Part shown: piece after piece, positions 1 to 64,000 of the stretch
Numbering within the stretch: the stretch's first letter is position 1
Layout of the letters: each line of letters starts with the position of its first letter
Source: Methanobacteriaceae archaeon
GTDB taxonomy: Archaea > Methanobacteriota > Methanobacteria > Methanobacteriales > Methanobacteriaceae
Assembly (NCBI GenBank): GCA_029219465.1
Contig: JAQXTL010000004.1
Coordinates: forward strand, 372,001-436,000
Reading direction: 5' to 3'
Length of the DNA stretch: 64,000 nucleotides
Notes under the pieces: generated by a model
Told to the model about the DNA's origin: nothing
Database searches by the model: none
What the model saw: the letters and a program-made list of their open reading frames with translations, nothing else
Position numbers and translations under genes: made by a program

Positions 1-408
1 GAATACAAACATATGGAAGATATCGTCAGTTAAGAGCAATGCAGTAACTGCAGCAGTACCTAAGAACAATAAGAATAAATAAGGACCGGAAACTTTTCTA
101 TATTTGGTTAAATAAACAAATACAACTAAAAATGTTAAAAGTCCAAGAGCAGCTATGAATATTTGTTGTAAGCTTGTAAATGAATATGTAATCGCTGGGT
201 GATAAACCACGTTTGTTACATTATCCAAAATCGGTTCATATCCTCCAAAGTAGTGGAAACCATAATTGGACAATAATGGAATTATTGGAAGACAGATTGC
301 AACTACAAATGCAAAGATTTTAGTAACTTTGTTGAATTTTGAAAAAGCACTAATAAGCAATGCTGCAATTAATGGAATGATAACCATAATTGGGATTAAT
401 TCATTCAT
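1..408 (-). CDS. ehbF: Energy-converting hydrogenase B subunit F (EhbF), 3' end missing
   Basis: Only the N-terminal 136 residues lie in the window and the frame is open to the edge. Four hydrophobic segments are visible (about residues 4-22, 32-48, 84-101 and 111-128), as in the MnhD/NuoN-type proton-antiporter subunits. It directly follows ehbE, overlapping it by 8 bases, as the sixth gene of an ehbA-F string. From the family, the subunit would carry Na+ or H+ translocation in the Ehb membrane hydrogenase, which drives ferredoxin reduction with H2 for biosynthesis. The start is the second of two adjacent ATGs because AGGAGG lies 6 bases before it; the first ATG would be only 3 bases away. 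Confidence 0.85.
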
Positions 409-787
409 CATATTCCTCCTGTTTTGATGTATCAGCCAACATTACACTAGTACTTAAAGTTCCATATCTTCTATAAAGAACCATTACCAATGCAAGCATA
501 ATAGCAAGAGTACTTGCACCAATTACAATACTAGTAAGTACTAAACCGAAAGGTAGCGGATATGCTGCATTTGAAGCAAACCATGTAGTGTCCATACCAG
601 GCATTAAGATAGGTACAACACCACCAGCTTTATAACCAATAGCAACAATGAATAGGTTTACACCTTCTTCAATGAAACTAATACCAATAATTTTCTTTAT
701 GATGTTATCAACAAAAATTGCAGCATAAATCCCAACAATAATCAATGCAACTGAAGTTAATAATATCACTAATTGAGTTTGTGCCAT
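401..787 (-). CDS. ehbE: Energy-converting hydrogenase B subunit E (MnhC/NuoK-like)
   Basis: A 128-residue protein with three predicted membrane helices, in the MnhC/NuoK size class, with the G(I/V)-E-EG-NL pattern around residues 36-46 that is typical of that family. Its ATG shares a base with the TAA stop of ehbD (TAATG), so the genes are translationally coupled. Likely role: small membrane subunit of the antiporter module of the Ehb complex. The subunit letter is assigned from gene order compared with the ehb operon of Methanothermobacter, which I know from the literature. Confidence 0.85.
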
Positions 788-1020
788 TAGTTATCCACCC
801 TCTGAGTTTTTTTAACAGCAAGAGCAATAAATACAGGTACAATAGCTGCACACACAATAGCCTGAGTCATAGCAACATCAGGTGCTAATAATACCTGGAA
901 GAGAACTGCAATAGCTCCACCGGAAAATCCTGTTAATATTGCTGCTTTCAATAAATCTTTTTGGATAATAGCAAGGACGGCACTTAAAACTGCAATTAAA
1001 CATAAAACATATACTATCAT
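787..1020 (-). CDS. ehbD: Energy-converting hydrogenase B subunit D (DUF4040-like)
   Basis: A 77-residue hydrophobic protein with about three membrane spans. The segment [20 protein letters not shown] and the following APDVAMTQA resemble the MbhD/MnhB N-terminal (DUF4040) family. The open frame extends upstream to a TTG at 1038, but the ATG at 1020 is preferred because GAGGGCGAG lies just before it and it begins one base after the ehbC stop. It would be a membrane subunit of the ion-translocating module of Ehb. Confidence 0.83.
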
Positions 1021-1021
1021 C

Positions 1022-1444
1022 TTACTCGCCCTCTTCAATTTCTAGTGTAGTTACAGAAAATCTTTCATCAGTTTTAAGTTTTTGTGAATTTTCACTTTCT
1101 AAAGATTGCATTTTATCTTTAGGATGTAAGAATGGATTATCTTCAACTACATCTTGTTCAACATTTTCTAAATCCAAATTATTTTCTCTATCTTCTTTTT
1201 TCCAATAAGCGTTAGCGATTGCATGTGCAATAAATGGTGCTAAAACAAAATAGATTCCAGCAAGTAAATATTGACCTAAACCAATCATTGCAAGGACACA
1301 TGCAATATCAAAAACACCCACAATATGAATTCTTGCATAAACAACATTCTTTGTGTTTTTATCTAAACTAATAAGTCCAATTGCAGAAATTATAGTTAAA
1401 ATAGCTGCTATGATAAGAATAATAGACTGAATATATTCTATCAT
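1022..1444 (-). CDS. ehbC: Energy-converting hydrogenase B subunit C (MnhG-like)
   Basis: 140 residues. The first ~95 form three membrane helices matching MnhG/MrpG-type antiporter subunits. The last ~45 residues are a charged, mostly acidic tail predicted to be cytoplasmic. The start overlaps the end of ehbB by 4 bases (ATGA), showing operon organisation. The long acidic tail is longer than in a basic MnhG protein; its role is not evident from the sequence. Confidence 0.83.
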
Positions 1445-1707
1445 TCTCCATCACCCCCCAAAACTACAGCAAAAGCAACAGTACCTACAAAACCAAAGAA
1501 TATTAAAGCTAATGATATATCTCTAAAGAATTCGAGATTATACAAGCCACCAATGATTAATAATAAAACTGCAAATGCATTAACCACAGCAGAACTTCCT
1601 AAAATCCCCATAGAAGTGGATTTATAAGCACTTGCTCTTAATGCAACTAGCATAAATATCATTAATGCAATAATCATAAAATATTTTGAAATACTTAAAA
1701 TATCCAT
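1441..1707 (-). CDS. ehbB: Energy-converting hydrogenase B subunit B (MnhF-like)
   Basis: 88 residues with three predicted membrane helices, consistent with MnhF/MrpF. The ATG at 1707 follows a GAGTGAGA ribosome binding site. It is the second gene of the ehbA-F string. Its role as an ion-translocation module subunit is inferred from family and order. Confidence 0.83.
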   Translation of the reverse strand: MDILSISKYFMIIALMIFMLVALRASAYKSTSMGILGSSAVVNAFAVLLLIIGGLYNLEFFRDISLALIFFGFVGTVAFAVVLGGDGE

Positions 1708-1749
1708 ACTATCTCACTCGATTAATCAATCAAAAATATTAAAATAACC

Positions 1750-2064
1750 CTATTCCAACATTTTCTTAATGTATTTTTCAAAAGGAATAACATCCTCTTT
1801 TGTTCTTGGAGAAATAGTAGCCACTTTGATAATGTTATTTTCACTGTCTAAATCAACAGACAAAGTACCAGGAGTCAAAGAAATACTGTTTGCCAAAATT
1901 GTCTGTGAAACTGGTCTTTCTAAAACAGTTTCAATATCAAAAACAACAGGATCAATATTTCTTCTCATAATTCCATTAAAAGCAACGTCAAAGGTTGCTT
2001 TAATGATTTCATAAATTAGGTCCAAGAAATAAATAATTCCATAACCAATTCTAGTTAAAAACAT
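1750..2064 (-). CDS. ehbA: Energy-converting hydrogenase B subunit A (MnhE-like)
   Basis: 104 residues. It has an N-terminal membrane segment (residues 5-25) followed by the soluble MnhE-type domain containing LANSISLTPGTLSVD, a strong family motif. It is the first gene of the operon; GGAG sits upstream of its ATG. It would be the MnhE-like subunit of the Ehb antiporter module. The gene pattern A-B-C-D-E-F with Mnh E-F-G-B'-C-D likeness is the known order of ehb in Methanobacteriales. Confidence 0.85.
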   Translation of the reverse strand: MFLTRIGYGIIYFLDLIYEIIKATFDVAFNGIMRRNIDPVVFDIETVLERPVSQTILANSISLTPGTLSVDLDSENNIIKVATISPRTKEDVIPFEKYIKKMLE

Positions 2065-2294
2065 TAAATAAGCTCCATTTCATTAATAATTCAAAAAGTC
2101 AAAAAATGACTCTTTTATAACATTATTATTTATCATGATTATTTATTATAAATGTTATGTATTTACTGTGAAAAATCACAATAAAACATAAATAACGCAT
2201 GTAATAATTTTTTAAAAAAAATAAATACTAATTTAAATCTATTTTTAAATAAAAAGAAGAATTTAAAACTCGTTAAAATCAATTTAGATAAAAA
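2065..2294 (-). promoter_or_regulatory. Promoter region of the ehb operon
   Basis: About 230 AT-rich bases without a gene. On the minus strand a TATA-like GTTATAAAAG lies at about 2112-2122, placing transcription initiation near 2090. A short inverted repeat AGTCA/TGACT (about 2096-2111) sits between this TATA box and ehbA, at the expected start site; it could be an operator but this is only inference. Confidence 0.4.
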
Positions 2295-3002
2295 TTAATG
2301 AGATAAAATATACATTTCATATAATTTAAATAAAACCTGTGCATGACCCATCATAGATAAAATCGCAAGGATAAATACCACCACTAATCCAAAATTTCTA
2401 TAAACTTTATATGAAGAAATTGGAGCGAATAATTTAATTCCTGCTGGTGAAAATGAATCCAATACACTATGAGAAAAAATCCCCAAAAATAAACTAAGTA
2501 CAATAGTAATATAGGATATTTCACCAGTTTTGATCATAAATAATGAAATAAAAAATATTGGAATGAAAATCATCAATAATTTTTTATTTAAGAACAAAAA
2601 CCCTAAAAGTGCAATAAGAATTGCAAGTAACAAATAATGATCCCCTAAGGAGGTAACCAACATTATCAACTGCAAACTCCAAATTAAGATTAAGCTAATT
2701 GCAGCAGTTAATGTTAGTATACCGAATATTGAATGTGTAAAACTACGATGTTGCGAAAAATAAAATGTGACCCCTAAGAACACAATAATTAAACCAACAT
2801 AGTAAGGTAATTTAAGTATATAAAGTGAAATGAAGACTACTAACCCCAAGATAATAATCTTATACACGCTTTCTTTTTTAAATTTATGATCAAAATCTGG
2901 AACATTTGCACCGATAAATGTCAAAGCAATTAACAACGGATTATGAAAAAACATACACGCAAGTATCAATGCAAATATTGAATGTCCTTTATAGGAAGAC
3001 AA
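2295..3002 (-). CDS. Membrane-bound metal-dependent hydrolase (YdjM/DUF457-like)
   Basis: 235 residues, about eight hydrophobic segments. Metal-site motifs of the YdjM/DUF457 family are present: PDFDH at 35-39, HRSFTHS at 85-91 and HSVLDSFSP near 178. These proteins are inner-membrane putative phosphohydrolases with unknown substrate. The start is TTG, chosen because GGTGA lies 6 bases upstream and no ATG fits. It has no obvious functional partner among its neighbours. Confidence 0.75.
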   Translation of the reverse strand: MSSYKGHSIFALILACMFFHNPLLIALTFIGANVPDFDHKFKKESVYKIIILGLVVFISLYILKLPYYVGLIIVFLGVTFYFSQHRSFTHSIFGILTLTAAISLILIWSLQLIMLVTSLGDHYLLLAILIALLGFLFLNKKLLMIFIPIFFISLFMIKTGEISYITIVLSLFLGIFSHSVLDSFSPAGIKLFAPISSYKVYRNFGLVVVFILAILSMMGHAQVLFKLYEMYILSH

Positions 3003-3086
3003 CTTAAATCACCTTATTAAATAGTATTTAAATACTAATTAAAAATAAGTAATCCAAGAGCATTTGAAAAGAAATAATTAAAAAAA

Positions 3087-3830
3087 TTAGATTCCAAAAT
3101 AGGATAAAAAACTCTTCATTTGACTAAATGAAACATCAACAGCGCCCCTTCCAACACTACCAAACGGAGATAACACTTCACAGGTAACAGAAGGAATTCC
3201 TTTTAAATTACATGTATCTTCAATAGCACCATTATACATAGAAGAACTTGCAAAATCATATGAAATCATCTCAGAGCCAACATCACTTGAAATATAGTTA
3301 GCTATTAAAAAGCTCTCAGCAGTTGGAGATTTTGATGAAAAAACAGACTCACAACCAGGATTTGAGTTATATGATGTTGAGTGGAAATCTCCTACAGCAG
3401 AAATTCCTAAATTTTCAATAGCTTGAATAATAAGATTGCTTATTGAATTTTTAATATTAGCAGAACGGTTCAAATCACGTGAATTAAAACTTCTTTCATT
3501 GTTCATTGAAGATTTTGGAGCTGCAAATGGTATAAAATAAACAGTATTGTTAAGTTCTTTTTCCAATAATTCATTAATTAAATTTAGATTTGCCATTTGA
3601 GGAGATAATTCATTACCATGAATTCCAGATAAAACCAATACTTTCTTTCCACCATTTCCTAATTTAAAAATTGGAGTTCCATAAACAGATTTTTCTAAAA
3701 TAAATTGATTAATAGGATTTAATTCCAGATTTTCCAGAATATGTTTATTTCTTGAGATGTACCCTCCTGAAAAATCAGAGATATAACTCATTTCAAGATT
3801 TCCAAATTGATCAATTTTTTTAAAATGCAT
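3087..3830 (-). CDS. Succinylglutamate desuccinylase/aspartoacylase-like deacylase
   Basis: 247 residues. The zinc site of the AstE/AspA branch of M14 metallopeptidases is visible: GIHGNE (H71, E74) and DFHS (H150), with SRDLNR near 117-122 as the substrate-carboxylate region. Likely a cytoplasmic amide hydrolase acting on an N-acyl amino acid or small peptide; the substrate cannot be told. No ribosome binding site precedes the ATG, so the mRNA may be nearly leaderless. It is divergent from the helicase gene at 3875. Confidence 0.75.
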   Translation of the reverse strand: MHFKKIDQFGNLEMSYISDFSGGYISRNKHILENLELNPINQFILEKSVYGTPIFKLGNGGKKVLVLSGIHGNELSPQMANLNLINELLEKELNNTVYFIPFAAPKSSMNNERSFNSRDLNRSANIKNSISNLIIQAIENLGISAVGDFHSTSYNSNPGCESVFSSKSPTAESFLIANYISSDVGSEMISYDFASSSMYNGAIEDTCNLKGIPSVTCEVLSPFGSVGRGAVDVSFSQMKSFLSYFGI

Positions 3831-3874
3831 AATTAATTATACATAAAAACTCTTATTTAAAAATAGGGATTACA

Positions 3875-5797
3875 GTGAAGAAATATATTAAGAGATTAAT
3901 TAGACTTGTAAACTATGAAAGAGATGCTGAAATCGAAGTAATGACTCATGAAATCAGCACAATGTCAGGTAAAAAAAGAGAAGAACTAGGCAGAGCCATA
4001 AACAAAGTTAAAGGAAAGTTTCTAGGAAAAGAATTAGGATTACAAATTGTTCAGTTCGGCAGATCAGATAAAATTGAAACTGAAATATCTGTTGGAGATA
4101 TGGTTTTAATAAGTAGTGATGACCCTCTAAGAAGTGATTTGACTGGAACAGTTACTGAAAAAGGTGCAAGATTCATAACAGTTGCATTTGACAAAAGAGT
4201 TCCAAGATGGGCTTTAAAAAAGAAAGTCAGAGTTGATTTATATGCAAATGATGTAACATTCAAAAGAATGGAGGATAATCTAAGACATTTAAGTTTAAAA
4301 GGAAAAGATGCACTTGAATATATTTTAAATGACAGAGACCCCAGAAAAAACAGACGTGTTCCATACATAGACTACATTGACGATTCTCTTAATAATTCAC
4401 AAAAAGCAGCTATTGAAAATGCATTATCATGTGAAAACTTCTTTTTGATACACGGACCTTTTGGAACAGGAAAAACAAGAACTTTAGTTGAATTAATCTC
4501 ACAGGAAACAAGACAAAACCACAAAGTTCTTGCAACAGCAGAAAGTAATGCTGCAGTTGATAACATCCTTGAGAGATTAATTGAAAATAAAAAATTGAAT
4601 TTAACAAGACTTGGCCATCCACAAAGAGTATCTGAGAATAATATTTCTCAAACCTTGGCTTATAAAGTTGAAAAGCATGAACTAAACAGAAGAGTTAAGA
4701 AAATCCAAAAAAAGATTGAAAAATTAGTGGAAACAAGAAATTTACACACTCGTCCAAGCCCACAGTTTAGAAGAGGTCTTAGCGACTATGAAATATTAAA
4801 TAATGCTTCAAAAGGAAAGAGCAGTCGTGGAGTTAGTCCTGAAAAGATGAAATCAATGGCAAAATGGATTGAATGCAACCAGGAAATTGATGAATTACAT
4901 GATAATATAAAAAGAGTTGAAAACAAAATCATTCGTGATATCGTCGAAACCAGTGATGTTATTCTTACAACAAACTCATCTGCAGCACTTGATTCAATAT
5001 CTAAAGTAAAATTTGATGTTGCAATTATTGACGAAGCATCACAAGCAACAATACCAAGCATATTAATTCCAATAGCTAAATCTCGCAGATTTATACTTGC
5101 AGGTGACCACAAACAGCTTCCCCCAACAATCATAAGTAAAAAAGCAAAAGAATTGGAAAAAACATTATTTGAAGAATTAATAAAACTTTATCCTTCAAAA
5201 TCTCAGCTATTAAATGTTCAATATAGAATGAACAAAATGCTTATGAAATTCCCGAACAAGGAGTTTTACAATAACGGACTTAAAAGTGATTCAAGTGTTG
5301 ATGAGATAAAAATTGACGATTTACTTGGATCTGATAACCATGAAGATGCTCTTTTATTTATCAATACTTCAAATGCATATGGCAATAAAGAAAATCACTT
5401 AAAAGATTCCAAATCCATAATAAATGAATTAGAATCAGATATTGCAGTTAAAATTGCTAAAGACTATTTGGATGCTGGCGTTATCGCAGATGATATTGGA
5501 ATTATTAGCCCTTATGCAGATCAGGTAAAAATAATAGATAATAACACTCCTGTTGAAGTAAAAACTGTTGACGGTTTTCAGGGAAGAGAAAAAGAAATTA
5601 TCATCATATCAACTGTTAGAAGTAATGATGATGGAAACATTGGATTTTTAAAGGACTTAAGAAGACTAAATGTGGCAATTACCAGAGCTAAAAGAAAATT
5701 AATCATTATTGGAAATAAAGAAACATTAAAAAACAGTCCTACATATGCAAGACTTATTGATTTTGTTGAAAATGAGGATTTATTAATTGATGTTTAA
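3875..5797 (+). CDS. Superfamily 1 helicase, Upf1/IGHMBP2-like
   Basis: 640 residues. Helicase motifs in order: Walker A GPFGTGKT at 194-201, DEASQ (motif II) near 385, GDHKQLPPT (motif III) near 408, a YRM (motif IV) near 446, VDGFQGRE (motif V) near 567 and VAITRAK (motif VI) near 600. The region before motif I carries a beta-barrel-like insert as in the Upf1/SMUBP2/Dna2 family. A coiled segment (about 270-370) lies between motifs I and II. Probable 5'-3' DNA or RNA helicase. The start is GTG; no closer ATG fits the conserved N terminus. Confidence 0.85.
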   Translation: MKKYIKRLIRLVNYERDAEIEVMTHEISTMSGKKREELGRAINKVKGKFLGKELGLQIVQFGRSDKIETEISVGDMVLISSDDPLRSDLTGTVTEKGARFITVAFDKRVPRWALKKKVRVDLYANDVTFKRMEDNLRHLSLKGKDALEYILNDRDPRKNRRVPYIDYIDDSLNNSQKAAIENALSCENFFLIHGPFGTGKTRTLVELISQETRQNHKVLATAESNAAVDNILERLIENKKLNLTRLGHPQRVSENNISQTLAYKVEKHELNRRVKKIQKKIEKLVETRNLHTRPSPQFRRGLSDYEILNNASKGKSSRGVSPEKMKSMAKWIECNQEIDELHDNIKRVENKIIRDIVETSDVILTTNSSAALDSISKVKFDVAIIDEASQATIPSILIPIAKSRRFILAGDHKQLPPTIISKKAKELEKTLFEELIKLYPSKSQLLNVQYRMNKMLMKFPNKEFYNNGLKSDSSVDEIKIDDLLGSDNHEDALLFINTSNAYGNKENHLKDSKSIINELESDIAVKIAKDYLDAGVIADDIGIISPYADQVKIIDNNTPVEVKTVDGFQGREKEIIIISTVRSNDDGNIGFLKDLRRLNVAITRAKRKLIIIGNKETLKNSPTYARLIDFVENEDLLIDV

Positions 5798-5919
5798 ATC
5801 CACCATCACCCACTTATTTTTTTAAAATAAATTTCTAGGCTAATTTATAATTATAAATAGTATTAAAAACATACAATTAAATGAATAATAATTCTTATTG
5901 ATTATAACGGTGACAAAAA
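5798..5919 (+). promoter_or_regulatory. Promoter and leader of argG
   Basis: An AT-rich spacer with a TATA-like TTTATAATTATAAATAG at about 5841-5857 and a GGTGA ribosome binding site six bases before the argG ATG. No further element is visible. Confidence 0.4.
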
Positions 5920-7098
5920 ATGACTGAAAAAGTAGTTTTAGCATTCAGTGGTGGATTAGATACCTCTGTATGTGTTAAATTATTAGAAGAAAAATACGAT
6001 GTAGAAGTTATTACTGCATGTGTTGATGTAGGACAAGGCGACGAAGAAATGGAAAAAGCAAAAACCATGGCATCCAAAATCGGTGGATTAAAACACTATA
6101 ACATCGATGCTAAAGAAGAATTTGCTAACGAATACATTGCACGTGGAATCAAAGCAAATGCAGAATATGAAGGATACCCATTAAGTACTGCGCTTGCAAG
6201 ACCATTAATCGCACAAAAAATTATCGAAATTGCTGAAAAAGAAGGAGCAACTGCTATTGCACACGGTTGTACCGGAAAAGGAAACGACCAATTCAGATTT
6301 GAAGCAGTTATTCTTGCAATGTCTGATTTAGACATTATCGCTCCTATCAGAGAAATGAACTTAACCAGAACCGAAGAAAAAGAATATGCTGAATCTAAAG
6401 GTATCGAATTAAGTTATGATAAAATTTACAGTATTGATGAAAACCTTTGGGGAAGAGCAATTGAAGGAGATATCTTAGAAGATCCTGCAAATGAACCACC
6501 TGAAGACATTTACGAATGGACTTCTTCCTGGGAAGATGCAAAAGACGAACCAGAAAAAGTATCCATCGAATTTGAAGAAGGTATTCCAGTAGCTATAAAC
6601 GGCGAAATTATGCCTTTAACCGATCTTATCAAAAAAGCAAATGAAATTGCTGGAAGCCACGGTATTGGAAGAATCGATACTATTGAAAACAGAATGATTG
6701 GTATTAAAAGTAGGGAAATCTACGAAACCCCTGGTGCTAAATTGTTAATTGCAGCTCACGAATCTTTAGAAGAATTAGTTTTAACTACTGATGAATTAAG
6801 ATTTGCTGAATACATGTCAACCCTTTATGCTGACTTAGTATACAGAGCTCTCTGGCAAGAACCATTAAGAGAAGACCTTGACCAAGCAATTGACAAAATG
6901 CAAGAAAGAGTAAGCGGAGAAGTTGTATTGAAACTCTTCAAAGGTTCAATCCACCCAATTATCAGAAAATCTCCATTCAGCTTACACAGCATTGAACAAA
7001 TCACCTTTGAAGACAAAGAAACTGACCAAAGAGAAGTTGAAGGTATGATTAAATACCATGGTCTTCAAGCTGCAAATTACCAAAAATTAAACAGATAG
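5920..7098 (+). CDS. argG: Argininosuccinate synthase
   Basis: 392 residues, the normal length. The ATP pyrophosphatase loop SGGLDTS lies at 9-15. The enzyme joins citrulline and aspartate with ATP cleavage to AMP, the penultimate step of arginine synthesis. GGTGA precedes the ATG at proper spacing. It stands alone, facing sfsA; a shared hairpin covers both stop codons. Confidence 0.96.
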
Positions 7099-7111
7099 CT
7101 TTTTAGCTATC
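7094..7111. terminator. Bidirectional terminator-like hairpin between argG and sfsA
   Basis: GATAGCT and AGCTATC form a 7-bp perfect stem around a TTTT loop. It overlaps the argG stop codon on the plus strand and the sfsA stop on the minus strand; T-rich sequence follows on the plus strand. Confidence 0.5.
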
Positions 7112-7804
7112 ATTATCTTCTTTTTTTAAATCAAAATTAATAGGTTCAGGAATTAAAGTAATTCCATCTAACTGATTATCACATCTATAAACTAAAATTT
7201 CAACACCATTATCATAAGCTTCATTTAAAGTTTGAGAAAATACAGGATCATTTTCCCAGTTTGGTCTGAAGAATTTTCCTGCAGGATGTTGAATTAAGAA
7301 AAACGCAACACAGCGATTTCCCTGTTTTTTAAGTTTAATTAACTCTTTTAAATGCTTTGCACCTCTTTGTGTTGGAGCATCCGGAAATCTTGCTTCACCA
7401 TCAACAATTAGTGTAACACCCTTTACTTCAACATAACATTGGCGTGAATCATCTGCAAGATATATGTCGATTCTTGAATTATCAACTGTTTTTTCTCTTT
7501 GATGAATAGAATAGCCAGAAAGTTCTTTTATTTTACCATCCAAGATTGCATCATATACAATACTGTTTGCTTGTTGAGAGTAAAGTGACACTAGGACATT
7601 CTTATTTTCTACAAAGTGAAGTGAGAATTTGGTTTTTCTTTTTGGATTGTCTGATGGTTTAAGCCAAACTACAGCATCTTCAACTAAAAGTTCCTTACAC
7701 CTTCCTGTGTTTGGCACGTGCGCTATTTCCAAGTTTCCATCCACTTCAACTTCAGCAATGAACCTATTTGGACGATTTTTAAAAATCCCTCTAACATAAT
7801 CCAT
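7103..7804 (-). CDS. sfsA: SfsA family protein (DNA/RNA nuclease-like)
   Basis: 233 residues, typical for SfsA. Conserved segments include RFIAEVEVDG at 14-23, HVPNTGRC at 29-36, and YVEVKGVTL plus FPDAPTQRG-KH in the restriction-endonuclease-like core. The E-V-K motif suggests the PD-(D/E)XK nuclease fold; the bacterial name 'sugar fermentation stimulation' does not define the biochemical role. The start overlaps the 3' end of nnr by 14 bases, so the two are co-transcribed. Confidence 0.88.
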   Translation of the reverse strand: MDYVRGIFKNRPNRFIAEVEVDGNLEIAHVPNTGRCKELLVEDAVVWLKPSDNPKRKTKFSLHFVENKNVLVSLYSQQANSIVYDAILDGKIKELSGYSIHQREKTVDNSRIDIYLADDSRQCYVEVKGVTLIVDGEARFPDAPTQRGAKHLKELIKLKKQGNRCVAFFLIQHPAGKFFRPNWENDPVFSQTLNEAYDNGVEILVYRCDNQLDGITLIPEPINFDLKKEDNDS

Positions 7805-9332
7805 TTTTAATCACATTACCGATAAATGATACTAAATCACTAGCACTAAATCCGTTTCCTTTTTCATCAAATGCCATGTCTCCTGCAAGTCCGTTAATGA
7901 AAACAGCTAAACATGCACTGTCAAAAGCATTTAATCCTTGAGCAAATAAAGCAGTTGCAATTCCTGAAAGTGCATCTCCTGTTCCACCAACTGTCATTCC
8001 AGGATTACCACTTTTATTAATTTTAAATTTAGTTCCAGATAAAATCAAGTCATATTTTCCTTTAACTATTACACTACCTTTAATTTGACGGGAAATTTGC
8101 TGGAACTGAGTAATATTTTCATCAACTTTTTTAAAGTCATATGAATCAATGTCAAGTTTTAAATCATTATTAACCTTGAAAAATGATTTAAATTCAAAAA
8201 TATGAGGAGTTAAAATAATATCCTGTCTGTTTTTAATTAAAGTCATTTCAACCTGTTTTAGAGCATCTGCATCCAAAACTATTGGTTTTTTAATCTTTGA
8301 AACCAATACATTGAATAATTTTAAAGTATTATCAGATATTCCTGCTCCAGGACCAATTAATACTGCATCAACATCTTCTGATAACTCAATGATTTGTTGA
8401 GAATGTTCAAGTGATAATTCATCTCCTTCAAGTGATTTAACAATTAAATCTGGAGAAGTTGATTTGATAACTTTTGCTGCACTTTCGGGCGCCATAACAT
8501 AAACCAAATCAGCACCTGCACCAATAGCTGCCATTCCTGCAATGGCTGGAGCACCAGAATAATCTTTAGAGCCACCTACAATAAGTAAACGACCATTGTT
8601 TCCTTTATGAGAATCCAAGTCACGTGCGTTCATTCTTAAAAAGTCACCATAATTTACAAAGTATTCTGCTTCAAATGGAATTCCAATATCTGCTGTTACA
8701 AGACCACCAACAACTTCTTCTTCAGCATTTCTCACACCAGTCTTGATTTTGTGAAAACTGATAGTGTAATCAGGCACAACAGCAACATCATCAACCTCAC
8801 CAGTTAACGGATCCATTCCAGAAGGCACATCAACACTGATTTTAACACCTTTGGATTCATTTATTACTTCAATAGCTTTTTTAACATTGGTTTGAAGGTT
8901 TCCTTTAATTCCAGTACCTAAAATACCATCAACAATTACAAATTCACTGTTTTGTGATTTTGCAACTTCACAGTTTTCAATATCTTCAAGTGTTTTTAGA
9001 TTGAAAATATTTAAACGGGAAAGACGAGGTTTCATGTTTTTTAATATTTCCAAATTGGTTTTTGCCTCACTAGAGTGAATATTTTCTTTAAGCATATAAA
9101 TATCCACGTCATAACCTCTGTTCAAGAGATATCTTGCAGCAACAAATCCATCTCCACCATTTCCACCAGAACCTGTAAAAATAACTACTTTAACAGGTTT
9201 TGCAAAGGTATAAACTGCAATTTTACCAACTTCTTCTGCTAAAGATTTTCCTGCTGATTCCATTAAGCATAATCTAGATAAACCTAAGTATTCACAATTA
9301 TAATCAGTAACCATCATATCAATTGGATCCAA
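7791..9332 (-). CDS. nnr: Bifunctional NAD(P)H-hydrate epimerase / ADP-dependent dehydratase
   Basis: 513 residues from the chosen start. The N-terminal YjeF-type epimerase domain carries GSGGNGGDGFVAARYL; the C-terminal ribokinase-like domain (YjeF_C) carries GPGAG and GGTGDALSG. The fused enzyme repairs damaged NAD(P)H hydrates. The start is TTG at 9332, with GGTGA five bases upstream, giving MDPIDMMVTDYN; the frame is open another 23 codons but that extension is hydrophobic and unconserved. An ATG at 9317 is an alternative. It is divergent from the K+ channel gene. Confidence 0.92.
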   Translation of the reverse strand: MDPIDMMVTDYNCEYLGLSRLCLMESAGKSLAEEVGKIAVYTFAKPVKVVIFTGSGGNGGDGFVAARYLLNRGYDVDIYMLKENIHSSEAKTNLEILKNMKPRLSRLNIFNLKTLEDIENCEVAKSQNSEFVIVDGILGTGIKGNLQTNVKKAIEVINESKGVKISVDVPSGMDPLTGEVDDVAVVPDYTISFHKIKTGVRNAEEEVVGGLVTADIGIPFEAEYFVNYGDFLRMNARDLDSHKGNNGRLLIVGGSKDYSGAPAIAGMAAIGAGADLVYVMAPESAAKVIKSTSPDLIVKSLEGDELSLEHSQQIIELSEDVDAVLIGPGAGISDNTLKLFNVLVSKIKKPIVLDADALKQVEMTLIKNRQDIILTPHIFEFKSFFKVNNDLKLDIDSYDFKKVDENITQFQQISRQIKGSVIVKGKYDLILSGTKFKINKSGNPGMTVGGTGDALSGIATALFAQGLNAFDSACLAVFINGLAGDMAFDEKGNGFSASDLVSFIGNVIKNGLC

Positions 9333-9403
9333 AAAAATCACCTTAATTAAAATATAACTTCTTGATATAATATATATTATCTTAATAATAAGGAAACACA
9401 TCT

Positions 9404-10534
9404 ATGAGAAAAATAACAATAAAAATTTTAACAAAATTACCGACAAGATATTTGACTACGGGAATAATTATAATTATATTATTATTAATTTACGGAGTTG
9501 TTGGTTCATATTTCATAATGGACCTAAATATTGTTGATTCTATTTATTACTCCATTACTACAATGACAACCGTAGGTTATGGGGATTATATACCATATAC
9601 TCCAATTGAGAAAATTTTTTCAACATCACTATCTCTTGCTGGTGTTGCATTACTCGCTTATGTGTTTAATATATTCTTAACAAATTTCCAACAAACAATG
9701 AAGAGATATTCAAAAGAGGCTAGGAAAATGAAAAAAATTAATGATATGGACGACTACTACATCCTTTGTGGATTTGGAAGAGTTGGAAAAGTAGTATTTG
9801 AAGAATTAAAAAACAGAAAACAAAATATAATTGTATTTGAAAAGGATAGTGAAATTTACGAAAGTATTGAAGAGGACAATTCAATTGTTACTATCCACAA
9901 AGATGCAACAGAAGATGATTTAATAGCTAAATTAGCTAATGAAAAATGTAACAGTGTAATCATCAGTACTGGAAATGATGTAAGTAACCTCTTTATTGTT
10001 TTAACAATTCGTGAAACCAATCCTGATGTGTGGATTGTTACAAGAGCAAGTAAAATCAAGAATATTTCACGTCTTAGAAAAGCAGGTGCAAATAAGATTG
10101 TCTCACCTGAGATTAGTGGTGGTCAGGATATGTTCTTTGAGTCTACAAAACCACACATCTTAAGAATAACTGTTAAACACGGTTTTGACGGAATATACGA
10201 TGAATTTAAAGTTATTGAAAAACATGGATGTACCTTAGAAAACATTGATTACCATCTTCCAGGAATCAATACCCCACTTACACGTGAGTTTAATGTAAGA
10301 AGACTTGCAGATGGTAAAAAATACGGACAATACTTAAAAACACATGACGACCAAAGACAGGCATTGCAAAACCTCTATAAAGTAGCTTACAACGTCCATT
10401 CACACTTTATTATTGGTCCTGATAAAAAATCTTTAGAAAATATGGTTGAAGATTTGAAAAAACTCGAAGAAGTTATTGGAATTAATTTAACAAACGAAGA
10501 AATTGCTGAAATGACAAAAAACGATATTAAATAG
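9404..10534 (+). CDS. Two-TM potassium channel with RCK domains (MthK-like)
   Basis: 376 residues. TM1 (about 18-38), the pore helix and selectivity filter TVGYGD at 56-61, and TM2 (about 70-92) are followed by an RCK/TrkA-N domain with the nucleotide-binding GFGRVG near 121-126 and a TrkA-C-like region towards the end. This is the architecture of the MthK Ca2+-gated channel. It would be a plasma-membrane K+ channel gated by a cytosolic ligand. TrkH and TrkA, which lie 2-4 kb away, may share in K+ balance. Confidence 0.9.
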   Translation: MRKITIKILTKLPTRYLTTGIIIIILLLIYGVVGSYFIMDLNIVDSIYYSITTMTTVGYGDYIPYTPIEKIFSTSLSLAGVALLAYVFNIFLTNFQQTMKRYSKEARKMKKINDMDDYYILCGFGRVGKVVFEELKNRKQNIIVFEKDSEIYESIEEDNSIVTIHKDATEDDLIAKLANEKCNSVIISTGNDVSNLFIVLTIRETNPDVWIVTRASKIKNISRLRKAGANKIVSPEISGGQDMFFESTKPHILRITVKHGFDGIYDEFKVIEKHGCTLENIDYHLPGINTPLTREFNVRRLADGKKYGQYLKTHDDQRQALQNLYKVAYNVHSHFIIGPDKKSLENMVEDLKKLEEVIGINLTNEEIAEMTKNDIK

Positions 10535-10569
10535 CAATTTTCTAATAAAAATAAATAAAAAAAGAAAAG

Positions 10570-10592
10570 AGAATTATTCTTAGAATAATTCT
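10570..10592 (-). terminator. Terminator-like hairpin after ftr
   Basis: AGAATTATTC and GAATAATTCT form a 10-bp perfect stem with a TTA loop, overlapping the last codons of ftr; on the minus strand it is followed by a long T-rich tract (about 10540-10569). Confidence 0.55.
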
Positions 10593-11470
10593 TGTAAGTT
10601 CATGATGTAAGCACCTAATTTACCGTCGAAGTTACCTGCACTAATTTCAAGTACTCCATCAACAGCACATGCAGCTTCAATACCTGCTTTCATTGCTGCT
10701 TTAACGGATTCTTCGTCTACACCATCAATAACAATTTCAAATACACCGTCAGCATCGTCTCTGATATCAGAGTCTACTTCACCTTTTAAGGTTACACACA
10801 TTTTTTCGTTAGTAGATGCGTTTAAGAATTTTGCGTATTTGTTAGATCCTACTTTAGAACCGGATGCAACCATACCACCAGGGAACGGAGTGATTACTCC
10901 TTCAACTTTGGAGATAGCTTCAACAGCTGCTTGTGCTGCTTCTACACCAGTCATTTGATCTTTTGCTAAAATAAAGAAGTTTCCTCCAGCAACACCATCT
11001 TTGTATCCGAATTCAGATTCTACTAAGAAGTCTCCGGACATAATTGGGATGGAGTGGATTTTTCTTCCGTCAATTTCACATTCTTTTTCGAAACCGTCAC
11101 CGAAGAATTTTAATTTGTTACCAGTTTTTAAAGTGGTTTCTGATTCAAGACAGTTAAATGCTGCTGCAGTAGGTGAAGTTAAAATACACATTCCAATTCT
11201 TTCCATTAATTCATGGTCAAGTGCTTTTTTACCACCTTGGCAAATCATAATAACATAACCAGGTCTTCCATCAGGAGTGTTTTCAGCTGGTACAAAACAG
11301 TCAATACCTGCTTCTGCAGGACATCCAATAACAGAAGTTCCGTAACCGGTTGCTTCAGTTGCTGCGATTTTTGCTAATTCTTCAGTTGCTGCAGTAACTA
11401 AGATTCTAGTTACTTTAATTCCGAAACCTTCTGCGTAAGTATCTTTAATTTCTACACCATTAATTTCCAT
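10580..11470 (-). CDS. ftr: Formylmethanofuran:tetrahydromethanopterin formyltransferase
   Basis: 296 residues. It matches Ftr along its full length, beginning [19 protein letters not shown]. It moves the formyl group from formylmethanofuran to H4MPT, the second step of methanogenesis from CO2, in the cytoplasm. The frame continues 8 codons upstream, but the ATG at 11470 is preferred because GGTGA lies just before it and homologues start here. It is on the same strand as the flippase-like gene, 83 bases downstream of it, with its own AT-rich promoter-like spacer. Confidence 0.97.
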
Positions 11471-11553
11471 GATTTCACCAAAATTAATATACAAAAAATA
11501 AATTTTTTGCTATAATAAAAAATATGTGAATAAATTAAAATAAAGTTTTCTAT

Positions 11554-12615
11554 TTAATCATCACATTCATTTTCACTAGATTGTTCAATTTCATCATCTG
11601 AGGAAAGTAATGAACTATTACTAAGAATTGAAGAACCATAGTGAGGTAAAATAAGCATACCTATTATTGTAGCTAACCAGAATGAAATTAATCTTTCAAT
11701 AACAGTTGCTGCTGCACTAACTGAAGCAGATATGCCTGCAACAGAATAAAATACAACCATAATTCCATCAACAGCACCAAGACCACCTGGAAGAAGTGGG
11801 ACCATACCGACTAAAGAAGCAATAATGAATACTTCACCAATAATAATAGGATTGATTGTAGCACCAAATGCTAAAAATACAATATAAACTCTTAAAATTT
11901 CAAGAATCCAAATTATAAAAGATAACGGCAATGCATAATATGTAACAGTTCTACTTGAAAGAACAATTCTCATAGTTTCCTGGAAATCAGAAATCATTTT
12001 ATGAACTTTATTTTCCAATTCTTCTGAGTTTTTCTTATAAAATCTTCTAAGTAATCCGATTACCCATCCATCAACGCGCTTTCCAAAATTAGGATTTATG
12101 GACATATAAATAATTATGATTAAAATAGCAACAATAGCTATTACTGCAAGAATCATTAAAATAAGCAACCAAATTGCCATTTTGAAGTATAAAGTTGAAG
12201 AAATAACTGTAAAAATCGCCAATATAATAAATGGAAAAGTGTCTAATGTTCTATCTGCTACAACAGTAGCAAACGCATCTTGCATAGGATATTTTCCTTC
12301 CCTGGATAAAATATATGCTCTAACAGGTTCTCCCCCACCACGTCCTGAAGGAGTAATATTATTTACAGCAAGACCTACTAAAGTCATTGGAAGTAATTTT
12401 TTAAAACTCATGTCAATATCAGCCAAACTATTGAGAATTTGCCAACGTAGAGTGTATAAAACAAAAACAACTACTTGCACTCCAACAGCCAATAATAATA
12501 ATCCAGCATTAGCCATTTTTAATGCAGCAATAACTTCATTTATTCCAACTAACCCTAACATCACAGCTAGTATAAGAATACTTATCCCAAGAAAAAATAT
12601 TGATTTTTTATCCAT
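11554..12615 (-). CDS. Flippase-like / lysylphosphatidylglycerol synthase TM family protein (UPF0104)
   Basis: 353 residues with about eight predicted membrane helices. The segments TPSGRGGGEPVRAY and LLPGGLGAVDG are family signatures of the UPF0104/LPG-synthase transmembrane domain. The function is uncertain; members are proposed to move or modify lipid-linked molecules. The ATG at 12615 is chosen because the family begins here; the longer open frame upstream is only the antisense of trkH. A short acidic tail ends the protein. Confidence 0.8.
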   Translation of the reverse strand: MDKKSIFFLGISILILAVMLGLVGINEVIAALKMANAGLLLLAVGVQVVVFVLYTLRWQILNSLADIDMSFKKLLPMTLVGLAVNNITPSGRGGGEPVRAYILSREGKYPMQDAFATVVADRTLDTFPFIILAIFTVISSTLYFKMAIWLLILMILAVIAIVAILIIIIYMSINPNFGKRVDGWVIGLLRRFYKKNSEELENKVHKMISDFQETMRIVLSSRTVTYYALPLSFIIWILEILRVYIVFLAFGATINPIIIGEVFIIASLVGMVPLLPGGLGAVDGIMVVFYSVAGISASVSAAATVIERLISFWLATIIGMLILPHYGSSILSNSSLLSSDDEIEQSSENECDD

Positions 12616-12682
12616 AGTATCTATATTATCCTTTTCAATACTTATAAATATATATAGAAATATGTTCAATAAATAGAATAGT

Positions 12683-14116
12683 ATGAGATATATAACTAAA
12701 ACAGATTTGTTGATTATAGGAATGAATTCCGGATATTTGATGATTGGAGTTGGATTAATGTGTTTAGTCCCAATTATTTTTGATTTAGTATATTTTGAAT
12801 TCAATATAGCTTGTTTTGCAATACCTGCAGCAATATCAATCTGTTTTGGACTATTTTTAAGAAGATATCTCAATGAATATTCTACAAGAAATGTACGTCT
12901 TAAGCATGGAATGATTATTTCTGCACTAGGATGGTTATGGGCAGCAATTATTGGTGGAATAGTAATTATGCTTGCAACACATACTCCAATAATAGATTCT
13001 GTTTTTGAAAGTATGTCTGCATTAACCGGAACTGGTATTACCATGTTCAGTGATGTGGAATCATTACCCCAAAGCATATTGTTTTTTAGAGCATTTGAAC
13101 AATGGATTGGAGGTTTAGGAGTTGTAGTTATGGTAATTAGTATCTTAACAAAACCTGGAACTGCAACATCTACATTATACCATGCAGAAGCTCATGAAGA
13201 CCGTATTAAACCAAGTACCAAAGCTACTCTTGAACAGACCATCAAAATATATGGAATTTATACTGTTGCAGGAGTTATATTATATATTATTGCAGGAATG
13301 CCTGTTTTTGATTCCATTTGTAATACATTCACTATAATCTCAACTGGAGGTATGAATGTTAAAAATGCAAATATGGGATTTTATCAAAGTGATTTAATTT
13401 ATTTTATAACAATTGTCTTAATGATCATCGGTGCAACAAGCTTTTTAGTACACTATAAAGTTATAAAAAGCAGAGGAAGATCATTAATTGAAGATTTACA
13501 GTTTAAAGTAATTATATGCGTTATAGCAGTTGTATCATTACTAATTTATTTTGTATCAAATATTGTACCAATCGAACTTGTATTTACCATTGTATCTGCC
13601 CTTACAACAACAGGAGCAAATGTAGCACCATCAACAGTTATGGCAACATGGCCAGCATTTGTAATCATTTGTATAATCTTTTTAATGTTAACTGGAGGAT
13701 CAAATGGTTCTACAGTAGGTGCTATTAAACTTGTACGTATTTTAACATTTTTTAAAGGAGTTTATAAGCACATTCGTGAAATTATGTCTCCAAAAGGTAG
13801 AGTTGTTCCTGTAAAAATACATGACAGAGTAATTCCGGACAAAGCAGTTGCAGAATCTGGAAATTTCATTACATTATATTTATTATTCATCATGATTACA
13901 TGGACATTATTCTGTTTATTAGGATATGACCCATTTAAAAGCTTATTTTCAGTAGTATCCATCCAAGGAAACAATGGACTTGATTTAGGCATATTAAATA
14001 ATGAATTAAATCCAATTTTAAAAATAATAAGCATGTTTAATATGTGGATTGGAAGGTTGGAAATTTATCCGGTTTTAATTACATTAAGAACTGCATTTGA
14101 AATATTTAAAAGATAA
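12683..14116 (+). CDS. trkH: Trk-type potassium uptake membrane subunit
   Basis: 477 residues, with eight or more membrane helices and repeated pore motifs such as SALTGTGIT (about 112), TISTGGM (about 222) and ALTTTGAN (about 305). This is the K+-translocating TrkH/KtrB subunit. It is divergent from the flippase-like gene and 52 bases upstream of trkA, its regulatory partner. Confidence 0.94.
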   Translation: MRYITKTDLLIIGMNSGYLMIGVGLMCLVPIIFDLVYFEFNIACFAIPAAISICFGLFLRRYLNEYSTRNVRLKHGMIISALGWLWAAIIGGIVIMLATHTPIIDSVFESMSALTGTGITMFSDVESLPQSILFFRAFEQWIGGLGVVVMVISILTKPGTATSTLYHAEAHEDRIKPSTKATLEQTIKIYGIYTVAGVILYIIAGMPVFDSICNTFTIISTGGMNVKNANMGFYQSDLIYFITIVLMIIGATSFLVHYKVIKSRGRSLIEDLQFKVIICVIAVVSLLIYFVSNIVPIELVFTIVSALTTTGANVAPSTVMATWPAFVIICIIFLMLTGGSNGSTVGAIKLVRILTFFKGVYKHIREIMSPKGRVVPVKIHDRVIPDKAVAESGNFITLYLLFIMITWTLFCLLGYDPFKSLFSVVSIQGNNGLDLGILNNELNPILKIISMFNMWIGRLEIYPVLITLRTAFEIFKR

Positions 14117-14168
14117 GTTTATAATCTTTAAAAATAAATATTGATTATTGTTTGTTAAAGGTGATTAA

Positions 14169-14828
14169 ATGGATTATGTAGTAATTATGGGAGGAGGTCG
14201 TGTAGGACTTGCTCTTGCGAATTTATTAATTGATGAAGGATATGACATTACTTTAATTGAAAATGACAATAAGCTCTGCGCAGAAGTTGCATCTGAGCTT
14301 GATGCATTGGTTGTTTGTGGAAACGGTACAAATTCAAAAATCCTTGAAGAAGTAAACATTGAAGATGCAAAATACTTTATTGCAACTACCGGAAACGACG
14401 AAGCAAACTTACTTTCATGCATCCTCGTTAGAAAATATAAAGTTAAACATATCATTGCTCGTGTAAGTAATCCAGATCACGAAGAAGCATTTAAAGAAGT
14501 TGGAATTGAACAGGTAATCAGTCCAGAAAGAGCAGCTGCATCATACTTGCAAAAAATTGTTACAAGACCAAATGCTGCAGAATTAATGACCCTTGGACAA
14601 GGGGACGGAGAAATTTTAGATATGACCATAACCAACGACAAAATTGTTGGAAAAAAATATAGAGATATTTCCCCTTCAAAAGATTTCATTATTATTGCAA
14701 CTTATCAAAATGGAAATTTAATTATCCCACAACCAGATAATGTAATTAGTCGTGGGGAAAAAGTTTCAGTCCTTGTAAAAAGAGGAAAATTCAATAAAGT
14801 AGCTAAAAAATTAGGAAAAAGTTCATAA
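14169..14828 (+). CDS. trkA: Trk potassium uptake NAD-binding regulatory subunit
   Basis: 219 residues: a single RCK_N Rossmann domain with GGGRVGLALA at 8-17 and an RCK_C domain from about 135. It would bind NAD(H) or ATP and gate TrkH at the inner membrane face. GGTGA precedes the ATG. Its end overlaps the end of the metallo-hydrolase gene on the other strand by 6 bases. Confidence 0.94.
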   Translation: MDYVVIMGGGRVGLALANLLIDEGYDITLIENDNKLCAEVASELDALVVCGNGTNSKILEEVNIEDAKYFIATTGNDEANLLSCILVRKYKVKHIIARVSNPDHEEAFKEVGIEQVISPERAAASYLQKIVTRPNAAELMTLGQGDGEILDMTITNDKIVGKKYRDISPSKDFIIIATYQNGNLIIPQPDNVISRGEKVSVLVKRGKFNKVAKKLGKSS

Positions 14829-15434
14829 ATATAAATAAGACATTTTAATATGATCTTTTCCATTATTTTCCACAACAGGCCCATGACCTGGGAAAATACC
14901 TTTAACATCTAATTTCATTAATTTTTCAACACTTTTTTTCATATCATCATAATTTCCACCAAGATCCATTCTGCCAACACCACCGCCAGCAAAAATAGTA
15001 TCACCGGAAATTAAGTTTTCACCATCCCAAAGACAAATTCCACCAGAAGTATGTCCAGGAGTGTGAATTACTTCAAAATCAGCTATTTTATCTCCCTCTT
15101 CAAGTTCCATATCTACACGAGTGTTGTTTATTTTATCAAAACCAAATGCAGAACCTGAAGTTCCTAAAGTATCTTCATTTTTAATAGGAATAGCATCTAA
15201 TTTATGAACAGCAATCTTTGCATTTTCAAAAAAGTGATTTCCACCAATATGGTCAAAATGACAGTGAGTATTGACAACTAATTCAATATCTTCTGGTTCA
15301 ACACCATTTTCACGTAATTTAGCAAATAAGTAATCCTTGTTTTCACCAGCACCAGTGTCAACTAAAATTTTATTATCAATCAAATAGCAATTTGAATCGT
15401 AATTATATCCTAAAATTAAAACAATTTCTGACAT
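14823..15434 (-). CDS. MBL-fold metallo-hydrolase (glyoxalase II-like)
   Basis: 203 residues. The metal motif NTHCHFDHIGG lies at 60-70, with HTPGHTSGG near 120 and GHG near 187. It is a cytoplasmic dinuclear metal hydrolase of the glyoxalase II/YcbL type; the substrate is unknown. It appears leaderless, with no ribosome binding site before the ATG. Confidence 0.85.
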   Translation of the reverse strand: MSEIVLILGYNYDSNCYLIDNKILVDTGAGENKDYLFAKLRENGVEPEDIELVVNTHCHFDHIGGNHFFENAKIAVHKLDAIPIKNEDTLGTSGSAFGFDKINNTRVDMELEEGDKIADFEVIHTPGHTSGGICLWDGENLISGDTIFAGGGVGRMDLGGNYDDMKKSVEKLMKLDVKGIFPGHGPVVENNGKDHIKMSYLYL

Positions 15435-15493
15435 GAAAAATAATATTTAAAACTAAGTAATTAAAATTTTTGAAAAAAAGTTTTGTATAAAAA

Positions 15494-15641
15494 TGGGGTC
15501 ACAGGGATTTGAACCCCGATCCTGGGATTTCTCTTGCCTCAGTACTCCAATTGTTCATCACAACAAGTACTGTTCAGTTACGCGTATATTTCTTCAAAGA
15601 CAACTGGAGTCCCAGATGATGCCAGGTTACACCATAACCCC
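15494..15641 (-). tRNA. tRNA-Trp (CCA) with a 75-nt intron
   Basis: The acceptor stem GGGGTTA/TGACCCC, D arm, anticodon arm TGGGA/TCCCA and T arm CGGGG-TTCAAAT-CCCTG are all present. The anticodon CCA is at 15607-15605. The loop is interrupted by about 75 nt (about 15529-15603), giving a 73-nt mature tRNA. The ends of the intron pair (TTGTC with GGCAA) beside a CTC/GAG helix, consistent with an archaeal bulge-helix-bulge. No 3' CCA is encoded. The intron carries box C/D-like motifs, described in the findings. Confidence 0.93.
15529..15603 (-). ncRNA. tRNA-Trp intron with box C/D guide RNA features
   Basis: A good box C (GTGATGA, 15555-15561) and box D (CTGA, 15539-15542) bracket exactly 12 nt, which pair over 11 consecutive positions (one G-U) with the exon 1/intron junction including the anticodon (15600-15610). 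The fifth base before box D pairs with C34. A weaker pair, TTGAAGA and CTGA (15574-15577), lies upstream. In other euryarchaea the tRNA-Trp intron is a known 2'-O-methylation guide for C34; here the function is inferred. Confidence 0.65.
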
Positions 15642-15693
15642 ACACATAACATACAATAATACATTTATTTTAATAATATATAAAGATTACCAT

Positions 15694-16104
15694 TTAATCG
15701 AACTTCATTTGCTTATCAATACCAGCAATTTCATCGATTTCAAGGCCTTTTTCAAGAGTATAATCCTTTTCAACACGATAATTTCCTTTTTTAGTACGAG
15801 GAGTATTTTTAGGTTCTAAAAAGAGCCATTTAGTGTATTTAAACCTAACACCAATATATGGCTTAGCACCAAATATTTGAGAAAATTCACATAACTCATC
15901 AATTTGAACAGAATCAATGTATATTTTATCCTTTGTTGTTGTTTTAACTTCAATAGCTAAGTATATTTTACCATTTCCAGCAACAACATCAGGTAATGAT
16001 TTTTTGGTTGCTCCACCAGAAGCAGGAGCTCTCATAGCAGCAAACCCCCTGTCCCAAAGTTTGTGAACCAATTCTCTTTCTTCAGCAGACCCTTTTTTAG
16101 CCAT
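15694..16104 (-). CDS. hjc: Holliday junction resolvase Hjc
   Basis: 136 residues. The archaeal Hjc catalytic pattern is present: an N-terminal Glu in GSAEERELV, Asp in SLPDVVA, and E-V-K in AIEVKTT, with a Ser/Gly-rich ASGGATKKS loop. It cuts four-way DNA junctions as a dimer during recombination. The ATG at 16104 is preferred; the frame extends to a TTG at 16116, which would lie inside the GAGTG ribosome binding site. It sits in a tRNA cluster with no other recombination gene nearby. Confidence 0.9.
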   Translation of the reverse strand: MAKKGSAEERELVHKLWDRGFAAMRAPASGGATKKSLPDVVAGNGKIYLAIEVKTTTKDKIYIDSVQIDELCEFSQIFGAKPYIGVRFKYTKWLFLEPKNTPRTKKGNYRVEKDYTLEKGLEIDEIAGIDKQMKFD

Positions 16105-16213
16105 AATAACACTCAATAATAAAAAATTTAATTAAATAATACTCTGTTTTGATAAGTATATAAAAAAAATCCGAGAGCATTTGAAAAGTAATCATAAAAA
16201 AAATATTTTGGAA

Positions 16214-16288
16214 TGCTCCGGCCGGGATTCGAACCCGAGTCTTCGGCTCGAAAGGCCGAAATGATTGGCCGGACTACACCACCGGAGC
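16214..16288 (-). tRNA. tRNA-Glu (TTC), copy 1
   Basis: 75 nt. The anticodon stem TCGGC/GCCGA encloses loop CTTTCGA (anticodon TTC); acceptor GCTCCGG/CCGGAGC, discriminator A. The sequence is identical to the copy at 16585-16659. Confidence 0.96.
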
Positions 16289-16342
16289 AAATACATATGA
16301 CATGCTAAACGCACCACTAATTAAAAATAGATTTATAAATGG

Positions 16343-16415
16343 GGCCGGAGCCGAGATTCGAACCCGAGTCCCGGGATCCACAGTCCCGGAGGATGACCAC
16401 CTACCCTACCCCGGC
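16343..16415 (-). tRNA. tRNA-His (GTG)
   Basis: 73 nt. Acceptor GCCGGGG/CTCCGGC, anticodon loop CTGTGGA (GTG), discriminator C73, as required for His. CCA is encoded directly after it (16342-16340). The base before G1 is T in the gene, so G-1 is not obviously encoded. Confidence 0.95.
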
Positions 16416-16446
16416 AAATGAAAATATCTATAAAAAATTGTAAGAA

Positions 16447-16529
16447 TGCGGGAGCAGGGATTCGAACCCTGGTAGACCTGCGTCAACAGGTCCTAAGCCT
16501 GTCCCCTTTGGCCTCTCGGGCACCCCCGC
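16447..16529 (-). tRNA. tRNA-Leu (TAG)
   Basis: 83 nt with the long variable arm of class II tRNAs. Acceptor GCGGGGG pairs with the 3' CTCCCGC, anticodon stem CAGG/CCTG, loop CTTAGGA (anticodon TAG), discriminator A. Confidence 0.95.
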
Positions 16530-16581
16530 TTATATAAAACAAAGATACGTAGAAACCAAAAAAATCTTAACAAGTTTTTTA

Positions 16582-16659
<78 letters not shown>

Positions 16660-16687
16660 AAACAAATACAAACTGTTTTAGTCAACA

Positions 16688-16761
16688 TGGGCCCAATGGG
16701 GTTCGAACCCATGGCCTTCCGGTTATGAGCCGGACGCTCTACCTGGCTAAGCTATGGGCCC
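16688..16761 (-). tRNA. CAT-anticodon tRNA: elongator Met or Ile2
   Basis: 74 nt. Acceptor GGGCCCA paired with TGGGCCC, anticodon loop CTCATAA (CAT), discriminator A. It is not the initiator, which lies at 52227-52301. The GGGCCCATAGCT start resembles archaeal tRNA-Ile2, whose C34 is changed to agmatidine, so the amino acid identity (Met or Ile) is not settled by the gene sequence. Confidence 0.9.
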
Positions 16762-16766
16762 AAAAG

Positions 16767-16839
<73 letters not shown>

Positions 16840-16925
16840 ATATGACACCCATCTCACTTAACCAAATACAACCCATGTTTAAAAATCATAAGACTTTAAA
16901 CAGTAATAATTAGTTTGTATGATAT

Positions 16926-16935
16926 ACTATATAAA
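16926..16935 (-). promoter_or_regulatory. TATA box of the tRNA cluster
   Basis: On the minus strand TTTATATAGT lies about 87 bases before tRNA-Asn, predicting a start near 16900 and a ~60-nt 5' leader. Confidence 0.45.
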
Positions 16936-16997
16936 CCTTTTGGTTTTCATTACCTTCAAACTAATAAAATCAGTTCTAATACTAAATTAGACTAACT

Positions 16998-17008
16998 AAT
17001 ATATAAAG
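16998..17008 (+). promoter_or_regulatory. TATA box of the radical SAM gene
   Basis: AATATATAAAG lies 22-32 bases before the ATG at 17030. No ribosome binding site precedes that ATG, so the mRNA is probably leaderless. Confidence 0.5.
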
Positions 17009-17029
17009 TTTAACATTCTAAATAAATAC

Positions 17030-18010
17030 ATGGATGCTAACATATTCGACTTAATAAAAAAAGCTAATGAAACTACATTAAATAAACACGGCGATTTAAT
17101 TACATTAGAGCGAGCAGTATTTCTCTCATGGTGGTGTGACAAAGGAGACTGTGCATTTTGTTATATGTCCACCCAAAAAGAAAAAATCAAAGATCCCTCA
17201 AAAGCTAGGCGTAACGTAAGTAACATTTATGCTGAAGCTGAGATGTGTAAACGTCTTGACTGGAATATTGAATTTTTATCTGGTGGATATGAATCATTTA
17301 CAACACAGGAAATTAAACAGATTGCTACTAACATCAAAGACATAACTGGAGATGGTGTCTGGTTAAATACTGGAATTACCGATGAATTGGAAGAGTATGG
17401 CTCTGAGATTAAAGGAATTACCGGTGCAGTTGAAGTAGCAAATCCAAAAATCCATAAACAAGTCTGTCCTTCAAAGAAATTAGAAGATATAAGTAATATG
17501 TTAGATGTTGCAAACGATTTAGGATTTAAAAAAGCAATTACAATAATCTTAGGTCTTGGAGAAACATTGGAAGATGTTGATTATATAATAGATTATATTA
17601 GAGATCACAAAATTGACCGTGTAATATTTTATTCACTAAATCCCCACAAAGAAACATTATATGCGGACTCATCACAGCCAGCATCCCTTTACTATGCTCA
17701 GGTAGTAGCTAAAGTGAGATTAGCATTCCCAGATATTGAAATAATATGTGGAACATGGATTGATAATCTTGCAAATATTGGAATATTAATATTAAGTGGA
17801 GCAAATGGAATTACAAAATTCCCATTGTTTAAAATGTTTGGAACAAAATACGGAAAAAGAGTTGAAGAAGAAGTCAAATGGAGTGGCAGAAGACTTAAAG
17901 GAACATTTACCGACAAAACTCAGTTAGGTCCTAAACAAAGTGAAGTTTCACCAGAACTTGACAAATTTATTAAAAGATACATCAACGAATCTTTAAAAAA
18001 TAAATACTAA
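17030..18010 (+). CDS. Radical SAM protein with an atypical CX4CX2C motif
   Basis: 326 residues. The predicted cluster motif is CDKGDCAFCYM (Cys near 36, 41 and 44), a CX4CX2C spacing rather than the usual CX3CX2C. It is followed by LSGGYES near 80-86 (the SAM-binding GGE-like strand) and a biotin-synthase-like barrel (FKKAITIILGLGET near 165). It is closest in outline to BioB/HmdB-type enzymes, but a specific product cannot be named. The gene stands alone between a tRNA cluster and gatB and appears leaderless. Confidence 0.8.
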   Translation: MDANIFDLIKKANETTLNKHGDLITLERAVFLSWWCDKGDCAFCYMSTQKEKIKDPSKARRNVSNIYAEAEMCKRLDWNIEFLSGGYESFTTQEIKQIATNIKDITGDGVWLNTGITDELEEYGSEIKGITGAVEVANPKIHKQVCPSKKLEDISNMLDVANDLGFKKAITIILGLGETLEDVDYIIDYIRDHKIDRVIFYSLNPHKETLYADSSQPASLYYAQVVAKVRLAFPDIEIICGTWIDNLANIGILILSGANGITKFPLFKMFGTKYGKRVEEEVKWSGRRLKGTFTDKTQLGPKQSEVSPELDKFIKRYINESLKNKY

Positions 18011-18146
18011 ACAATAAAAAATCCATCACCAACTAAAATCCTCACTAAAAAACCCTATTTTTAATAACCTTTATAAATCTAATGTGCTAAATATAATTAT
18101 AATATAAATTATTAGTGGAGGAATTATTATTAGCGATGATGTCGAT

Positions 18147-19499
18147 ATGATGTGTGGGCTTGAAATCCACGTACAATTAGAAACTGAATCAAAATTATTC
18201 TGTGATTGTCCTACAAATTATCAGGATGCTCCGGCAAATACAAATATCTGCCCTATTTGTCTTAACCAACCAGGAGCAAAACCTCACCCAACCAATGAAA
18301 AAGCATTAGAAAATGCTTTAATGATTGCTTTAATGCTTAACTGTGAAATTGATCAAGACGTAATTTACTTTATGAGAAAACACTATGATTACCCTGACTT
18401 ATCTTCAGGTTATCAAAGAACTTCTGTTCCTATTGGAATTAACGGTGAATTAAACGGAATTAGAATCAGAGAAATTCACGCAGAAGAAGACCCAGGTCAA
18501 TTCAAACCTGACAGAGGTATTGTAAACTTCAACCGTTCAGGAATTCCTTTAGTTGAAATTGTTACTGAACCAGATATAAAATCTCCTGAAGAAGCAAGAA
18601 ACTTCTTAAAAGAGTTAATCCGTGTTTTACAATACAGTGGAGGAGCTCGTGGTGAAGGAACTATGAGAGCAGACGTAAACATTTCAATTAATGGTGGAAA
18701 CAGAGTTGAAATGAAAAACGTAAACTCCATTAAAGGTGCATACAAAGCATTAAAATTCGAACTTGTAAGACAAAAAAACCTCATGAAAAGAGGTGTTGAA
18801 GTTAAACAAGAAACTCGTGCTTACTTAGAATCACAAATGATTACCGTAGGAATGAGGATGAAAGAAGATGCAGATGACTACAGATTCATTACTGATCCTG
18901 ATTTGCCACCAATGCAAATTTCAGACGAAACAATTCAAAGAATCTTAGACACTATGCCTGAAGCACCACACAACAAGGTGAAAAGGTTTGTTGAAGATTA
19001 TGACATTGACCAAGAATCTGCAAAAGTTTTAACCTCTGAACTTGATTTAGCAATTGCATATGAAGAAGTTGTAAAGAAAATCGAACCTAAATTTGCTGCT
19101 AAATGGATGAGAGATGAACTTAAAAGAGTTTTATCCTACAACAAATTAGACTTCGCAGACAGTGAAATTACTGTTGATGATTTAATTGAATTCTTAAGCA
19201 TGATTGAATCAAAAGAAGTAACTGCAAAAGCGGCTAAAAAAATCATTGAACAAATGCCAAACAACGAAAAATCCCCTAAAACTATTGCTGAAGAAATGGG
19301 ATTACTTGGTGTTGTAAACGATGACGAAATTCTTGCTGCTGTAAAACAAGCTATTGAAGAAAATCCAAAAGCTGTTGAAGATTACTTAGCAGGACAAAAA
19401 GCTTCAATTAACTTCTTGATGGGTCAAGTTATGAAATTAACACGTGGAAAAGCAGACCCTGGTGAAACTGTAAAATTATTAAAAGAAAATATTGAATGA
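18147..19499 (+). CDS. gatB: Asp-tRNA(Asn)/Glu-tRNA(Gln) amidotransferase subunit B
   Basis: 450 residues. It begins MMCGLEIHVQLETESKLFC, the GatB core start, with the Zn-binding C(D)C ... CPICL pattern, HYDYPDLSSGYQ (synthetase-like kinase core), and a C-terminal GatB/YqeY tail. With GatA and GatC it amidates Asp-tRNA(Asn). The ATG used here is 25 bases past the only good ribosome binding site (GGAGG at 18117-18121), which instead fits an ATT at 18129. A TATA box, TTTATAAAT, is near 18070. Confidence 0.94.
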   Translation: MMCGLEIHVQLETESKLFCDCPTNYQDAPANTNICPICLNQPGAKPHPTNEKALENALMIALMLNCEIDQDVIYFMRKHYDYPDLSSGYQRTSVPIGINGELNGIRIREIHAEEDPGQFKPDRGIVNFNRSGIPLVEIVTEPDIKSPEEARNFLKELIRVLQYSGGARGEGTMRADVNISINGGNRVEMKNVNSIKGAYKALKFELVRQKNLMKRGVEVKQETRAYLESQMITVGMRMKEDADDYRFITDPDLPPMQISDETIQRILDTMPEAPHNKVKRFVEDYDIDQESAKVLTSELDLAIAYEEVVKKIEPKFAAKWMRDELKRVLSYNKLDFADSEITVDDLIEFLSMIESKEVTAKAAKKIIEQMPNNEKSPKTIAEEMGLLGVVNDDEILAAVKQAIEENPKAVEDYLAGQKASINFLMGQVMKLTRGKADPGETVKLLKENIE

Positions 19500-19508
19500 G
19501 GGAATATC

Positions 19509-20315
19509 ATGGTGGAAAAGAAATCATTTGTTAAAGATTACATGACAAAGAATGTTATTTGTGTTTCCCCAGATACCCCTACCGCAGATATTATAGACTT
19601 AATGAGAACAAGTCGGCACAATAGTTATCCTGTTGTTGAAAATGACAAATTAGTAGGTATGGTAACTGCATTCGATGTTGTATCCAAAGAATGGGCAGAC
19701 ACAGTTGAAGGATTAATGAGTACCAAATTAGTTGTTGCTAATCCAGAATTATCTATTAATGATGCATCAAGAGTCATGTTTAGAAGAGGAATTTCTAGGA
19801 TGCCTGTTGTTGATGAAGATAGGAGGATTGTTGGTATTATAACTAATACTGATATGGTGAGATCACACATTGAAAGATCAACACCAAATAAAGTAGAGTA
19901 CTTTAAAAATACTTTGGAGCAACTATATGACATTAAAGCTAATATAAAGCTCATGTCAGTAGATACTCATAAATTACGTCCAACACAAGACAGAGTTTAT
20001 GCAGATGAACTTGAAGGCAGAGCTTACGAATTAAAAAGAGGATTAGCAGAACCTGCAATTGTTGTAAAAACAGGAGAAAGATGGATTTTAGTTGATGGTC
20101 ACCACAGAGCAGTGGCATCATTACAACAAGGATATGAAACTGTAGATTCATATGTCATTGATTTAGGCCAAGATATTAAATTAGGAATGGAAAAAACAGC
20201 TAACAAAGCAGGAATCTATTCCTTTAATGACATTGAAATCATTGATGATGATAAACATCCACTTATTGCGCTTACAGAAAGTATTCAAGAACAAGAAAGT
20301 AAAAGTGATGATTAG
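19509..20315 (+). CDS. CBS-domain protein fused to a ParB/sulfiredoxin-like domain
   Basis: 268 residues. Two CBS domains (about 8-60 and 72-125) are followed by a ParB-like nuclease-fold domain whose core is VDGHHRAVAS near 198-207. CBS pairs usually sense adenine nucleotides or SAM; the ParB-like fold binds ATP or nucleotides. This fusion is found in methanogens and its role is unknown. It starts 9 bases after gatB and its stop is directly followed by the hisE ATG. Confidence 0.8.
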   Translation: MVEKKSFVKDYMTKNVICVSPDTPTADIIDLMRTSRHNSYPVVENDKLVGMVTAFDVVSKEWADTVEGLMSTKLVVANPELSINDASRVMFRRGISRMPVVDEDRRIVGIITNTDMVRSHIERSTPNKVEYFKNTLEQLYDIKANIKLMSVDTHKLRPTQDRVYADELEGRAYELKRGLAEPAIVVKTGERWILVDGHHRAVASLQQGYETVDSYVIDLGQDIKLGMEKTANKAGIYSFNDIEIIDDDKHPLIALTESIQEQESKSDD

Positions 20316-20603
20316 ATGAGTGATAAAATCATAAGAGAAGTGTATGAAGTATTAGAATCACGTCGTGACAATCCTATTGATTCATACACATCTAAAATCA
20401 TGCAAGACAGCGATAAAAAAGCAGAGGACAAAATACTTGAAAAAATAGCTGAAGAAGCAGGAGAAGTATTAATCGCATCTAAAAATGATGAAAATTTAGT
20501 TTATGAATCAGTAGATTTAATTTTCCACACATTATTGCTTCTTGCATATAAGGGCATTGAAATTGACGAAGTATTTGAGGAATTTAAAAGTAGAAGAAAA
20601 TAA
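20316..20603 (+). CDS. hisE: Phosphoribosyl-ATP pyrophosphatase
   Basis: 95 residues. The MazG-like helical fold carries the metal pattern EEAGEV near 47-52 and [10 protein letters not shown] near 63-72. It hydrolyses PR-ATP to PR-AMP, the second step of histidine synthesis. The ATG begins immediately after the TAG of the preceding gene, so the two are translationally linked. No other his gene lies in the window. Confidence 0.92.
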
Positions 20604-20626
20604 TCCTCACAAAACCAGGTTCAAAT

Positions 20627-21391
20627 ATGTTTGATACAACTGCAGAAAAGAAGTTTTTACTAAAAGAATTAGTTAAAAAAGATTTAACTTCAAAGTATAA
20701 AGATTCTGTTTTAGGAATCCTTTGGAGTTTTTTAAATCCTCTTTTAATTATGTTAGTATTTACAGCTATCTTTTCAATGTTATTTGGTCGTGCAATTGAA
20801 AATTATCCAGTTTATTTCTTAACTGGTAGAATTATATACGATTTCTTTAATACAAGTACCAAAGGTGCTATGCGTTCAATGAAGAGAAATGCAAATCTCT
20901 TAAAAAAGATTTATGTTCCAAAATACATGTTTGCAGTTAGTACAATCTGTTATGAAACAATTAATTTTATAATATCATTTATAATTTTATTCTTAGTGAT
21001 GTTACTTACAAATGCTACATTCCACTGGACACTAATATTCACAATTGTCCCGATAGCATTACTAATTTGCTTAATATACGGAGTTGGACTAATATTAGCT
21101 GTTTGCAATACATATTTCTCAGATGTAGAGCATTTATATGGCGTATTTACACTTATCTTAATGTATGCATCAGCATTGTTTTACCCAATGGATATTGTTC
21201 CACCTCTTGTTCAAAGAATATTTACATTAAATCCAGTTTATTCAGCAATATCCTGTTTTAGAGAGTGCTGTTATGGAGTTTTACCTAATACTGGAACATT
21301 ATTATATTTAGCAGCATTTTCATTTACAACACTTGGAATTGGAATAATTTTATTTAAGATATACGAAAAGAAATTAGTACTCGAATTATAA
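20627..21391 (+). CDS. ABC-2 type polysaccharide/teichoic acid export permease
   Basis: 254 residues, about six membrane helices, of the TagG/Wzm/RfbA family; the N terminus KDLTSKYKDSVLGILWSFLN is a strong family signature. It would form the channel that exports an undecaprenyl- or polyprenyl-linked surface polymer together with the ATPase encoded 10 bases downstream. Confidence 0.9.
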   Translation: MFDTTAEKKFLLKELVKKDLTSKYKDSVLGILWSFLNPLLIMLVFTAIFSMLFGRAIENYPVYFLTGRIIYDFFNTSTKGAMRSMKRNANLLKKIYVPKYMFAVSTICYETINFIISFIILFLVMLLTNATFHWTLIFTIVPIALLICLIYGVGLILAVCNTYFSDVEHLYGVFTLILMYASALFYPMDIVPPLVQRIFTLNPVYSAISCFRECCYGVLPNTGTLLYLAAFSFTTLGIGIILFKIYEKKLVLEL

Positions 21392-21400
21392 GGTTTTAAT

Positions 21401-22831
21401 ATGCAGTTTATTGATAAAATAAAAAATTGGAATAAAGATACCTCATCACAGGAAAACACAACTCAAGAAATTGATGAGAAATTCCAACATAACAGATTTA
21501 AAAACATTAGGGTGTTTGCTCCAGATTGTGAAATGGAATTTAATGACGGAACTTCATTTACTGCACAAATTCTAGATGGACAAAACAATCCTATTGTTAA
21601 TCAGGAAGCTGTTATTCAAGTTATTCATAAAAAATACAAAAGAATAAGTGATGAAGAAGGTTATATCAGGTTACCTATTGGTCTTCAGCCTAATGAATAC
21701 ACTTTTAAAGTATTTTACCCTGTAGACGAAGAATATGTTCCAAAAGCATTACCTAAATTAACTATTTATAAAGAAGGGGAAAAACCTCAGGATACTGGTG
21801 AAATAACTACTAAATTATATGCACCAGACATGCTTATTTACTCTAAAGACGAACCGGATTATTTAGTCAGATTATACGATAGTGAGGATAATCCAATTTC
21901 TGGTGAAAAAATTAAAATCGAAGTTGAAAATCAGGTTTATGAGAAAATAACTGATGAAAAAGGATTTGCAAGTTTAGATTTGGAACTTGAACAAGGAATA
22001 TATACTGTAAAAACTACCTATGATGGATCTGAAAAGTATTGCGGGGTTTCTAAAGAATCTCAACTTGAAGTTAAAACAAGAGATATCGACAAAGAAGTAA
22101 TGATTGAACTTGAACATGTTGCAATGGAGTTTAAAACCTCAAATGATAAAATTGACACATTAAAAGAGTACATCATCAGAACCATTAAAAGAAACAAAAC
22201 CGAAAGTAAAAAAATCAGAATTTTAGATGACGTTTCATTTAAAATATATAAAGGTGAAAGGGTAGGAATTTTAGGATTCAACGGTGCTGGAAAAAGTACA
22301 TTACTTAGAATAATTGCAGGAATTTATGAACCTAGTGAGGGTAATATTAACATTAACGGTAAAATTGCTCCATTACTCGAATTAAGTGCAGGTTTTGATA
22401 AAAATTACAGTGGTAAAAACAATATCTTCTTAAATGGAGCATTATTAAGTATTGATGAAAACTTCCTTAAAGAAAAATACGATGAAATCGTTGAATTCTC
22501 AGAACTTGGAGAACACATCAATTACCCTATTAAAAACTACTCCAGTGGTATGGGAGCTAAATTAGGTTTTTCAATAGCTACATTAATTAACCCTGAAATT
22601 TTAATTATCGACGAGATTTTATCTGTAGGAGATATTAAATTCAGACAAAAAAGTTATGAAAAGATTAAATCCCTTATGCAAGAGGGAGTTACTGTACTTC
22701 TTGTTTCACACTCAATCAGTCAGATAAGAAACATTTGTGATAAATGTATCTGGATTGAAAACGGTCGTGTTTACATGGAAGGTGACTGTGAAGACGTTTG
22801 TGAAGCATATATCAAACGAGCAAAAAAATAA
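21401..22831 (+). CDS. Polymer-export ABC ATPase (TagH/Wzt-like) with N-terminal Ig-like domains
   Basis: 476 residues. Residues about 35-225 contain two Ig-like beta-sandwich repeats, each ending in a T/S-DE-(K/E)G turn as in the adhesins of this genome. The C-terminal 230 residues are the ATPase: Walker A GFNGAGKST near 291-299, signature SSGMGAK near 379, Walker B LIIDEIL near 401. There is no signal peptide, so the Ig-like domains must be cytoplasmic and may recognise the polymer before export, as the C-terminal domain of bacterial Wzt does; this is inference. Confidence 0.9.
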   Translation: MQFIDKIKNWNKDTSSQENTTQEIDEKFQHNRFKNIRVFAPDCEMEFNDGTSFTAQILDGQNNPIVNQEAVIQVIHKKYKRISDEEGYIRLPIGLQPNEYTFKVFYPVDEEYVPKALPKLTIYKEGEKPQDTGEITTKLYAPDMLIYSKDEPDYLVRLYDSEDNPISGEKIKIEVENQVYEKITDEKGFASLDLELEQGIYTVKTTYDGSEKYCGVSKESQLEVKTRDIDKEVMIELEHVAMEFKTSNDKIDTLKEYIIRTIKRNKTESKKIRILDDVSFKIYKGERVGILGFNGAGKSTLLRIIAGIYEPSEGNININGKIAPLLELSAGFDKNYSGKNNIFLNGALLSIDENFLKEKYDEIVEFSELGEHINYPIKNYSSGMGAKLGFSIATLINPEILIIDEILSVGDIKFRQKSYEKIKSLMQEGVTVLLVSHSISQIRNICDKCIWIENGRVYMEGDCEDVCEAYIKRAKK

Positions 22832-22841
22832 GGTTGATTAA

Positions 22842-23351
22842 ATGGATAAAAGATGGTTATCAATAATAATAATTTTAATCGTAGGAGTTACCTGCATGTA
22901 TGTTATTGCAGAATCTTCAGATAGTGTTGGAAGTGCAATAACAATCGTAAACAAAACAGTAGTTACTCTTCCAGACGGTTTTACAATTGGTGCTGACGGA
23001 TCAAATAGTACTAAATTAATCCAAAAAAATGGTGATAAAAGCATATTCATAAAAGACATGGGTAAAAAGAACAAAGCTGAAAAATACTATAAAGAAAGTT
23101 TAAAGCAACTAAAAAGTTCTGATTACATTATCATCCTTTCAAATTCAACAACAAAGATTAACAATAATCCAATTTATAAAATAGATACAGTAGATGTAGC
23201 AAAAGGACATAATATTACTGTAATCTTTGCATATGCTGCAAAACATACATTCACTATTAAAATGGAATGTTATGACAATCCTCAACAATTAGATGATGAT
23301 TTAAGTTATTTAATTAATACCATGAAATCAGATTATAAACAAATTGATTAG
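22842..23351 (+). CDS. Small exported or membrane-anchored protein of unknown function
   Basis: 169 residues. A single N-terminal hydrophobic segment (about 5-23) suggests an uncleaved anchor or signal. The rest is a mixed alpha/beta domain with several N-linked glycosylation sequons. It resembles small PsbP/DUF-type exported proteins common in Methanobrevibacter, but I cannot assign a family. It lies inside the polymer export locus, 10 bases after the ATPase gene. Confidence 0.7.
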   Translation: MDKRWLSIIIILIVGVTCMYVIAESSDSVGSAITIVNKTVVTLPDGFTIGADGSNSTKLIQKNGDKSIFIKDMGKKNKAEKYYKESLKQLKSSDYIIILSNSTTKINNNPIYKIDTVDVAKGHNITVIFAYAAKHTFTIKMECYDNPQQLDDDLSYLINTMKSDYKQID

Positions 23352-23363
23352 TTAAGTGATAAT

Positions 23364-25871
23364 ATGGATAATTTTGAGTTTTCAATCATAATCCCAACTC
23401 ATAATTCTGAATTGGGAATAAATAAATCCATAGAATCAATAATTAATCAAACCCTTGACTTTGAAAGAAATACTGAAATTATTATTATAGATAACAACAG
23501 TGAGGATGACACTAAAAAGATAACTGAAAAATACATCTCCAAATATCCTGAAAACATTAAATATTTCCAGTTAGGTGAAATAGCTATTTTTGATGCAAAA
23601 AACAATGTAGTTAAAAACGCACGTGGGAAATTTATCGGATTTTTAGAACCTCACGACACACTATCAAGTGAGTCATTATCAAAATTTTTAGAGTTTTCTA
23701 ATGCAAATAATAATTTAGATGTTATTTTACTTCCCATTTTATATAAAAAACATTACTTAATTCCTAAAGATAATTTAAACGTTGATTTAGTTAAAAATCC
23801 ACATTACTGCCAATATTTAGGATTATCCACATTTTTTAAAAAGACATCTGCAAATGAGATTTCATTTTTAGATGTCTCTAATGAAAACATTAGCTTTTTT
23901 AGTGAAATATTGATTAATAATCCTTATTTAGGAATTTGCAGTGATGCACAATACTTTGCACAAAATATTGATGAAAAAATTTATCCTGCAAACAACAATC
24001 CATACTACTTAAAAGAGTATGAAAAATTCATTAAATACAATTTTATTAATTTAAAAGAAAAATGTCTTGATCAATTTGGAGAAATTCCAAAATTCATTCA
24101 ATTTAGTTTTATAAATCATTTAAGATGGATTTTATCTGTTAAAAAAACCAAGGAAGATATCCCCTTAGTTGAATTAAAAGAAATTATCAGATGCATTGAT
24201 GATGAGACTCTCCTTAATAGCTCATTACTTAGCGATGAACTTAAAACAGCATCATTCTTATTAAAATATGATAGCTTGGATAACGACTTAATGGAAAAAT
24301 TAAACCTTAATACTGTTTTTATTGACATTTACGATATTATTGACAATAAACTCCATATTTTAGCCAATATGAAAAATATCAAAAAAGATGTTGATGTTTT
24401 AGTAAATGGAAAAGCAATTAAAACAAAAAAGTTTAGCTTTGATAATAAATACGACCATATTCTTGGTCATAACATTATAAAAGACTGTTCATTTGAGTGT
24501 GAAATTCCAATTAACACTAAAGAGAAGTTTAAACTTGAATTTAAACAATCAGATAAAAACTTACATATTGATTTTTCAAGACCATGTAACTTCTCCAAAA
24601 AAATTGGTTATGCTAAAACCAAACAGTATCTAAGTATTCTAAAAGAAGATTACATTTCAATTAAAAGTAAGACTTCACTTAAATGGATTAAAGAGGAAAT
24701 AAAAAGCTCACTAAACTTAATTAAATCTCATGATTTTGAATTTATCAAAGCTTTTCCATTTAGAGTTGCATATATGCTTAGCTATCCTTTCTTAAAAAAT
24801 AAGAAAATATGGTTTTTTATGGATCGCCCTGACGAAGCAGATGATAACGGTTTAGCACTTTTTAAATATGCTGTTAAACAGGATGATGATATATCCAAAT
24901 ATTTCATTATAAGTTCAAAAAGCAAGGATTATAATGAAATTAAAAAGATTGGTAATGTTATTTCCCATAAATCTCTAAAACATCGTTTTTTAGGCATGTT
25001 TGTTACAAATATCATAACTTCACATCCGGATAATGGAATTATCTATCCTTTCTGGGGAGGTTATCCGTATTTTGCAGGATTATTAAAATCAAACACCATG
25101 TTTTTACAGCATGGTATCACAAAGGATGATGTTTCAGGTTGGTTAAATAAAGCAGACATGAATTTATCTTTGTTTGTTACTTCAGCCAATCAAGAATATG
25201 AATCAATCTTTAAATATTCTTACAACTATGATGAAAATACAGTTCAATTACTTGGTTTTCCTAGATATGACTATCTAAAAAGTAAGAAAAATGCAAAACA
25301 AATAGTTATAATGCCATCATGGAGAAAAGATTTAAATCAAAAATCCAAAGAATACATTAAAGAAAGTGAATTTTTCAAAACATTTAACTCATTAATCAAT
25401 AATGAAAAATTAATTAAAATTGCATCCCAAAAAGGATATGAAATAATATTTAAGCCACATCCTAACGTTTACAGGTTTATTGATTTATTTGATAAAAATG
25501 AGTATGTCAAAATAGATTATGAAAAAGAAAGATACCAGAAATTCTTTAATAACGGATCTTTAATGATTACTGATTATTCTTCAGTAGCTTTTGATTTTGC
25601 ATATCTCCACAAACCAATATTATATTATCACTACAGCAAAGATTATCATTTTGATTTAGAAAATAGCTATTTTGATTATGAAACTATGGGATTTGGAGAA
25701 GTTGTGGATTGTGAAGAAAAATTAGTAGATTTAATAATCGAATATATGGAAAACAACTGCAAAATTAAAGAAGAATATGATAGAAGAATAAATGAATTTT
25801 TCCATTTCAATGATAAAAACAACTCCAAAAGAGTGTATGATAAAATAAAAGAAATTAAATTAAAGGATTAA
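23364..25871 (+). CDS. GT2 glycosyltransferase fused to a TagF-like polyol-phosphate polymerase
   Basis: 835 residues. The N-terminal GT-A domain has FSIIIPTHNSELG (about 5-17) and DNNSEDDT (about 45-52). The region from about 480 is a CDP-glycerol:poly(glycerophosphate) glycerophosphotransferase domain with FLQHGITKDD near 580, PSWRKDL near 650, FKPHPN near 695 and MITDYSSVAFDFA near 733. This pairs sugar transfer with polyol-phosphate polymerisation, as in teichoic acid synthesis. Together with the ABC exporter upstream it argues for a phosphate-containing surface polymer. Confidence 0.87.
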   Translation: MDNFEFSIIIPTHNSELGINKSIESIINQTLDFERNTEIIIIDNNSEDDTKKITEKYISKYPENIKYFQLGEIAIFDAKNNVVKNARGKFIGFLEPHDTLSSESLSKFLEFSNANNNLDVILLPILYKKHYLIPKDNLNVDLVKNPHYCQYLGLSTFFKKTSANEISFLDVSNENISFFSEILINNPYLGICSDAQYFAQNIDEKIYPANNNPYYLKEYEKFIKYNFINLKEKCLDQFGEIPKFIQFSFINHLRWILSVKKTKEDIPLVELKEIIRCIDDETLLNSSLLSDELKTASFLLKYDSLDNDLMEKLNLNTVFIDIYDIIDNKLHILANMKNIKKDVDVLVNGKAIKTKKFSFDNKYDHILGHNIIKDCSFECEIPINTKEKFKLEFKQSDKNLHIDFSRPCNFSKKIGYAKTKQYLSILKEDYISIKSKTSLKWIKEEIKSSLNLIKSHDFEFIKAFPFRVAYMLSYPFLKNKKIWFFMDRPDEADDNGLALFKYAVKQDDDISKYFIISSKSKDYNEIKKIGNVISHKSLKHRFLGMFVTNIITSHPDNGIIYPFWGGYPYFAGLLKSNTMFLQHGITKDDVSGWLNKADMNLSLFVTSANQEYESIFKYSYNYDENTVQLLGFPRYDYLKSKKNAKQIVIMPSWRKDLNQKSKEYIKESEFFKTFNSLINNEKLIKIASQKGYEIIFKPHPNVYRFIDLFDKNEYVKIDYEKERYQKFFNNGSLMITDYSSVAFDFAYLHKPILYYHYSKDYHFDLENSYFDYETMGFGEVVDCEEKLVDLIIEYMENNCKIKEEYDRRINEFFHFNDKNNSKRVYDKIKEIKLKD

Positions 25872-26423
25872 TTCCATATTTTGCATTCCTCTTTCAAAAC
25901 TTCCAATTTTAACTCTTTTTTTATTGAAAATTTTAAATCCAATTTTTTCATAAAGCTTTTTAGCACCAGTGTTTCTAAAATCAGCATCCAATGTAACACG
26001 GTTTAGGTTTTTTGCTTTAGCATAGTCAATAACATCACTTAAGACTTTTCTGCCTAAGCCCTGACCTCTCATGGAGTCATCTATTGCAATTTCTGCAACA
26101 TACAAATCTCCTTTTTTAACATCACATAAAACAAAATAGTCAAGAATATCTACAATAATTAATTTCAATGGTTTTAATCTGAATTCAATAATAGACATTT
26201 TAGATATGTATGCCATTAACATACCGATAAGCTCATCATCATCATTAAGAATTACTTTGAAATTACTTTCAGGTTTATGCTTTTTTAAATCCTTTTCAAT
26301 GGTTAAAATAGCCTGCTTTTCATCTTTAAACAACATATCAAAAGTTCTAAAATCAACATCATAAACATATTTGGCAACTTTATAAGTATCATGGAGTTTA
26401 GGATCAAAATTTACATATTTCAA
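25860..26423 (-). CDS. GNAT family N-acetyltransferase
   Basis: 187 residues. The acetyl-CoA binding motif RGQGLGRKVLSDV and the C-terminal LNRVTLDADFRNTGAKKLYEKIGF are typical of GNAT enzymes. The substrate is unknown. The start is TTG: GGTGA, inside the last codons of larB, lies four bases upstream. The 3' end overlaps the end of the convergent TagF-like gene by 12 bases. Confidence 0.82.
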   Translation of the reverse strand: MKYVNFDPKLHDTYKVAKYVYDVDFRTFDMLFKDEKQAILTIEKDLKKHKPESNFKVILNDDDELIGMLMAYISKMSIIEFRLKPLKLIIVDILDYFVLCDVKKGDLYVAEIAIDDSMRGQGLGRKVLSDVIDYAKAKNLNRVTLDADFRNTGAKKLYEKIGFKIFNKKRVKIGSFERGMQNMELIL

Positions 26424-26424
26424 A

Positions 26425-27186
26425 TTAATCACCGTTAACGATAGTAAGTGCAAATACGCCTGCTCCAAAACCATTGTCAATATTTACAACAGCAATTCCT
26501 GGAGCACATGACTGAAGCATTGCATCAAGAGCAACTCTTCCTCCTTCGCCAACACCATAACCTACAGAAGTTGGAACACCAATAACAGGAACATCTACAA
26601 GTCCTGCAACAACAGAAGGCAATGCCCCTTCCATTCCAGCACAAACAATGATTGCACGAACATCCTCTTCAATCATAGCTGCAATTTGTGGAAACAATCT
26701 ATGGATTCCTGCAACACCAATATCATATGATGTAATAGCTTCACATCCACCTTCCTCTACAATTACACGTGCTTCTTCTGCAACATTAATATCAGAGGTT
26801 CCCGCAGTCATAATTCCTATTTTTGCGCGAGGCTGTCTTTTTATGACTTCTTTTCTTATAATAAGGATTTGAGCCTTTTTGTTATATTCATAAATAAAAG
26901 TGTCTTCACCTAAATCTTTTAAGATATTCTCATATCTCTCATTTGATAATCTTGTAATTATTAAATTATCATTATCAGAATTCATATATTCTCTTATAAT
27001 TAAAAGTAAATCATCATAATCTTTACTTTGGGCAAAAACTGCTTCAGGAAAACCAGTTCTGTTTTTTCTTTTAACATCAAACTTGGCAACTTCATCAAAT
27101 TCCAAAATATGATTTGCATTGATTAATTTTTCTGCCTCATCTATACTGACTTTCCCTTCAACTAATCTCTCAAGAATATCTTTCAT
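26425..27186 (-). CDS. larB: LarB-type AIR carboxylase-like protein (nickel pincer cofactor biosynthesis)
   Basis: 253 residues. The C-terminal PurE-like domain contains [17 protein letters not shown] and [13 protein letters not shown]; the N-terminal ~100 residues match LarB ([18 protein letters not shown]). LarB carboxylates and hydrolyses nicotinic acid adenine dinucleotide in nickel-pincer cofactor synthesis. LarC and LarE are not in the window. It is transcribed away from hypF, another nickel-enzyme gene, which starts 55 bases away. Confidence 0.9.
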
Positions 27187-27241
27187 AATATAATATTTAA
27201 GATAAAATTATATAAAATTTAACTTACAATATTATAATTTA

Positions 27242-29482
27242 ATGAAAGCATTGAAGATTTTAACACAGGGAATTGTACAAGGTGTAGGATTTAGACCATA
27301 TGTTTATAGATTGGCAAGTGAATTAGATCTTAAAGGTTATGTCAGAAACCTTGGAAATGTTGTTGAAATCGTTATTGAAGGTGAAAACAGCAATTTATTT
27401 GTTGAAAGACTTCCAAAAGAATTACCTCCAATTGCAAGAATTGATACTATGGATGTAGAATCAATCAAAAACAATGCTTACTCTGATTTTGAAATTATTG
27501 AAAGTGAAGATTCCTATTCTGGAATTAGTATTATCCCACCTGATGTTGCTATTTGTGATAAATGTCTTGAAGAAATACGCAATCCAACTGACAGACGTTA
27601 TAAATATGCTTTTAATGCATGTACTGACTGCGGACCTAGATTTACAGTAATTGACAATGTTCCATATGACAGAATAAGAACATCTATGGATGAATTTCCA
27701 TTATGTGATGAGTGTTTAGAAGAGTACACAAAACCTCTAAACAGACGTTACCACGGAGAAGCAATATGCTGCAGTGATTGTGGACCAAAAATGGAAATCT
27801 ATGAAGGACAAACAAAAATTGAGACAGAAAACCCAATTAAACTAGGTGCAGATAAATTAAAAGAAGGTAAAATCTTAGCTATTAAAGGAATTGGTGGAAC
27901 ACACCTTGCAGTTGATGCTTATAATGATGAAGCAATAAAAGAGCTTAGAAAACGTCTAAACCGTCCAAATCAGGCTTTTGCAGTAATGTGTAAAGATTTA
28001 AAAACTGCTCAAAGTTATGCTCAATTAACAAAAAAAGAAATTGAAACAATTACTTCAAATAAAAGACCTATTGTGATTTTAAAGAAAAATGATGGATATA
28101 AATTCCCTAAAAGTTTATCTCCAGGACTTCACAATATTGGTGTGATGCTTCCATACTCCCCAATGCATTATTTGCTTTTTGATGAAGGAGATATTGATAC
28201 TTACGTTATGACTTCAGCAAATATTCCTGGAGAACCGATGATGATTAAAAATAAAGATATCATCAACGGAGTTAATGATTATTCACTTGTACATAACCGT
28301 AAAATCCTAAACAGATGTGATGATTCAGTTATTAGATTTAGAAACAATGAAATGTCATTTATCAGAAGATCACGTGGATATACACCTGAGCACTATAAAA
28401 TAAATTATGAAGTAAATGAAGCTAATGTACTTGCATTAGGTCCTGAACTTGATGTTACATTTGCAATTGCAAAAGGTGATACAGTATATCCTTCACAGCA
28501 TATTGGAAACACAAATAAACCAAAAACATTGGAATTCCTTAAACAGGCTATTGAACATATGGAAAAAATCACAAAAATCAATGAATTTGACATAATCGCA
28601 TGTGATATGCATCCTCATTTTTTCACAACAAGACTTGCTTACGAATTAGCTGAAAAATACGGCGCTGAAGTATTACCAGTTCAACATCACCACGCACATT
28701 CCACCGCTCTAGCTAATGACAATGAAATTGATGAAATGATTGTAATAACTGCAGACGGAGTAGGTTATGGAAGTGATGCAACAAGCTGGGGTGGAGAAAT
28801 CCTATATACTGATATTAAAAGCTTTGAGAGAATGGGACACTTACAACCTCAATTAATGCCTGGAGGAGATGTTGCTACAAAATATCCTGCTAGAATGCTT
28901 GCAAGTATATTAAATGATGAAGAGTTAATTAAAAATTACTCTGATTATTTCAAATATGGTGAAATTGAAATAAAAAATATATTCAAGCAAATAAATGCTG
29001 GAATTAATGTTGGTAAAACAACAAGTACAGGTAGAATTCTTGATTCCATGGCTGTTGCTCTTGAAATATGTAATGAACGTACATACGAAGGAGAATGTTC
29101 AATGAAACTTGAATCCGCAGCATATTACTCCACAAAAGATATAGAAATCCCAATTATTATTGAAGATAATGTCTTAAACACAACTGAGATATTAAAAGAA
29201 GTTGTTAGATTATATCAAAATGGAGAAAAAAAGGCAGATGTTGCTGCTGCTGGACAAAATGCTGTTGCACGTGGATTATGTGAACTTGCAATTACTGCTG
29301 CTAATAAAAAGAACATTAATGAAATTGGAGCAACCGGTGGAGTATTTTATAATGAAGCTATTACAGATACTGTTAAAAATTATTTGGAAAATAGTGGATT
29401 TAGATTCATCCAGCATAAAAATACCTGTGCAGGAGACGGTTCTGTATCTCTTGGTCAGGCAATAATTGCAAAAAAAGTATAA
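27242..29482 (+). CDS. hypF: Carbamoyltransferase HypF, [NiFe]-hydrogenase maturation
   Basis: 746 residues, full length. Acylphosphatase domain (QGIVQGVGFRPYVYRLA near 10-26), two paired zinc fingers (CxxC...CTDCGPRF and CDECL...CSDCGPK, about 105-185), a YrdC-like domain (about 200-380) and a Kae1-like C-terminal domain with HHHAHS near 482 and ADGVGYG. It makes the carbamoyl precursor of the CN ligands of hydrogenase active sites, serving Frh and Ehb seen in this window. The ATG has little leader. Confidence 0.96.
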   Translation: MKALKILTQGIVQGVGFRPYVYRLASELDLKGYVRNLGNVVEIVIEGENSNLFVERLPKELPPIARIDTMDVESIKNNAYSDFEIIESEDSYSGISIIPPDVAICDKCLEEIRNPTDRRYKYAFNACTDCGPRFTVIDNVPYDRIRTSMDEFPLCDECLEEYTKPLNRRYHGEAICCSDCGPKMEIYEGQTKIETENPIKLGADKLKEGKILAIKGIGGTHLAVDAYNDEAIKELRKRLNRPNQAFAVMCKDLKTAQSYAQLTKKEIETITSNKRPIVILKKNDGYKFPKSLSPGLHNIGVMLPYSPMHYLLFDEGDIDTYVMTSANIPGEPMMIKNKDIINGVNDYSLVHNRKILNRCDDSVIRFRNNEMSFIRRSRGYTPEHYKINYEVNEANVLALGPELDVTFAIAKGDTVYPSQHIGNTNKPKTLEFLKQAIEHMEKITKINEFDIIACDMHPHFFTTRLAYELAEKYGAEVLPVQHHHAHSTALANDNEIDEMIVITADGVGYGSDATSWGGEILYTDIKSFERMGHLQPQLMPGGDVATKYPARMLASILNDEELIKNYSDYFKYGEIEIKNIFKQINAGINVGKTTSTGRILDSMAVALEICNERTYEGECSMKLESAAYYSTKDIEIPIIIEDNVLNTTEILKEVVRLYQNGEKKADVAAAGQNAVARGLCELAITAANKKNINEIGATGGVFYNEAITDTVKNYLENSGFRFIQHKNTCAGDGSVSLGQAIIAKKV

Positions 29483-29484
29483 GA

Positions 29485-29501
29485 AATGGTTAAAAACCAT
29501 T
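29485..29501 (+). terminator. Terminator-like hairpin after hypF
   Basis: AATGGTT and AACCATT form a 7-bp stem with an AAA loop between the convergent hypF and regulator genes, followed on the plus strand by a T-rich tract ending in TTTTTT. Confidence 0.45.
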
Positions 29502-29505
29502 AAAA

Positions 29506-30072
29506 TTATCTATTTTTTAAGGTTCTCTCAAGAATATACTCAGCCCTTTCCTTAAGATTACCATACAATCTTATTTGATTTTTCAACTCTTCAATTGCTT
29601 CAAGTTGTCCATCATCGATTCTTTTTTCAATGTCTAATAATTTAGACCATTCATCTCCTGATGGAAGCTGTAAGGTATTAAGCATATCTTCAGACAAGTT
29701 AACATCAAAAGTATTTCTATTAATAGTAATATGAATATTAACTTCGTTTTGTAAATCATAGTATTTACGTGGACGACCTCTTAAAATCTTCTTATATGAA
29801 GAATTTAAAATTCCTATGTCTTCCATAGCACGTAAATGAGCTATAATTGCCTTTTGACCAATGTCCAATTCATTTGAGATTTCACTAACAAACATAGGTT
29901 CTTCTCTTAAAAGATTTATAATATCTCTTCTAGTCTTACAACCCATTACATCAAGGATGTCTTCTTTGTCAATCCCTCCCAATTGGTCATTATAGTTTCC
30001 GTTAATTTCTATTCGGCCATTAGAAGAATTGACATTTTTACTATTTTTTTTAATGTCATCATTTCTAACCAT
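29506..30072 (-). CDS. ArsR-like winged-helix regulator, probable heat-shock repressor (HSR1-like)
   Basis: 188 residues. An N-terminal polar tail precedes a winged helix (about 42-110): GCKTRRDIINLLREEPMFVS, helix-turn-helix SEISNELDIGQKAIIAHLRA, and a wing ending RGRPRKYYDL. The C terminus is helical. It is divergent from grpE-dnaK-dnaJ. Two copies of TAAC-N5-GTTA lie in the shared spacer, one against its own TATA box, suggesting autoregulation and control of the chaperone genes. Similar regulators (Archaeoglobus HSR1, Pyrococcus Phr) are known heat-shock repressors; function here is inferred. Confidence 0.82.
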   Translation of the reverse strand: MVRNDDIKKNSKNVNSSNGRIEINGNYNDQLGGIDKEDILDVMGCKTRRDIINLLREEPMFVSEISNELDIGQKAIIAHLRAMEDIGILNSSYKKILRGRPRKYYDLQNEVNIHITINRNTFDVNLSEDMLNTLQLPSGDEWSKLLDIEKRIDDGQLEAIEELKNQIRLYGNLKERAEYILERTLKNR

Positions 30073-30093
30073 GATTATACATTATATCGAAAC

Positions 30094-30104
30094 CTTTATA
30101 TAAC
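30094..30104 (-). promoter_or_regulatory. TATA box of the regulator gene
   Basis: On the minus strand GTTATATAAAG lies 22-32 bases before the ATG at 30072. Its upstream end shares four bases with the first TAAC-N5-GTTA site, so a bound repressor would block TBP. Confidence 0.5.
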
Positions 30105-30113
30105 TTTTTGTTA
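30101..30113. promoter_or_regulatory. Putative operator site 1, TAAC-N5-GTTA
   Basis: A perfect 4+4 palindrome TAAC-TTTTT-GTTA overlapping the TATA box of the regulator gene. It matches the core of the CTAAC-N5-GTTAG motif reported for the Archaeoglobus heat-shock regulator. Confidence 0.6.
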
Positions 30114-30135
30114 CTATAATAATGTAAGAGAAAGA

Positions 30136-30148
30136 TAACTTTTGGTTA
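30136..30148. promoter_or_regulatory. Putative operator site 2, TAAC-N5-GTTA
   Basis: TAAC-TTTTG-GTTA, 35 bp from site 1 centre to centre. It directly precedes a TATA-like TTTAATAT at about 30150-30157 on the plus strand, the position of a B-recognition element for the grpE promoter. Confidence 0.6.
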
Positions 30149-30165
30149 CTTTAATATTTTGGTTA

Positions 30166-30293
30166 TGAAAAACTCAATGTAATAACTTTGAATAAATGAA
30201 CCATTTTCCCATATGTCCATAAATTCCCAAAAACCAATATTAAAGCCCAAGAAGTTTGAGTTCTCGTAGTAAAAGTTATTACAAAGTTTTTCA
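30166..30293 (+). repeat. Long imperfect inverted repeat in the grpE leader
   Basis: The left arm (30166-30189) and right arm (30272-30293) share a 12-bp perfect stem TGTAATAACTTT/AAAGTTATTACA and an outer 8-bp stem TGAAAAAC/GTTTTTCA, separated by a small internal loop. The 82-nt loop and a right arm ending 13 bases before the ribosome binding site place it in the grpE leader. Confidence 0.6.
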
Positions 30294-30315
30294 AACAACC
30301 TCAAAAGGTGCAAAT

Positions 30316-30879
30316 ATGACTGACGAAAAAAAAGACGAACCTGAAGTTGAGAGCGAAGTTGAATCTCAAGATATTCAAGAAAAATATGAAGAACTTCTTG
30401 AAGAATTAGAACTTAAAGAAAAAGAATTGCAAGAAGTTAAACAAGCTCTTGAAAAACAAGAAGAAGAAACCAAAGAATACATTTCACTTTCACAAAGACT
30501 TCAAGCAGATTTCGAAAATTTCAAAAAGATTACTGATAAAAGAAATAAAGATCTTATCAAATTCGCAAACGAAGATATAATAAAAGATTTTCTTGACTGT
30601 TACGAAGATTTCGGTAGAGCTTTAGAAATCGAAAATGATGATGACTTAAAAGAAGGTGTAGAACTCATCTATAATAAATTCAAAGACATCTTAACAAAAG
30701 AAGGAATTGAAGAAATTCCAACAAAAGGAGAAAAATTTGATTTGAACAAACATGAAGCAATGATTGTTCAAAAATCCGATGATGTTGAAAATGATTATAT
30801 TATAGAAGAATTAATGAAAGGATACATGTACAAAGATAAAGTCCTTAAATACTCAAAAGTTATTGTTTGTAAAAAATAA
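30316..30879 (+). CDS. grpE: Nucleotide exchange factor GrpE
   Basis: 187 residues. An acidic N-terminal stretch and a long coiled coil (about 15-75) precede the GrpE head: LQADFENFKKITDKRN near 68 and the C-terminal EEIPTKGEKFDLNKHEAM and YMYKDKVLKYSKVIV. It releases ADP from DnaK. The ATG at 30316 follows GGTG; the frame opens earlier at a TTG (30256), but that extension overlaps the inverted repeat and is not GrpE-like. It is the first gene of the chaperone set. Confidence 0.94.
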   Translation: MTDEKKDEPEVESEVESQDIQEKYEELLEELELKEKELQEVKQALEKQEEETKEYISLSQRLQADFENFKKITDKRNKDLIKFANEDIIKDFLDCYEDFGRALEIENDDDLKEGVELIYNKFKDILTKEGIEEIPTKGEKFDLNKHEAMIVQKSDDVENDYIIEELMKGYMYKDKVLKYSKVIVCKK

Positions 30880-30916
30880 TGTTTATTGATTTATTATAAA
30901 AAATTAGGTGATAATT

Positions 30917-32791
30917 ATGTCTGATACTAAAAAAGAAAAAATTATTGGAATTGATTTAGGAACAAGTAACTCTGCAGCATCTGTACTTGTAGGAGGTAAA
31001 CCAACTGCAATCCCTTCAGCAGAAGGAGCAAGCCAATACGGTAAATCTTTCCCAAGTTACGTTGCATTTACTGAAGATGGTCAAATGTTAGTAGGAGAAC
31101 CAGCAAGAAGACAAGCTGTAACCAACCCAGAAAACACAATCAGCGCAATTAAAAGAAGTATGGGTACTGACCACAAAGTAACCGTAAACGGAAAAGAATA
31201 CTCCCCACAAGAAATTTCCGCATTTATCTTACAAAAAATTAAAAAAGATGCAGAAACATTCTTAGGAGAACCTGTAGAAAAAGCTGTAATTACTGTACCT
31301 GCTTACTTTGACGACAACCAAAGGACTGCAACCAAAGATGCAGGAACTATTGCTGGACTTGACGTTGTAAGACTCGTAAACGAACCAACCGCAGCAAGCC
31401 TTGCATACGGTCTTGATAAATCTGACGATGATGAAGATATGAACATTATGGTTTACGATTTAGGTGGAGGTACCTTAGACGTAACCATTATGGAATTCGG
31501 TGGAGGAGTATTTGAAGTAAGAGCTACCAGTGGAGATACCCAACTTGGTGGTACTGATATGGATAACGTATTAATCCAATACTTAGCTAACGAATTCAAA
31601 ACCAAAGAAGGTATCGATTTAATGGATAACGATCAAGCAGTACAAAGATTAAGAGAAGCTGCTGAAAAAGCAAAAATCGAATTATCCACTACTACCACTA
31701 CTCAAGTTAACTTACCATTCATCGCAATGGGTGCTGACGGAACTCCTAAAAACTTAATTATTGATCTTACCAGAGCAAAATTAGAAGAATTAGTTGATTC
31801 CATTGTAGAAAGATCCGGAAAACCAATGCAACAAGCATTAGATGATGCAAAAATGAGCAAATCTGAAATTGACAAAATCATCTTAGTTGGTGGACCTACC
31901 AGAATGCCTATTGTACAACAATATGTTGAAAAATTCATTGGTAAACCAGTAGAACGTGGTATTGACCCTATGGAATGTGTATCCATGGGTGCTGCTATTC
32001 AAGGAGGAGTATTAGCTGGTGAAATTAAAGACATCGTTCTTTTAGACGTAACTCCATTATCCTTAGGTATTGAAACCTTAGGTGGAGTATCTACTACCTT
32101 AATTGAAAGAAACACTACTATTCCTACCAAGAAAAGCCAAGTATTCTCCACAGCTGCAGATAACCAACCTTCTGTAGATATTAACGTATTACAAGGAGAA
32201 AGAAAAATGGCAGCAGACAACACTTCCCTTGGACGTTTCCAACTCGTAGGTATCCCACCTGCACCAAGAGGTGTTCCACAAATCGAAGTAACCTTCGATA
32301 TTGACGCTAACGGTATTATTAATGTAACTGCTAAAGATAAAGGAACTGGTAAAGAACAAGCAATTACCATTACTTCCTCAACCAAATTATCTGATGAAGA
32401 AATCGAAGAAAAAATCAAAGAAGCAGAAATGAACGCTGATGCTGATGCTAAAAGACAAGAAGAAATCGAAGTCAGAAACAACGCAGATTCATTAATCTAC
32501 ACTTCCGAAAAAACATTAGATGAACTCAAAGATCAAGTATCTGAAGATGAAAAATCACAAATTGAAGGACTTGTAAAAGAGTTAAGAGATCTTCTAGCTG
32601 GCGATGACATTGATGCCATTAAAGCAAAATCCGATGAATTATCCAATGTAATTCAAGAGATTGGTGCAAAAATCTACCAACAAGCACAAGCTGAAGCACA
32701 AGCACAACAACAAGCAGGTGCTGATCCTAACGCTGGTGCACAAAACGCAGATGATGACACAATTGATGCAGACTATGAAGTTAAAGATTAG
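30917..32791 (+). CDS. dnaK: Molecular chaperone DnaK (Hsp70)
   Basis: 624 residues. [15 protein letters not shown] near the N terminus, [13 protein letters not shown] near 184, [10 protein letters not shown] near 322, the substrate-binding domain [16 protein letters not shown] near 375, and a Gln/Ala-rich C-terminal tail ending DADYEVKD. It is an ATP-driven chaperone. The ATG at 30917 is chosen because GGTGA is 5 bases upstream; an in-frame GTG at 30908 lies within that site. Confidence 0.97.
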
Positions 32792-32803
32792 ATTAAATAA
32801 CAC

Positions 32804-32870
32804 AGTTTTATTTCATTGTTAGGTTAATAAAAAATCAGAATCAATCAATAAACTGACAATGGATAAAACT
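32804..32870 (+). terminator. Large hairpin and U-tract downstream of dnaK
   Basis: AGTTTTAT/ATAAAACT (8 bp) and CATTGTTAG/CTGACAATG (9 bp, one G-U) stack with a small internal loop around a 30-nt loop. T-runs follow up to 32911. This fits a dnaK terminator or RNA-processing element ahead of dnaJ. Confidence 0.5.
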
Positions 32871-32922
32871 ATTATTTTTTCTATCTATTTTTTTTAAAAT
32901 TATTTTTTACTAGGGTGAATAA

Positions 32923-34068
32923 ATGGCAGACAAGCGTGATTATTATGAAGTTCTTGGAGTAGATAAATCTGCTGATGAAAAGACAATTAAAAAAGCTTAT
33001 CGTAAATTAGCCAGAAAATACCATCCAGACGTTTGTGATGAACCGGATGCAGAAGATAAGTTTAAAGAAGTAAGTGAAGCTTACGCTGTCTTGTCCGATG
33101 ATGATAAACGCCAAAGATACGATCAATTTGGTCATGCAGGAATGGATGGATTTAGTGCTGAAGACTTCTATCAAAATGTAAACTTTGAAGATATTTTCCA
33201 AGGATTTGATATGGGAAACATCTTTGAAATGTTCGGTTTTGGTGGAGGCGGACGCTCCAGAGGTGGAAGAGCTGGCCTTCAAAGAGGTTCAGATATCTAC
33301 ACAGAAATACCAATAACTTTAGAAGAAGCATTCAACGGATGCGAAAAAGAAATAAAAATTACCAGAAGTGAATTATGTCCTACCTGTAAAGGATCTAAAT
33401 CCAAACCTGGAACTACTCCTAAAACATGTCCAACATGTGGAGGAACTGGACAAATCAAAGAAGTAAATAACACATTCTTAGGACAAATGGTTAATGTAAG
33501 ACCATGTAGAGATTGTGGAGGTTCTGGTAAGCTTATTACAGATCCATGTGAAGAATGTCACGGAAAAGGTAGCATAAGAAAAACCAAAACAATTAAAATT
33601 GAAATCCCACAAGGTGTGGACGAAGGAAACCACTTAAGAATTTCCGGTGAAGGAAATTGTGGAGAATCTGCAGGCCTTGAAGGAGATTTAATTGCTACAA
33701 TTCATGTGAAAAGAGATAAAAGATTCACACGTGAAGGAGACCACTTATACTTAGAACAACAAATCAGTTTCCCTCAAGCAGCACTTGGTGATTTAATTAG
33801 TATCCCAACCATTGAAGGAAAAGAAATCGAGTTTAAAGTTACTCCTGGAACACAAAGCGGAACTGTTTTCAAATTAAAAGGACAAGGTATGAACTCAGTT
33901 AGACACAACATCAGAGGAAACCTCTATGTAACAGTTACAGTTGTTGTTCCTAAAAAATTAAGTTCAAAACAAAAAGACCTACTTACTGAATTTGCTGAAG
34001 CAAGTGGGGATGAAATTAAACATGTTGAAAAAGGAATCTTTGACAGAGTTAAAGATGCAATGAAGTAG
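32923..34068 (+). CDS. dnaJ: Chaperone DnaJ (Hsp40)
   Basis: 381 residues, type I DnaJ. J domain with HPD at 34-36, Gly/Phe region (about 75-125, [14 protein letters not shown]), four CxxCxGxG zinc repeats ([32 protein letters not shown], about 148-225; the first has Ser for the last Gly) and a C-terminal substrate domain. It stimulates DnaK ATPase. AGGGTGA precedes the ATG. It follows dnaK by 131 bases holding a large hairpin and U-tracts, so it may be partly uncoupled from dnaK. Confidence 0.96.
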
Positions 34069-34083
34069 ATTAGAACATCTAAT
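34069..34083 (+). terminator. Terminator-like hairpin after dnaJ
   Basis: ATTAGA and TCTAAT form a 6-bp stem with an ACA loop right after the dnaJ stop, followed by TTTACTTTCATTTTAC, a U-rich tract. Confidence 0.4.
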
Positions 34084-34496
34084 TTACTTTCATTTTACTT
34101 TTCACAAATTACCACAAATCCAAACCATCAAATAATTAACTAAACGTATTATTAAATAACTATTTTTTAAAAATATACGTAATTTCATATAACATATATT
34201 TAAAATTCTAAAGCCCTATTTCGAAAATGATTCAAAAGAATTTAGTAATATATCAGAAAAGCATACATTTTCTAAAAATATTCTAATTTTTGTAAAAAAG
34301 CATAATCTAAACTAAAATCCTGATAAAATTTTAACCCCCGAATAATCAATTAAACGGATGATTAAATTAATAGTTATGAAAAAATATCTAAAATAGCAAA
34401 CCAGATATTTGAAATTCTTAATCAATATCAAAATAGCAATACAATTCAAGTTATAAGTGTATGAAAAATAAAAAAAGTAATAAGGATTAAAAATCC
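34084..34496. other. Gene-free AT-rich spacer between convergent genes
   Basis: About 410 bases between the convergent ends of dnaJ and the first adhesin-like gene. I see no RNA gene or conserved ORF. A 6-bp inverted repeat ACGTAT/ATACGT occurs at about 34145-34181 and is probably chance. Confidence 0.5.
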
Positions 34497-37400
34497 CTAT
34501 TTTTTAACAACAATTTTAACAGCTTTTGAACTGTCTTTGTAATAAGTGTTTCCTGCAAATTTAACTACAGCAGAGTAAGTTCCTTTTTTAGTTAATTTAG
34601 TAATTTTAAAGGTAGCCTTACCGTTAGAAGCAGTTACTGCAGTGTAGGTTTTACCGTTTACTTTAATGGTAACTTTTGCATTGCTAATAACTTTACCAGA
34701 AGCATCTTTTAAAACAACAGTGTATTTTTTAGTTTTAGTACTTGCTTTGAAAGTCTTTTTAGCAGCCACTACTTTAGTTGCTTTTTTAGTAATAACAACT
34801 TTGGAAGTTAAACTGGAAGCAGCGTAGTTGTCGCCTCCGTCAAATGCAACGTTTAAAGTGTAGGTTCCAGCTTTAGTAGCTGAGAGTTTAACGTTAATAG
34901 TACCGTTTTCATCAGTAGTGTAAGTACTGGTTTTACCATTAAAGGTTACATTTACATCTTGATTTGCTAAAACATTACCATTTACATCTTTTAATACAAT
35001 GTTGTAGTAGTAACCAGATTTTATAGTAGTTAAGAATACAGCAACAGAAGATTTTGCAATAATTTTACTGGATAATTTTGTAACAGTAATTTCTGTGTTA
35101 ACGGTTTTAGGACCGTAGGTGTCGTTACCATAGTAAGTAATTAAAGCATCATAGTTACCTGCATTTAAATTAAGTGCAACATTAGCTACACCTTTAGAAT
35201 CAGTAGTTGCAGTATAAGAAACACCATTAACAATTACATTTACTAAAGCATTAGTAATAGCTTCACCATTTTCATCATAAACAGTTACAGGTAAAGATAC
35301 TCCATTAGGATTAAATACAGTAGATACACCCGGAGCAAAGATAACAGTTTTGATTGAAGGAATGTTATCAGAAGCTACAAATCCGTTATCTGAGATAATA
35401 GAATTAACACCAACAGCTTTTTTAGATACTAAGTAGTTTTCTTTGATGGTTAAATCAGATCCGTTAGCATAAATAGTGTAGTCACCAAGAGTGGTAATTT
35501 CATTAGAAATAATATCAACATCACCATTTAAAACTTTAATACCAATACCAGAAGTACCAATAGTGTTAGTGCTAATTGATGCATCTCCTTTGATACTAAT
35601 ACCTAAAGATTGTTTAGGTAATAAAGAATCACCAGTACCATCAGTTCCATTTTCACTACCATGAGTACCAACTACGTTATCAACAATAATTGCTTCACCT
35701 TTGATACTTATGACAATTCCATATGTGTAATTACCATATGCAAAAATAGTATTTTGAGATACAATAGGATTTTCTTCCATTAATTCAATTGCACATGAAG
35801 CATAAGCATTAGTTTCAATTTTATTAGCTTCATAGGTCATATTTTCGATAGGACCCATGTAATCAGCAGAACAAATTCCGTAAGCTGCTTTTTGAGCAAC
35901 TACATTAATTTCATTGTTTTTAATAATTCCATTGGTTGATAAAGCATCAACATTAATTCCGTTTGCATAATAGTCATCAGATTTAACATTAATTTTGTTA
36001 TCACTAACAGTAGCATTATCAGCAGCTAAGTAAAGACCGTAAACATAAGAGTGACCTTCTGCAGTAATGTTATTATTAGAAATTACAACACCTGAACTTA
36101 CTATAGGATATACTAAGTTGAAGTCATCATCGAAATCATAAATATAAGCATTACTTCTGATACTTACAACGTAGATAGTATCATAAGAACCACTAACTTT
36201 ATTGTATTTTAAATTAATACGGTTGTCTGTAATGGTTAAATTATTACAGTAATAGAAAACAATACCTTCACTAGCAATAGTTGGTTCGTAAGTAATTGGG
36301 TCATATCCAACAGCTACAGAAGGTAAGCTAATATCAACATCATTGTTTTTAAAAGTAACATTAGTACAAGCTATTTCATCTTCATCATCACCAGATACAA
36401 GAATAGCATTATTAACAGCAGCACCGGAAGTGTTTCCAACAAATACTATTTTATTATCTTCAATGTTTAAATTGTTTACACCATTTGCACAAATAGCATA
36501 ACTTTCAACATCATCAACATTATCAACATAAATCTCATTATCGTTTATGAAAATATCTTTTCCACCAACAAGGTTGATACCAATACCAGTAGAGTTTACA
36601 TAATTTTCTCCAATAGCCATATTACCTTTAACAGAAATACCAAAAGTATTTTTAGATAATAATGAATCTCCGACAGCATTTTCTCCATCATTAGTTCCGA
36701 TAACGAGAATATTGTTACCACTGATTTCTCCAGATTTAGTTACACTTGAAACGATACCAAATGCATAAGTACCATTCATAACAATAGAGTTGTCTGTAAT
36801 TTTGGTGTTTGTTTCTACAATTTCCATACCACAAGCAGCGTAAGCTTCACCAGCAATTGTGTTGTTGGAGTATACGACATCTTTAACAGCTCCATTGAAT
36901 TGGTAGGAATAAATACCATAAACAGCATTAGGAGCTTTAAGAGTTATTAAATTGTCACTTACGTCACCATCAGATGAAGGACCTTCAATAGAAATTGCGT
37001 TTGCATAATAAGCATCAGCAACAACATCAATCACATTATCTGAGATAACAAATTCTTCAGCAGATAATAAAATTGCATATACATAGTTATTACCAGTAAC
37101 ATTAATCACATTATTAGTAATTTCAATATTTGAAGAAACAATAGGCTCATCAGATATGAAGTTGAAAGGATTTCCTCTAACACTTAATGCGTAAATAGTA
37201 TCATAATCACCTGAAACTTTATTGTATTTTACATTAAGACGGTTATCATTGAATTTTACATCATCACAATAATAGAATACAATACCTTCAGACATTACTT
37301 CAGGAGCATAAGTTAATGGATCATAACCAACAGCAACAGAAGGAATTTCAATATTGAATATATTACCTTCAATTACAATTCCACTAGCTGCAATTTCCGA

Positions 37401-38054
37401 ATCTTCATCACCAGTTACAAAAATAGCATTATTAACAGTTGTCCCATCGGTGTTACCAACGTAATTTAATGTGTTGTTAATAATTTTTAAGTCACTAACA
37501 GTGTTTGCAAGAATAGCGTATGAACTACTACCCTCAAGTGCATTGAAATTGATTACATTATTAGATAATGTTACACCACTTACACCATATAATGTAAATA
37601 ATGCATAATCAGAATGAGTAAAGTTAAATCCATCAATTACAACATTATCACCAGCGATAACAAAAGCAACATTATTTAATGCAACATTATCACCAGTTAA
37701 TTTGATAGCTTTAGAAATACTTATATAATTAACATCAAGACCAGTAAAATCGCCTTTAAAGACCAATTCATCACTAGTAACTGAATCTAATAAATTTCCT
37801 TCAGCATCAAAGTAATTATAAAATGTGTCTTTAGTTACGACAGACTGTGTTTCATCACTTTCAGATAAAAGATAACTATCATCTATAGTTAAACTATTAT
37901 CATCATTTATCTCCACATTACTTACAGTAGCATTATCTTCAAGTGCAAAAGCACAACTAGAAGACAATAATATTACTGAAAGTAAAATCAAAGAGAAAAT
38001 AAATTTTTTTCCTTTAATAATTACACCCCAATTTAAAAATATTAAATAAGCCAA
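34497..38054 (-). CDS. Adhesin-like surface protein with beta-helix and three Ig-like repeats
   Basis: 1185 residues from the TTG at 38054. A Sec signal (KKFIFSLILLSVILL, ending AFA) is followed by about 870 residues of parallel beta-helix (N-N-x-I and G-I repeats) built from two copies of a ~340-residue unit, then three ~85-residue Ig-like domains with K-x-Y-T-A-T-T-x-x-x-G turns. No C-terminal membrane anchor is present, so it may bind the wall by its Ig-like repeats. Such proteins dominate the surface of gut Methanobrevibacter. No ATG exists; a GGGGTG site instead fits an ATT at 38018, which gives a conventional signal peptide. Confidence 0.88.
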   Translation of the reverse strand: MAYLIFLNWGVIIKGKKFIFSLILLSVILLSSSCAFALEDNATVSNVEINDDNSLTIDDSYLLSESDETQSVVTKDTFYNYFDAEGNLLDSVTSDELVFKGDFTGLDVNYISISKAIKLTGDNVALNNVAFVIAGDNVVIDGFNFTHSDYALFTLYGVSGVTLSNNVINFNALEGSSSYAILANTVSDLKIINNTLNYVGNTDGTTVNNAIFVTGDEDSEIAASGIVIEGNIFNIEIPSVAVGYDPLTYAPEVMSEGIVFYYCDDVKFNDNRLNVKYNKVSGDYDTIYALSVRGNPFNFISDEPIVSSNIEITNNVINVTGNNYVYAILLSAEEFVISDNVIDVVADAYYANAISIEGPSSDGDVSDNLITLKAPNAVYGIYSYQFNGAVKDVVYSNNTIAGEAYAACGMEIVETNTKITDNSIVMNGTYAFGIVSSVTKSGEISGNNILVIGTNDGENAVGDSLLSKNTFGISVKGNMAIGENYVNSTGIGINLVGGKDIFINDNEIYVDNVDDVESYAICANGVNNLNIEDNKIVFVGNTSGAAVNNAILVSGDDEDEIACTNVTFKNNDVDISLPSVAVGYDPITYEPTIASEGIVFYYCNNLTITDNRINLKYNKVSGSYDTIYVVSIRSNAYIYDFDDDFNLVYPIVSSGVVISNNNITAEGHSYVYGLYLAADNATVSDNKINVKSDDYYANGINVDALSTNGIIKNNEINVVAQKAAYGICSADYMGPIENMTYEANKIETNAYASCAIELMEENPIVSQNTIFAYGNYTYGIVISIKGEAIIVDNVVGTHGSENGTDGTGDSLLPKQSLGISIKGDASISTNTIGTSGIGIKVLNGDVDIISNEITTLGDYTIYANGSDLTIKENYLVSKKAVGVNSIISDNGFVASDNIPSIKTVIFAPGVSTVFNPNGVSLPVTVYDENGEAITNALVNVIVNGVSYTATTDSKGVANVALNLNAGNYDALITYYGNDTYGPKTVNTEITVTKLSSKIIAKSSVAVFLTTIKSGYYYNIVLKDVNGNVLANQDVNVTFNGKTSTYTTDENGTINVKLSATKAGTYTLNVAFDGGDNYAASSLTSKVVITKKATKVVAAKKTFKASTKTKKYTVVLKDASGKVISNAKVTIKVNGKTYTAVTASNGKATFKITKLTKKGTYSAVVKFAGNTYYKDSSKAVKIVVKK

Positions 38055-38168
38055 TAGTCAAGATTAAATGATATAATTTTTAAATTAATTGACTACAATT
38101 AATAATTGTAATTAAGAGTATTTAAACATTAATAAAATATATTTGAAAAAAAAGAAAAGAAAAAATAA

Positions 38169-41100
38169 CTATTTTACAACAGTTATTTTATTTGATATAG
38201 TACATCCACCATATGTTGATGTAATAGTGAATTTACCTACTTTCAATAATTTAATAGACAAAGTAGCTACACCATATTTGTTAGTTTTTGCACTATAGGT
38301 TTTACCATTAATTTTAAAGGTAATTTTTTTGTATTTTAAGATTTTTCCGTTTTTATATACAAGTTTAACTGTAAACTTAGCTGTTTTGGACTTTTTAGCA
38401 GCCATATCTTTAGCTATTAAAGTTGGTTTAAATGTTATCTTACTTGAAGATGAAACACCTTTATAGGATACAGTTACAGTATAAGTTCCAGCTTTCAATT
38501 TAAGAGACAAATAAGCATATCCGTATTTGTCAGTTTTAACAGAGTAAGTTTTACCATTTACTTTAATAGATACTGCTTTACTGACTGCATATTTACCAGT
38601 ATCATCTTTAACACGTACTTTGTATTTGATAACATTTCCGTAGTAAACCGGATTTGCTTTATAGATGGTAATTACAGGTTTATAGGTTACTTTTAAAGTA
38701 GATGATTTATTTGCTGGTTGGAAATAGTCATCATCAACCATTGCAATTATTTCATAATTACCTACGCTGATTGTAGGAATTACACTGCTAAGAGTTGCAA
38801 CACCATTTTTATCAGTTTTTGCCTCACCAATGAAAACATTTCTTCCTTGGACTCTATAGAATTTAACTGTAAGTCCAGATATAGGATTTCCAAAGCTATC
38901 CTTAACAGTAGCTACGAAATTACCTTTGGATGTAGGAAATGCTGATACTCCATTAAGTGTAATATCAAGAGAACCTTTTTGGATGAATAATATTGAAGTA
39001 AACTCTTTTGTCAAATAGTTTTCTTTAGATGCGATAGCATCAATTTTATAATATGCATCAGGAGTGAAAGTTTCATCAAACTTGTAATTCAATGTAGCAA
39101 CACCGTTTGAAGATACTGCCTGACCGATTTCTTCACCTTGAACATAGAATTTGACCAATACCCCATCTACACCAATATCAAGAGTAATTAAACCATTTTC
39201 CAAATATTTAATGATCATATCTGGCATAACACCATTGAAAAGATAAACATAATTGTCCTCAACAATATTTCCATTAGTATTGTTAATAGCACAGTTAGCT
39301 TGGCCTTTTTCAGATTTTAAATAGTTATTGGCAATCTCATTATCAACAGCCAAATCATCAACAAGAATTGCATAACCTTTGATTGAGGTAAAATTATTGT
39401 CTTTAATAATATTGTTAGTTGATTTGGATTTAAGATAAATAGCCCCAACACCACTTCCAATTGAATCATAGACTTTGAAGTTTACTGGCTCGCCAGTAAC
39501 ATTATTCATTATTGTGTTGTTAATAACTGAATTGTATGCTGAATTGGAAAATGCCATACCATAAGCCTGTTTAGCAGTTATATCAAAAGCATTTCCACTA
39601 ATATCATTATTGTTTGAATTGAATAATTCAATACCATAAACAACATCAGCATTTAATACAAAGATATTGTCCTGAATAATTGATTTTTGAGATGTTTCCA
39701 AATTAATACCATAGGAATAATTTTGAGATTTAGCACTGACATTATTTCCAATAAGAACAGTATCTTTAGATTCAGAACCAATTATTAAACCTTGAACGAA
39801 ATAAGTTCCTTCTAAAACAATTACATTATTAATGAATTGGTTATTAGTAGCGTCTTTTCCTTCAGGAGCTTCATGACCAGTGTAATAACCTAATACACCC
39901 ATACCATAGATATAACTGTCATTAGCTTTTATGTAGATGTAATTATCTGAAAAGATGTTATTATGACTATCATAGTACAAGTCAATACCTACAATAGAAT
40001 TGGTAGATATATTATTGTGAACACCAGATGAATTGCTTGTGTAAGAGGTTTTGTTTAATTTAGAAGTTGCATTTACTTTATTTCCTGAAACAACACATCC
40101 AGATGAATATGCCATTAAAATACCATAAGTTCTGTAAACTTCATATAAAACATGATTTCCAGTTAATGTATTACCATCACTGCAAACAGAATCCCCACCA
40201 ACACAAGAAGAACCATCAGTACAAACAGAATCCCCACCAACACAGGTAGAACCATCAACGCAAGTAGAACCATCAGTACAAACAGAATCCCCACCAACAC
40301 AGGTAGAACCATCTACACATGAAGAACTACCATCAACACAGTGACTACTGTCAAATCCATGTGCGATACCAGTTCCGATTGTGTGAATATCATTATCAAT
40401 GAAAGTACAATCTTCAACTGAAATAGCAAGTAATGTATAAGTTAAATAATCACCACTTGAGGTTAGTTTATTACTTATAACATCAACATCACTTGATTCA
40501 ACTACATATATTGCATATGCTGCATTTGGGTCAGTTACATCAATATCACAGTTAGCTATTGTCGCACCTCTAGTATTGTAGACAAGAATTCCCCATGCAT
40601 TAATCCTCGCACAGTTTTTATTTTTAATAGTTAAGTTTTCAACCCATACACCATCAGACAATCTGAATGTGGTATTGTAAAACTTAGGATTTTGTCCTGT
40701 TAATTTAATTGCTGAGTTAATGTATAAAACACCAAGATTTACAAATTCTCCTTCGAAATAGAGAATATCCCCACTTGAAACTAAAGGAGTTAATGTTCCA
40801 CCAACATCAAAGTAATCACGATAGTTTTCAGGAGTTACAATATGAGTAGTTCCATTAAAGATATACTTAGGTTTGGAAGGATCATAAGAACCTTCAGGAG
40901 TTAAAATAGTTCCCCTACCAGCATTATTTTCAATGACATTAACAGTGTTAGAATCTGCTTGTTTTGCATTGATTAAATAATCTTTAGCAACAATACTGTT
41001 TCCGGTAATAGTTATGTTTCCAGGTCTTCTTTTGTCACTTTCTTTATCAATGAAAATACCAGTTCCATTTTTACTTAAAACAGTATTATCCACAATGGAA

Positions 41101-42281
41101 ATGTTAAAGAATTTACCTTTACAATAAATACCTGCTCCAAAAGTGGTAGTGACATCATTACTTTTAATTAAAACATTATCTCCAGCTGCCTGGATACCAT
41201 ATGCAGAAGAAATAACATTAACAACATTGTTTTCAACTACAGAATTACTACCAGCATAAATTGCAGAAAATGAACTTAAAATTAATGCATTTTCAATTGT
41301 ATTGTTGATAATTATTGAATTTGAAGCACCAACAATAGCTTGTTCTCCTCCAACTACAACACCAGGATTATTATAATCAGCACCAGTCAAGTTAATAATT
41401 CTATTATTAATAATTTTATTATGACCTTTGGAAGTAGAAATTCCCTTAAAAGTACCAATTATTCTATTAGAATTAATTTCATTGTATGAACCCATTATTT
41501 GAATACCATAAGCCCATGAGGTTGGTAAAACATTACATTTAATTGTATTGTTGTAAATGAAATTATAATTGGAGTCCCCACCTTTTAAAGGCCCTCCTTC
41601 ATAGCTGGATAAATAAATTCCGTTTGCATCATCCACTTCAACACGATTGTTTGTAATATTGTTATAATGAGCACCAGAAATAAGAACAGCAGGTGTTGAT
41701 CTTGTCCCCATACCATATGTAATACCATAACAACCAAATACATTGTCATTAACAACATTATAATTTGCATCATTAGCAATGCACAATGCATAAGATGCCT
41801 GACCAGTATTATTGATATAACAATCTTTTATAATACAGTTACTAGCACCATTTAAAAAAATTCCATAACAATTATCAACAGTGTTAGTAATTTTCAAACC
41901 GATTATTGAACTTCCGGATGCTTCCTCAGTTAAAGTGAAAACACAATTTTTCATAGGAGTGTCCTGAGAATAAACAATGCTTAACTTTTTATCTATATTA
42001 AACTTAGCATTATTCCAGTTTCCTGTAAAACTAAGAACATCACCGGAGTTAACATCAGTTGCAATTAATTTCCCATTACTACTGAAATATCTTGAATAGT
42101 TACTTGAATCAATCTCATGAATAGTACTTTTTGAAAGCACATCATCAGAAGATGAACTATCCAAAATTACCGGTTCATCAACACTTAAAGTAGTATTCAT
42201 ATCCTCACTTGCACTTACACAGGATATGGATAAAAATAAAAGCATTGATAAAACTATTAAAATATTAAATTTTTTAACCAT
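38169..42281 (-). CDS. Adhesin-like surface protein with beta-helix, Cys-rich insert and Ig-like repeats
   Basis: 1370 residues. A signal peptide (MVKKFNILIVLSMLLFLSIS) precedes two right-handed beta-helix blocks, each introduced by a Y-x-x-Y-F-(S/D)-(S/V)-x-G-x-L-x-x segment (about 55 and 485). A compact Cys/Gly/Ser/Asp-rich tandem repeat with nine cysteines interrupts the second helix (about 645-700). The C terminus has Ig-like domains (about 1090-1370) ending in a basic VVK. It is secreted and presumably wall associated. The ATG at 42281 is used because GGGG lies seven bases upstream; the frame opens a few codons earlier. Confidence 0.88.
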   Translation of the reverse strand: MVKKFNILIVLSMLLFLSISCVSASEDMNTTLSVDEPVILDSSSSDDVLSKSTIHEIDSSNYSRYFSSNGKLIATDVNSGDVLSFTGNWNNAKFNIDKKLSIVYSQDTPMKNCVFTLTEEASGSSIIGLKITNTVDNCYGIFLNGASNCIIKDCYINNTGQASYALCIANDANYNVVNDNVFGCYGITYGMGTRSTPAVLISGAHYNNITNNRVEVDDANGIYLSSYEGGPLKGGDSNYNFIYNNTIKCNVLPTSWAYGIQIMGSYNEINSNRIIGTFKGISTSKGHNKIINNRIINLTGADYNNPGVVVGGEQAIVGASNSIIINNTIENALILSSFSAIYAGSNSVVENNVVNVISSAYGIQAAGDNVLIKSNDVTTTFGAGIYCKGKFFNISIVDNTVLSKNGTGIFIDKESDKRRPGNITITGNSIVAKDYLINAKQADSNTVNVIENNAGRGTILTPEGSYDPSKPKYIFNGTTHIVTPENYRDYFDVGGTLTPLVSSGDILYFEGEFVNLGVLYINSAIKLTGQNPKFYNTTFRLSDGVWVENLTIKNKNCARINAWGILVYNTRGATIANCDIDVTDPNAAYAIYVVESSDVDVISNKLTSSGDYLTYTLLAISVEDCTFIDNDIHTIGTGIAHGFDSSHCVDGSSSCVDGSTCVGGDSVCTDGSTCVDGSTCVGGDSVCTDGSSCVGGDSVCSDGNTLTGNHVLYEVYRTYGILMAYSSGCVVSGNKVNATSKLNKTSYTSNSSGVHNNISTNSIVGIDLYYDSHNNIFSDNYIYIKANDSYIYGMGVLGYYTGHEAPEGKDATNNQFINNVIVLEGTYFVQGLIIGSESKDTVLIGNNVSAKSQNYSYGINLETSQKSIIQDNIFVLNADVVYGIELFNSNNNDISGNAFDITAKQAYGMAFSNSAYNSVINNTIMNNVTGEPVNFKVYDSIGSGVGAIYLKSKSTNNIIKDNNFTSIKGYAILVDDLAVDNEIANNYLKSEKGQANCAINNTNGNIVEDNYVYLFNGVMPDMIIKYLENGLITLDIGVDGVLVKFYVQGEEIGQAVSSNGVATLNYKFDETFTPDAYYKIDAIASKENYLTKEFTSILFIQKGSLDITLNGVSAFPTSKGNFVATVKDSFGNPISGLTVKFYRVQGRNVFIGEAKTDKNGVATLSSVIPTISVGNYEIIAMVDDDYFQPANKSSTLKVTYKPVITIYKANPVYYGNVIKYKVRVKDDTGKYAVSKAVSIKVNGKTYSVKTDKYGYAYLSLKLKAGTYTVTVSYKGVSSSSKITFKPTLIAKDMAAKKSKTAKFTVKLVYKNGKILKYKKITFKINGKTYSAKTNKYGVATLSIKLLKVGKFTITSTYGGCTISNKITVVK
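40175..40345 (-). repeat. Cys-rich tandem coding repeat
   Basis: Within the adhesin gene, a tandem repeat with units of about 15-36 bp encodes CVGGDSVCTDGST-type units, giving nine Cys spaced by five or six residues. Confidence 0.8.
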
Positions 42282-42425
42282 AATATACCCCAATCACATT
42301 AAATTTAAAATAAATTATATTTTAAAAATAATCCAATATATAATAATATTAGTAATTAAAGTATATTTAAAAATTTCTAAAATAAAAAAAAGTAATTTTT
42401 AAAAAAAATAAAAAAGATGACTAAA

Positions 42426-45400
42426 TTAATAATCATCAAAGTCTTCATCGTCTTTTTTAGCATATCCAACTACAAAAATTGCAATTAAAACAATAATAGC
42501 AATTATGATGAATATAGGCATACTAGCTTCAGAAGAACTTGCTGATTTGGAAGCTGAACTTTGAGATAATTCATAAGCATTAGCTTGTGATTCTCCTGCT
42601 GAAGAACTGGAACTTTGAGATTCAGCAGCAGTTTTTGCATCAGCAGCAGGTTGAGACATATCTTGTCCTGCAGATGTTGCCCCACCAGAAGCACTACTAG
42701 ATTGCTCAGTAGCATCAGTACCATTAACTAATTCATGTGCATTTTTACCACCATCTTCCATTTCATATAATGGATCAGTATTAGTAGCTTCAGCCAACAT
42801 TTTTGCAAATTCAGCTTTTTGAGCCTCAGTTAAAGAACTTGCCTGAATAACTTTCATATTGAATTCTAAGTTTTTACAAGTGTGGTGACAACATGCAACA
42901 CCATATTGAAGAACTTGATTCATATACTCATTTGCAAGCTTTTCAACTAATTTACTATCAGCATCCCAAGTACCCTGATTAGCCATATAAATCATATGAG
43001 CAAGAGATGATTGGATACCGTATGAAGTACTTGAGTCAGTTATACCACTAGCAAGGTCTAAAAGAACATCAGCCATTTGATTACCTAATTGTGAATTCAA
43101 TTTATTGTTACTAACAGTTAAAAGACCAAATGCATTTTGCATTCTTGTAGCAATCCAGTTCATACCAGCCGCAGTACCTTTAAGCGGAGTGATATATTTA
43201 GGATTTAAGAATGTAGTTCTGATTTCGAATTCAAGTTCATCTTCATATGTTCTTGAAACATAACGATTTTTATCACGGATATCTACAAATGCAGTATCAG
43301 GTCTTTTCAAACCAGCTTGTTCTCTTAAAAGAGAAGCAGCATTATATAATCCTCCAAACCAATCATAGTAATCATCAGAGTCAAGAACTCTCCATGTACT
43401 ATCTAAGTTTTGTGTGATTAAATCTGTTTTAGTAAGAAGATACTTGAATGTGTCTTTCTGTTTGTTGATACTGATTTCACCATTTTCATCAATAGTCCAT
43501 GCAAATGAAACAGTTTCAAGGTAAATATTCAAACAAGCTTCGTTAAGTGTTGTAATATTCCAGTTTGCAGTGTTAGGAATAAGAGTACTCATTCCAGTTC
43601 CTTCAAGAATATTTCCTGGAAGACCAAATAACCTGTCAAGAGTAGGATTTTCTTTATAATGTTTAATTACATAGTTATCCTTTGCACTTTCATTAGCATT
43701 AGCTGCTAATTTGGTTGCACTAACCATCCAGGTAAGCCAGTCTTTATTACTTGTAACAATACTTGCATATACATCAATTCTAGGCCTATTTACAACAGAA
43801 CCATCATTTAATTTGATTGTTAATTCTTCTAATGGGATTAATTCAACACCAACAACTTTACCATTATTGGACCATTGAGGTTTACAACCTAAGAAATATA
43901 AGAATTCAGCAACACCAATACCTTCAGTTCTTGATATTTCAGTACCCCATAAGATTAATGCATTCATTTCAGGCCATTTACCATGCTGTTCATAATAATT
44001 AGCAAGTAACAAATCAACTATCTTAACTGCAGACTCATAAGCTGCCTGAGAAGGCATTCTTGTTGAATCTGAAGCATAACCATCACTACCAGTTGGAATT
44101 GAATCTCCGTATGCTGGATCTGCAAATAATCCTGCTTTAACATATCCACCAGATAATGCAGTAAGAATAGCATTCCACTCATTATTGTTTTGGATATTTA
44201 CAATAACCTGTTGAGCATAACTCATAGATTGATATAATGAACTATTTTTACTTATACCAAATAGGTTAGCAAAATCATCAACAGATGAACCGTTAACTAA
44301 AGCATCAGCGAAGTTTTTCATAAATGCTTCAACAGCATGACGTTCATTTACGTATTTTACACTGCCTTGAATATCCTTATAGAAATCTTTACCTTTTAAG
44401 TTAGGATATAAGAATTCCATTATCTGATTATAAATTTTAGTTTGAGAAGTAACAATTGTAACAACTTCCCCAGATAATTCTTCACCAGTTAAAATTTTAC
44501 CTATAGTGTGTAAACCATAAGTCATGAAGTCATCGCCCATGTTTTCAAGGTACAAATGCAAATCATCTAACCACTTATCAAATGAAGTAGACTTGTCATA
44601 AGCTTTAAAACCTAATGATGGAGCTAATTTGATGATTTTTTGTTTATATTCATCAGCATTAGAAGTAACATTAAGTTTCATTTGATCTTTGTAGTAAGTA
44701 ATGTAATTATTTAATTCAGCATATTGACCATATAACTCAGATGTTACAATTGCAGGAGTCATGTGAGTAATAAGCATAGCTAAACTTCTATCTCTTGCAA
44801 TCATAGCTTCCCCAGGGTTAGATACAATATATGGATATATAGTTGGAATCTTTGTTAATTCAAAAGACCAGTCACCAGAACCGACACCAAGGTTTTTACC
44901 CGGTAACCATTCTAATGTTCCGTGTGTTCCCATACTAACAATTGCATTTACATGTGCAACTTTATCCATCCATTCATAAAATGCAACATATTGTTGATGA
45001 GGAGGTAATGTCAAATCATGGAAATTATTAATGACTTCATTAATGTCTGCTTCTTCCCATCCTCTACTTGGCTGATAAGTAATGAAAATATTACCAAACC
45101 AAATACCTGGAATGACAAGATACTGATTTCCATCATCTGCGGTGTATACCATAGATTTACCTAGACCAGAACCCCATTGTGAAACCATTTGTTCAAATAA
45201 ACTATCTGGAAGATCATCAGTCAAATCAAGGAATTGATCCATTGAAATTAATTGATTGTGTTTAACCAATTCATCCCAGTTAGATTCAACATATTTTTTA
45301 AGTAATCCACCAGCCCATGAACCTTTGTTACCCATATCGAATAACAAATTGGTAAATTCAGTGATATTCATTTCTTTGCGTATATCACAGGTTGTGTAAC

Positions 45401-47210
45401 CTGAATCATATAATTTAATGAGCAAATCGTATGTACTTTGGAGAACATCTAAATAAGACGCACCGATTTCAGCTTTTCCAGGTGGGTAATTATAAAGAAC
45501 AATTGAAATGATTTTTTCAGAATTGTTTAAATCCTTCAAATCAGCCCATTTACTAGTAAGCTGAACCATTTTATCAACACCAGTCTGAATTACATGAACT
45601 TTAGCATTATCATCCACATATGATAAGATAATAGGACTGAACACACCTTCAAAACTTGGATATGTTACAGAGTAAGTCCATTCAGTTTGAGGTCCAATTT
45701 CACTTTCATAACTATTTTTTGAAATTTCATTAACACCTTTGAGTACTTCAACATCAATGTCTGATAAATCTCCTTCAGCAGAACCATTATTGTAACTTAA
45801 AGACCAGGAATATAATGAAACAATAGAAGAGATTCCTATTGATGAAATATTACTGATTTTGTTTAATATTGAAGACATAGATGGATCTGTGGAAAATTTA
45901 AAGACATTAAATGCTGGTCTACCAACTTCCTCAAAACCTCTGATTAAAGAATCAACTACATCTCCACCACAGTAGTAAGATGCAATAACAATAAAGTTCT
46001 TTTGTGGAGATAATTTGTCAATGAATTCCTGTTCAAATTGTTTATATAATGTAGTTGGGTCTAAAACATCTGCAAACCATTGTGCATAATCTTGAACCAT
46101 CCAATTTAGACTACCTTTACCATCACTGTCATAACCTGGATTGTTTTTAATCCATTGGTTAATTAAACTACCTTCAGGATAAATAGTAAAAATACCTAAA
46201 TCAGGATGATAAAAACCACATTCAGGCCCCATCATAGGAGCATTAGCATCATTAAGAGTCGGATTTGTATATTTAGATGGATCAATTAAGTAAAATACAT
46301 ATTTCAAATAATTCTCCATATTATGCTGCAAAATATCTTGAGACTCAATATCTTCAGATTGGAAATAAGAACCAATGTATGTATTTTCTACAGTATGGAA
46401 AGTATTCTTATTATCGTTTGCACCAACAATTTTCAATCCAGTTGAACTTAAAATTGAATCACTGTAAACACCAAATGTGTATGCAACATTATAGTTAAAG
46501 TTTGCCGGACAAACAGAAAGCAACTTACCTAATTTTTCAGCAGTTAAAGAAGAATAAACTCCTTCAGCAAACATGTCAATATGAACAAATTTTGCATATC
46601 CAAATAACCATTCCCTAGATGAATCATAGTTTCTTGTATCAATGAAAGCTACTCTTTTAGACATCTCCATTAATGCATTTACTTTTTCTGTGTGAGCAGA
46701 AGCATAATCTACTACCAACAAGATATCTGGAATAAAATCAAATGAACCTTCATAAGTTCCTGAATATCTTGTAAAATCCAATAAATTAGATTTTTTAGAT
46801 TCAAAATCTGCATAGCTAACTTCAACGTAGTATTTTTTTGCATTTAAATTTTTAATAATAACTGAACCTTTAGAATCAGTTTTATGTGTTGAAATTAATT
46901 TATTATTGGAATCAAACAATTTAACAGTTGCACCTTCTAAAGCATAACCGTCTTCATTCCAAGTATTGGCAGTTTTATTATAATGATGCTTAACATTAAT
47001 TTTAATTACATTGTTAGATGCGCCTAAAATCTCTTTATCAACCTGAGAACTCTGTAATAGAGAAATTTCACTAACATCATTCTCAATAGCTGAAGCATCC
47101 AATACAGTTTCATTATCTTGCGCTGAAATACAACTTAAAGAAAACATGACTAAAACTAATATACCTAATGTAAATAATAGTTTATTGCTTAATCTTTTCG
47201 TGATTTTCAC
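42426..47210 (-). CDS. Surface-anchored CobN/ChlH-type chelatase-like protein
   Basis: 1594 residues. A Sec signal (about 8-30) is followed by a Cna-B/carboxypeptidase-regulatory-like beta domain (about 65-140), then a full CobN/magnesium-chelatase H domain (about 155-1440). The family hallmark MGTHGTLEWLPGK is near 756-768, with NPGEAMIARDRS just after and WGTEISRTEGIGVAEFLYFLG near 1090. A CCHHTC motif is near 1440. A Ser/Ala-rich stalk (about 1480-1555), one TM helix (about 1560-1582) and an acidic tail end it. So a normally cytoplasmic tetrapyrrole chelatase subunit is displayed outside the cell. The GTG start has GGGG directly against it; ACG at 47201 fits the GGTGA site better. Confidence 0.87.
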   Translation of the reverse strand: MKITKRLSNKLLFTLGILVLVMFSLSCISAQDNETVLDASAIENDVSEISLLQSSQVDKEILGASNNVIKINVKHHYNKTANTWNEDGYALEGATVKLFDSNNKLISTHKTDSKGSVIIKNLNAKKYYVEVSYADFESKKSNLLDFTRYSGTYEGSFDFIPDILLVVDYASAHTEKVNALMEMSKRVAFIDTRNYDSSREWLFGYAKFVHIDMFAEGVYSSLTAEKLGKLLSVCPANFNYNVAYTFGVYSDSILSSTGLKIVGANDNKNTFHTVENTYIGSYFQSEDIESQDILQHNMENYLKYVFYLIDPSKYTNPTLNDANAPMMGPECGFYHPDLGIFTIYPEGSLINQWIKNNPGYDSDGKGSLNWMVQDYAQWFADVLDPTTLYKQFEQEFIDKLSPQKNFIVIASYYCGGDVVDSLIRGFEEVGRPAFNVFKFSTDPSMSSILNKISNISSIGISSIVSLYSWSLSYNNGSAEGDLSDIDVEVLKGVNEISKNSYESEIGPQTEWTYSVTYPSFEGVFSPIILSYVDDNAKVHVIQTGVDKMVQLTSKWADLKDLNNSEKIISIVLYNYPPGKAEIGASYLDVLQSTYDLLIKLYDSGYTTCDIRKEMNITEFTNLLFDMGNKGSWAGGLLKKYVESNWDELVKHNQLISMDQFLDLTDDLPDSLFEQMVSQWGSGLGKSMVYTADDGNQYLVIPGIWFGNIFITYQPSRGWEEADINEVINNFHDLTLPPHQQYVAFYEWMDKVAHVNAIVSMGTHGTLEWLPGKNLGVGSGDWSFELTKIPTIYPYIVSNPGEAMIARDRSLAMLITHMTPAIVTSELYGQYAELNNYITYYKDQMKLNVTSNADEYKQKIIKLAPSLGFKAYDKSTSFDKWLDDLHLYLENMGDDFMTYGLHTIGKILTGEELSGEVVTIVTSQTKIYNQIMEFLYPNLKGKDFYKDIQGSVKYVNERHAVEAFMKNFADALVNGSSVDDFANLFGISKNSSLYQSMSYAQQVIVNIQNNNEWNAILTALSGGYVKAGLFADPAYGDSIPTGSDGYASDSTRMPSQAAYESAVKIVDLLLANYYEQHGKWPEMNALILWGTEISRTEGIGVAEFLYFLGCKPQWSNNGKVVGVELIPLEELTIKLNDGSVVNRPRIDVYASIVTSNKDWLTWMVSATKLAANANESAKDNYVIKHYKENPTLDRLFGLPGNILEGTGMSTLIPNTANWNITTLNEACLNIYLETVSFAWTIDENGEISINKQKDTFKYLLTKTDLITQNLDSTWRVLDSDDYYDWFGGLYNAASLLREQAGLKRPDTAFVDIRDKNRYVSRTYEDELEFEIRTTFLNPKYITPLKGTAAGMNWIATRMQNAFGLLTVSNNKLNSQLGNQMADVLLDLASGITDSSTSYGIQSSLAHMIYMANQGTWDADSKLVEKLANEYMNQVLQYGVACCHHTCKNLEFNMKVIQASSLTEAQKAEFAKMLAEATNTDPLYEMEDGGKNAHELVNGTDATEQSSSASGGATSAGQDMSQPAADAKTAAESQSSSSSAGESQANAYELSQSSASKSASSSEASMPIFIIIAIIVLIAIFVVGYAKKDDEDFDDY

Positions 47211-47400
47211 CCCCTTTTACAATCAATCATATAGCAATATTTTATAATCTACTATGAAATTAAATTGTATTTAAAAACATATAAAGTTTATTGAAATTAA
47301 GTTTAATATTAAAATAATTCAGTCTACTTTAACACATTTTAGATACCTTTAAATATGTAATACGACTAATAAAATGTACCAATATAAAAGAGGTGACAAG
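47211..47400. promoter_or_regulatory. Divergent promoter region of the CobN-like and DUF1002-like genes
   Basis: On the minus strand a TATA-like CTTTATATG lies near 47278-47287 (start near 47255). On the plus strand CTTTAAATATG lies at about 47347-47357 (start near 47380). No clear shared operator was seen. Confidence 0.4.
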
Positions 47401-48204
47401 ATGCATAAAAATAATATTATAATAGCTATTTTATCAATAATAATTATTGGAATGCTTATCCCAGTAGGTTTTTCAGTTAATGACAATCAAGTTGTATTAA
47501 CCTATGGTGAAACAACAAAAAATAATGCTGAATACAAAAATATTGTTGATACATTTTTTGAAAGTCAAACAGGCATTGATTTAAAAGGAGTAAATTCAAA
47601 AATAATCACTGCTAGTGAAGTAAATAAAATTTCAAGTACAATAACTGGGAAAAATTATAATTCAAATCAAATATTTTCATCTGCATTAGTTGATTTAAAT
47701 GATAATGAAAATCTTAAGGTCACTGTAGATAAATCAAAAATCACAACAATAACCGGTGACATGTATATCTCTGCATTAAAATCTGTGGGAATTACAAAAG
47801 GACATATATTTGTAACCAGCCCAATTACTGCAACTGGTGAATCAGCATTGGCAGGAATTATGAATTCCTATGAAGAAGCAAGTGATGTTAAAATTCCAGA
47901 AACCGTAAAAGAAGCAGCAAACAACGAAATCTACACACAAGCAGAAATCGTAAACGATACAAATGTTAGTGCGGATGATTTATCTAAACTTGTTGATGAT
48001 ATTAAAGAAGTTGTGAAAAAAGAAAATATTACAGACCACCAAACTATTGTGGACTTGATTAACAATTATACTATTCAACACAATATCAACATTACAAGCA
48101 GTGATATTGAAGAACTTGCAAATAGTATAGAACAACTTCAAAATATTCAAGAAGACATTGACAATTACCAAACTGAATTGTCCAATGCAATAGATAACTC
48201 TTAA
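47401..48204 (+). CDS. Exported DUF1002 (YpuA-like) protein
   Basis: 267 residues. An N-terminal hydrophobic signal or anchor (about 5-27) is followed by a domain resembling DUF1002/YpuA: VVLTYGETTK, ITGDMYISALKSVGITKGHIFVTSPITATGESALAGIM split over about 105-150, and a helical C terminus. Its function is unknown. The ATG at 47401 follows GGTGA; an earlier in-frame ATG at 47374 precedes that site. It is divergent from the CobN-like gene. Confidence 0.8.
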   Translation: MHKNNIIIAILSIIIIGMLIPVGFSVNDNQVVLTYGETTKNNAEYKNIVDTFFESQTGIDLKGVNSKIITASEVNKISSTITGKNYNSNQIFSSALVDLNDNENLKVTVDKSKITTITGDMYISALKSVGITKGHIFVTSPITATGESALAGIMNSYEEASDVKIPETVKEAANNEIYTQAEIVNDTNVSADDLSKLVDDIKEVVKKENITDHQTIVDLINNYTIQHNINITSSDIEELANSIEQLQNIQEDIDNYQTELSNAIDNS

Positions 48205-48223
48205 AAGGACTAAATGTCCTTTT
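48203..48223. terminator. Bidirectional terminator hairpin
   Basis: AAAAGGAC and GTCCTTTT form an 8-bp stem with a TAAAT loop, followed by TTTAATTATTTTTTTT on the plus strand. It overlaps the stops of both converging genes. Confidence 0.6.
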
Positions 48224-48545
48224 TAATTATTTTTTTTAATTCATCGAGATTTAAAATGATGAAATTTCTATAATCTGGATTAGCTAAAACTTTATATTGT
48301 TTTTTATTTGTTTTTTCATATGCTTCCTGCATTACACTTTGCAGATAGTCCACATCACTTGACAATATAAGATCAAGCTTAATTTTTTCATCATGAGTTA
48401 AATTATCCAGATAAGATTTGATTGTTGAGTCGAATTTAGCAACCAGATTTGAGTTTCTTTTAGCCATACTGTTAATCACAAATGAAGGAACCAAAGAAAA
48501 TAAATGGCTGTACTGCTCAACATCACTGTAAGTAATTTTATTCAT
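48210..48545 (-). CDS. Small hypothetical helical protein
   Basis: 111 residues, no signal or membrane segment, mostly helical and charged. I recognise no family. Its ATG overlaps the end of the YdeI-like gene by 4 bases (ATGA-type overlap), so the two are co-translated and may act together. Confidence 0.65.
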   Translation of the reverse strand: MNKITYSDVEQYSHLFSLVPSFVINSMAKRNSNLVAKFDSTIKSYLDNLTHDEKIKLDLILSSDVDYLQSVMQEAYEKTNKKQYKVLANPDYRNFIILNLDELKKIIKKDI

Positions 48546-49111
48546 AATAATCTCCCATAATCATTCCAACTACCAGGCATTTTTCCTTTTTTAGTATTCT
48601 CAATAAAGTTATTTAACATTCTACTAAATATATCTGCCTTTTTTCTTTCTTTTTGAATGTTTGAGATTTTAATTCTTTTATATAAATCTGGAAACTCATT
48701 AAAGTTTTTCCACACTTCATCATCACTTTTCAGTACATCTAAAATATCATCATCAATAACAAATTTCTCATTTAAATCCGGAAGTTTATTAAATCCTTCA
48801 TCAGACATTAAATTATTTTTAATTAACCATCTGCAGCGTTCTTTATTTAATTCACTCCAATGACTATTTTTACGTCTTGGAGAAAACCTCTGCATTCTTA
48901 CTCCATCAACAAGACCATATGTTGAATCAATCCATCCAAATGACAAAGCAGTATAAACAGCATCAATATAATAAAAAACAGAGTTATCCTTTGGTTTTCC
49001 TCTCTTACATTTAACCCAACATTCTTTTTGAGTCAAATGATTTAATTCTAACCATTTTCTAAACTCATCACTATTTTTACAATTTAAAACATTTTCATAG
49101 ACTTTAGTCAT
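48542..49111 (-). CDS. YdeI/OmdA family protein
   Basis: 189 residues. The family motif is present: CWVKCKRGK near 33, a YYIDAVYTALSFGWIDSTYG segment near 48-67, and RFSPRRKNSHWSELN near 75-89, followed by a C-terminal helical region with AD-FSRMLNNF. YdeI/OmdA proteins are linked in bacteria to peptide antibiotic tolerance, but the mechanism is unknown. The ATG at 49111 is chosen because GGAG lies ten bases upstream; the earlier ATG at 49126 overlaps that site. Possible acquisition from bacteria is only a guess. Confidence 0.78.
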   Translation of the reverse strand: MTKVYENVLNCKNSDEFRKWLELNHLTQKECWVKCKRGKPKDNSVFYYIDAVYTALSFGWIDSTYGLVDGVRMQRFSPRRKNSHWSELNKERCRWLIKNNLMSDEGFNKLPDLNEKFVIDDDILDVLKSDDEVWKNFNEFPDLYKRIKISNIQKERKKADIFSRMLNNFIENTKKGKMPGSWNDYGRLL

Positions 49112-49145
49112 TATTTTTATCTCCATTTAAAAAAAAAGAAAATAA

Positions 49146-49170
49146 AAATTCAACATTATATGTTGAATTT
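49146..49170 (-). terminator. Terminator hairpin of the broken adhesin gene
   Basis: AAATTCAACAT and ATGTTGAATTT form an 11-bp perfect stem with a 3-base loop; on the minus strand ATTTTTATTTTC and a T-run follow. It overlaps the TAA at 49171 that would end the restored adhesin reading frame. Confidence 0.65.
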
Positions 49171-51287
49171 AAAATGAGTCATTGAAAGGACCGTTATAAC
49201 CTGAATTCATATCATTCGGACCATTATAAGGTTTTGCATCTACTGTTCTAGTGTTAGCCATATCAAGTGAGTATTTAGTATATGAACCTGCAAGTCCACC
49301 CAAAGCACCTGCAGCAGCAGATCCTCAAATTAAAATTGCACATAGTTTTACCCTATTAAAGTTTGCATCATAAGTTTTTGAAATAATATATGATGATGCA
49401 AGACTTCCAATTAAAGCACCTACACCAGCACCTGCAGCCATACCAATATATGGATTTACTGTCACATAACCAATACCAAATCCTACAACAAAACTTGCTA
49501 CATACGAACCAACCTTAATCCAGGTAGATGCTGTTCCAGTTAAACTTTTTGCAAAGCAAACTGCAACAGTAGCATTAGCAGAGGTGATATTTTTATTATC
49601 CATTACTAAAATTCCACCATCACCAATACATATATCCAATCCATTACTATATGCATTATTGTTTAAAAAAGTACAATTATTAGTTATTAATATACCCTGA
49701 CTGAATATTGCACCACCATTTAGCATAGTTTCCAACAAATGAACAATTGTTACATAAGACTGATCCAGTGTTAAGGATTGCTCCTCCCCAGTCTTTTTGG
49801 AACCAATAATCCATTTTATTATCCTTAAATGTAACATTAGTGAATATACAGTTTCCAGCATTGTTTATAACTGCACTGTTAAATCCTTCAATATTTAAAT
49901 TTGATGCAGTAAAGATTCTTTGATCTACTTTTGCCCAATGATCTTCACTGCGACTATTAAATGAACCTTTAATTGTTGAGTTATGACCATTAATATTGAT
50001 TAAGTCAAAACCCAAATCATTAGGGGAAATAGGTTTTATGTAATTAAGTTCCATCTGTCTTAAAAAATTAATATTTAAAGCAGATGTATACTGTATTTTA
50101 TTTAAAGCACCAATATCCTTTTTTAAGATACCCTCAGCAGATTTAAAATGATATGATTTATTATTAAGAATATTTTCATAATCTTTAGTATTATTCACAG
50201 TAACATTTACAATAAATTGATAACAATTTGAATAATCATTATTAATCAATTTTGTAAAAACATCATTAAAATTAGTTACATTCTTAATATGATAATCTTT
50301 TAAGTATGTAATTCCATTTTCAAGATATTTTGAAGTAGATAATACAAATTCATTTTTGTGAATAGTTGCATAATATGAAATATTATTATCAAGAGAGTTT
50401 ACTCCACCTAACATGATACTTTTATAAACCATAGGTACTAAATCAACAGTTTCATTTGCCATATTCGAAAATACAACATTAACTAGCTTATTTGTATCAA
50501 TTTTAGTAATATTTCCATCAATTACATGAAATTGTCCTTTAGATACAAATCCACAATCTTCAATTTTAATGTTTTTGTGATTTTTATCAAGATAAATCTC
50601 ATCTTGTCCTAATTTTGATGAAGAATTAACAAAATAACAGTTTCTAACTGTAGTATTTACATTACTTAAATAAATAGAACCTCCAACTCCCCATGCGAAG
50701 TTGTTTATGAATTTATTGTATTCAATAATTCCATTTGAACCAGACCACTTTATTACACCACCATTAAAAGCACTATTTCCTTCAAATACATAATCAGAAA
50801 GGTGCCCATTATTTCCAACCCAATTAATAGGATTTTTCATATTTGCATTAATAATTCTTAAAATATCGGGATTAGAAATACCAGATTTTAATGAAGCTGG
50901 TTTTTCATTTACAAATTTGAAATTTTTAATTGTAACATTATTACCCAATACATTGAAAAATCCATAACCTTTAATTGAGTTTTTAATGGTTATTGTGTGC
51001 ATATTTCCATCAATAGTCACATTATCTACATTAATATCAATTGATGGCCTATATGCTTTTTCTTTAGTATTATCAAAAACATAATCTTTAGAAACAGTAT
51101 AATGACCTCCAGAAGTAATATTCTGAATATCACTATTTAATTCGTCAAAACTTCCCGGAACTGCAACTGACTCATCTATAACTATTTTACTACTATTAGT
51201 CAAATCTGCAGCACTTGCACAGCACACTCCTAAAAAAAGAAACAGGAATGCAATTAATAAAAAAATATTTAACCTAAAATAATTCAT
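49169..51287 (-). pseudogene. Adhesin-like protein broken by a frameshift and a stop
   Basis: A signal peptide (LNIFLLIAFLFLFLGVCCASA) and beta-helix repeats run in one frame from 51287 to about 49722. Reading one A fewer in the AAA at 49719-49721 joins NCSFVGNYA to NGGAIFSQGILITNN in the next frame. That frame continues as beta-helix and then a Gly-rich hydrophobic C-terminal region, hits TGA at 49327, and stays open after it for 51 more codons (GSAAAGALGGLAGSYTK...) to TAA at 49171, right at a terminator hairpin. So two lesions separate it from an intact ~700-residue protein. The first fragment alone would still make a truncated secreted product. Confidence 0.8.
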
Positions 51288-51423
51288 TTAATTTATCTCC
51301 AGCATCATATATGTTGCACTTAGTATATAAATTTTGGCATACCTAAATTTTTAATTAATCAAAAATTAAATTAATAAAAAAATAAAATGTAAATATTAAA
51401 CACAAATAAAAATAAGGTTTTTA

Positions 51424-51896
51424 ATGGTTAAAGAAAACAACAATATTCCAAAATTAAAACATCTAGGCAGTAAAGAGACAATATATCCTTATGACTATTC
51501 ACCTGATTTTTTAGAAACAATTGAAGACAAAAATAAGAAAAATGATTATGTAGTAACCTTTAATTGTCCAGAATTTACAAGCCTATGTCCTGTAACCGGC
51601 CAACCAGATTTTGGAAGCATAGTCATCAATTATATCCCAAATGGGAAAATTTTAGAAAGTAAATCATTAAAACTGTATTTATTTAGTTTTAGACAGTACG
51701 GTGCTTTTCATGAAGACTGTACAAACATAATTATGAATGATTTAATTGAAATCCTAGATCCAAAATATATTGAAGTAAAAGGAAATTTTATGCCCCGTGG
51801 AGAATATCCATAATGCCTTTTGCAAACTATGCAAAACATGGGACAAAATATGAAGAATTCGTAATAAAAAGAAGATTTGAACAATTAGATAAGTAA
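51424..51896 (+). pseudogene. queF: QueF-type preQ0 reductase with a one-base frameshift
   Basis: The first frame (51424-51813, 129 residues) holds [20 protein letters not shown] (catalytic Cys in SLCP), the NADPH signature [13 protein letters not shown], and FHEDC, nearly as in Bacillus QueF. It ends early after FMPRGEYP. The missing C terminus, ANYAKHGTKYEEFVIKRRF, lies in the next frame (51813-51896), its ATG overlapping the stop as TAATG. One extra G near 51800 (GGAGA to GGAGGA) restores [12 protein letters not shown] and full length. It is a true mutation, a sequencing error, or two coupled ORFs. Confidence 0.82.
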
Positions 51897-51913
51897 TTTT
51901 AATTAATTAATTT

Positions 51914-52202
51914 CATGGCCTGTTAAGAGTAACCCACCTTCTGTTTTACAGCATTCATCTTAGCGTGCTACCTTGCCTACTCAAGAGATTATCGGCAACT
52001 TTGCTCTTGCATCCTATGGAATGGCCGTTTCACCTATTCTTTTAATGTCCTCAATTAAATATCATAGTCTACCATTAAAAGACGTATCGTTTCTGCTCCA
52101 GGGTCATGCTTCTCAGCATACGTTTTTCAACGCCATAGTCTTGTATGATGGGCGGAGTTTCCTTAGTTAATAAAAACCAGCAGCTGTCTTTAACTTGCCA
52201 TG
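51914..52202 (-). ncRNA. rnpB: RNase P RNA
   Basis: About 289 nt. The universal 5' core AAGGAAACTCCGCCC (about 52150-52165) and the 3' core ACAGAAGGTGGGTTAC (about 51934-51949) are present, and the two ends pair (CATGGC with GCCATG) as helix P1. It is the catalytic RNA that matures tRNA 5' ends. The gene begins 24 nt after the initiator tRNA on the same strand. Confidence 0.92.
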
Positions 52203-52226
52203 AAAAAATAATTAATTATATAATAG

Positions 52227-52301
<75 letters not shown>

Positions 52302-52350
52302 ATACAAACAAAAATAATATATGTTACACTATATTATATGACAAATATAG

Positions 52351-52360
52351 TATATAAAGT
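52351..52360 (-). promoter_or_regulatory. TATA box of the initiator tRNA-rnpB unit
   Basis: On the minus strand ACTTTATATA lies about 50-60 bases before the tRNA, predicting a start near 52330. No promoter-like sequence separates the tRNA from rnpB. Confidence 0.5.
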
Positions 52361-52413
52361 TTTCGGAAAAATAATTAAAATCAAAGAAAATAAAAAAATC
52401 TAAAAAAAATAAA

Positions 52414-52944
52414 TTATTTATTTTCTAAAGATTCAATTCTTTTATCCAAATCATCTAATCTTTCTTCAGTGACTTTCTGGAACTCAGCAGAAGAATGTTT
52501 AAACTCTTTGAAACTTTTTTCCAATTCATCAACATTATTAGCAGTTTCATCGAATTTAGTTTGAAGGTCGTCTAAATCAGATGTAGTAGCTAAAGACCAG
52601 TCTTTAATTAATTGATCACTTTTTTGGTCTAAAAATGCATCAAGTTTTTGGGAAAAAGCACTAGTGTTAATAGAAGAACTATCAATATCACTTAATTTGA
52701 TTTTAATTTTTTTACTCATGGATTCAGATTCTTCTTCATCTTCAGAATCATCCTTTTTAGCTAAATCATATTCAGATTTATTCTTATGTTTTCCCAAAAT
52801 TTCATCCATATGAGCATCAGCGCTGTCTGGAACGATTTTTTGTAATCTTTCAACAGTGGAAGGGCTGTTTAATAAATAATAATAAACCAAAATACAAATT
52901 GCAATAATTAAAATCAAAATTGCAATAACTTCAATTGCATCCAT
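52414..52944 (-). CDS. Membrane-anchored coiled-coil protein
   Basis: 176 residues. One N-terminal TM helix (about 5-25) is followed by an acidic, helical cytoplasmic region with coiled-coil heptads at the C terminus (about 110-175). No enzymatic motif. It lies 9 bases after a second protein of the same layout (52953-53363). The pair appears specific to methanogens; a role as an envelope or cytoskeletal tether is only a guess. Confidence 0.7.
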   Translation of the reverse strand: MDAIEVIAILILIIAICILVYYYLLNSPSTVERLQKIVPDSADAHMDEILGKHKNKSEYDLAKKDDSEDEEESESMSKKIKIKLSDIDSSSINTSAFSQKLDAFLDQKSDQLIKDWSLATTSDLDDLQTKFDETANNVDELEKSFKEFKHSSAEFQKVTEERLDDLDKRIESLENK

Positions 52945-52952
52945 TTTACCAC

Positions 52953-53363
52953 CTACTTATTCATTTTGCGAAGTTTTTTCTCTTTTGCTTCAATTTCTTT
53001 AAGCATTTTTTCTAATTTTCTTTGTTCAGTTTCAGCTTCAAGTCTTGCTAATCTTTCATTAATTTCAGAATGAAGATAACCAACATTACTTCTTACTTCA
53101 GTAGTGGATTGTCTAATAGCTGAAAGACTGTCTTGTTGCTCTTTAGGTAATGGAATTGGGTTATCCATTAATCTTTTGGATTCAATGTCTTTTTCTACCA
53201 TAGACATTTTCTTAAGCTCAATTTCTCTTTCCAAGATTAAAACTGAGTTTCTTGATTGAGCAACTTTTTTCCATAAGTAAACAATGATAATTAGAACAGC
53301 AGCAACAATTACCAAAACAATCAAATAAAAAATTTGATCTGGAATTACTGGAACAGCGTTCAT
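52953..53363 (-). CDS. Membrane-anchored coiled-coil protein
   Basis: 136 residues. A TM helix at about 11-31 is followed by a charged coiled coil (about 36-65 and 90-136). A proline-rich hinge (NPIPLPKEQ) splits the two helices. It is upstream of and co-oriented with the 176-residue protein and divergent from map. No known family was recognised. Confidence 0.7.
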   Translation of the reverse strand: MNAVPVIPDQIFYLIVLVIVAAVLIIIVYLWKKVAQSRNSVLILEREIELKKMSMVEKDIESKRLMDNPIPLPKEQQDSLSAIRQSTTEVRSNVGYLHSEINERLARLEAETEQRKLEKMLKEIEAKEKKLRKMNK

Positions 53364-53465
53364 TTTTTAACCTCCAATTATATTTATAGAGTAACTAATA
53401 TAAATATAAATATAAATCTTATTTATTATATAATTAATTATTTAAATACCAAGAAGGAAAAAAAC

Positions 53466-54383
53466 ATGATTGAATCTTATATTAAAGCTGGAAAAATTGT
53501 TTCAGACATACGTAGTGAAGCTTCAAAGATGATTAGCGATGGAGCATTAGTTATTGACCTTGTAAACTATGTAGAAAGTGAAATATTAAAAACTGGTGCT
53601 GAAATTGCATTTCCATGTAATGTTTCTATAAATGAAATTGCTGCTCATTATACCTCACCTGCAGATGATAAAACTGCATTTAAAGCAGGAGACATGGTTA
53701 AACTCGATTTGGGAGCAATGGTTGATGGATGTATTGCAGACTCAGCAGTTACAGTAATAGCTAGTGGAAATATTGATGAAAACTACACTCAAGATGAAAT
53801 TAATTTACACGAAGAAATTAAAGAAGCATCTGCTGCAGGTCTTGAAGCTGCAATAGCTACTGCAAGAGCAGGAATAGAAGTTTCAAAAATCGGTGCTGCA
53901 GTTCATGAAGCAATAGCAGAGTACAATTTAAATCCAATTTTCAATTTAACCGGCCACAGCTTAGAAAAATACAATTTACATGCAGGAATTTCAATTCCAA
54001 ACTATGATAATCATGACAGCTATGTTTTAGAAGAAGGACAAGCTATTGCAATTGAACCATTTGCAACAAACGGTGAAGGTATCGTTAATGATGCTCCTGG
54101 CCATTACATTTTCTCTTACATAGCAAATAAACCGTTTAGAATGAAAAGTACACAAAGAGTTTTAAAACATATCCAGCACAACCACAAACAGGTTCCATTT
54201 TCTGGAAGATGGATTACTGATGAGTTTGGAGAAAGAAAAGGCTCAATTGCACTTAAACAGTTAGCAGAAGCAATGGCTATTTATCCTTATGCTCCACTTC
54301 GTGAAAAAGAAAACTGTTTTGTAAGTCAAAAAGAACATACAGTTATTATTGAAAAAGAAGGTTGTACTGTTACAACAATTTAA
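53466..54383 (+). CDS. map: Methionine aminopeptidase, type II
   Basis: 305 residues, the archaeal length. Metal ligands are visible: D in VKLDLGAMVDG and D in IADSAV, H in TGHSLE, E in IAIEPFA, and the C-terminal E of KEHTVIIEKEG. A type II insert of ~60 residues lies between. It removes initiator Met co-translationally. The ATG at 53466 is preferred because AAGGA is upstream; the frame is open 44 codons earlier but that stretch is AT-rich promoter. Confidence 0.93.
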   Translation: MIESYIKAGKIVSDIRSEASKMISDGALVIDLVNYVESEILKTGAEIAFPCNVSINEIAAHYTSPADDKTAFKAGDMVKLDLGAMVDGCIADSAVTVIASGNIDENYTQDEINLHEEIKEASAAGLEAAIATARAGIEVSKIGAAVHEAIAEYNLNPIFNLTGHSLEKYNLHAGISIPNYDNHDSYVLEEGQAIAIEPFATNGEGIVNDAPGHYIFSYIANKPFRMKSTQRVLKHIQHNHKQVPFSGRWITDEFGERKGSIALKQLAEAMAIYPYAPLREKENCFVSQKEHTVIIEKEGCTVTTI

Positions 54384-54385
54384 AC

Positions 54386-54405
54386 GAAGAAAATTTATTT
54401 TCTTC
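54386..54405 (+). terminator. Terminator hairpin after map
   Basis: GAAGAAAAT and ATTTTCTTC form a 9-bp stem with a TT loop, followed by CAACTATTTTTATTTTT. Confidence 0.55.
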
Positions 54406-54448
54406 AACTATTTTTATTTTTAAAAAAAAAGAAAAAAAGAAAGAAGAT

Positions 54449-55300
54449 TTAATAAATAGTAGGGACTTTAACTCCCATTTTTGCTCTTCTTTCACGTTCT
54501 GCGTTGTTTTTGTCTTTTTTACCTTTAGCTAATTTTTCAAGTAAAGGAAGACCAGGTTTTACTTCGTCCATTGGTTTTGTTTCAATTAAACCAGAAGAAA
54601 CTGCAGCTTTAAATACACTGTTACCATCTTCAGTTCTGGTTAAAACAGTAGACCATCCGTCAGGAGATCCTACAGAACCGGTAGATACATCAGCCCATTC
54701 AGCAACATAATCATTACAAATGTTACATCCAGCTTGTTCGTAACCGTGAGTTTCTTTAATAGCTAAACCATTGTCTTCGCCGTCTTTGGTTAACCAGAAT
54801 TTACCTTTTCCGATGTCCATTTTAGTAGCATCAGTTAAGCTGTCAAATCCTAATTTTGCAGTAGCAAAGGTGTCAAGAGAAGCCATTGGGAAGTTTTCCA
54901 TACAGTAGATACCGATGATTAATTTTACTTTATCAGCGACAAATCTGGTAAATGGATAAGCTTGTGCTTTTCTTAAACCTTGTGTTTGACATGGAGTTGC
55001 AACTACTCCTAATTTTTCAAGACCGTATTGACGGGTTGCTTCTTTTAAAACAGATAAAGTAGGAGACATTGAATATTTGGTTCCAGCTGCTGCGATTACT
55101 TCATCAGAAGAAGTAACTACAGTAGGAACAGGTCTCCAATCGTCGTCAGGAGTTCCAGCTACAACTGCACCTTCAATAATTCCTTCATCAAGTGCGTAAC
55201 AGAGTAATGCGGATACGATTCCACCGTCTTGTGACACATCTTGGATTTTTTTATCAGTAGCTCTTGCTGAGATTGCTTCTTTATAAGTACCTAATGACAT
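54449..55300 (-). CDS. frhB: F420-reducing hydrogenase subunit beta
   Basis: 283 residues. The FrhB/FdhB family is clear: [16 protein letters not shown] near 23, GTKYSMSPT near 74, [14 protein letters not shown] near 99, and [16 protein letters not shown] near 190 with cluster cysteines. It binds FAD and one [4Fe-4S] cluster and reduces F420. The third codon ATG is preferred because GGAGG is seven bases upstream. It is the last gene of frhADGB. Confidence 0.95.
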
Positions 55301-55311
55301 ATTCATTCCTC

Positions 55312-56145
55312 CTAAAGTCCTGTTTCCTTTTTGATTCTTCCTTCAGGTAACCATGACCTTGGACACATCATATAACAAGATCCACATTTGACACATCTGT
55401 CTTTATCACAGCTTGGTCTACCTTCTGAGAAGTCCATTGCTCTAGTTGGACAAGCAAGAGCACAGGTTCCACAACCAGTACATAATCCTTGGCGGACAAT
55501 GTTGGTTAATACGTCACATCCACATCCTTTATCACATGCAGCCCAATCCATTGCAGGTTTTAAGTAATCTAAGTCACCATTACATAATGCTACAACGGTT
55601 TTTGCAATCATTTCAGGAGCTACAGGACAACCAGGAAGTGCTACATCTACTTTAACTAATGAATTAATAGGTAAGAAAGATTCGTGTTTAGGTTGTGCTT
55701 GTTGTCCACCACGTGCGTAGGTAGTAAAACAACCAGTAATAGCACAAGATCCGAATGCAGCAATTAATCCAGATTTTTTCCTTGCTTCTAAGAGTTCTTG
55801 TACACTGTGTTCATCTTGTAAACATACAGAACCTTCAATTAAACATAAATCCATTTCAGGCATTTCTTCAGCGTAAGTTCCGTGAACCCATTTATCTACC
55901 AAAGTTTGTCCGTATACAATATCTACCATGTCAGTTAAAACAGTGGATAAGATATCATAATTTTCAGTTAAAGACATTACGTCTCCAGTACAACCACTTA
56001 AGTGTATGTAACCGATACGTGGTTTTGATGGAGCAGATTTAGGTTTTTCTTCAGTTTTGGTTTCAACAGGAGCTGCTTCTTTTTTCTCTACTTTAGGAGC
56101 AGGACTAGATGAACCACCGAACATTTTTTTAATTTTATCTAACAT
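55312..56145 (-). CDS. frhG: F420-reducing hydrogenase subunit gamma
   Basis: 277 residues. The small-subunit core begins [16 protein letters not shown] near 44 and includes GSCAITGCF near 132; two [4Fe-4S] ferredoxin motifs ([12 protein letters not shown] and [12 protein letters not shown]) end the protein. An N-terminal Pro/Lys/Glu-rich linker (about 8-40) precedes the core. It passes electrons from FrhA to FrhB. Its start overlaps the frhD stop. Confidence 0.95.
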
Positions 56146-56714
56146 TATTTTACCCCGATTTCTTTTAAAATAATATCAATAGCTTCAGGAATAGCCTTTT
56201 CAACTGATTCAGACAAACCAACATCAACATCTGGTATTGGAATAGATTCAGGTTTACAACCTACAATAACAACTTCACATTTCTCAGCGATTTTTTGAAG
56301 TGGTTCTTCAACGGTCATTCCATGAGGATTGTCATATTTACCCACCTGCATAACATTAGGGTCAAATATTCCAATGGTTCCAGGTTCATCATCGGATTCT
56401 ACAACATCAATTACAATTAATTTTTTCCAATTATATTCTTTGTATAACGGGAAGAAATTCATAGGAGCTGCAGTTCCACCATCAATGAATTGAACACTCT
56501 CTGGCAAAGTCACATCTTCAAATTTTTCTTTGATTTGATTTACAATATCTTTGTCAAATTCATCTTCAACATAAGCAGTGACTGCTGGATCATAATAGTC
56601 ATTTTTATCTTCAAAATATTTTTGTAAGAGATTAATAACAATTGGACCGTATCCATCATCTTTAAATAAGATATTTCCGCATCCAATAACAATTATATCT
56701 GAATCATAAGGCAT
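56145..56714 (-). CDS. frhD: Coenzyme F420 hydrogenase maturation protease
   Basis: 189 residues of the HycI/HyaD peptidase family: [18 protein letters not shown] near 6-23 with the nickel-binding Asp, VIDVVESD, and [13 protein letters not shown]. It cleaves the C-terminal tail of FrhA after the active-site histidine once nickel is inserted. It lies between frhA and frhG, the usual order. Confidence 0.94.
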
Positions 56715-56730
56715 TTTTATCCTCCGCGAT

Positions 56731-57945
56731 TTATATTCTCACCATTTCATTTTTGAGAATGGATTTATCTTCATCATCAACAACCATTACGTGAGTAGCA
56801 CATGATAAACAAGGGTCATATGCTCTGATAACATGTGGTCCATACTCATGATGGAAACCTTCAATAGCAGGTCCCATGGTTGGAATATTCCATGTAGTTG
56901 GTACAATAGCAGAGTAGAATCTAGTTCTTCCGTCAACAACTTTAGCCATGTGTACGTTGGTTCCTCTAGGACCTTCAATTACACCAAAACCAAGTTCTCC
57001 AGTTCCTCTTTTATCATAACTTACATTAGCTGGAGCAGCAGGATCAATTGCATCTAATGCTTCCATACATGCGTCGTAGTTTACTAACATTTCGTCAGCA
57101 CGAGCAACGTGTTGAGCATTTACCCCTTTTCCTTTAAATCCAGCGAATTTTTCCATTCTTGCTCTAGGACCAGTTTCAACATTTTCTCCGTTAATTAATG
57201 GAATAACGGAACAAGCTTTTTTACCGATTTCAGGGTCATCATACCATGCTTCAGGTAAAACTTCGGAAAATGCATCCATATCGAAATCGTTGGTACCATA
57301 AGTTACATCTGTTGCTAATAATGGTCTGTTTACTACACCTAAATCATCAGGTAAACCTTTTTCAACAACACAGTTTTTGATTAATTCAATGTGTTCTTCG
57401 AGTTTTGGTCTGAGTGCAGTCATTCTTTCCATTAATCTTTCTTTAGTGAAAGGAGTAATGTTTCTAGCCATTCCTCCAACTCTTACATCAGATGGGTGGA
57501 TACCTTCACCAGCAATCATGTCTACAACATATTGTACTGTTTTTCTGATTTCACTTACACTGTCAACTGCAGTAGTGAATAAATTATCCGGTACAAAGTC
57601 CGGTGCGACTAAAAAATGGTGTATAGCTGCACTGTTAATGTTGTGTGCTGCTAAAGTAGCTTTTCTTAACAATTTAGCTGTTTTAGGAATTTCGATTCCC
57701 AATGCCATATCAATTGCTTCTGCTGAAGCCAAAGTGTGAGGAATTGGACAAACACCACAAATTCTTTGACATAAAACAGGTGCAGATTCTGGAGCTTTGT
57801 CAAGAACCATTTTTTCTAAACCCCTTACAGGAGTTATACTTAAATACATACCTTTTGTAACTATCCCCTGATCGTCAACTTCCATGACTAATTCGGCATG
57901 TCCTTCTTGACGAGTGGTAGGAGATATAACTACTCTATCTTTCAA
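56731..57945 (-). CDS. frhA: F420-reducing hydrogenase subunit alpha, NiFe
   Basis: 404 residues. It carries [10 protein letters not shown] near 62 (N-terminal nickel ligands) and DPCLSCATH near the C terminus, followed by a ~19-residue tail that would be removed by FrhD. Cys, not selenocysteine, occupies the ligand positions. It oxidises H2 to reduce F420 in methanogenesis. The start is TTG at 57945, five bases after GGTGA; a GTG at 57954 lies within that site. First gene of the operon. Confidence 0.95.
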
Positions 57946-58032
57946 AATTGTCACCTCAATTATAGAAATTAGAAACTAACAATAATTATATGTATTATCT
58001 AAATATAATAACTACTTCTAAAAATTTAATAT

Positions 58033-58044
58033 AGAAATATATAT
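58033..58044 (+). promoter_or_regulatory. TATA box of the PepSY-like gene
   Basis: AATATATATAAG on the plus strand, about 65 bases before the TTG start at 58108, predicting transcription from about 58068; the spacer also carries the divergent frhA promoter. Confidence 0.4.
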
Positions 58045-58107
58045 AAGATATAAGTTACTAATCTATATTATTAAAAAGAACATTCAATTTCGAAAGGAGG
58101 GAAACAA

Positions 58108-58611
58108 TTGGATAAATCAAACATAATTATTTCAATCATTATAGTGTTATGTGTTGCAGCAGCAGTTGCAGCATATGGAATTACAAATAGTGACAATCCA
58201 ATATTTTCTGACTTATCCAGTATGTCTGGAAAAACTGGAAATGGACTAGGAAATAACACTACCCTTAACGCAACTGCCGTAGATGGAGGATCTGGATCAG
58301 GTAATGATGATACAAGATACTCCAGTGGTTCTGGATCTGGAACTAGTTCCTCAGGTTCTGGAAGTGGTTCAGGATCAGGTAGTGGATCTGGCGGTGGTGG
58401 ATCCGGAGGCGGTGACACACCAAGTAGTACTCAATTATCATACTCCGAAGCTCAAAGTATTGCAGCAAGTGCTATTGAAGAACCAAGCTGTTCAATCGGA
58501 AGTGGATATTACTCCGGAGGATACTGGTACTTTAACGTTATCGATGCAGATGGTAACGTAGTAGATACAATCAGTGTAAACGACCAAACTGGTCAAACTG
58601 GAAGAGGATAA
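58108..58611 (+). CDS. Exported PepSY-like protein with Gly-Ser linker
   Basis: 167 residues. An N-terminal signal or anchor (about 7-25), a Ser/Thr-rich part, a Gly-Ser linker (about 55-108) and a C-terminal ~55-residue PepSY-like domain (LSYSEAQSIAASAIE ... WYFNVIDADGNVVDTISVND). The start is TTG, seven bases after GGAGGG. PepSY domains often inhibit or bind other proteins outside the cell; the partner here is unknown. It is divergent from frhA. Confidence 0.72.
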   Translation: MDKSNIIISIIIVLCVAAAVAAYGITNSDNPIFSDLSSMSGKTGNGLGNNTTLNATAVDGGSGSGNDDTRYSSGSGSGTSSSGSGSGSGSGSGSGGGGSGGGDTPSSTQLSYSEAQSIAASAIEEPSCSIGSGYYSGGYWYFNVIDADGNVVDTISVNDQTGQTGRG

Positions 58612-58702
58612 ATTTAAAATATCCTTTTTTTACTTTTTATTTATAAAAAAAATAGTTAACTATATATAATAAGAACACAATAAATATTATTGTTGTATAT
58701 GA

Positions 58703-58776
58703 GGGCCCGTAGCCTAGCTGGATAGGGCGTCGGACTTCTAATCCGAAGACCCCGGGTTCAAATCCCGGCGGGTCCG
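58703..58776 (+). tRNA. tRNA-Arg (TCT)
   Basis: 74 nt. Acceptor GGGCCCG/CGGGTCC, anticodon stem TCGGA/TCCGA, loop CTTCTAA (TCT), T arm with GGTTCAAATC, discriminator G. Confidence 0.95.
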
Positions 58777-58835
58777 CTCTCAATATTCTCTTTTTTTACT
58801 AAAATATTTTCCTTTAAAAATTAATTTTTATAATT

Positions 58836-58909
58836 GGGCTTGTAGCCTAGTCTGGAAGGGCGTAAGACTCCTAATCTTAAGATCGAGGGTTCAAATCCCT
58901 CCAAGTCCG
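58836..58909 (+). tRNA. tRNA-Arg (CCT)
   Basis: 74 nt. Acceptor GGGCTTG/CAAGTCC, anticodon stem TAAGA/TCTTA, loop CTCCTAA (CCT), discriminator G. It lies 59 nt after tRNA-Arg (TCT), so AGA and AGG decoders are paired here. Confidence 0.94.
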
Positions 58910-58914
58910 TTATT

Positions 58915-60099
58915 TTAGAAATTATCTAAAGTAACAATATTAGGCTTAACTTCTTTTTCAGGCTTTTCAAAAGAAATCTGACCATATTTTCCACCACCAC
59001 CAGGAGTAACGTCAATTTCTGCATTTCTAAATAGCTTAATTGCATGAGCAGTGTTTATGTCAACCTTTTCAATATCTTTTAAATCAACATTAATCAAAAC
59101 ATCTATTTCGCTTCCAAAAGAATCGATAAGTTTTTGCCATTTGTTTTGAACAGTTTTTGTAGTAACTCCTTTATCATAAACCTGAGCTATTATTTCAGCT
59201 AGAGGCATTAAATGAATATATTTTGGTCTAAAACTTGGATGAATAGGCTCATCATAGCTTGCAAGTTCAGATATTCTAAAATCAACACCTTTTTTAATCC
59301 TTGCACCACACTCACATTTCATCTTATTTTCCTTTGCAATTGCAGGATCAACTAATTTGTAGCATTTAGTACATGCAGTCATGTGATACTTTCCAAGGTT
59401 TGGGACCAACCCATAATTTGCATTAATAGTGTTATGTTTAAAAGCATGTTTTATTGAATCAAATGAAATATCTTTAAGACTAATTTGATTAAACTCCCTA
59501 CCTAACCTATGTGGCCATGGAGAATGAGCATCAGAATTAGTGAGAAATGCAAAATCTTTAAGTTCAGAAATTTTATCTGCCATGAAAGTATCAGCAGATA
59601 AACCTAATTCTACAAAATCAACCTTCTTTTCATAGCAATCGTAAATGCTGTCAAATGATTTGTACATTCCAGTCCATGGAGTAAATGCATGAGCAGGACC
59701 AATTAAACAATCATATTCACGAACCATCTCCAAAAGTTCAACACCAGACAAGTTAGTTTTTGGTCTACCATCAACAGTTTTATTTTTAGAAGGTAGTTTT
59801 TCAGATAATTCTCTTGCAATATCAATATCTGGAATAATTATTAAATGATGAATCCTGTTTTTTGCTTCAACTTCAGTTGTTAAAACAAAATCCATATCAT
59901 CCCTATTGTAGATTCCATTACCTGAATAAGTAGTACTCTGCTCAATAATATCCAACCACTTAGGATGAAAAGCATCTCCAGTTCCTAAAATGTTTAAACC
60001 TTTAACTTTAGCCATTGGAGCCATATTTTTTATCAGCATATCTTTTGAAGATGCCATTGAAAAACAGCTATGAACATGAAAATCAGCATTTACTAACAT
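58915..60099 (-). CDS. Endonuclease Q (PHP-domain DNA repair nuclease)
   Basis: 394 residues. The PHP metal motifs are DFHVHSCFS at 6-14, TTEVEAKNRIHH near 94, GPAHAFTPW near 135 and NSDAHSPWPHR near 187; a four-Cys zinc element (CTKCYK ... CECGARIKKG) sits near 240-265, and a helix-hairpin-helix-like C terminus follows. EndoQ cuts 5' of deaminated bases and abasic sites in archaeal DNA. Confidence 0.87.
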   Translation of the reverse strand: MLVNADFHVHSCFSMASSKDMLIKNMAPMAKVKGLNILGTGDAFHPKWLDIIEQSTTYSGNGIYNRDDMDFVLTTEVEAKNRIHHLIIIPDIDIARELSEKLPSKNKTVDGRPKTNLSGVELLEMVREYDCLIGPAHAFTPWTGMYKSFDSIYDCYEKKVDFVELGLSADTFMADKISELKDFAFLTNSDAHSPWPHRLGREFNQISLKDISFDSIKHAFKHNTINANYGLVPNLGKYHMTACTKCYKLVDPAIAKENKMKCECGARIKKGVDFRISELASYDEPIHPSFRPKYIHLMPLAEIIAQVYDKGVTTKTVQNKWQKLIDSFGSEIDVLINVDLKDIEKVDINTAHAIKLFRNAEIDVTPGGGGKYGQISFEKPEKEVKPNIVTLDNF

Positions 60100-60178
60100 A
60101 ATTAAATGTTATAACTAAAATTATATTTATCTTTATAAGATAACAAGTAAAAAAAAAGTAAAAAAGTAATATATTGGT

Positions 60179-60955
60179 TTATCCAATATATCTTAAATCA
60201 TCAGCATTTCCAGCATTAGCTTTGTTAATTAAGTCTTGTTCCATTTGTTGAGCCTTAGCAATCATTTTTCTGGTTTCTTCAGCTCTTTCATCTAACTTAT
60301 CAGTATTAATTTCAAAGTTAAGTAATAATGATAATTTTTTCAAAATAGCTTCAGCAGACTCAGCATCAATGAAATATCCTGGAGTTTCACCCATAAGGCA
60401 AATTCCTTCAATTCCCTGACGGACACCTAAACCTAAAAACAATCCGGAAGCACCAACAATGCCTCCATCATTAGATCTGATTCCAATTTCAGCTTCTTTT
60501 AATAATTCAACATTAGCTTCATTGGTAGCAGCACCATAAACGTTAGGATTTTCAACAGGCTGAGGTATAGCCATTCCACCCATAGTGACGATACTACTTA
60601 TTCCATATCCTTTAACAAACTCTAAAATATCCTGACAGACGAGGTATTGTCCTTCTGGAGATAACGCTTGAGTGTTACCAACAAGAATAATTAAATCTAA
60701 ATTATCTTCACCAACATCTTTTAAATAATATAGCTCGTTGAGCATATTATCAATAATTCCATCCTCTTTAATAAGAACTTGAGGCGGGAAAGATGGAGAA
60801 TAGATTTCAGCAAATTTAGTTGCATTTAATTCATCAATCATATGATCTGCAGCTAATTTACCCACATGTCCAAGACCAGGTAATGCTTCGATAAAAATAG
60901 GATTGTCTAATTCAATTTCTTCTAAAATATTAATTTCAGCAGCATTCACGGACAT
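60179..60955 (-). CDS. PAC2 family protein (proteasome assembly chaperone-like)
   Basis: 258 residues. PAC2 family features: [21 protein letters not shown] near 20-40, [13 protein letters not shown] near 128, and [10 protein letters not shown] near 167. A C-terminal coiled coil (about 218-247) follows. Archaeal members (PbaB-like) assist proteasome assembly. Its ATG shares a base with the nop10 stop (TAATG), so the two are co-translated. It is the last gene of the L44e operon. Confidence 0.85.
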
Positions 60956-61122
60956 TACTCCTTCATTGATTCTCTTTTTAAAATACGACGATATTTTCCA
61001 TATTTATCCTCAACAGAAAATTTTGGAGGATAAATAACTTTAAGGTTCCCACCGCATTTGGGGCAGGAATCTTTTAAAGTATAAATTCCACATTCAGGAC
61101 ATTTATTCATTTTCATATTCAT
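60955..61122 (-). CDS. nop10: H/ACA RNP protein Nop10
   Basis: 55 residues. A four-Cys zinc ribbon ([18 protein letters not shown]) followed by [20 protein letters not shown], the conserved Nop10 C terminus. It joins Cbf5, Gar1 and L7Ae to make pseudouridine in rRNA. Three in-frame ATGs (61122, 61116, 61110) are possible starts, with no strong ribosome binding site to choose among them. It lies between aIF2-alpha and the PAC2 gene as in many archaea. Confidence 0.92.
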
Positions 61123-61128
61123 AAGAAT

Positions 61129-61929
61129 CTAATTATTATCTAACTCTCTTAGGAAAGAACCGTTACCTTCAGATTCTTCAACAACTGCAATACATCTATC
61201 AGCTGCAGCTTTAAGAGCTTTTTCAGCTAAGATATAATCAGTAGATTTAACAGTAATCCTGTATCTAGGTGCACCAACACATTGGACTTTGATTTCTTCT
61301 TCATCATCGCCATTGTCTTCAGCAGCTTTAAGAGCTTCAATAATAACGTCAACACCATTTGGTACGAAAGTTTCAATATCAACATAACCGCTAATATGAA
61401 CTTCAGGTGGAGTAATGTTCTTTTTAGCTACATCTGTAATAGCATCTGCCCAATCCTGAGGAATTCCTTCTTCAGTAAGGGATTTAGCACCTTCTTCAGA
61501 AGCGGTTTCAAATGCACCATAAACATCACCGAAGATGTCCATAAGGTCATAACCTACTTCATCATAAGCGTCATTTAAACTTTTATCTAATGATTTTGCA
61601 GATAATTCTAAGAATTTTTCAGCTTTTTGCTCTATTTTCCAATGTTGGATTTTTTTAGTTCTTTGATCTTCACGGATTCTTTTTAAAGAAGCATCAACAT
61701 GCCCCTTTTTAGGATTAACTCTGAGAACACGACAAACAATTTTTTGATTTTCTCTAACATGATCTCTGATATTTTTAACCCAACCAGAAGACACTTCAGA
61801 AATATGAATAAAAGCTTCTTTGCCCTGATATTCTTCTAATTTAGCAAAAGCCCCGTAATTAAGAACTTTATAAACAGTACCAACAATAAGTTCTCCTTCA
61901 TCAGGCCATTCTTGACTTTTTCTTACCAT
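61129..61929 (-). CDS. Translation initiation factor aIF2 subunit alpha
   Basis: 266 residues. An N-terminal S1 domain ([20 protein letters not shown], about 10-80), a helical middle domain and the C-terminal alpha/beta domain ([18 protein letters not shown] near 173) match eIF2-alpha. With beta and gamma subunits it delivers initiator Met-tRNA to the ribosome. It lies in the conserved archaeal order L44e, S27e, aIF2-alpha, Nop10. Confidence 0.95.
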
Positions 61930-61990
61930 ATTCTCACCAACATTAACAAAATTATAAAAAATAGTAAAAAATAAGTTTAAACTAGGAAAT

Positions 61991-62170
61991 CTAGTTTAAA
62001 ACTTTTTCAATGTGTGCAGTGATTTTAGCTTTAGCACCGCGAGATTTGACAAGGGTTTTACCACAAATAATACATTTTACGTCAGATGATGCACGATCAA
62101 AGATTACTTGTTCATTGTCACAATCTAAACATTTAACTTTTAAAAAGTTTCCTCTACCTTTACTAACCAT
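61991..62170 (-). CDS. rps27e: Ribosomal protein S27e
   Basis: 59 residues with a C4 zinc ribbon ([20 protein letters not shown] ... KCIICGKTL). The ATG at 62170 follows GGTGA with five bases between; the frame extends to a GTG at 62179 that lies in that site. The ribosome binding site overlaps the end of rpl44e. Confidence 0.95.
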
Positions 62171-62179
62171 GTTAATCAC

Positions 62180-62458
62180 CTATTTAGCTACGAATTCAGG
62201 TTTTCCTGTTCTGAAAGATTGTTTGATGTGAGATTTACCACATTCTTTACATTTAAGTCTTAAATCTAATTTTTTAACAGGTTTGTTTCCAGCAGGTAAA
62301 GGTCTTGGGTAACCTCTATATCCAGCAGTTACACGTCTGAATTGTCTTTGTCCCCAGGTTAATTCACTAGCTTTTCTTTTTTTAGCAGTGTGAACTTCAT
62401 GTACTGTGTGTTTTTTACAGTGAGGACAGTATGTTCTTTTTTCTTTTGGTATTTTCAT
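62180..62458 (-). CDS. rpl44e: Ribosomal protein L44e
   Basis: 92 residues, family length. A zinc finger (YCPHCKKHT near 10 and KCKECGKSH near 74) and the basic [20 protein letters not shown] segment identify L44e, a 50S protein near the exit tRNA site. First gene of the operon. Confidence 0.96.
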
Positions 62459-62676
62459 AATTTCACCGAATTAATAAGTCATTGTAAATCTATCTATGAA
62501 TTTATCTAACTATCAGTAATTGTTTAAAAAACGTAGAGATTAGACTGCATTGTAACGCATCAAGTCTACATACAGCGAAAATCCAAATTATATATAAAAT
62601 ATAATTTTTTATTATCACAAATAGATACATTGAATATATCTATTTATTAAGTTATTTAAATGTAATGGAAAAATAG
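62459..62676 (-). promoter_or_regulatory. Promoter and leader of the L44e operon
   Basis: On the minus strand a TATA-like ATTTTATATATAATT lies at about 62587-62601, predicting a ~100-nt leader. Inside the leader TAGACT/AGTCTA (62541-62546 and 62563-62568) with an inner TGC/GCA pair forms a small hairpin. Confidence 0.45.
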
Positions 62677-63522
62677 TTAAATTTTAACTTGTCTACCTTT
62701 TCTATTTTTGAAAAATACTTTTGCATTGATTAAAGGTAGTGTTACCAAGTCTTGAGGTCTAAACGGACCGTAAATCTTTTCATCAACCCCAACAATAGGA
62801 CCAATTTCATCAAAAACTAGCATGGTAACTAATTCTGTGTCTCTTGCTAATTTTTTGGATTCCAAATCATAAAATTCATCCTGCTCATCAAAAGCATTAG
62901 GGTTTTCCTCTAAATTTTGAGAAACATTCTTTTTTGGTTCTGCTTTAGGTTTTGAATCGAGTGGATTAATTATTTTTGCTTTGTTAATTTCTTCAAGACG
63001 ATTTAATACTTCATCTTCAGGCTCATCAACAACAGGTTTACTTACCTTAGGTTTTGAGATTAAAGTATTGGTTTGAGTTTGTTTAGGTACAACAACAGTC
63101 TCTTTAACATCTTCATCATCACTTTCAGATAGCTTTTCTAAAGAGATATTTGACCTATGGTTTTTTAATGTGTCAAGTAAAGAGAAATAGAATTTTTCTT
63201 CTTCAGGAGTTAAATTAAGAGGGGTTGTATCAACCAAATCAAACTTAGGTTTTCCTGTAAAAACATGATAAGACCTGTGAATATTTAAAACAGCAGCATT
63301 GGTAATTTTATGCTCTCTTCTCTCACAAATCTCTGTTGCAATAATCTGGGCTTCTTTAAGCATCCCATGAACATTTGAAAATGGATCACTCATTGCTTCT
63401 TTTCTTAGCTCATCTAAATACTCATGAATACTAGCATAAAAGTCTTCTTCTACACGAGCTAAAGTACCGTTATTACGTTCTTTTTTTTGAATTTTACGCA
63501 ATTCTTGATAAAACTGATCCAC
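62677..63522 (-). CDS. GINS complex subunit, Gins51/15 type
   Basis: 281 residues. Helical A domain first (about 1-110, with IATEICERREHKITNAAV), a long variable acidic linker, then the beta B domain at the C terminus (EIGPIVGVDEKIYGPFRPQD). This A-before-B order is the Sld5/Psf1-like type. It supports the MCM helicase and primase at forks. It lies just downstream of pcnA on the same strand, grouping replication genes. Confidence 0.87.
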   Translation of the reverse strand: MDQFYQELRKIQKKERNNGTLARVEEDFYASIHEYLDELRKEAMSDPFSNVHGMLKEAQIIATEICERREHKITNAAVLNIHRSYHVFTGKPKFDLVDTTPLNLTPEEEKFYFSLLDTLKNHRSNISLEKLSESDDEDVKETVVVPKQTQTNTLISKPKVSKPVVDEPEDEVLNRLEEINKAKIINPLDSKPKAEPKKNVSQNLEENPNAFDEQDEFYDLESKKLARDTELVTMLVFDEIGPIVGVDEKIYGPFRPQDLVTLPLINAKVFFKNRKGRQVKI

Positions 63523-63581
63523 TTAATACCATCTCTAAAGTTGTCTTTTGAAAAATAAAAAAAGGATAAACAAATGAAAAA

Positions 63582-64000
63582 TTATTCATCTGTTTCTAAT
63601 CTAGGAGCAAGCAAGAAACTAAGTTTACCATCACCAGTAACCATATTAAGGGTTAAACTTAATGGCATGTCAGTACCTAAACTAATTTCAGCTTCCTCTG
63701 AAAATTTATCTGCTTTAAGCATTTCTCTAATCTTGTCTAATGAGAATAAAGATTTTGCATGTTCTTGAATATTTTCTCCGTGAAGATACTTGATACTTGC
63801 ATCTCCAAATTCACCGTCAGCAGATGCCATAAAGTAATCCTCATCAACTTGTAAAGCAATCTTATCTGAGAAAATATCAATATCGTTAATTGAATCTTTT
63901 AAGATTGAGAAACGTACTTTGAATGTAGTTGGGTGATTAATTTGTGGTGGAACAGGATTATCATATTCCATATCAATTAATCTAATTTTGAAGGTTCTTG
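63582..64000 (-). CDS. pcnA: DNA polymerase sliding clamp PCNA, 5' end missing
   Basis: The C-terminal ~139 residues are present and the frame is open to the window edge. [34 protein letters not shown] and the final [20 protein letters not shown] match archaeal PCNA, including the interdomain connector. PCNA is the trimeric processivity clamp and hub for PIP-box proteins. Confidence 0.93.

Follow-up and report, generated by a model that had tools for sequence, protein, structure and literature searches.

A predicted surface CobN-like protein of a rumen-type Methanobrevibacter as a candidate Co/Ni tetrapyrrole de-chelatase

Exported, membrane-anchored CobN-like proteins have already been published: BtuS1 and BtuS2 of B. 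fragilis (PMC6460266) and HmuS of Bacteroides, a membrane-bound, NADH-dependent and ATP-independent heme de-chelatase (PMC12583661). The HmuS authors named the role of the many HmuS/CobN homologues in archaea as an open question (PMC12583661). For methanogens, a study of 2010 listed mru2047 of M. ruminantium as a BchH that bears TMHs at both termini and used it as a surface-peptide candidate (PMC2812497), and recovery of heme iron was suggested for BtuS of M. barkeri (PMC10846266). The original prediction of a surface chelatase missed this known class, and its placing of known CobN in the cytoplasm is incomplete, the BtuS/HmuS proteins being exported and anchored. A literature search found no functional study of a surface CobN in Methanobrevibacter. 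The explanation that we prefer for the gene studied here, tentatively and with the balance leaning somewhat against the whole chain, is that of a proton-channel-coupled extracellular Co/Ni tetrapyrrole de-chelatase.

Layout, export and class of the protein

The window, i.e. the whole stretch of 64,000 nucleotides that was analysed, contains a gene with the following layout.

42426..47210, minus strand: surface CobN-like gene, open frame of 1594 aa with a GTG start
47121..47210, minus strand: signal peptide, about residues 1-30, from hydropathy; cleavage site by eye, between ..LSCISAQ and DNE
46788..46958, minus strand: prealbumin-like (CarboxypepD_reg/SpaA) domain, residues 85-141, Pfam match
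43068..46325, minus strand: CobN/Mg-chelatase domain, residues 296-1381, PF02514
42522..42713, minus strand: Ser/Ala-rich stalk, about residues 1500-1563, from the sequence
42459..42515, minus strand: C-terminal TM helix, residues 1566-1584, then an acidic tail, from hydropathy

The full CobN/ChlH-type domain that had been predicted was recovered by Pfam with a score of 612.7 bits over residues 296-1381 (E 1.7e-183, cut-off 24.5). The N-terminal hydrophobic segment reached a Kyte-Doolittle value of 2.46 and the C-terminal TM segment 3.25, the latter followed by the tail KKDDEDFDDY, in agreement with the signal peptide, stalk, TM helix and acidic tail of the original prediction. Its Cna-B-like front domain is indeed a beta domain; the match, weak but real, is to a CarboxypepD_reg/SpaA prealbumin-like domain (SpaA 24.3 bits vs a cut-off of 23.1). 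Export and family membership of the window protein are well supported, and it is predicted to lie outside the cell, anchored in the membrane.

Hydropathy was compared in 44 proteins, 38 of the exported type and six cytoplasmic CobN/ChlH-type controls. A C-terminal hydrophobic segment was present in all 38 exported-type proteins (maximum hydropathy 1.26 to 3.35), and those with a complete N-terminus had an N-terminal segment as well. The C-terminal maximum in the six controls was -0.22 to 0.63, and no C-terminal segment was found in Tsukamurella, Deinococcus, Halorubrum, BchH, a methanogen cytoplasmic ChlH and Marinobacter. It is very probable that the window protein belongs to the exported CobN-like class. 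In a quick tree, proteins of the window type (T1) formed one clade (support 100) near neither HmuS nor the second paralogue, and closer to cytoplasmic CobN/ChlH and T4 than to HmuS under an arbitrary midpoint root, a placement that counts against the preferred explanation. The architecture belongs to a known kind, the BtuS/HmuS type, of which this is an archaeal member.

The window gene is the sole PF02514 gene of a genome that is 99.6% complete. A search of relatives, suggested by the original prediction, recovered the same architecture in 57 related loci, and PF02514 was present in 106 of the 139 genomes of the family; the combination of signal peptide, CobN domain and TM helix is therefore not due to chance. 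The neighbours that recurred in these loci are represented in the window by two genes.

47374..48204, plus strand: exported DUF1002 protein, divergent neighbour, in 33 of the 57 loci
38169..42293, minus strand: beta-helix/Ig adhesin-like protein, downstream; adhesin cluster in 46 of the 57 loci

In most of its 33 loci the DUF1002 gene is divergent from CobN, with a single intergenic promoter region common to both; this region has TATA-like stretches in common, and no regulator site was recognised in it. The downstream adhesin-like protein carries Cys-rich tandem repeats (VDGSTCVGGDSVC.., window 40173-40341). At window 49325-51287 two adhesin-like open reading frames overlap in different frames, probably as one frameshifted gene.

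Fold, cavity residues and the Cys/His motif

An AlphaFold2 model of residues 285-1470, built from 48 sequences, had a pLDDT of 86.2 and a pTM of 0.85. Comparison with CobN and ChlH structures had been suggested at the outset, and the only significant Foldseek matches of the model were indeed CobN (7c6o), HmuS (9d26) and ChlH. Cytoplasmic CobN (7c6o) was the best single-sequence and Foldseek match; HmuS was the top PDB profile match. The relevant motifs, located by alignment, are listed below.

44895..44930, minus strand: family hallmark GTHGTLEWLPGK, residues 761-772; H763 aligns with His538 of HmuS
44808..44810, minus strand: E801, aligned to Glu577 of HmuS (His-carboxylate dyad)
43350..43382, minus strand: DSDDYYDWFGG, residues 1277-1287; D1280 in the place of the HmuS axial His1209
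42876..42893, minus strand: CCHHTC, residues 1440-1445, putative metal-relay site

The catalytic His of the superfamily (H763) was conserved in 40 of 40 aligned proteins and the counterpart of Glu577 (E801) in 39 of 40. H763, E801, D1279, D1280 and D1283 were invariant in 14 T1 proteins and in a set of 48. Such invariance would be needless if the CobN fold served, as a degenerate chelatase devoid of activity, merely as the scaffold of an adhesin or cell-wall protein. This reading can appeal to the adhesin-like genes that surround the window gene and to the varied cavity of other exported CobN paralogues (T3, T5), but we consider it very unlikely.

Where HmuS has His1209 as second heme ligand, the window protein has Asp, as do cytoplasmic CobN and the proteins of Trichlorobacter and Runella. 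The HmuS motif LSLDHxxEFMGG (His1209-Glu1212) was not found at this position, where the window protein has LDSDDYYDWFGG, and the Met79/His254 heme docking pair was not conserved, with Phe and Ser at the aligned columns of a weakly aligned N-terminal region. The cavity residues His763, Glu801 and Asp1280 are CobN-like and not HmuS-like. This bears on the possibility that the protein is an HmuS-like de-chelatase which takes heme iron for Feo-type uptake. The architecture is that of HmuS, as are the top profile match and, in relatives, the order of the accessory genes, and the BtuS proteins of M. barkeri respond to the Fe/S source (PMC10846266). However, the substituted axial ligand, the missing docking pair (with the uncertainty of its alignment) and linked genes elsewhere that indicate Co or Ni make a heme de-chelatase an improbable alternative.

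An ACCHHT(C) motif follows the chelatase domain in window-type proteins, with CCHHT invariant across 14 aligned rows, and CCDxxC variants occur in other surface types. The bacterial homologues of Trichlorobacter and Runella have CCDHTC and CGHTTC, respectively; the motif was absent from HmuS and from the cytoplasmic CobN/ChlH controls in the alignment. Proteins of Diaphorobacter, Comamonadaceae and Pseudoalteromonas combine the Asp cavity with absence of the Cys motif, which counts against a Co/Ni de-chelatase; because of these three, the association of cavity and motif is a correlation and not a rule. In the surface CobN type T3 (L003, L004, L006, L007), GRHGTVAWLPGK replaces GTHGTLEWLPGK and the second cavity motif is altered.

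Partners, metal genes and the DUF2162-ExbB-DUF2149 module

The absence of a CobS/CobT partner nearby, on which the original prediction had remarked, extends to the whole genome: a search with the PF01078 model for CobS/CobT or ChlI/ChlD matched only LonB, MCM and a membrane peptidase. The puzzle that there is no ATP outside the cell has a precedent in the ATP-independent HmuS (PMC12583661). An ordinary chelatase that inserts Co or Ni during cofactor synthesis, its export mis-predicted, would agree with older literature in which genes of this sort were placed in the B12 or F430 pathway (PMC3087415) and with matches to the NCBIfam 'cobaltochelatase subunit CobN' models. These matches are far under the cut-offs (360.7 vs 822.05 for the equivalog TIGR02257, 493.8 vs 1619 for NF004645), and that to the magnesium chelatase H equivalog is so too (TIGR02025, 404 vs 829). 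Given also the signal peptide and TM helix, the outcome of the PF01078 search and the presence of CfbA/CbiX, this origin is highly improbable. A role as Mg-chelatase or F430 Ni-chelatase was rejected in view of export and the presence of CfbA/CbiX.

The window genome has two CbiX-type genes (CfbA/CbiX), CbiD and three CbiM genes; cytoplasmic Co/Ni insertion and corrinoid synthesis are covered by CfbA/CbiX and CbiD. Because of these genes, a surface chelatase would be unneeded for synthesis and could feed Co/Ni uptake. Neither CbiM nor the CbiX-type and CbiD genes lie beside the window gene, and the absence of CbiM there counts against a Co/Ni de-chelatase. In a relative (G135) CbiM is found beside CobN genes and the module described below; the Trichlorobacter homologue has cobT/bzaF nearby, and that of Runella hypF/hypCDE and a 'urease accessory' gene. 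Heme is disfavoured by the cavity, and Co or Ni favoured by the gene context of homologues.

The same pocket could serve a receptor that captures cobamides or related rings and passes them intact to an importer, with the metal in place. The chelatase cavity forms a large pocket for tetrapyrroles, and the Trichlorobacter homologue lies among TonB receptors and cobamide genes, for which corrinoid transport was proposed (PMC3403914). However, the residues put forward as the catalytic dyad of HmuS are both retained (His763 and Glu801), the genome's own corrinoids are served by CbiD and CbiX, and the metal-type Cys motif would be left unexplained. A mere receptor is therefore judged unlikely, if less so than a heme de-chelatase.

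In deep-branching relatives (among them M. curvatus L067, Methanoflexus L075 and Methanosphaera L090) genes for DUF2162, MotA/ExbB and DUF2149 are situated near CobN. The order of surface CobN, DUF2162, ExbB and DUF2149 in relatives is as in hmuSTUV, the Bacteroides hmu operon being CobN-HmuT-ExbB-DUF2149. HmuT of Bacteroides gave no Pfam or profile match to DUF2162, which counts against the preferred explanation; homology of the two could not be demonstrated by this comparison. CobN lies within 15 kb of DUF2149 on the same contig in at least 33 Methanobacteriaceae genomes; in at least 29 of these DUF2149 has the same strand as CobN and lies 2.0-2.6 kb downstream of it. The module is adjacent to the other surface paralogues as a rule. 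The window type is near it in only 6 of 57 loci, a further point against the preferred explanation, and T1 loci that lack it nearby have DUF1002 and adhesins as neighbours. Linkage to ExbB and DUF2149 is thus seen in these orthologous loci and in paralogues, and in the window genome in trans only.

Over 139 genomes, 102 had both CobN and DUF2149, 4 CobN only, 21 DUF2149 only and 12 neither (Fisher p 5e-6, uncorrected for relatedness and incomplete MAGs). The 21 genomes with DUF2149 only imply that the module serves other proteins too, which again counts against the preferred explanation. In a plasmid collection all 10 records with DUF2149 also had CobN (159 CobN records), across three bacterial phyla.

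The window genome has two DUF2149 genes. An intact DUF2162-ExbB-DUF2149 set is located at C7:96741-98436 (L096 8742-10437), beside paaK. In the sisters G042 and G037 (L108, L113) paaK and DUF2162 are separated by another CobN gene and a gene for a beta-domain protein; both are missing at C7, so the second CobN is now lost from this module locus while the module itself is intact. The window gene is hence the sole CobN that it could serve, and we infer that the two act together.

The second set (L097, on C4) consists of a DUF2162 lacking CPCC, ExbB and DUF2149. It is adjoined by the gene of an exported 948-aa protein (L097 11017-13860, C4 at about 501.0-503.9 kb) that combines two FmdE domains with a C-terminal TM and to which a CbiM gene is divergent; judged by its genes, this is probably a second surface metal-handling system. 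Relatives at order and class level (G139-G151) have 5 to 16 PF02514 matches per genome and one DUF2149, often beside CobN, a large chelatase expansion for which one module may be common to all. In Comamonadaceae, a Gram-negative case, the 18 kb shown around a CobN-DUF2149-ExbB trio (L131 7630-12703) contain no annotated TonB receptor, so that there is no receptor nearby to which this module could be assigned.

Proposed reaction and comparison with known systems

Surface display and the handling of tetrapyrroles or metals, as originally predicted, are supported by the architecture, the modelled fold and the conserved catalytic residues. We infer substrate, metal, direction, metal relay and energy coupling as follows. 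The surface protein would bind an external metallo-tetrapyrrole in the chelatase cavity, most likely a corrinoid or an F430-like compound rather than heme. His763, Glu801 and Asp1280 would aid protonation of the ring and thereby release of the metal; a chelatase runs this reaction in the opposite direction. Once released, Co2+ or Ni2+ might be caught by the CCHHTC site and handed to a CbiM-type ECF importer. The conformational work would be done by the ExbB-DUF2149 pair on an ion gradient, not by CobST/ChlID ATPases, with the driving module encoded elsewhere in the window genome. DUF2162 perhaps supplies electrons through its CPCC motif, from which this role is argued since modelling of DUF2162 gave a poor result (pLDDT 66) and Foldseek returned no match. 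The original prediction had named neither partner nor energy source; the module and the HmuS precedent now provide candidates. It is possible, but doubtful, that an ExbB/ExbD-like motor (ExbB-DUF2149), together with DUF2162, stands in for the AAA+ ATPase of chelatases and has the surface CobN itself as its target.

What is new here is that archaeal surface CobN proteins are linked, by gene context, with one particular membrane module and with Co/Ni genes. Should the coupling be true, the protein powered by HmuUV in Bacteroidota may be HmuS and not the TonB receptor. Because these methanogens have neither outer membrane nor TonB receptor, they separate the two readings of HmuU/HmuV, which is hard in Bacteroides. 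Methanogens require Ni for F430 and hydrogenase and Co for corrinoids, and for this reason the mining of Co or Ni from tetrapyrroles that other cells release would, if true, bring a new trait to the ecology of the rumen and might offer a target for methane control.

The methanogen proteins mru2047 (PMC2812497) and M. barkeri BtuS (PMC10846266), matched by description, are CobN-like as well; mru2047 has TMHs at both ends and, by locus numbers, lies beside adhesins like the window gene, whereas for neither were a mechanism and partner module put forward. Cytoplasmic CobN (7c6o) shares the DSDDY cavity motif but is not exported, requires the CobS/CobT ATPases and lacks CCHHTC. The plasmid-encoded CobN of Trichlorobacter lovleyi (PMC3403914) has signal peptide and TM, Asp cavity and CCDHTC motif, and, like methanogen relatives, adjacent DUF2162-ExbB-DUF2149 genes; it differs in its Gram-negative host, TonB receptors, the cobamide genes next door and its local module. 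With HmuS/BtuS (9d26) the window protein shares the PF02514 fold, export with membrane segments at both termini, the chelatase His and the lack of an AAA+ partner; linkage to ExbB and DUF2149 genes is seen in few loci of the window type and, in the window genome, in trans only. It differs in having Asp for the axial His1209, in lacking Met79/His254, in its CCHHTC motif and prealbumin domain, in accessory genes that are not local, in a host that has no outer membrane and in that heme is not implied. The window protein is placed as a variant of this known BtuS/HmuS kind.
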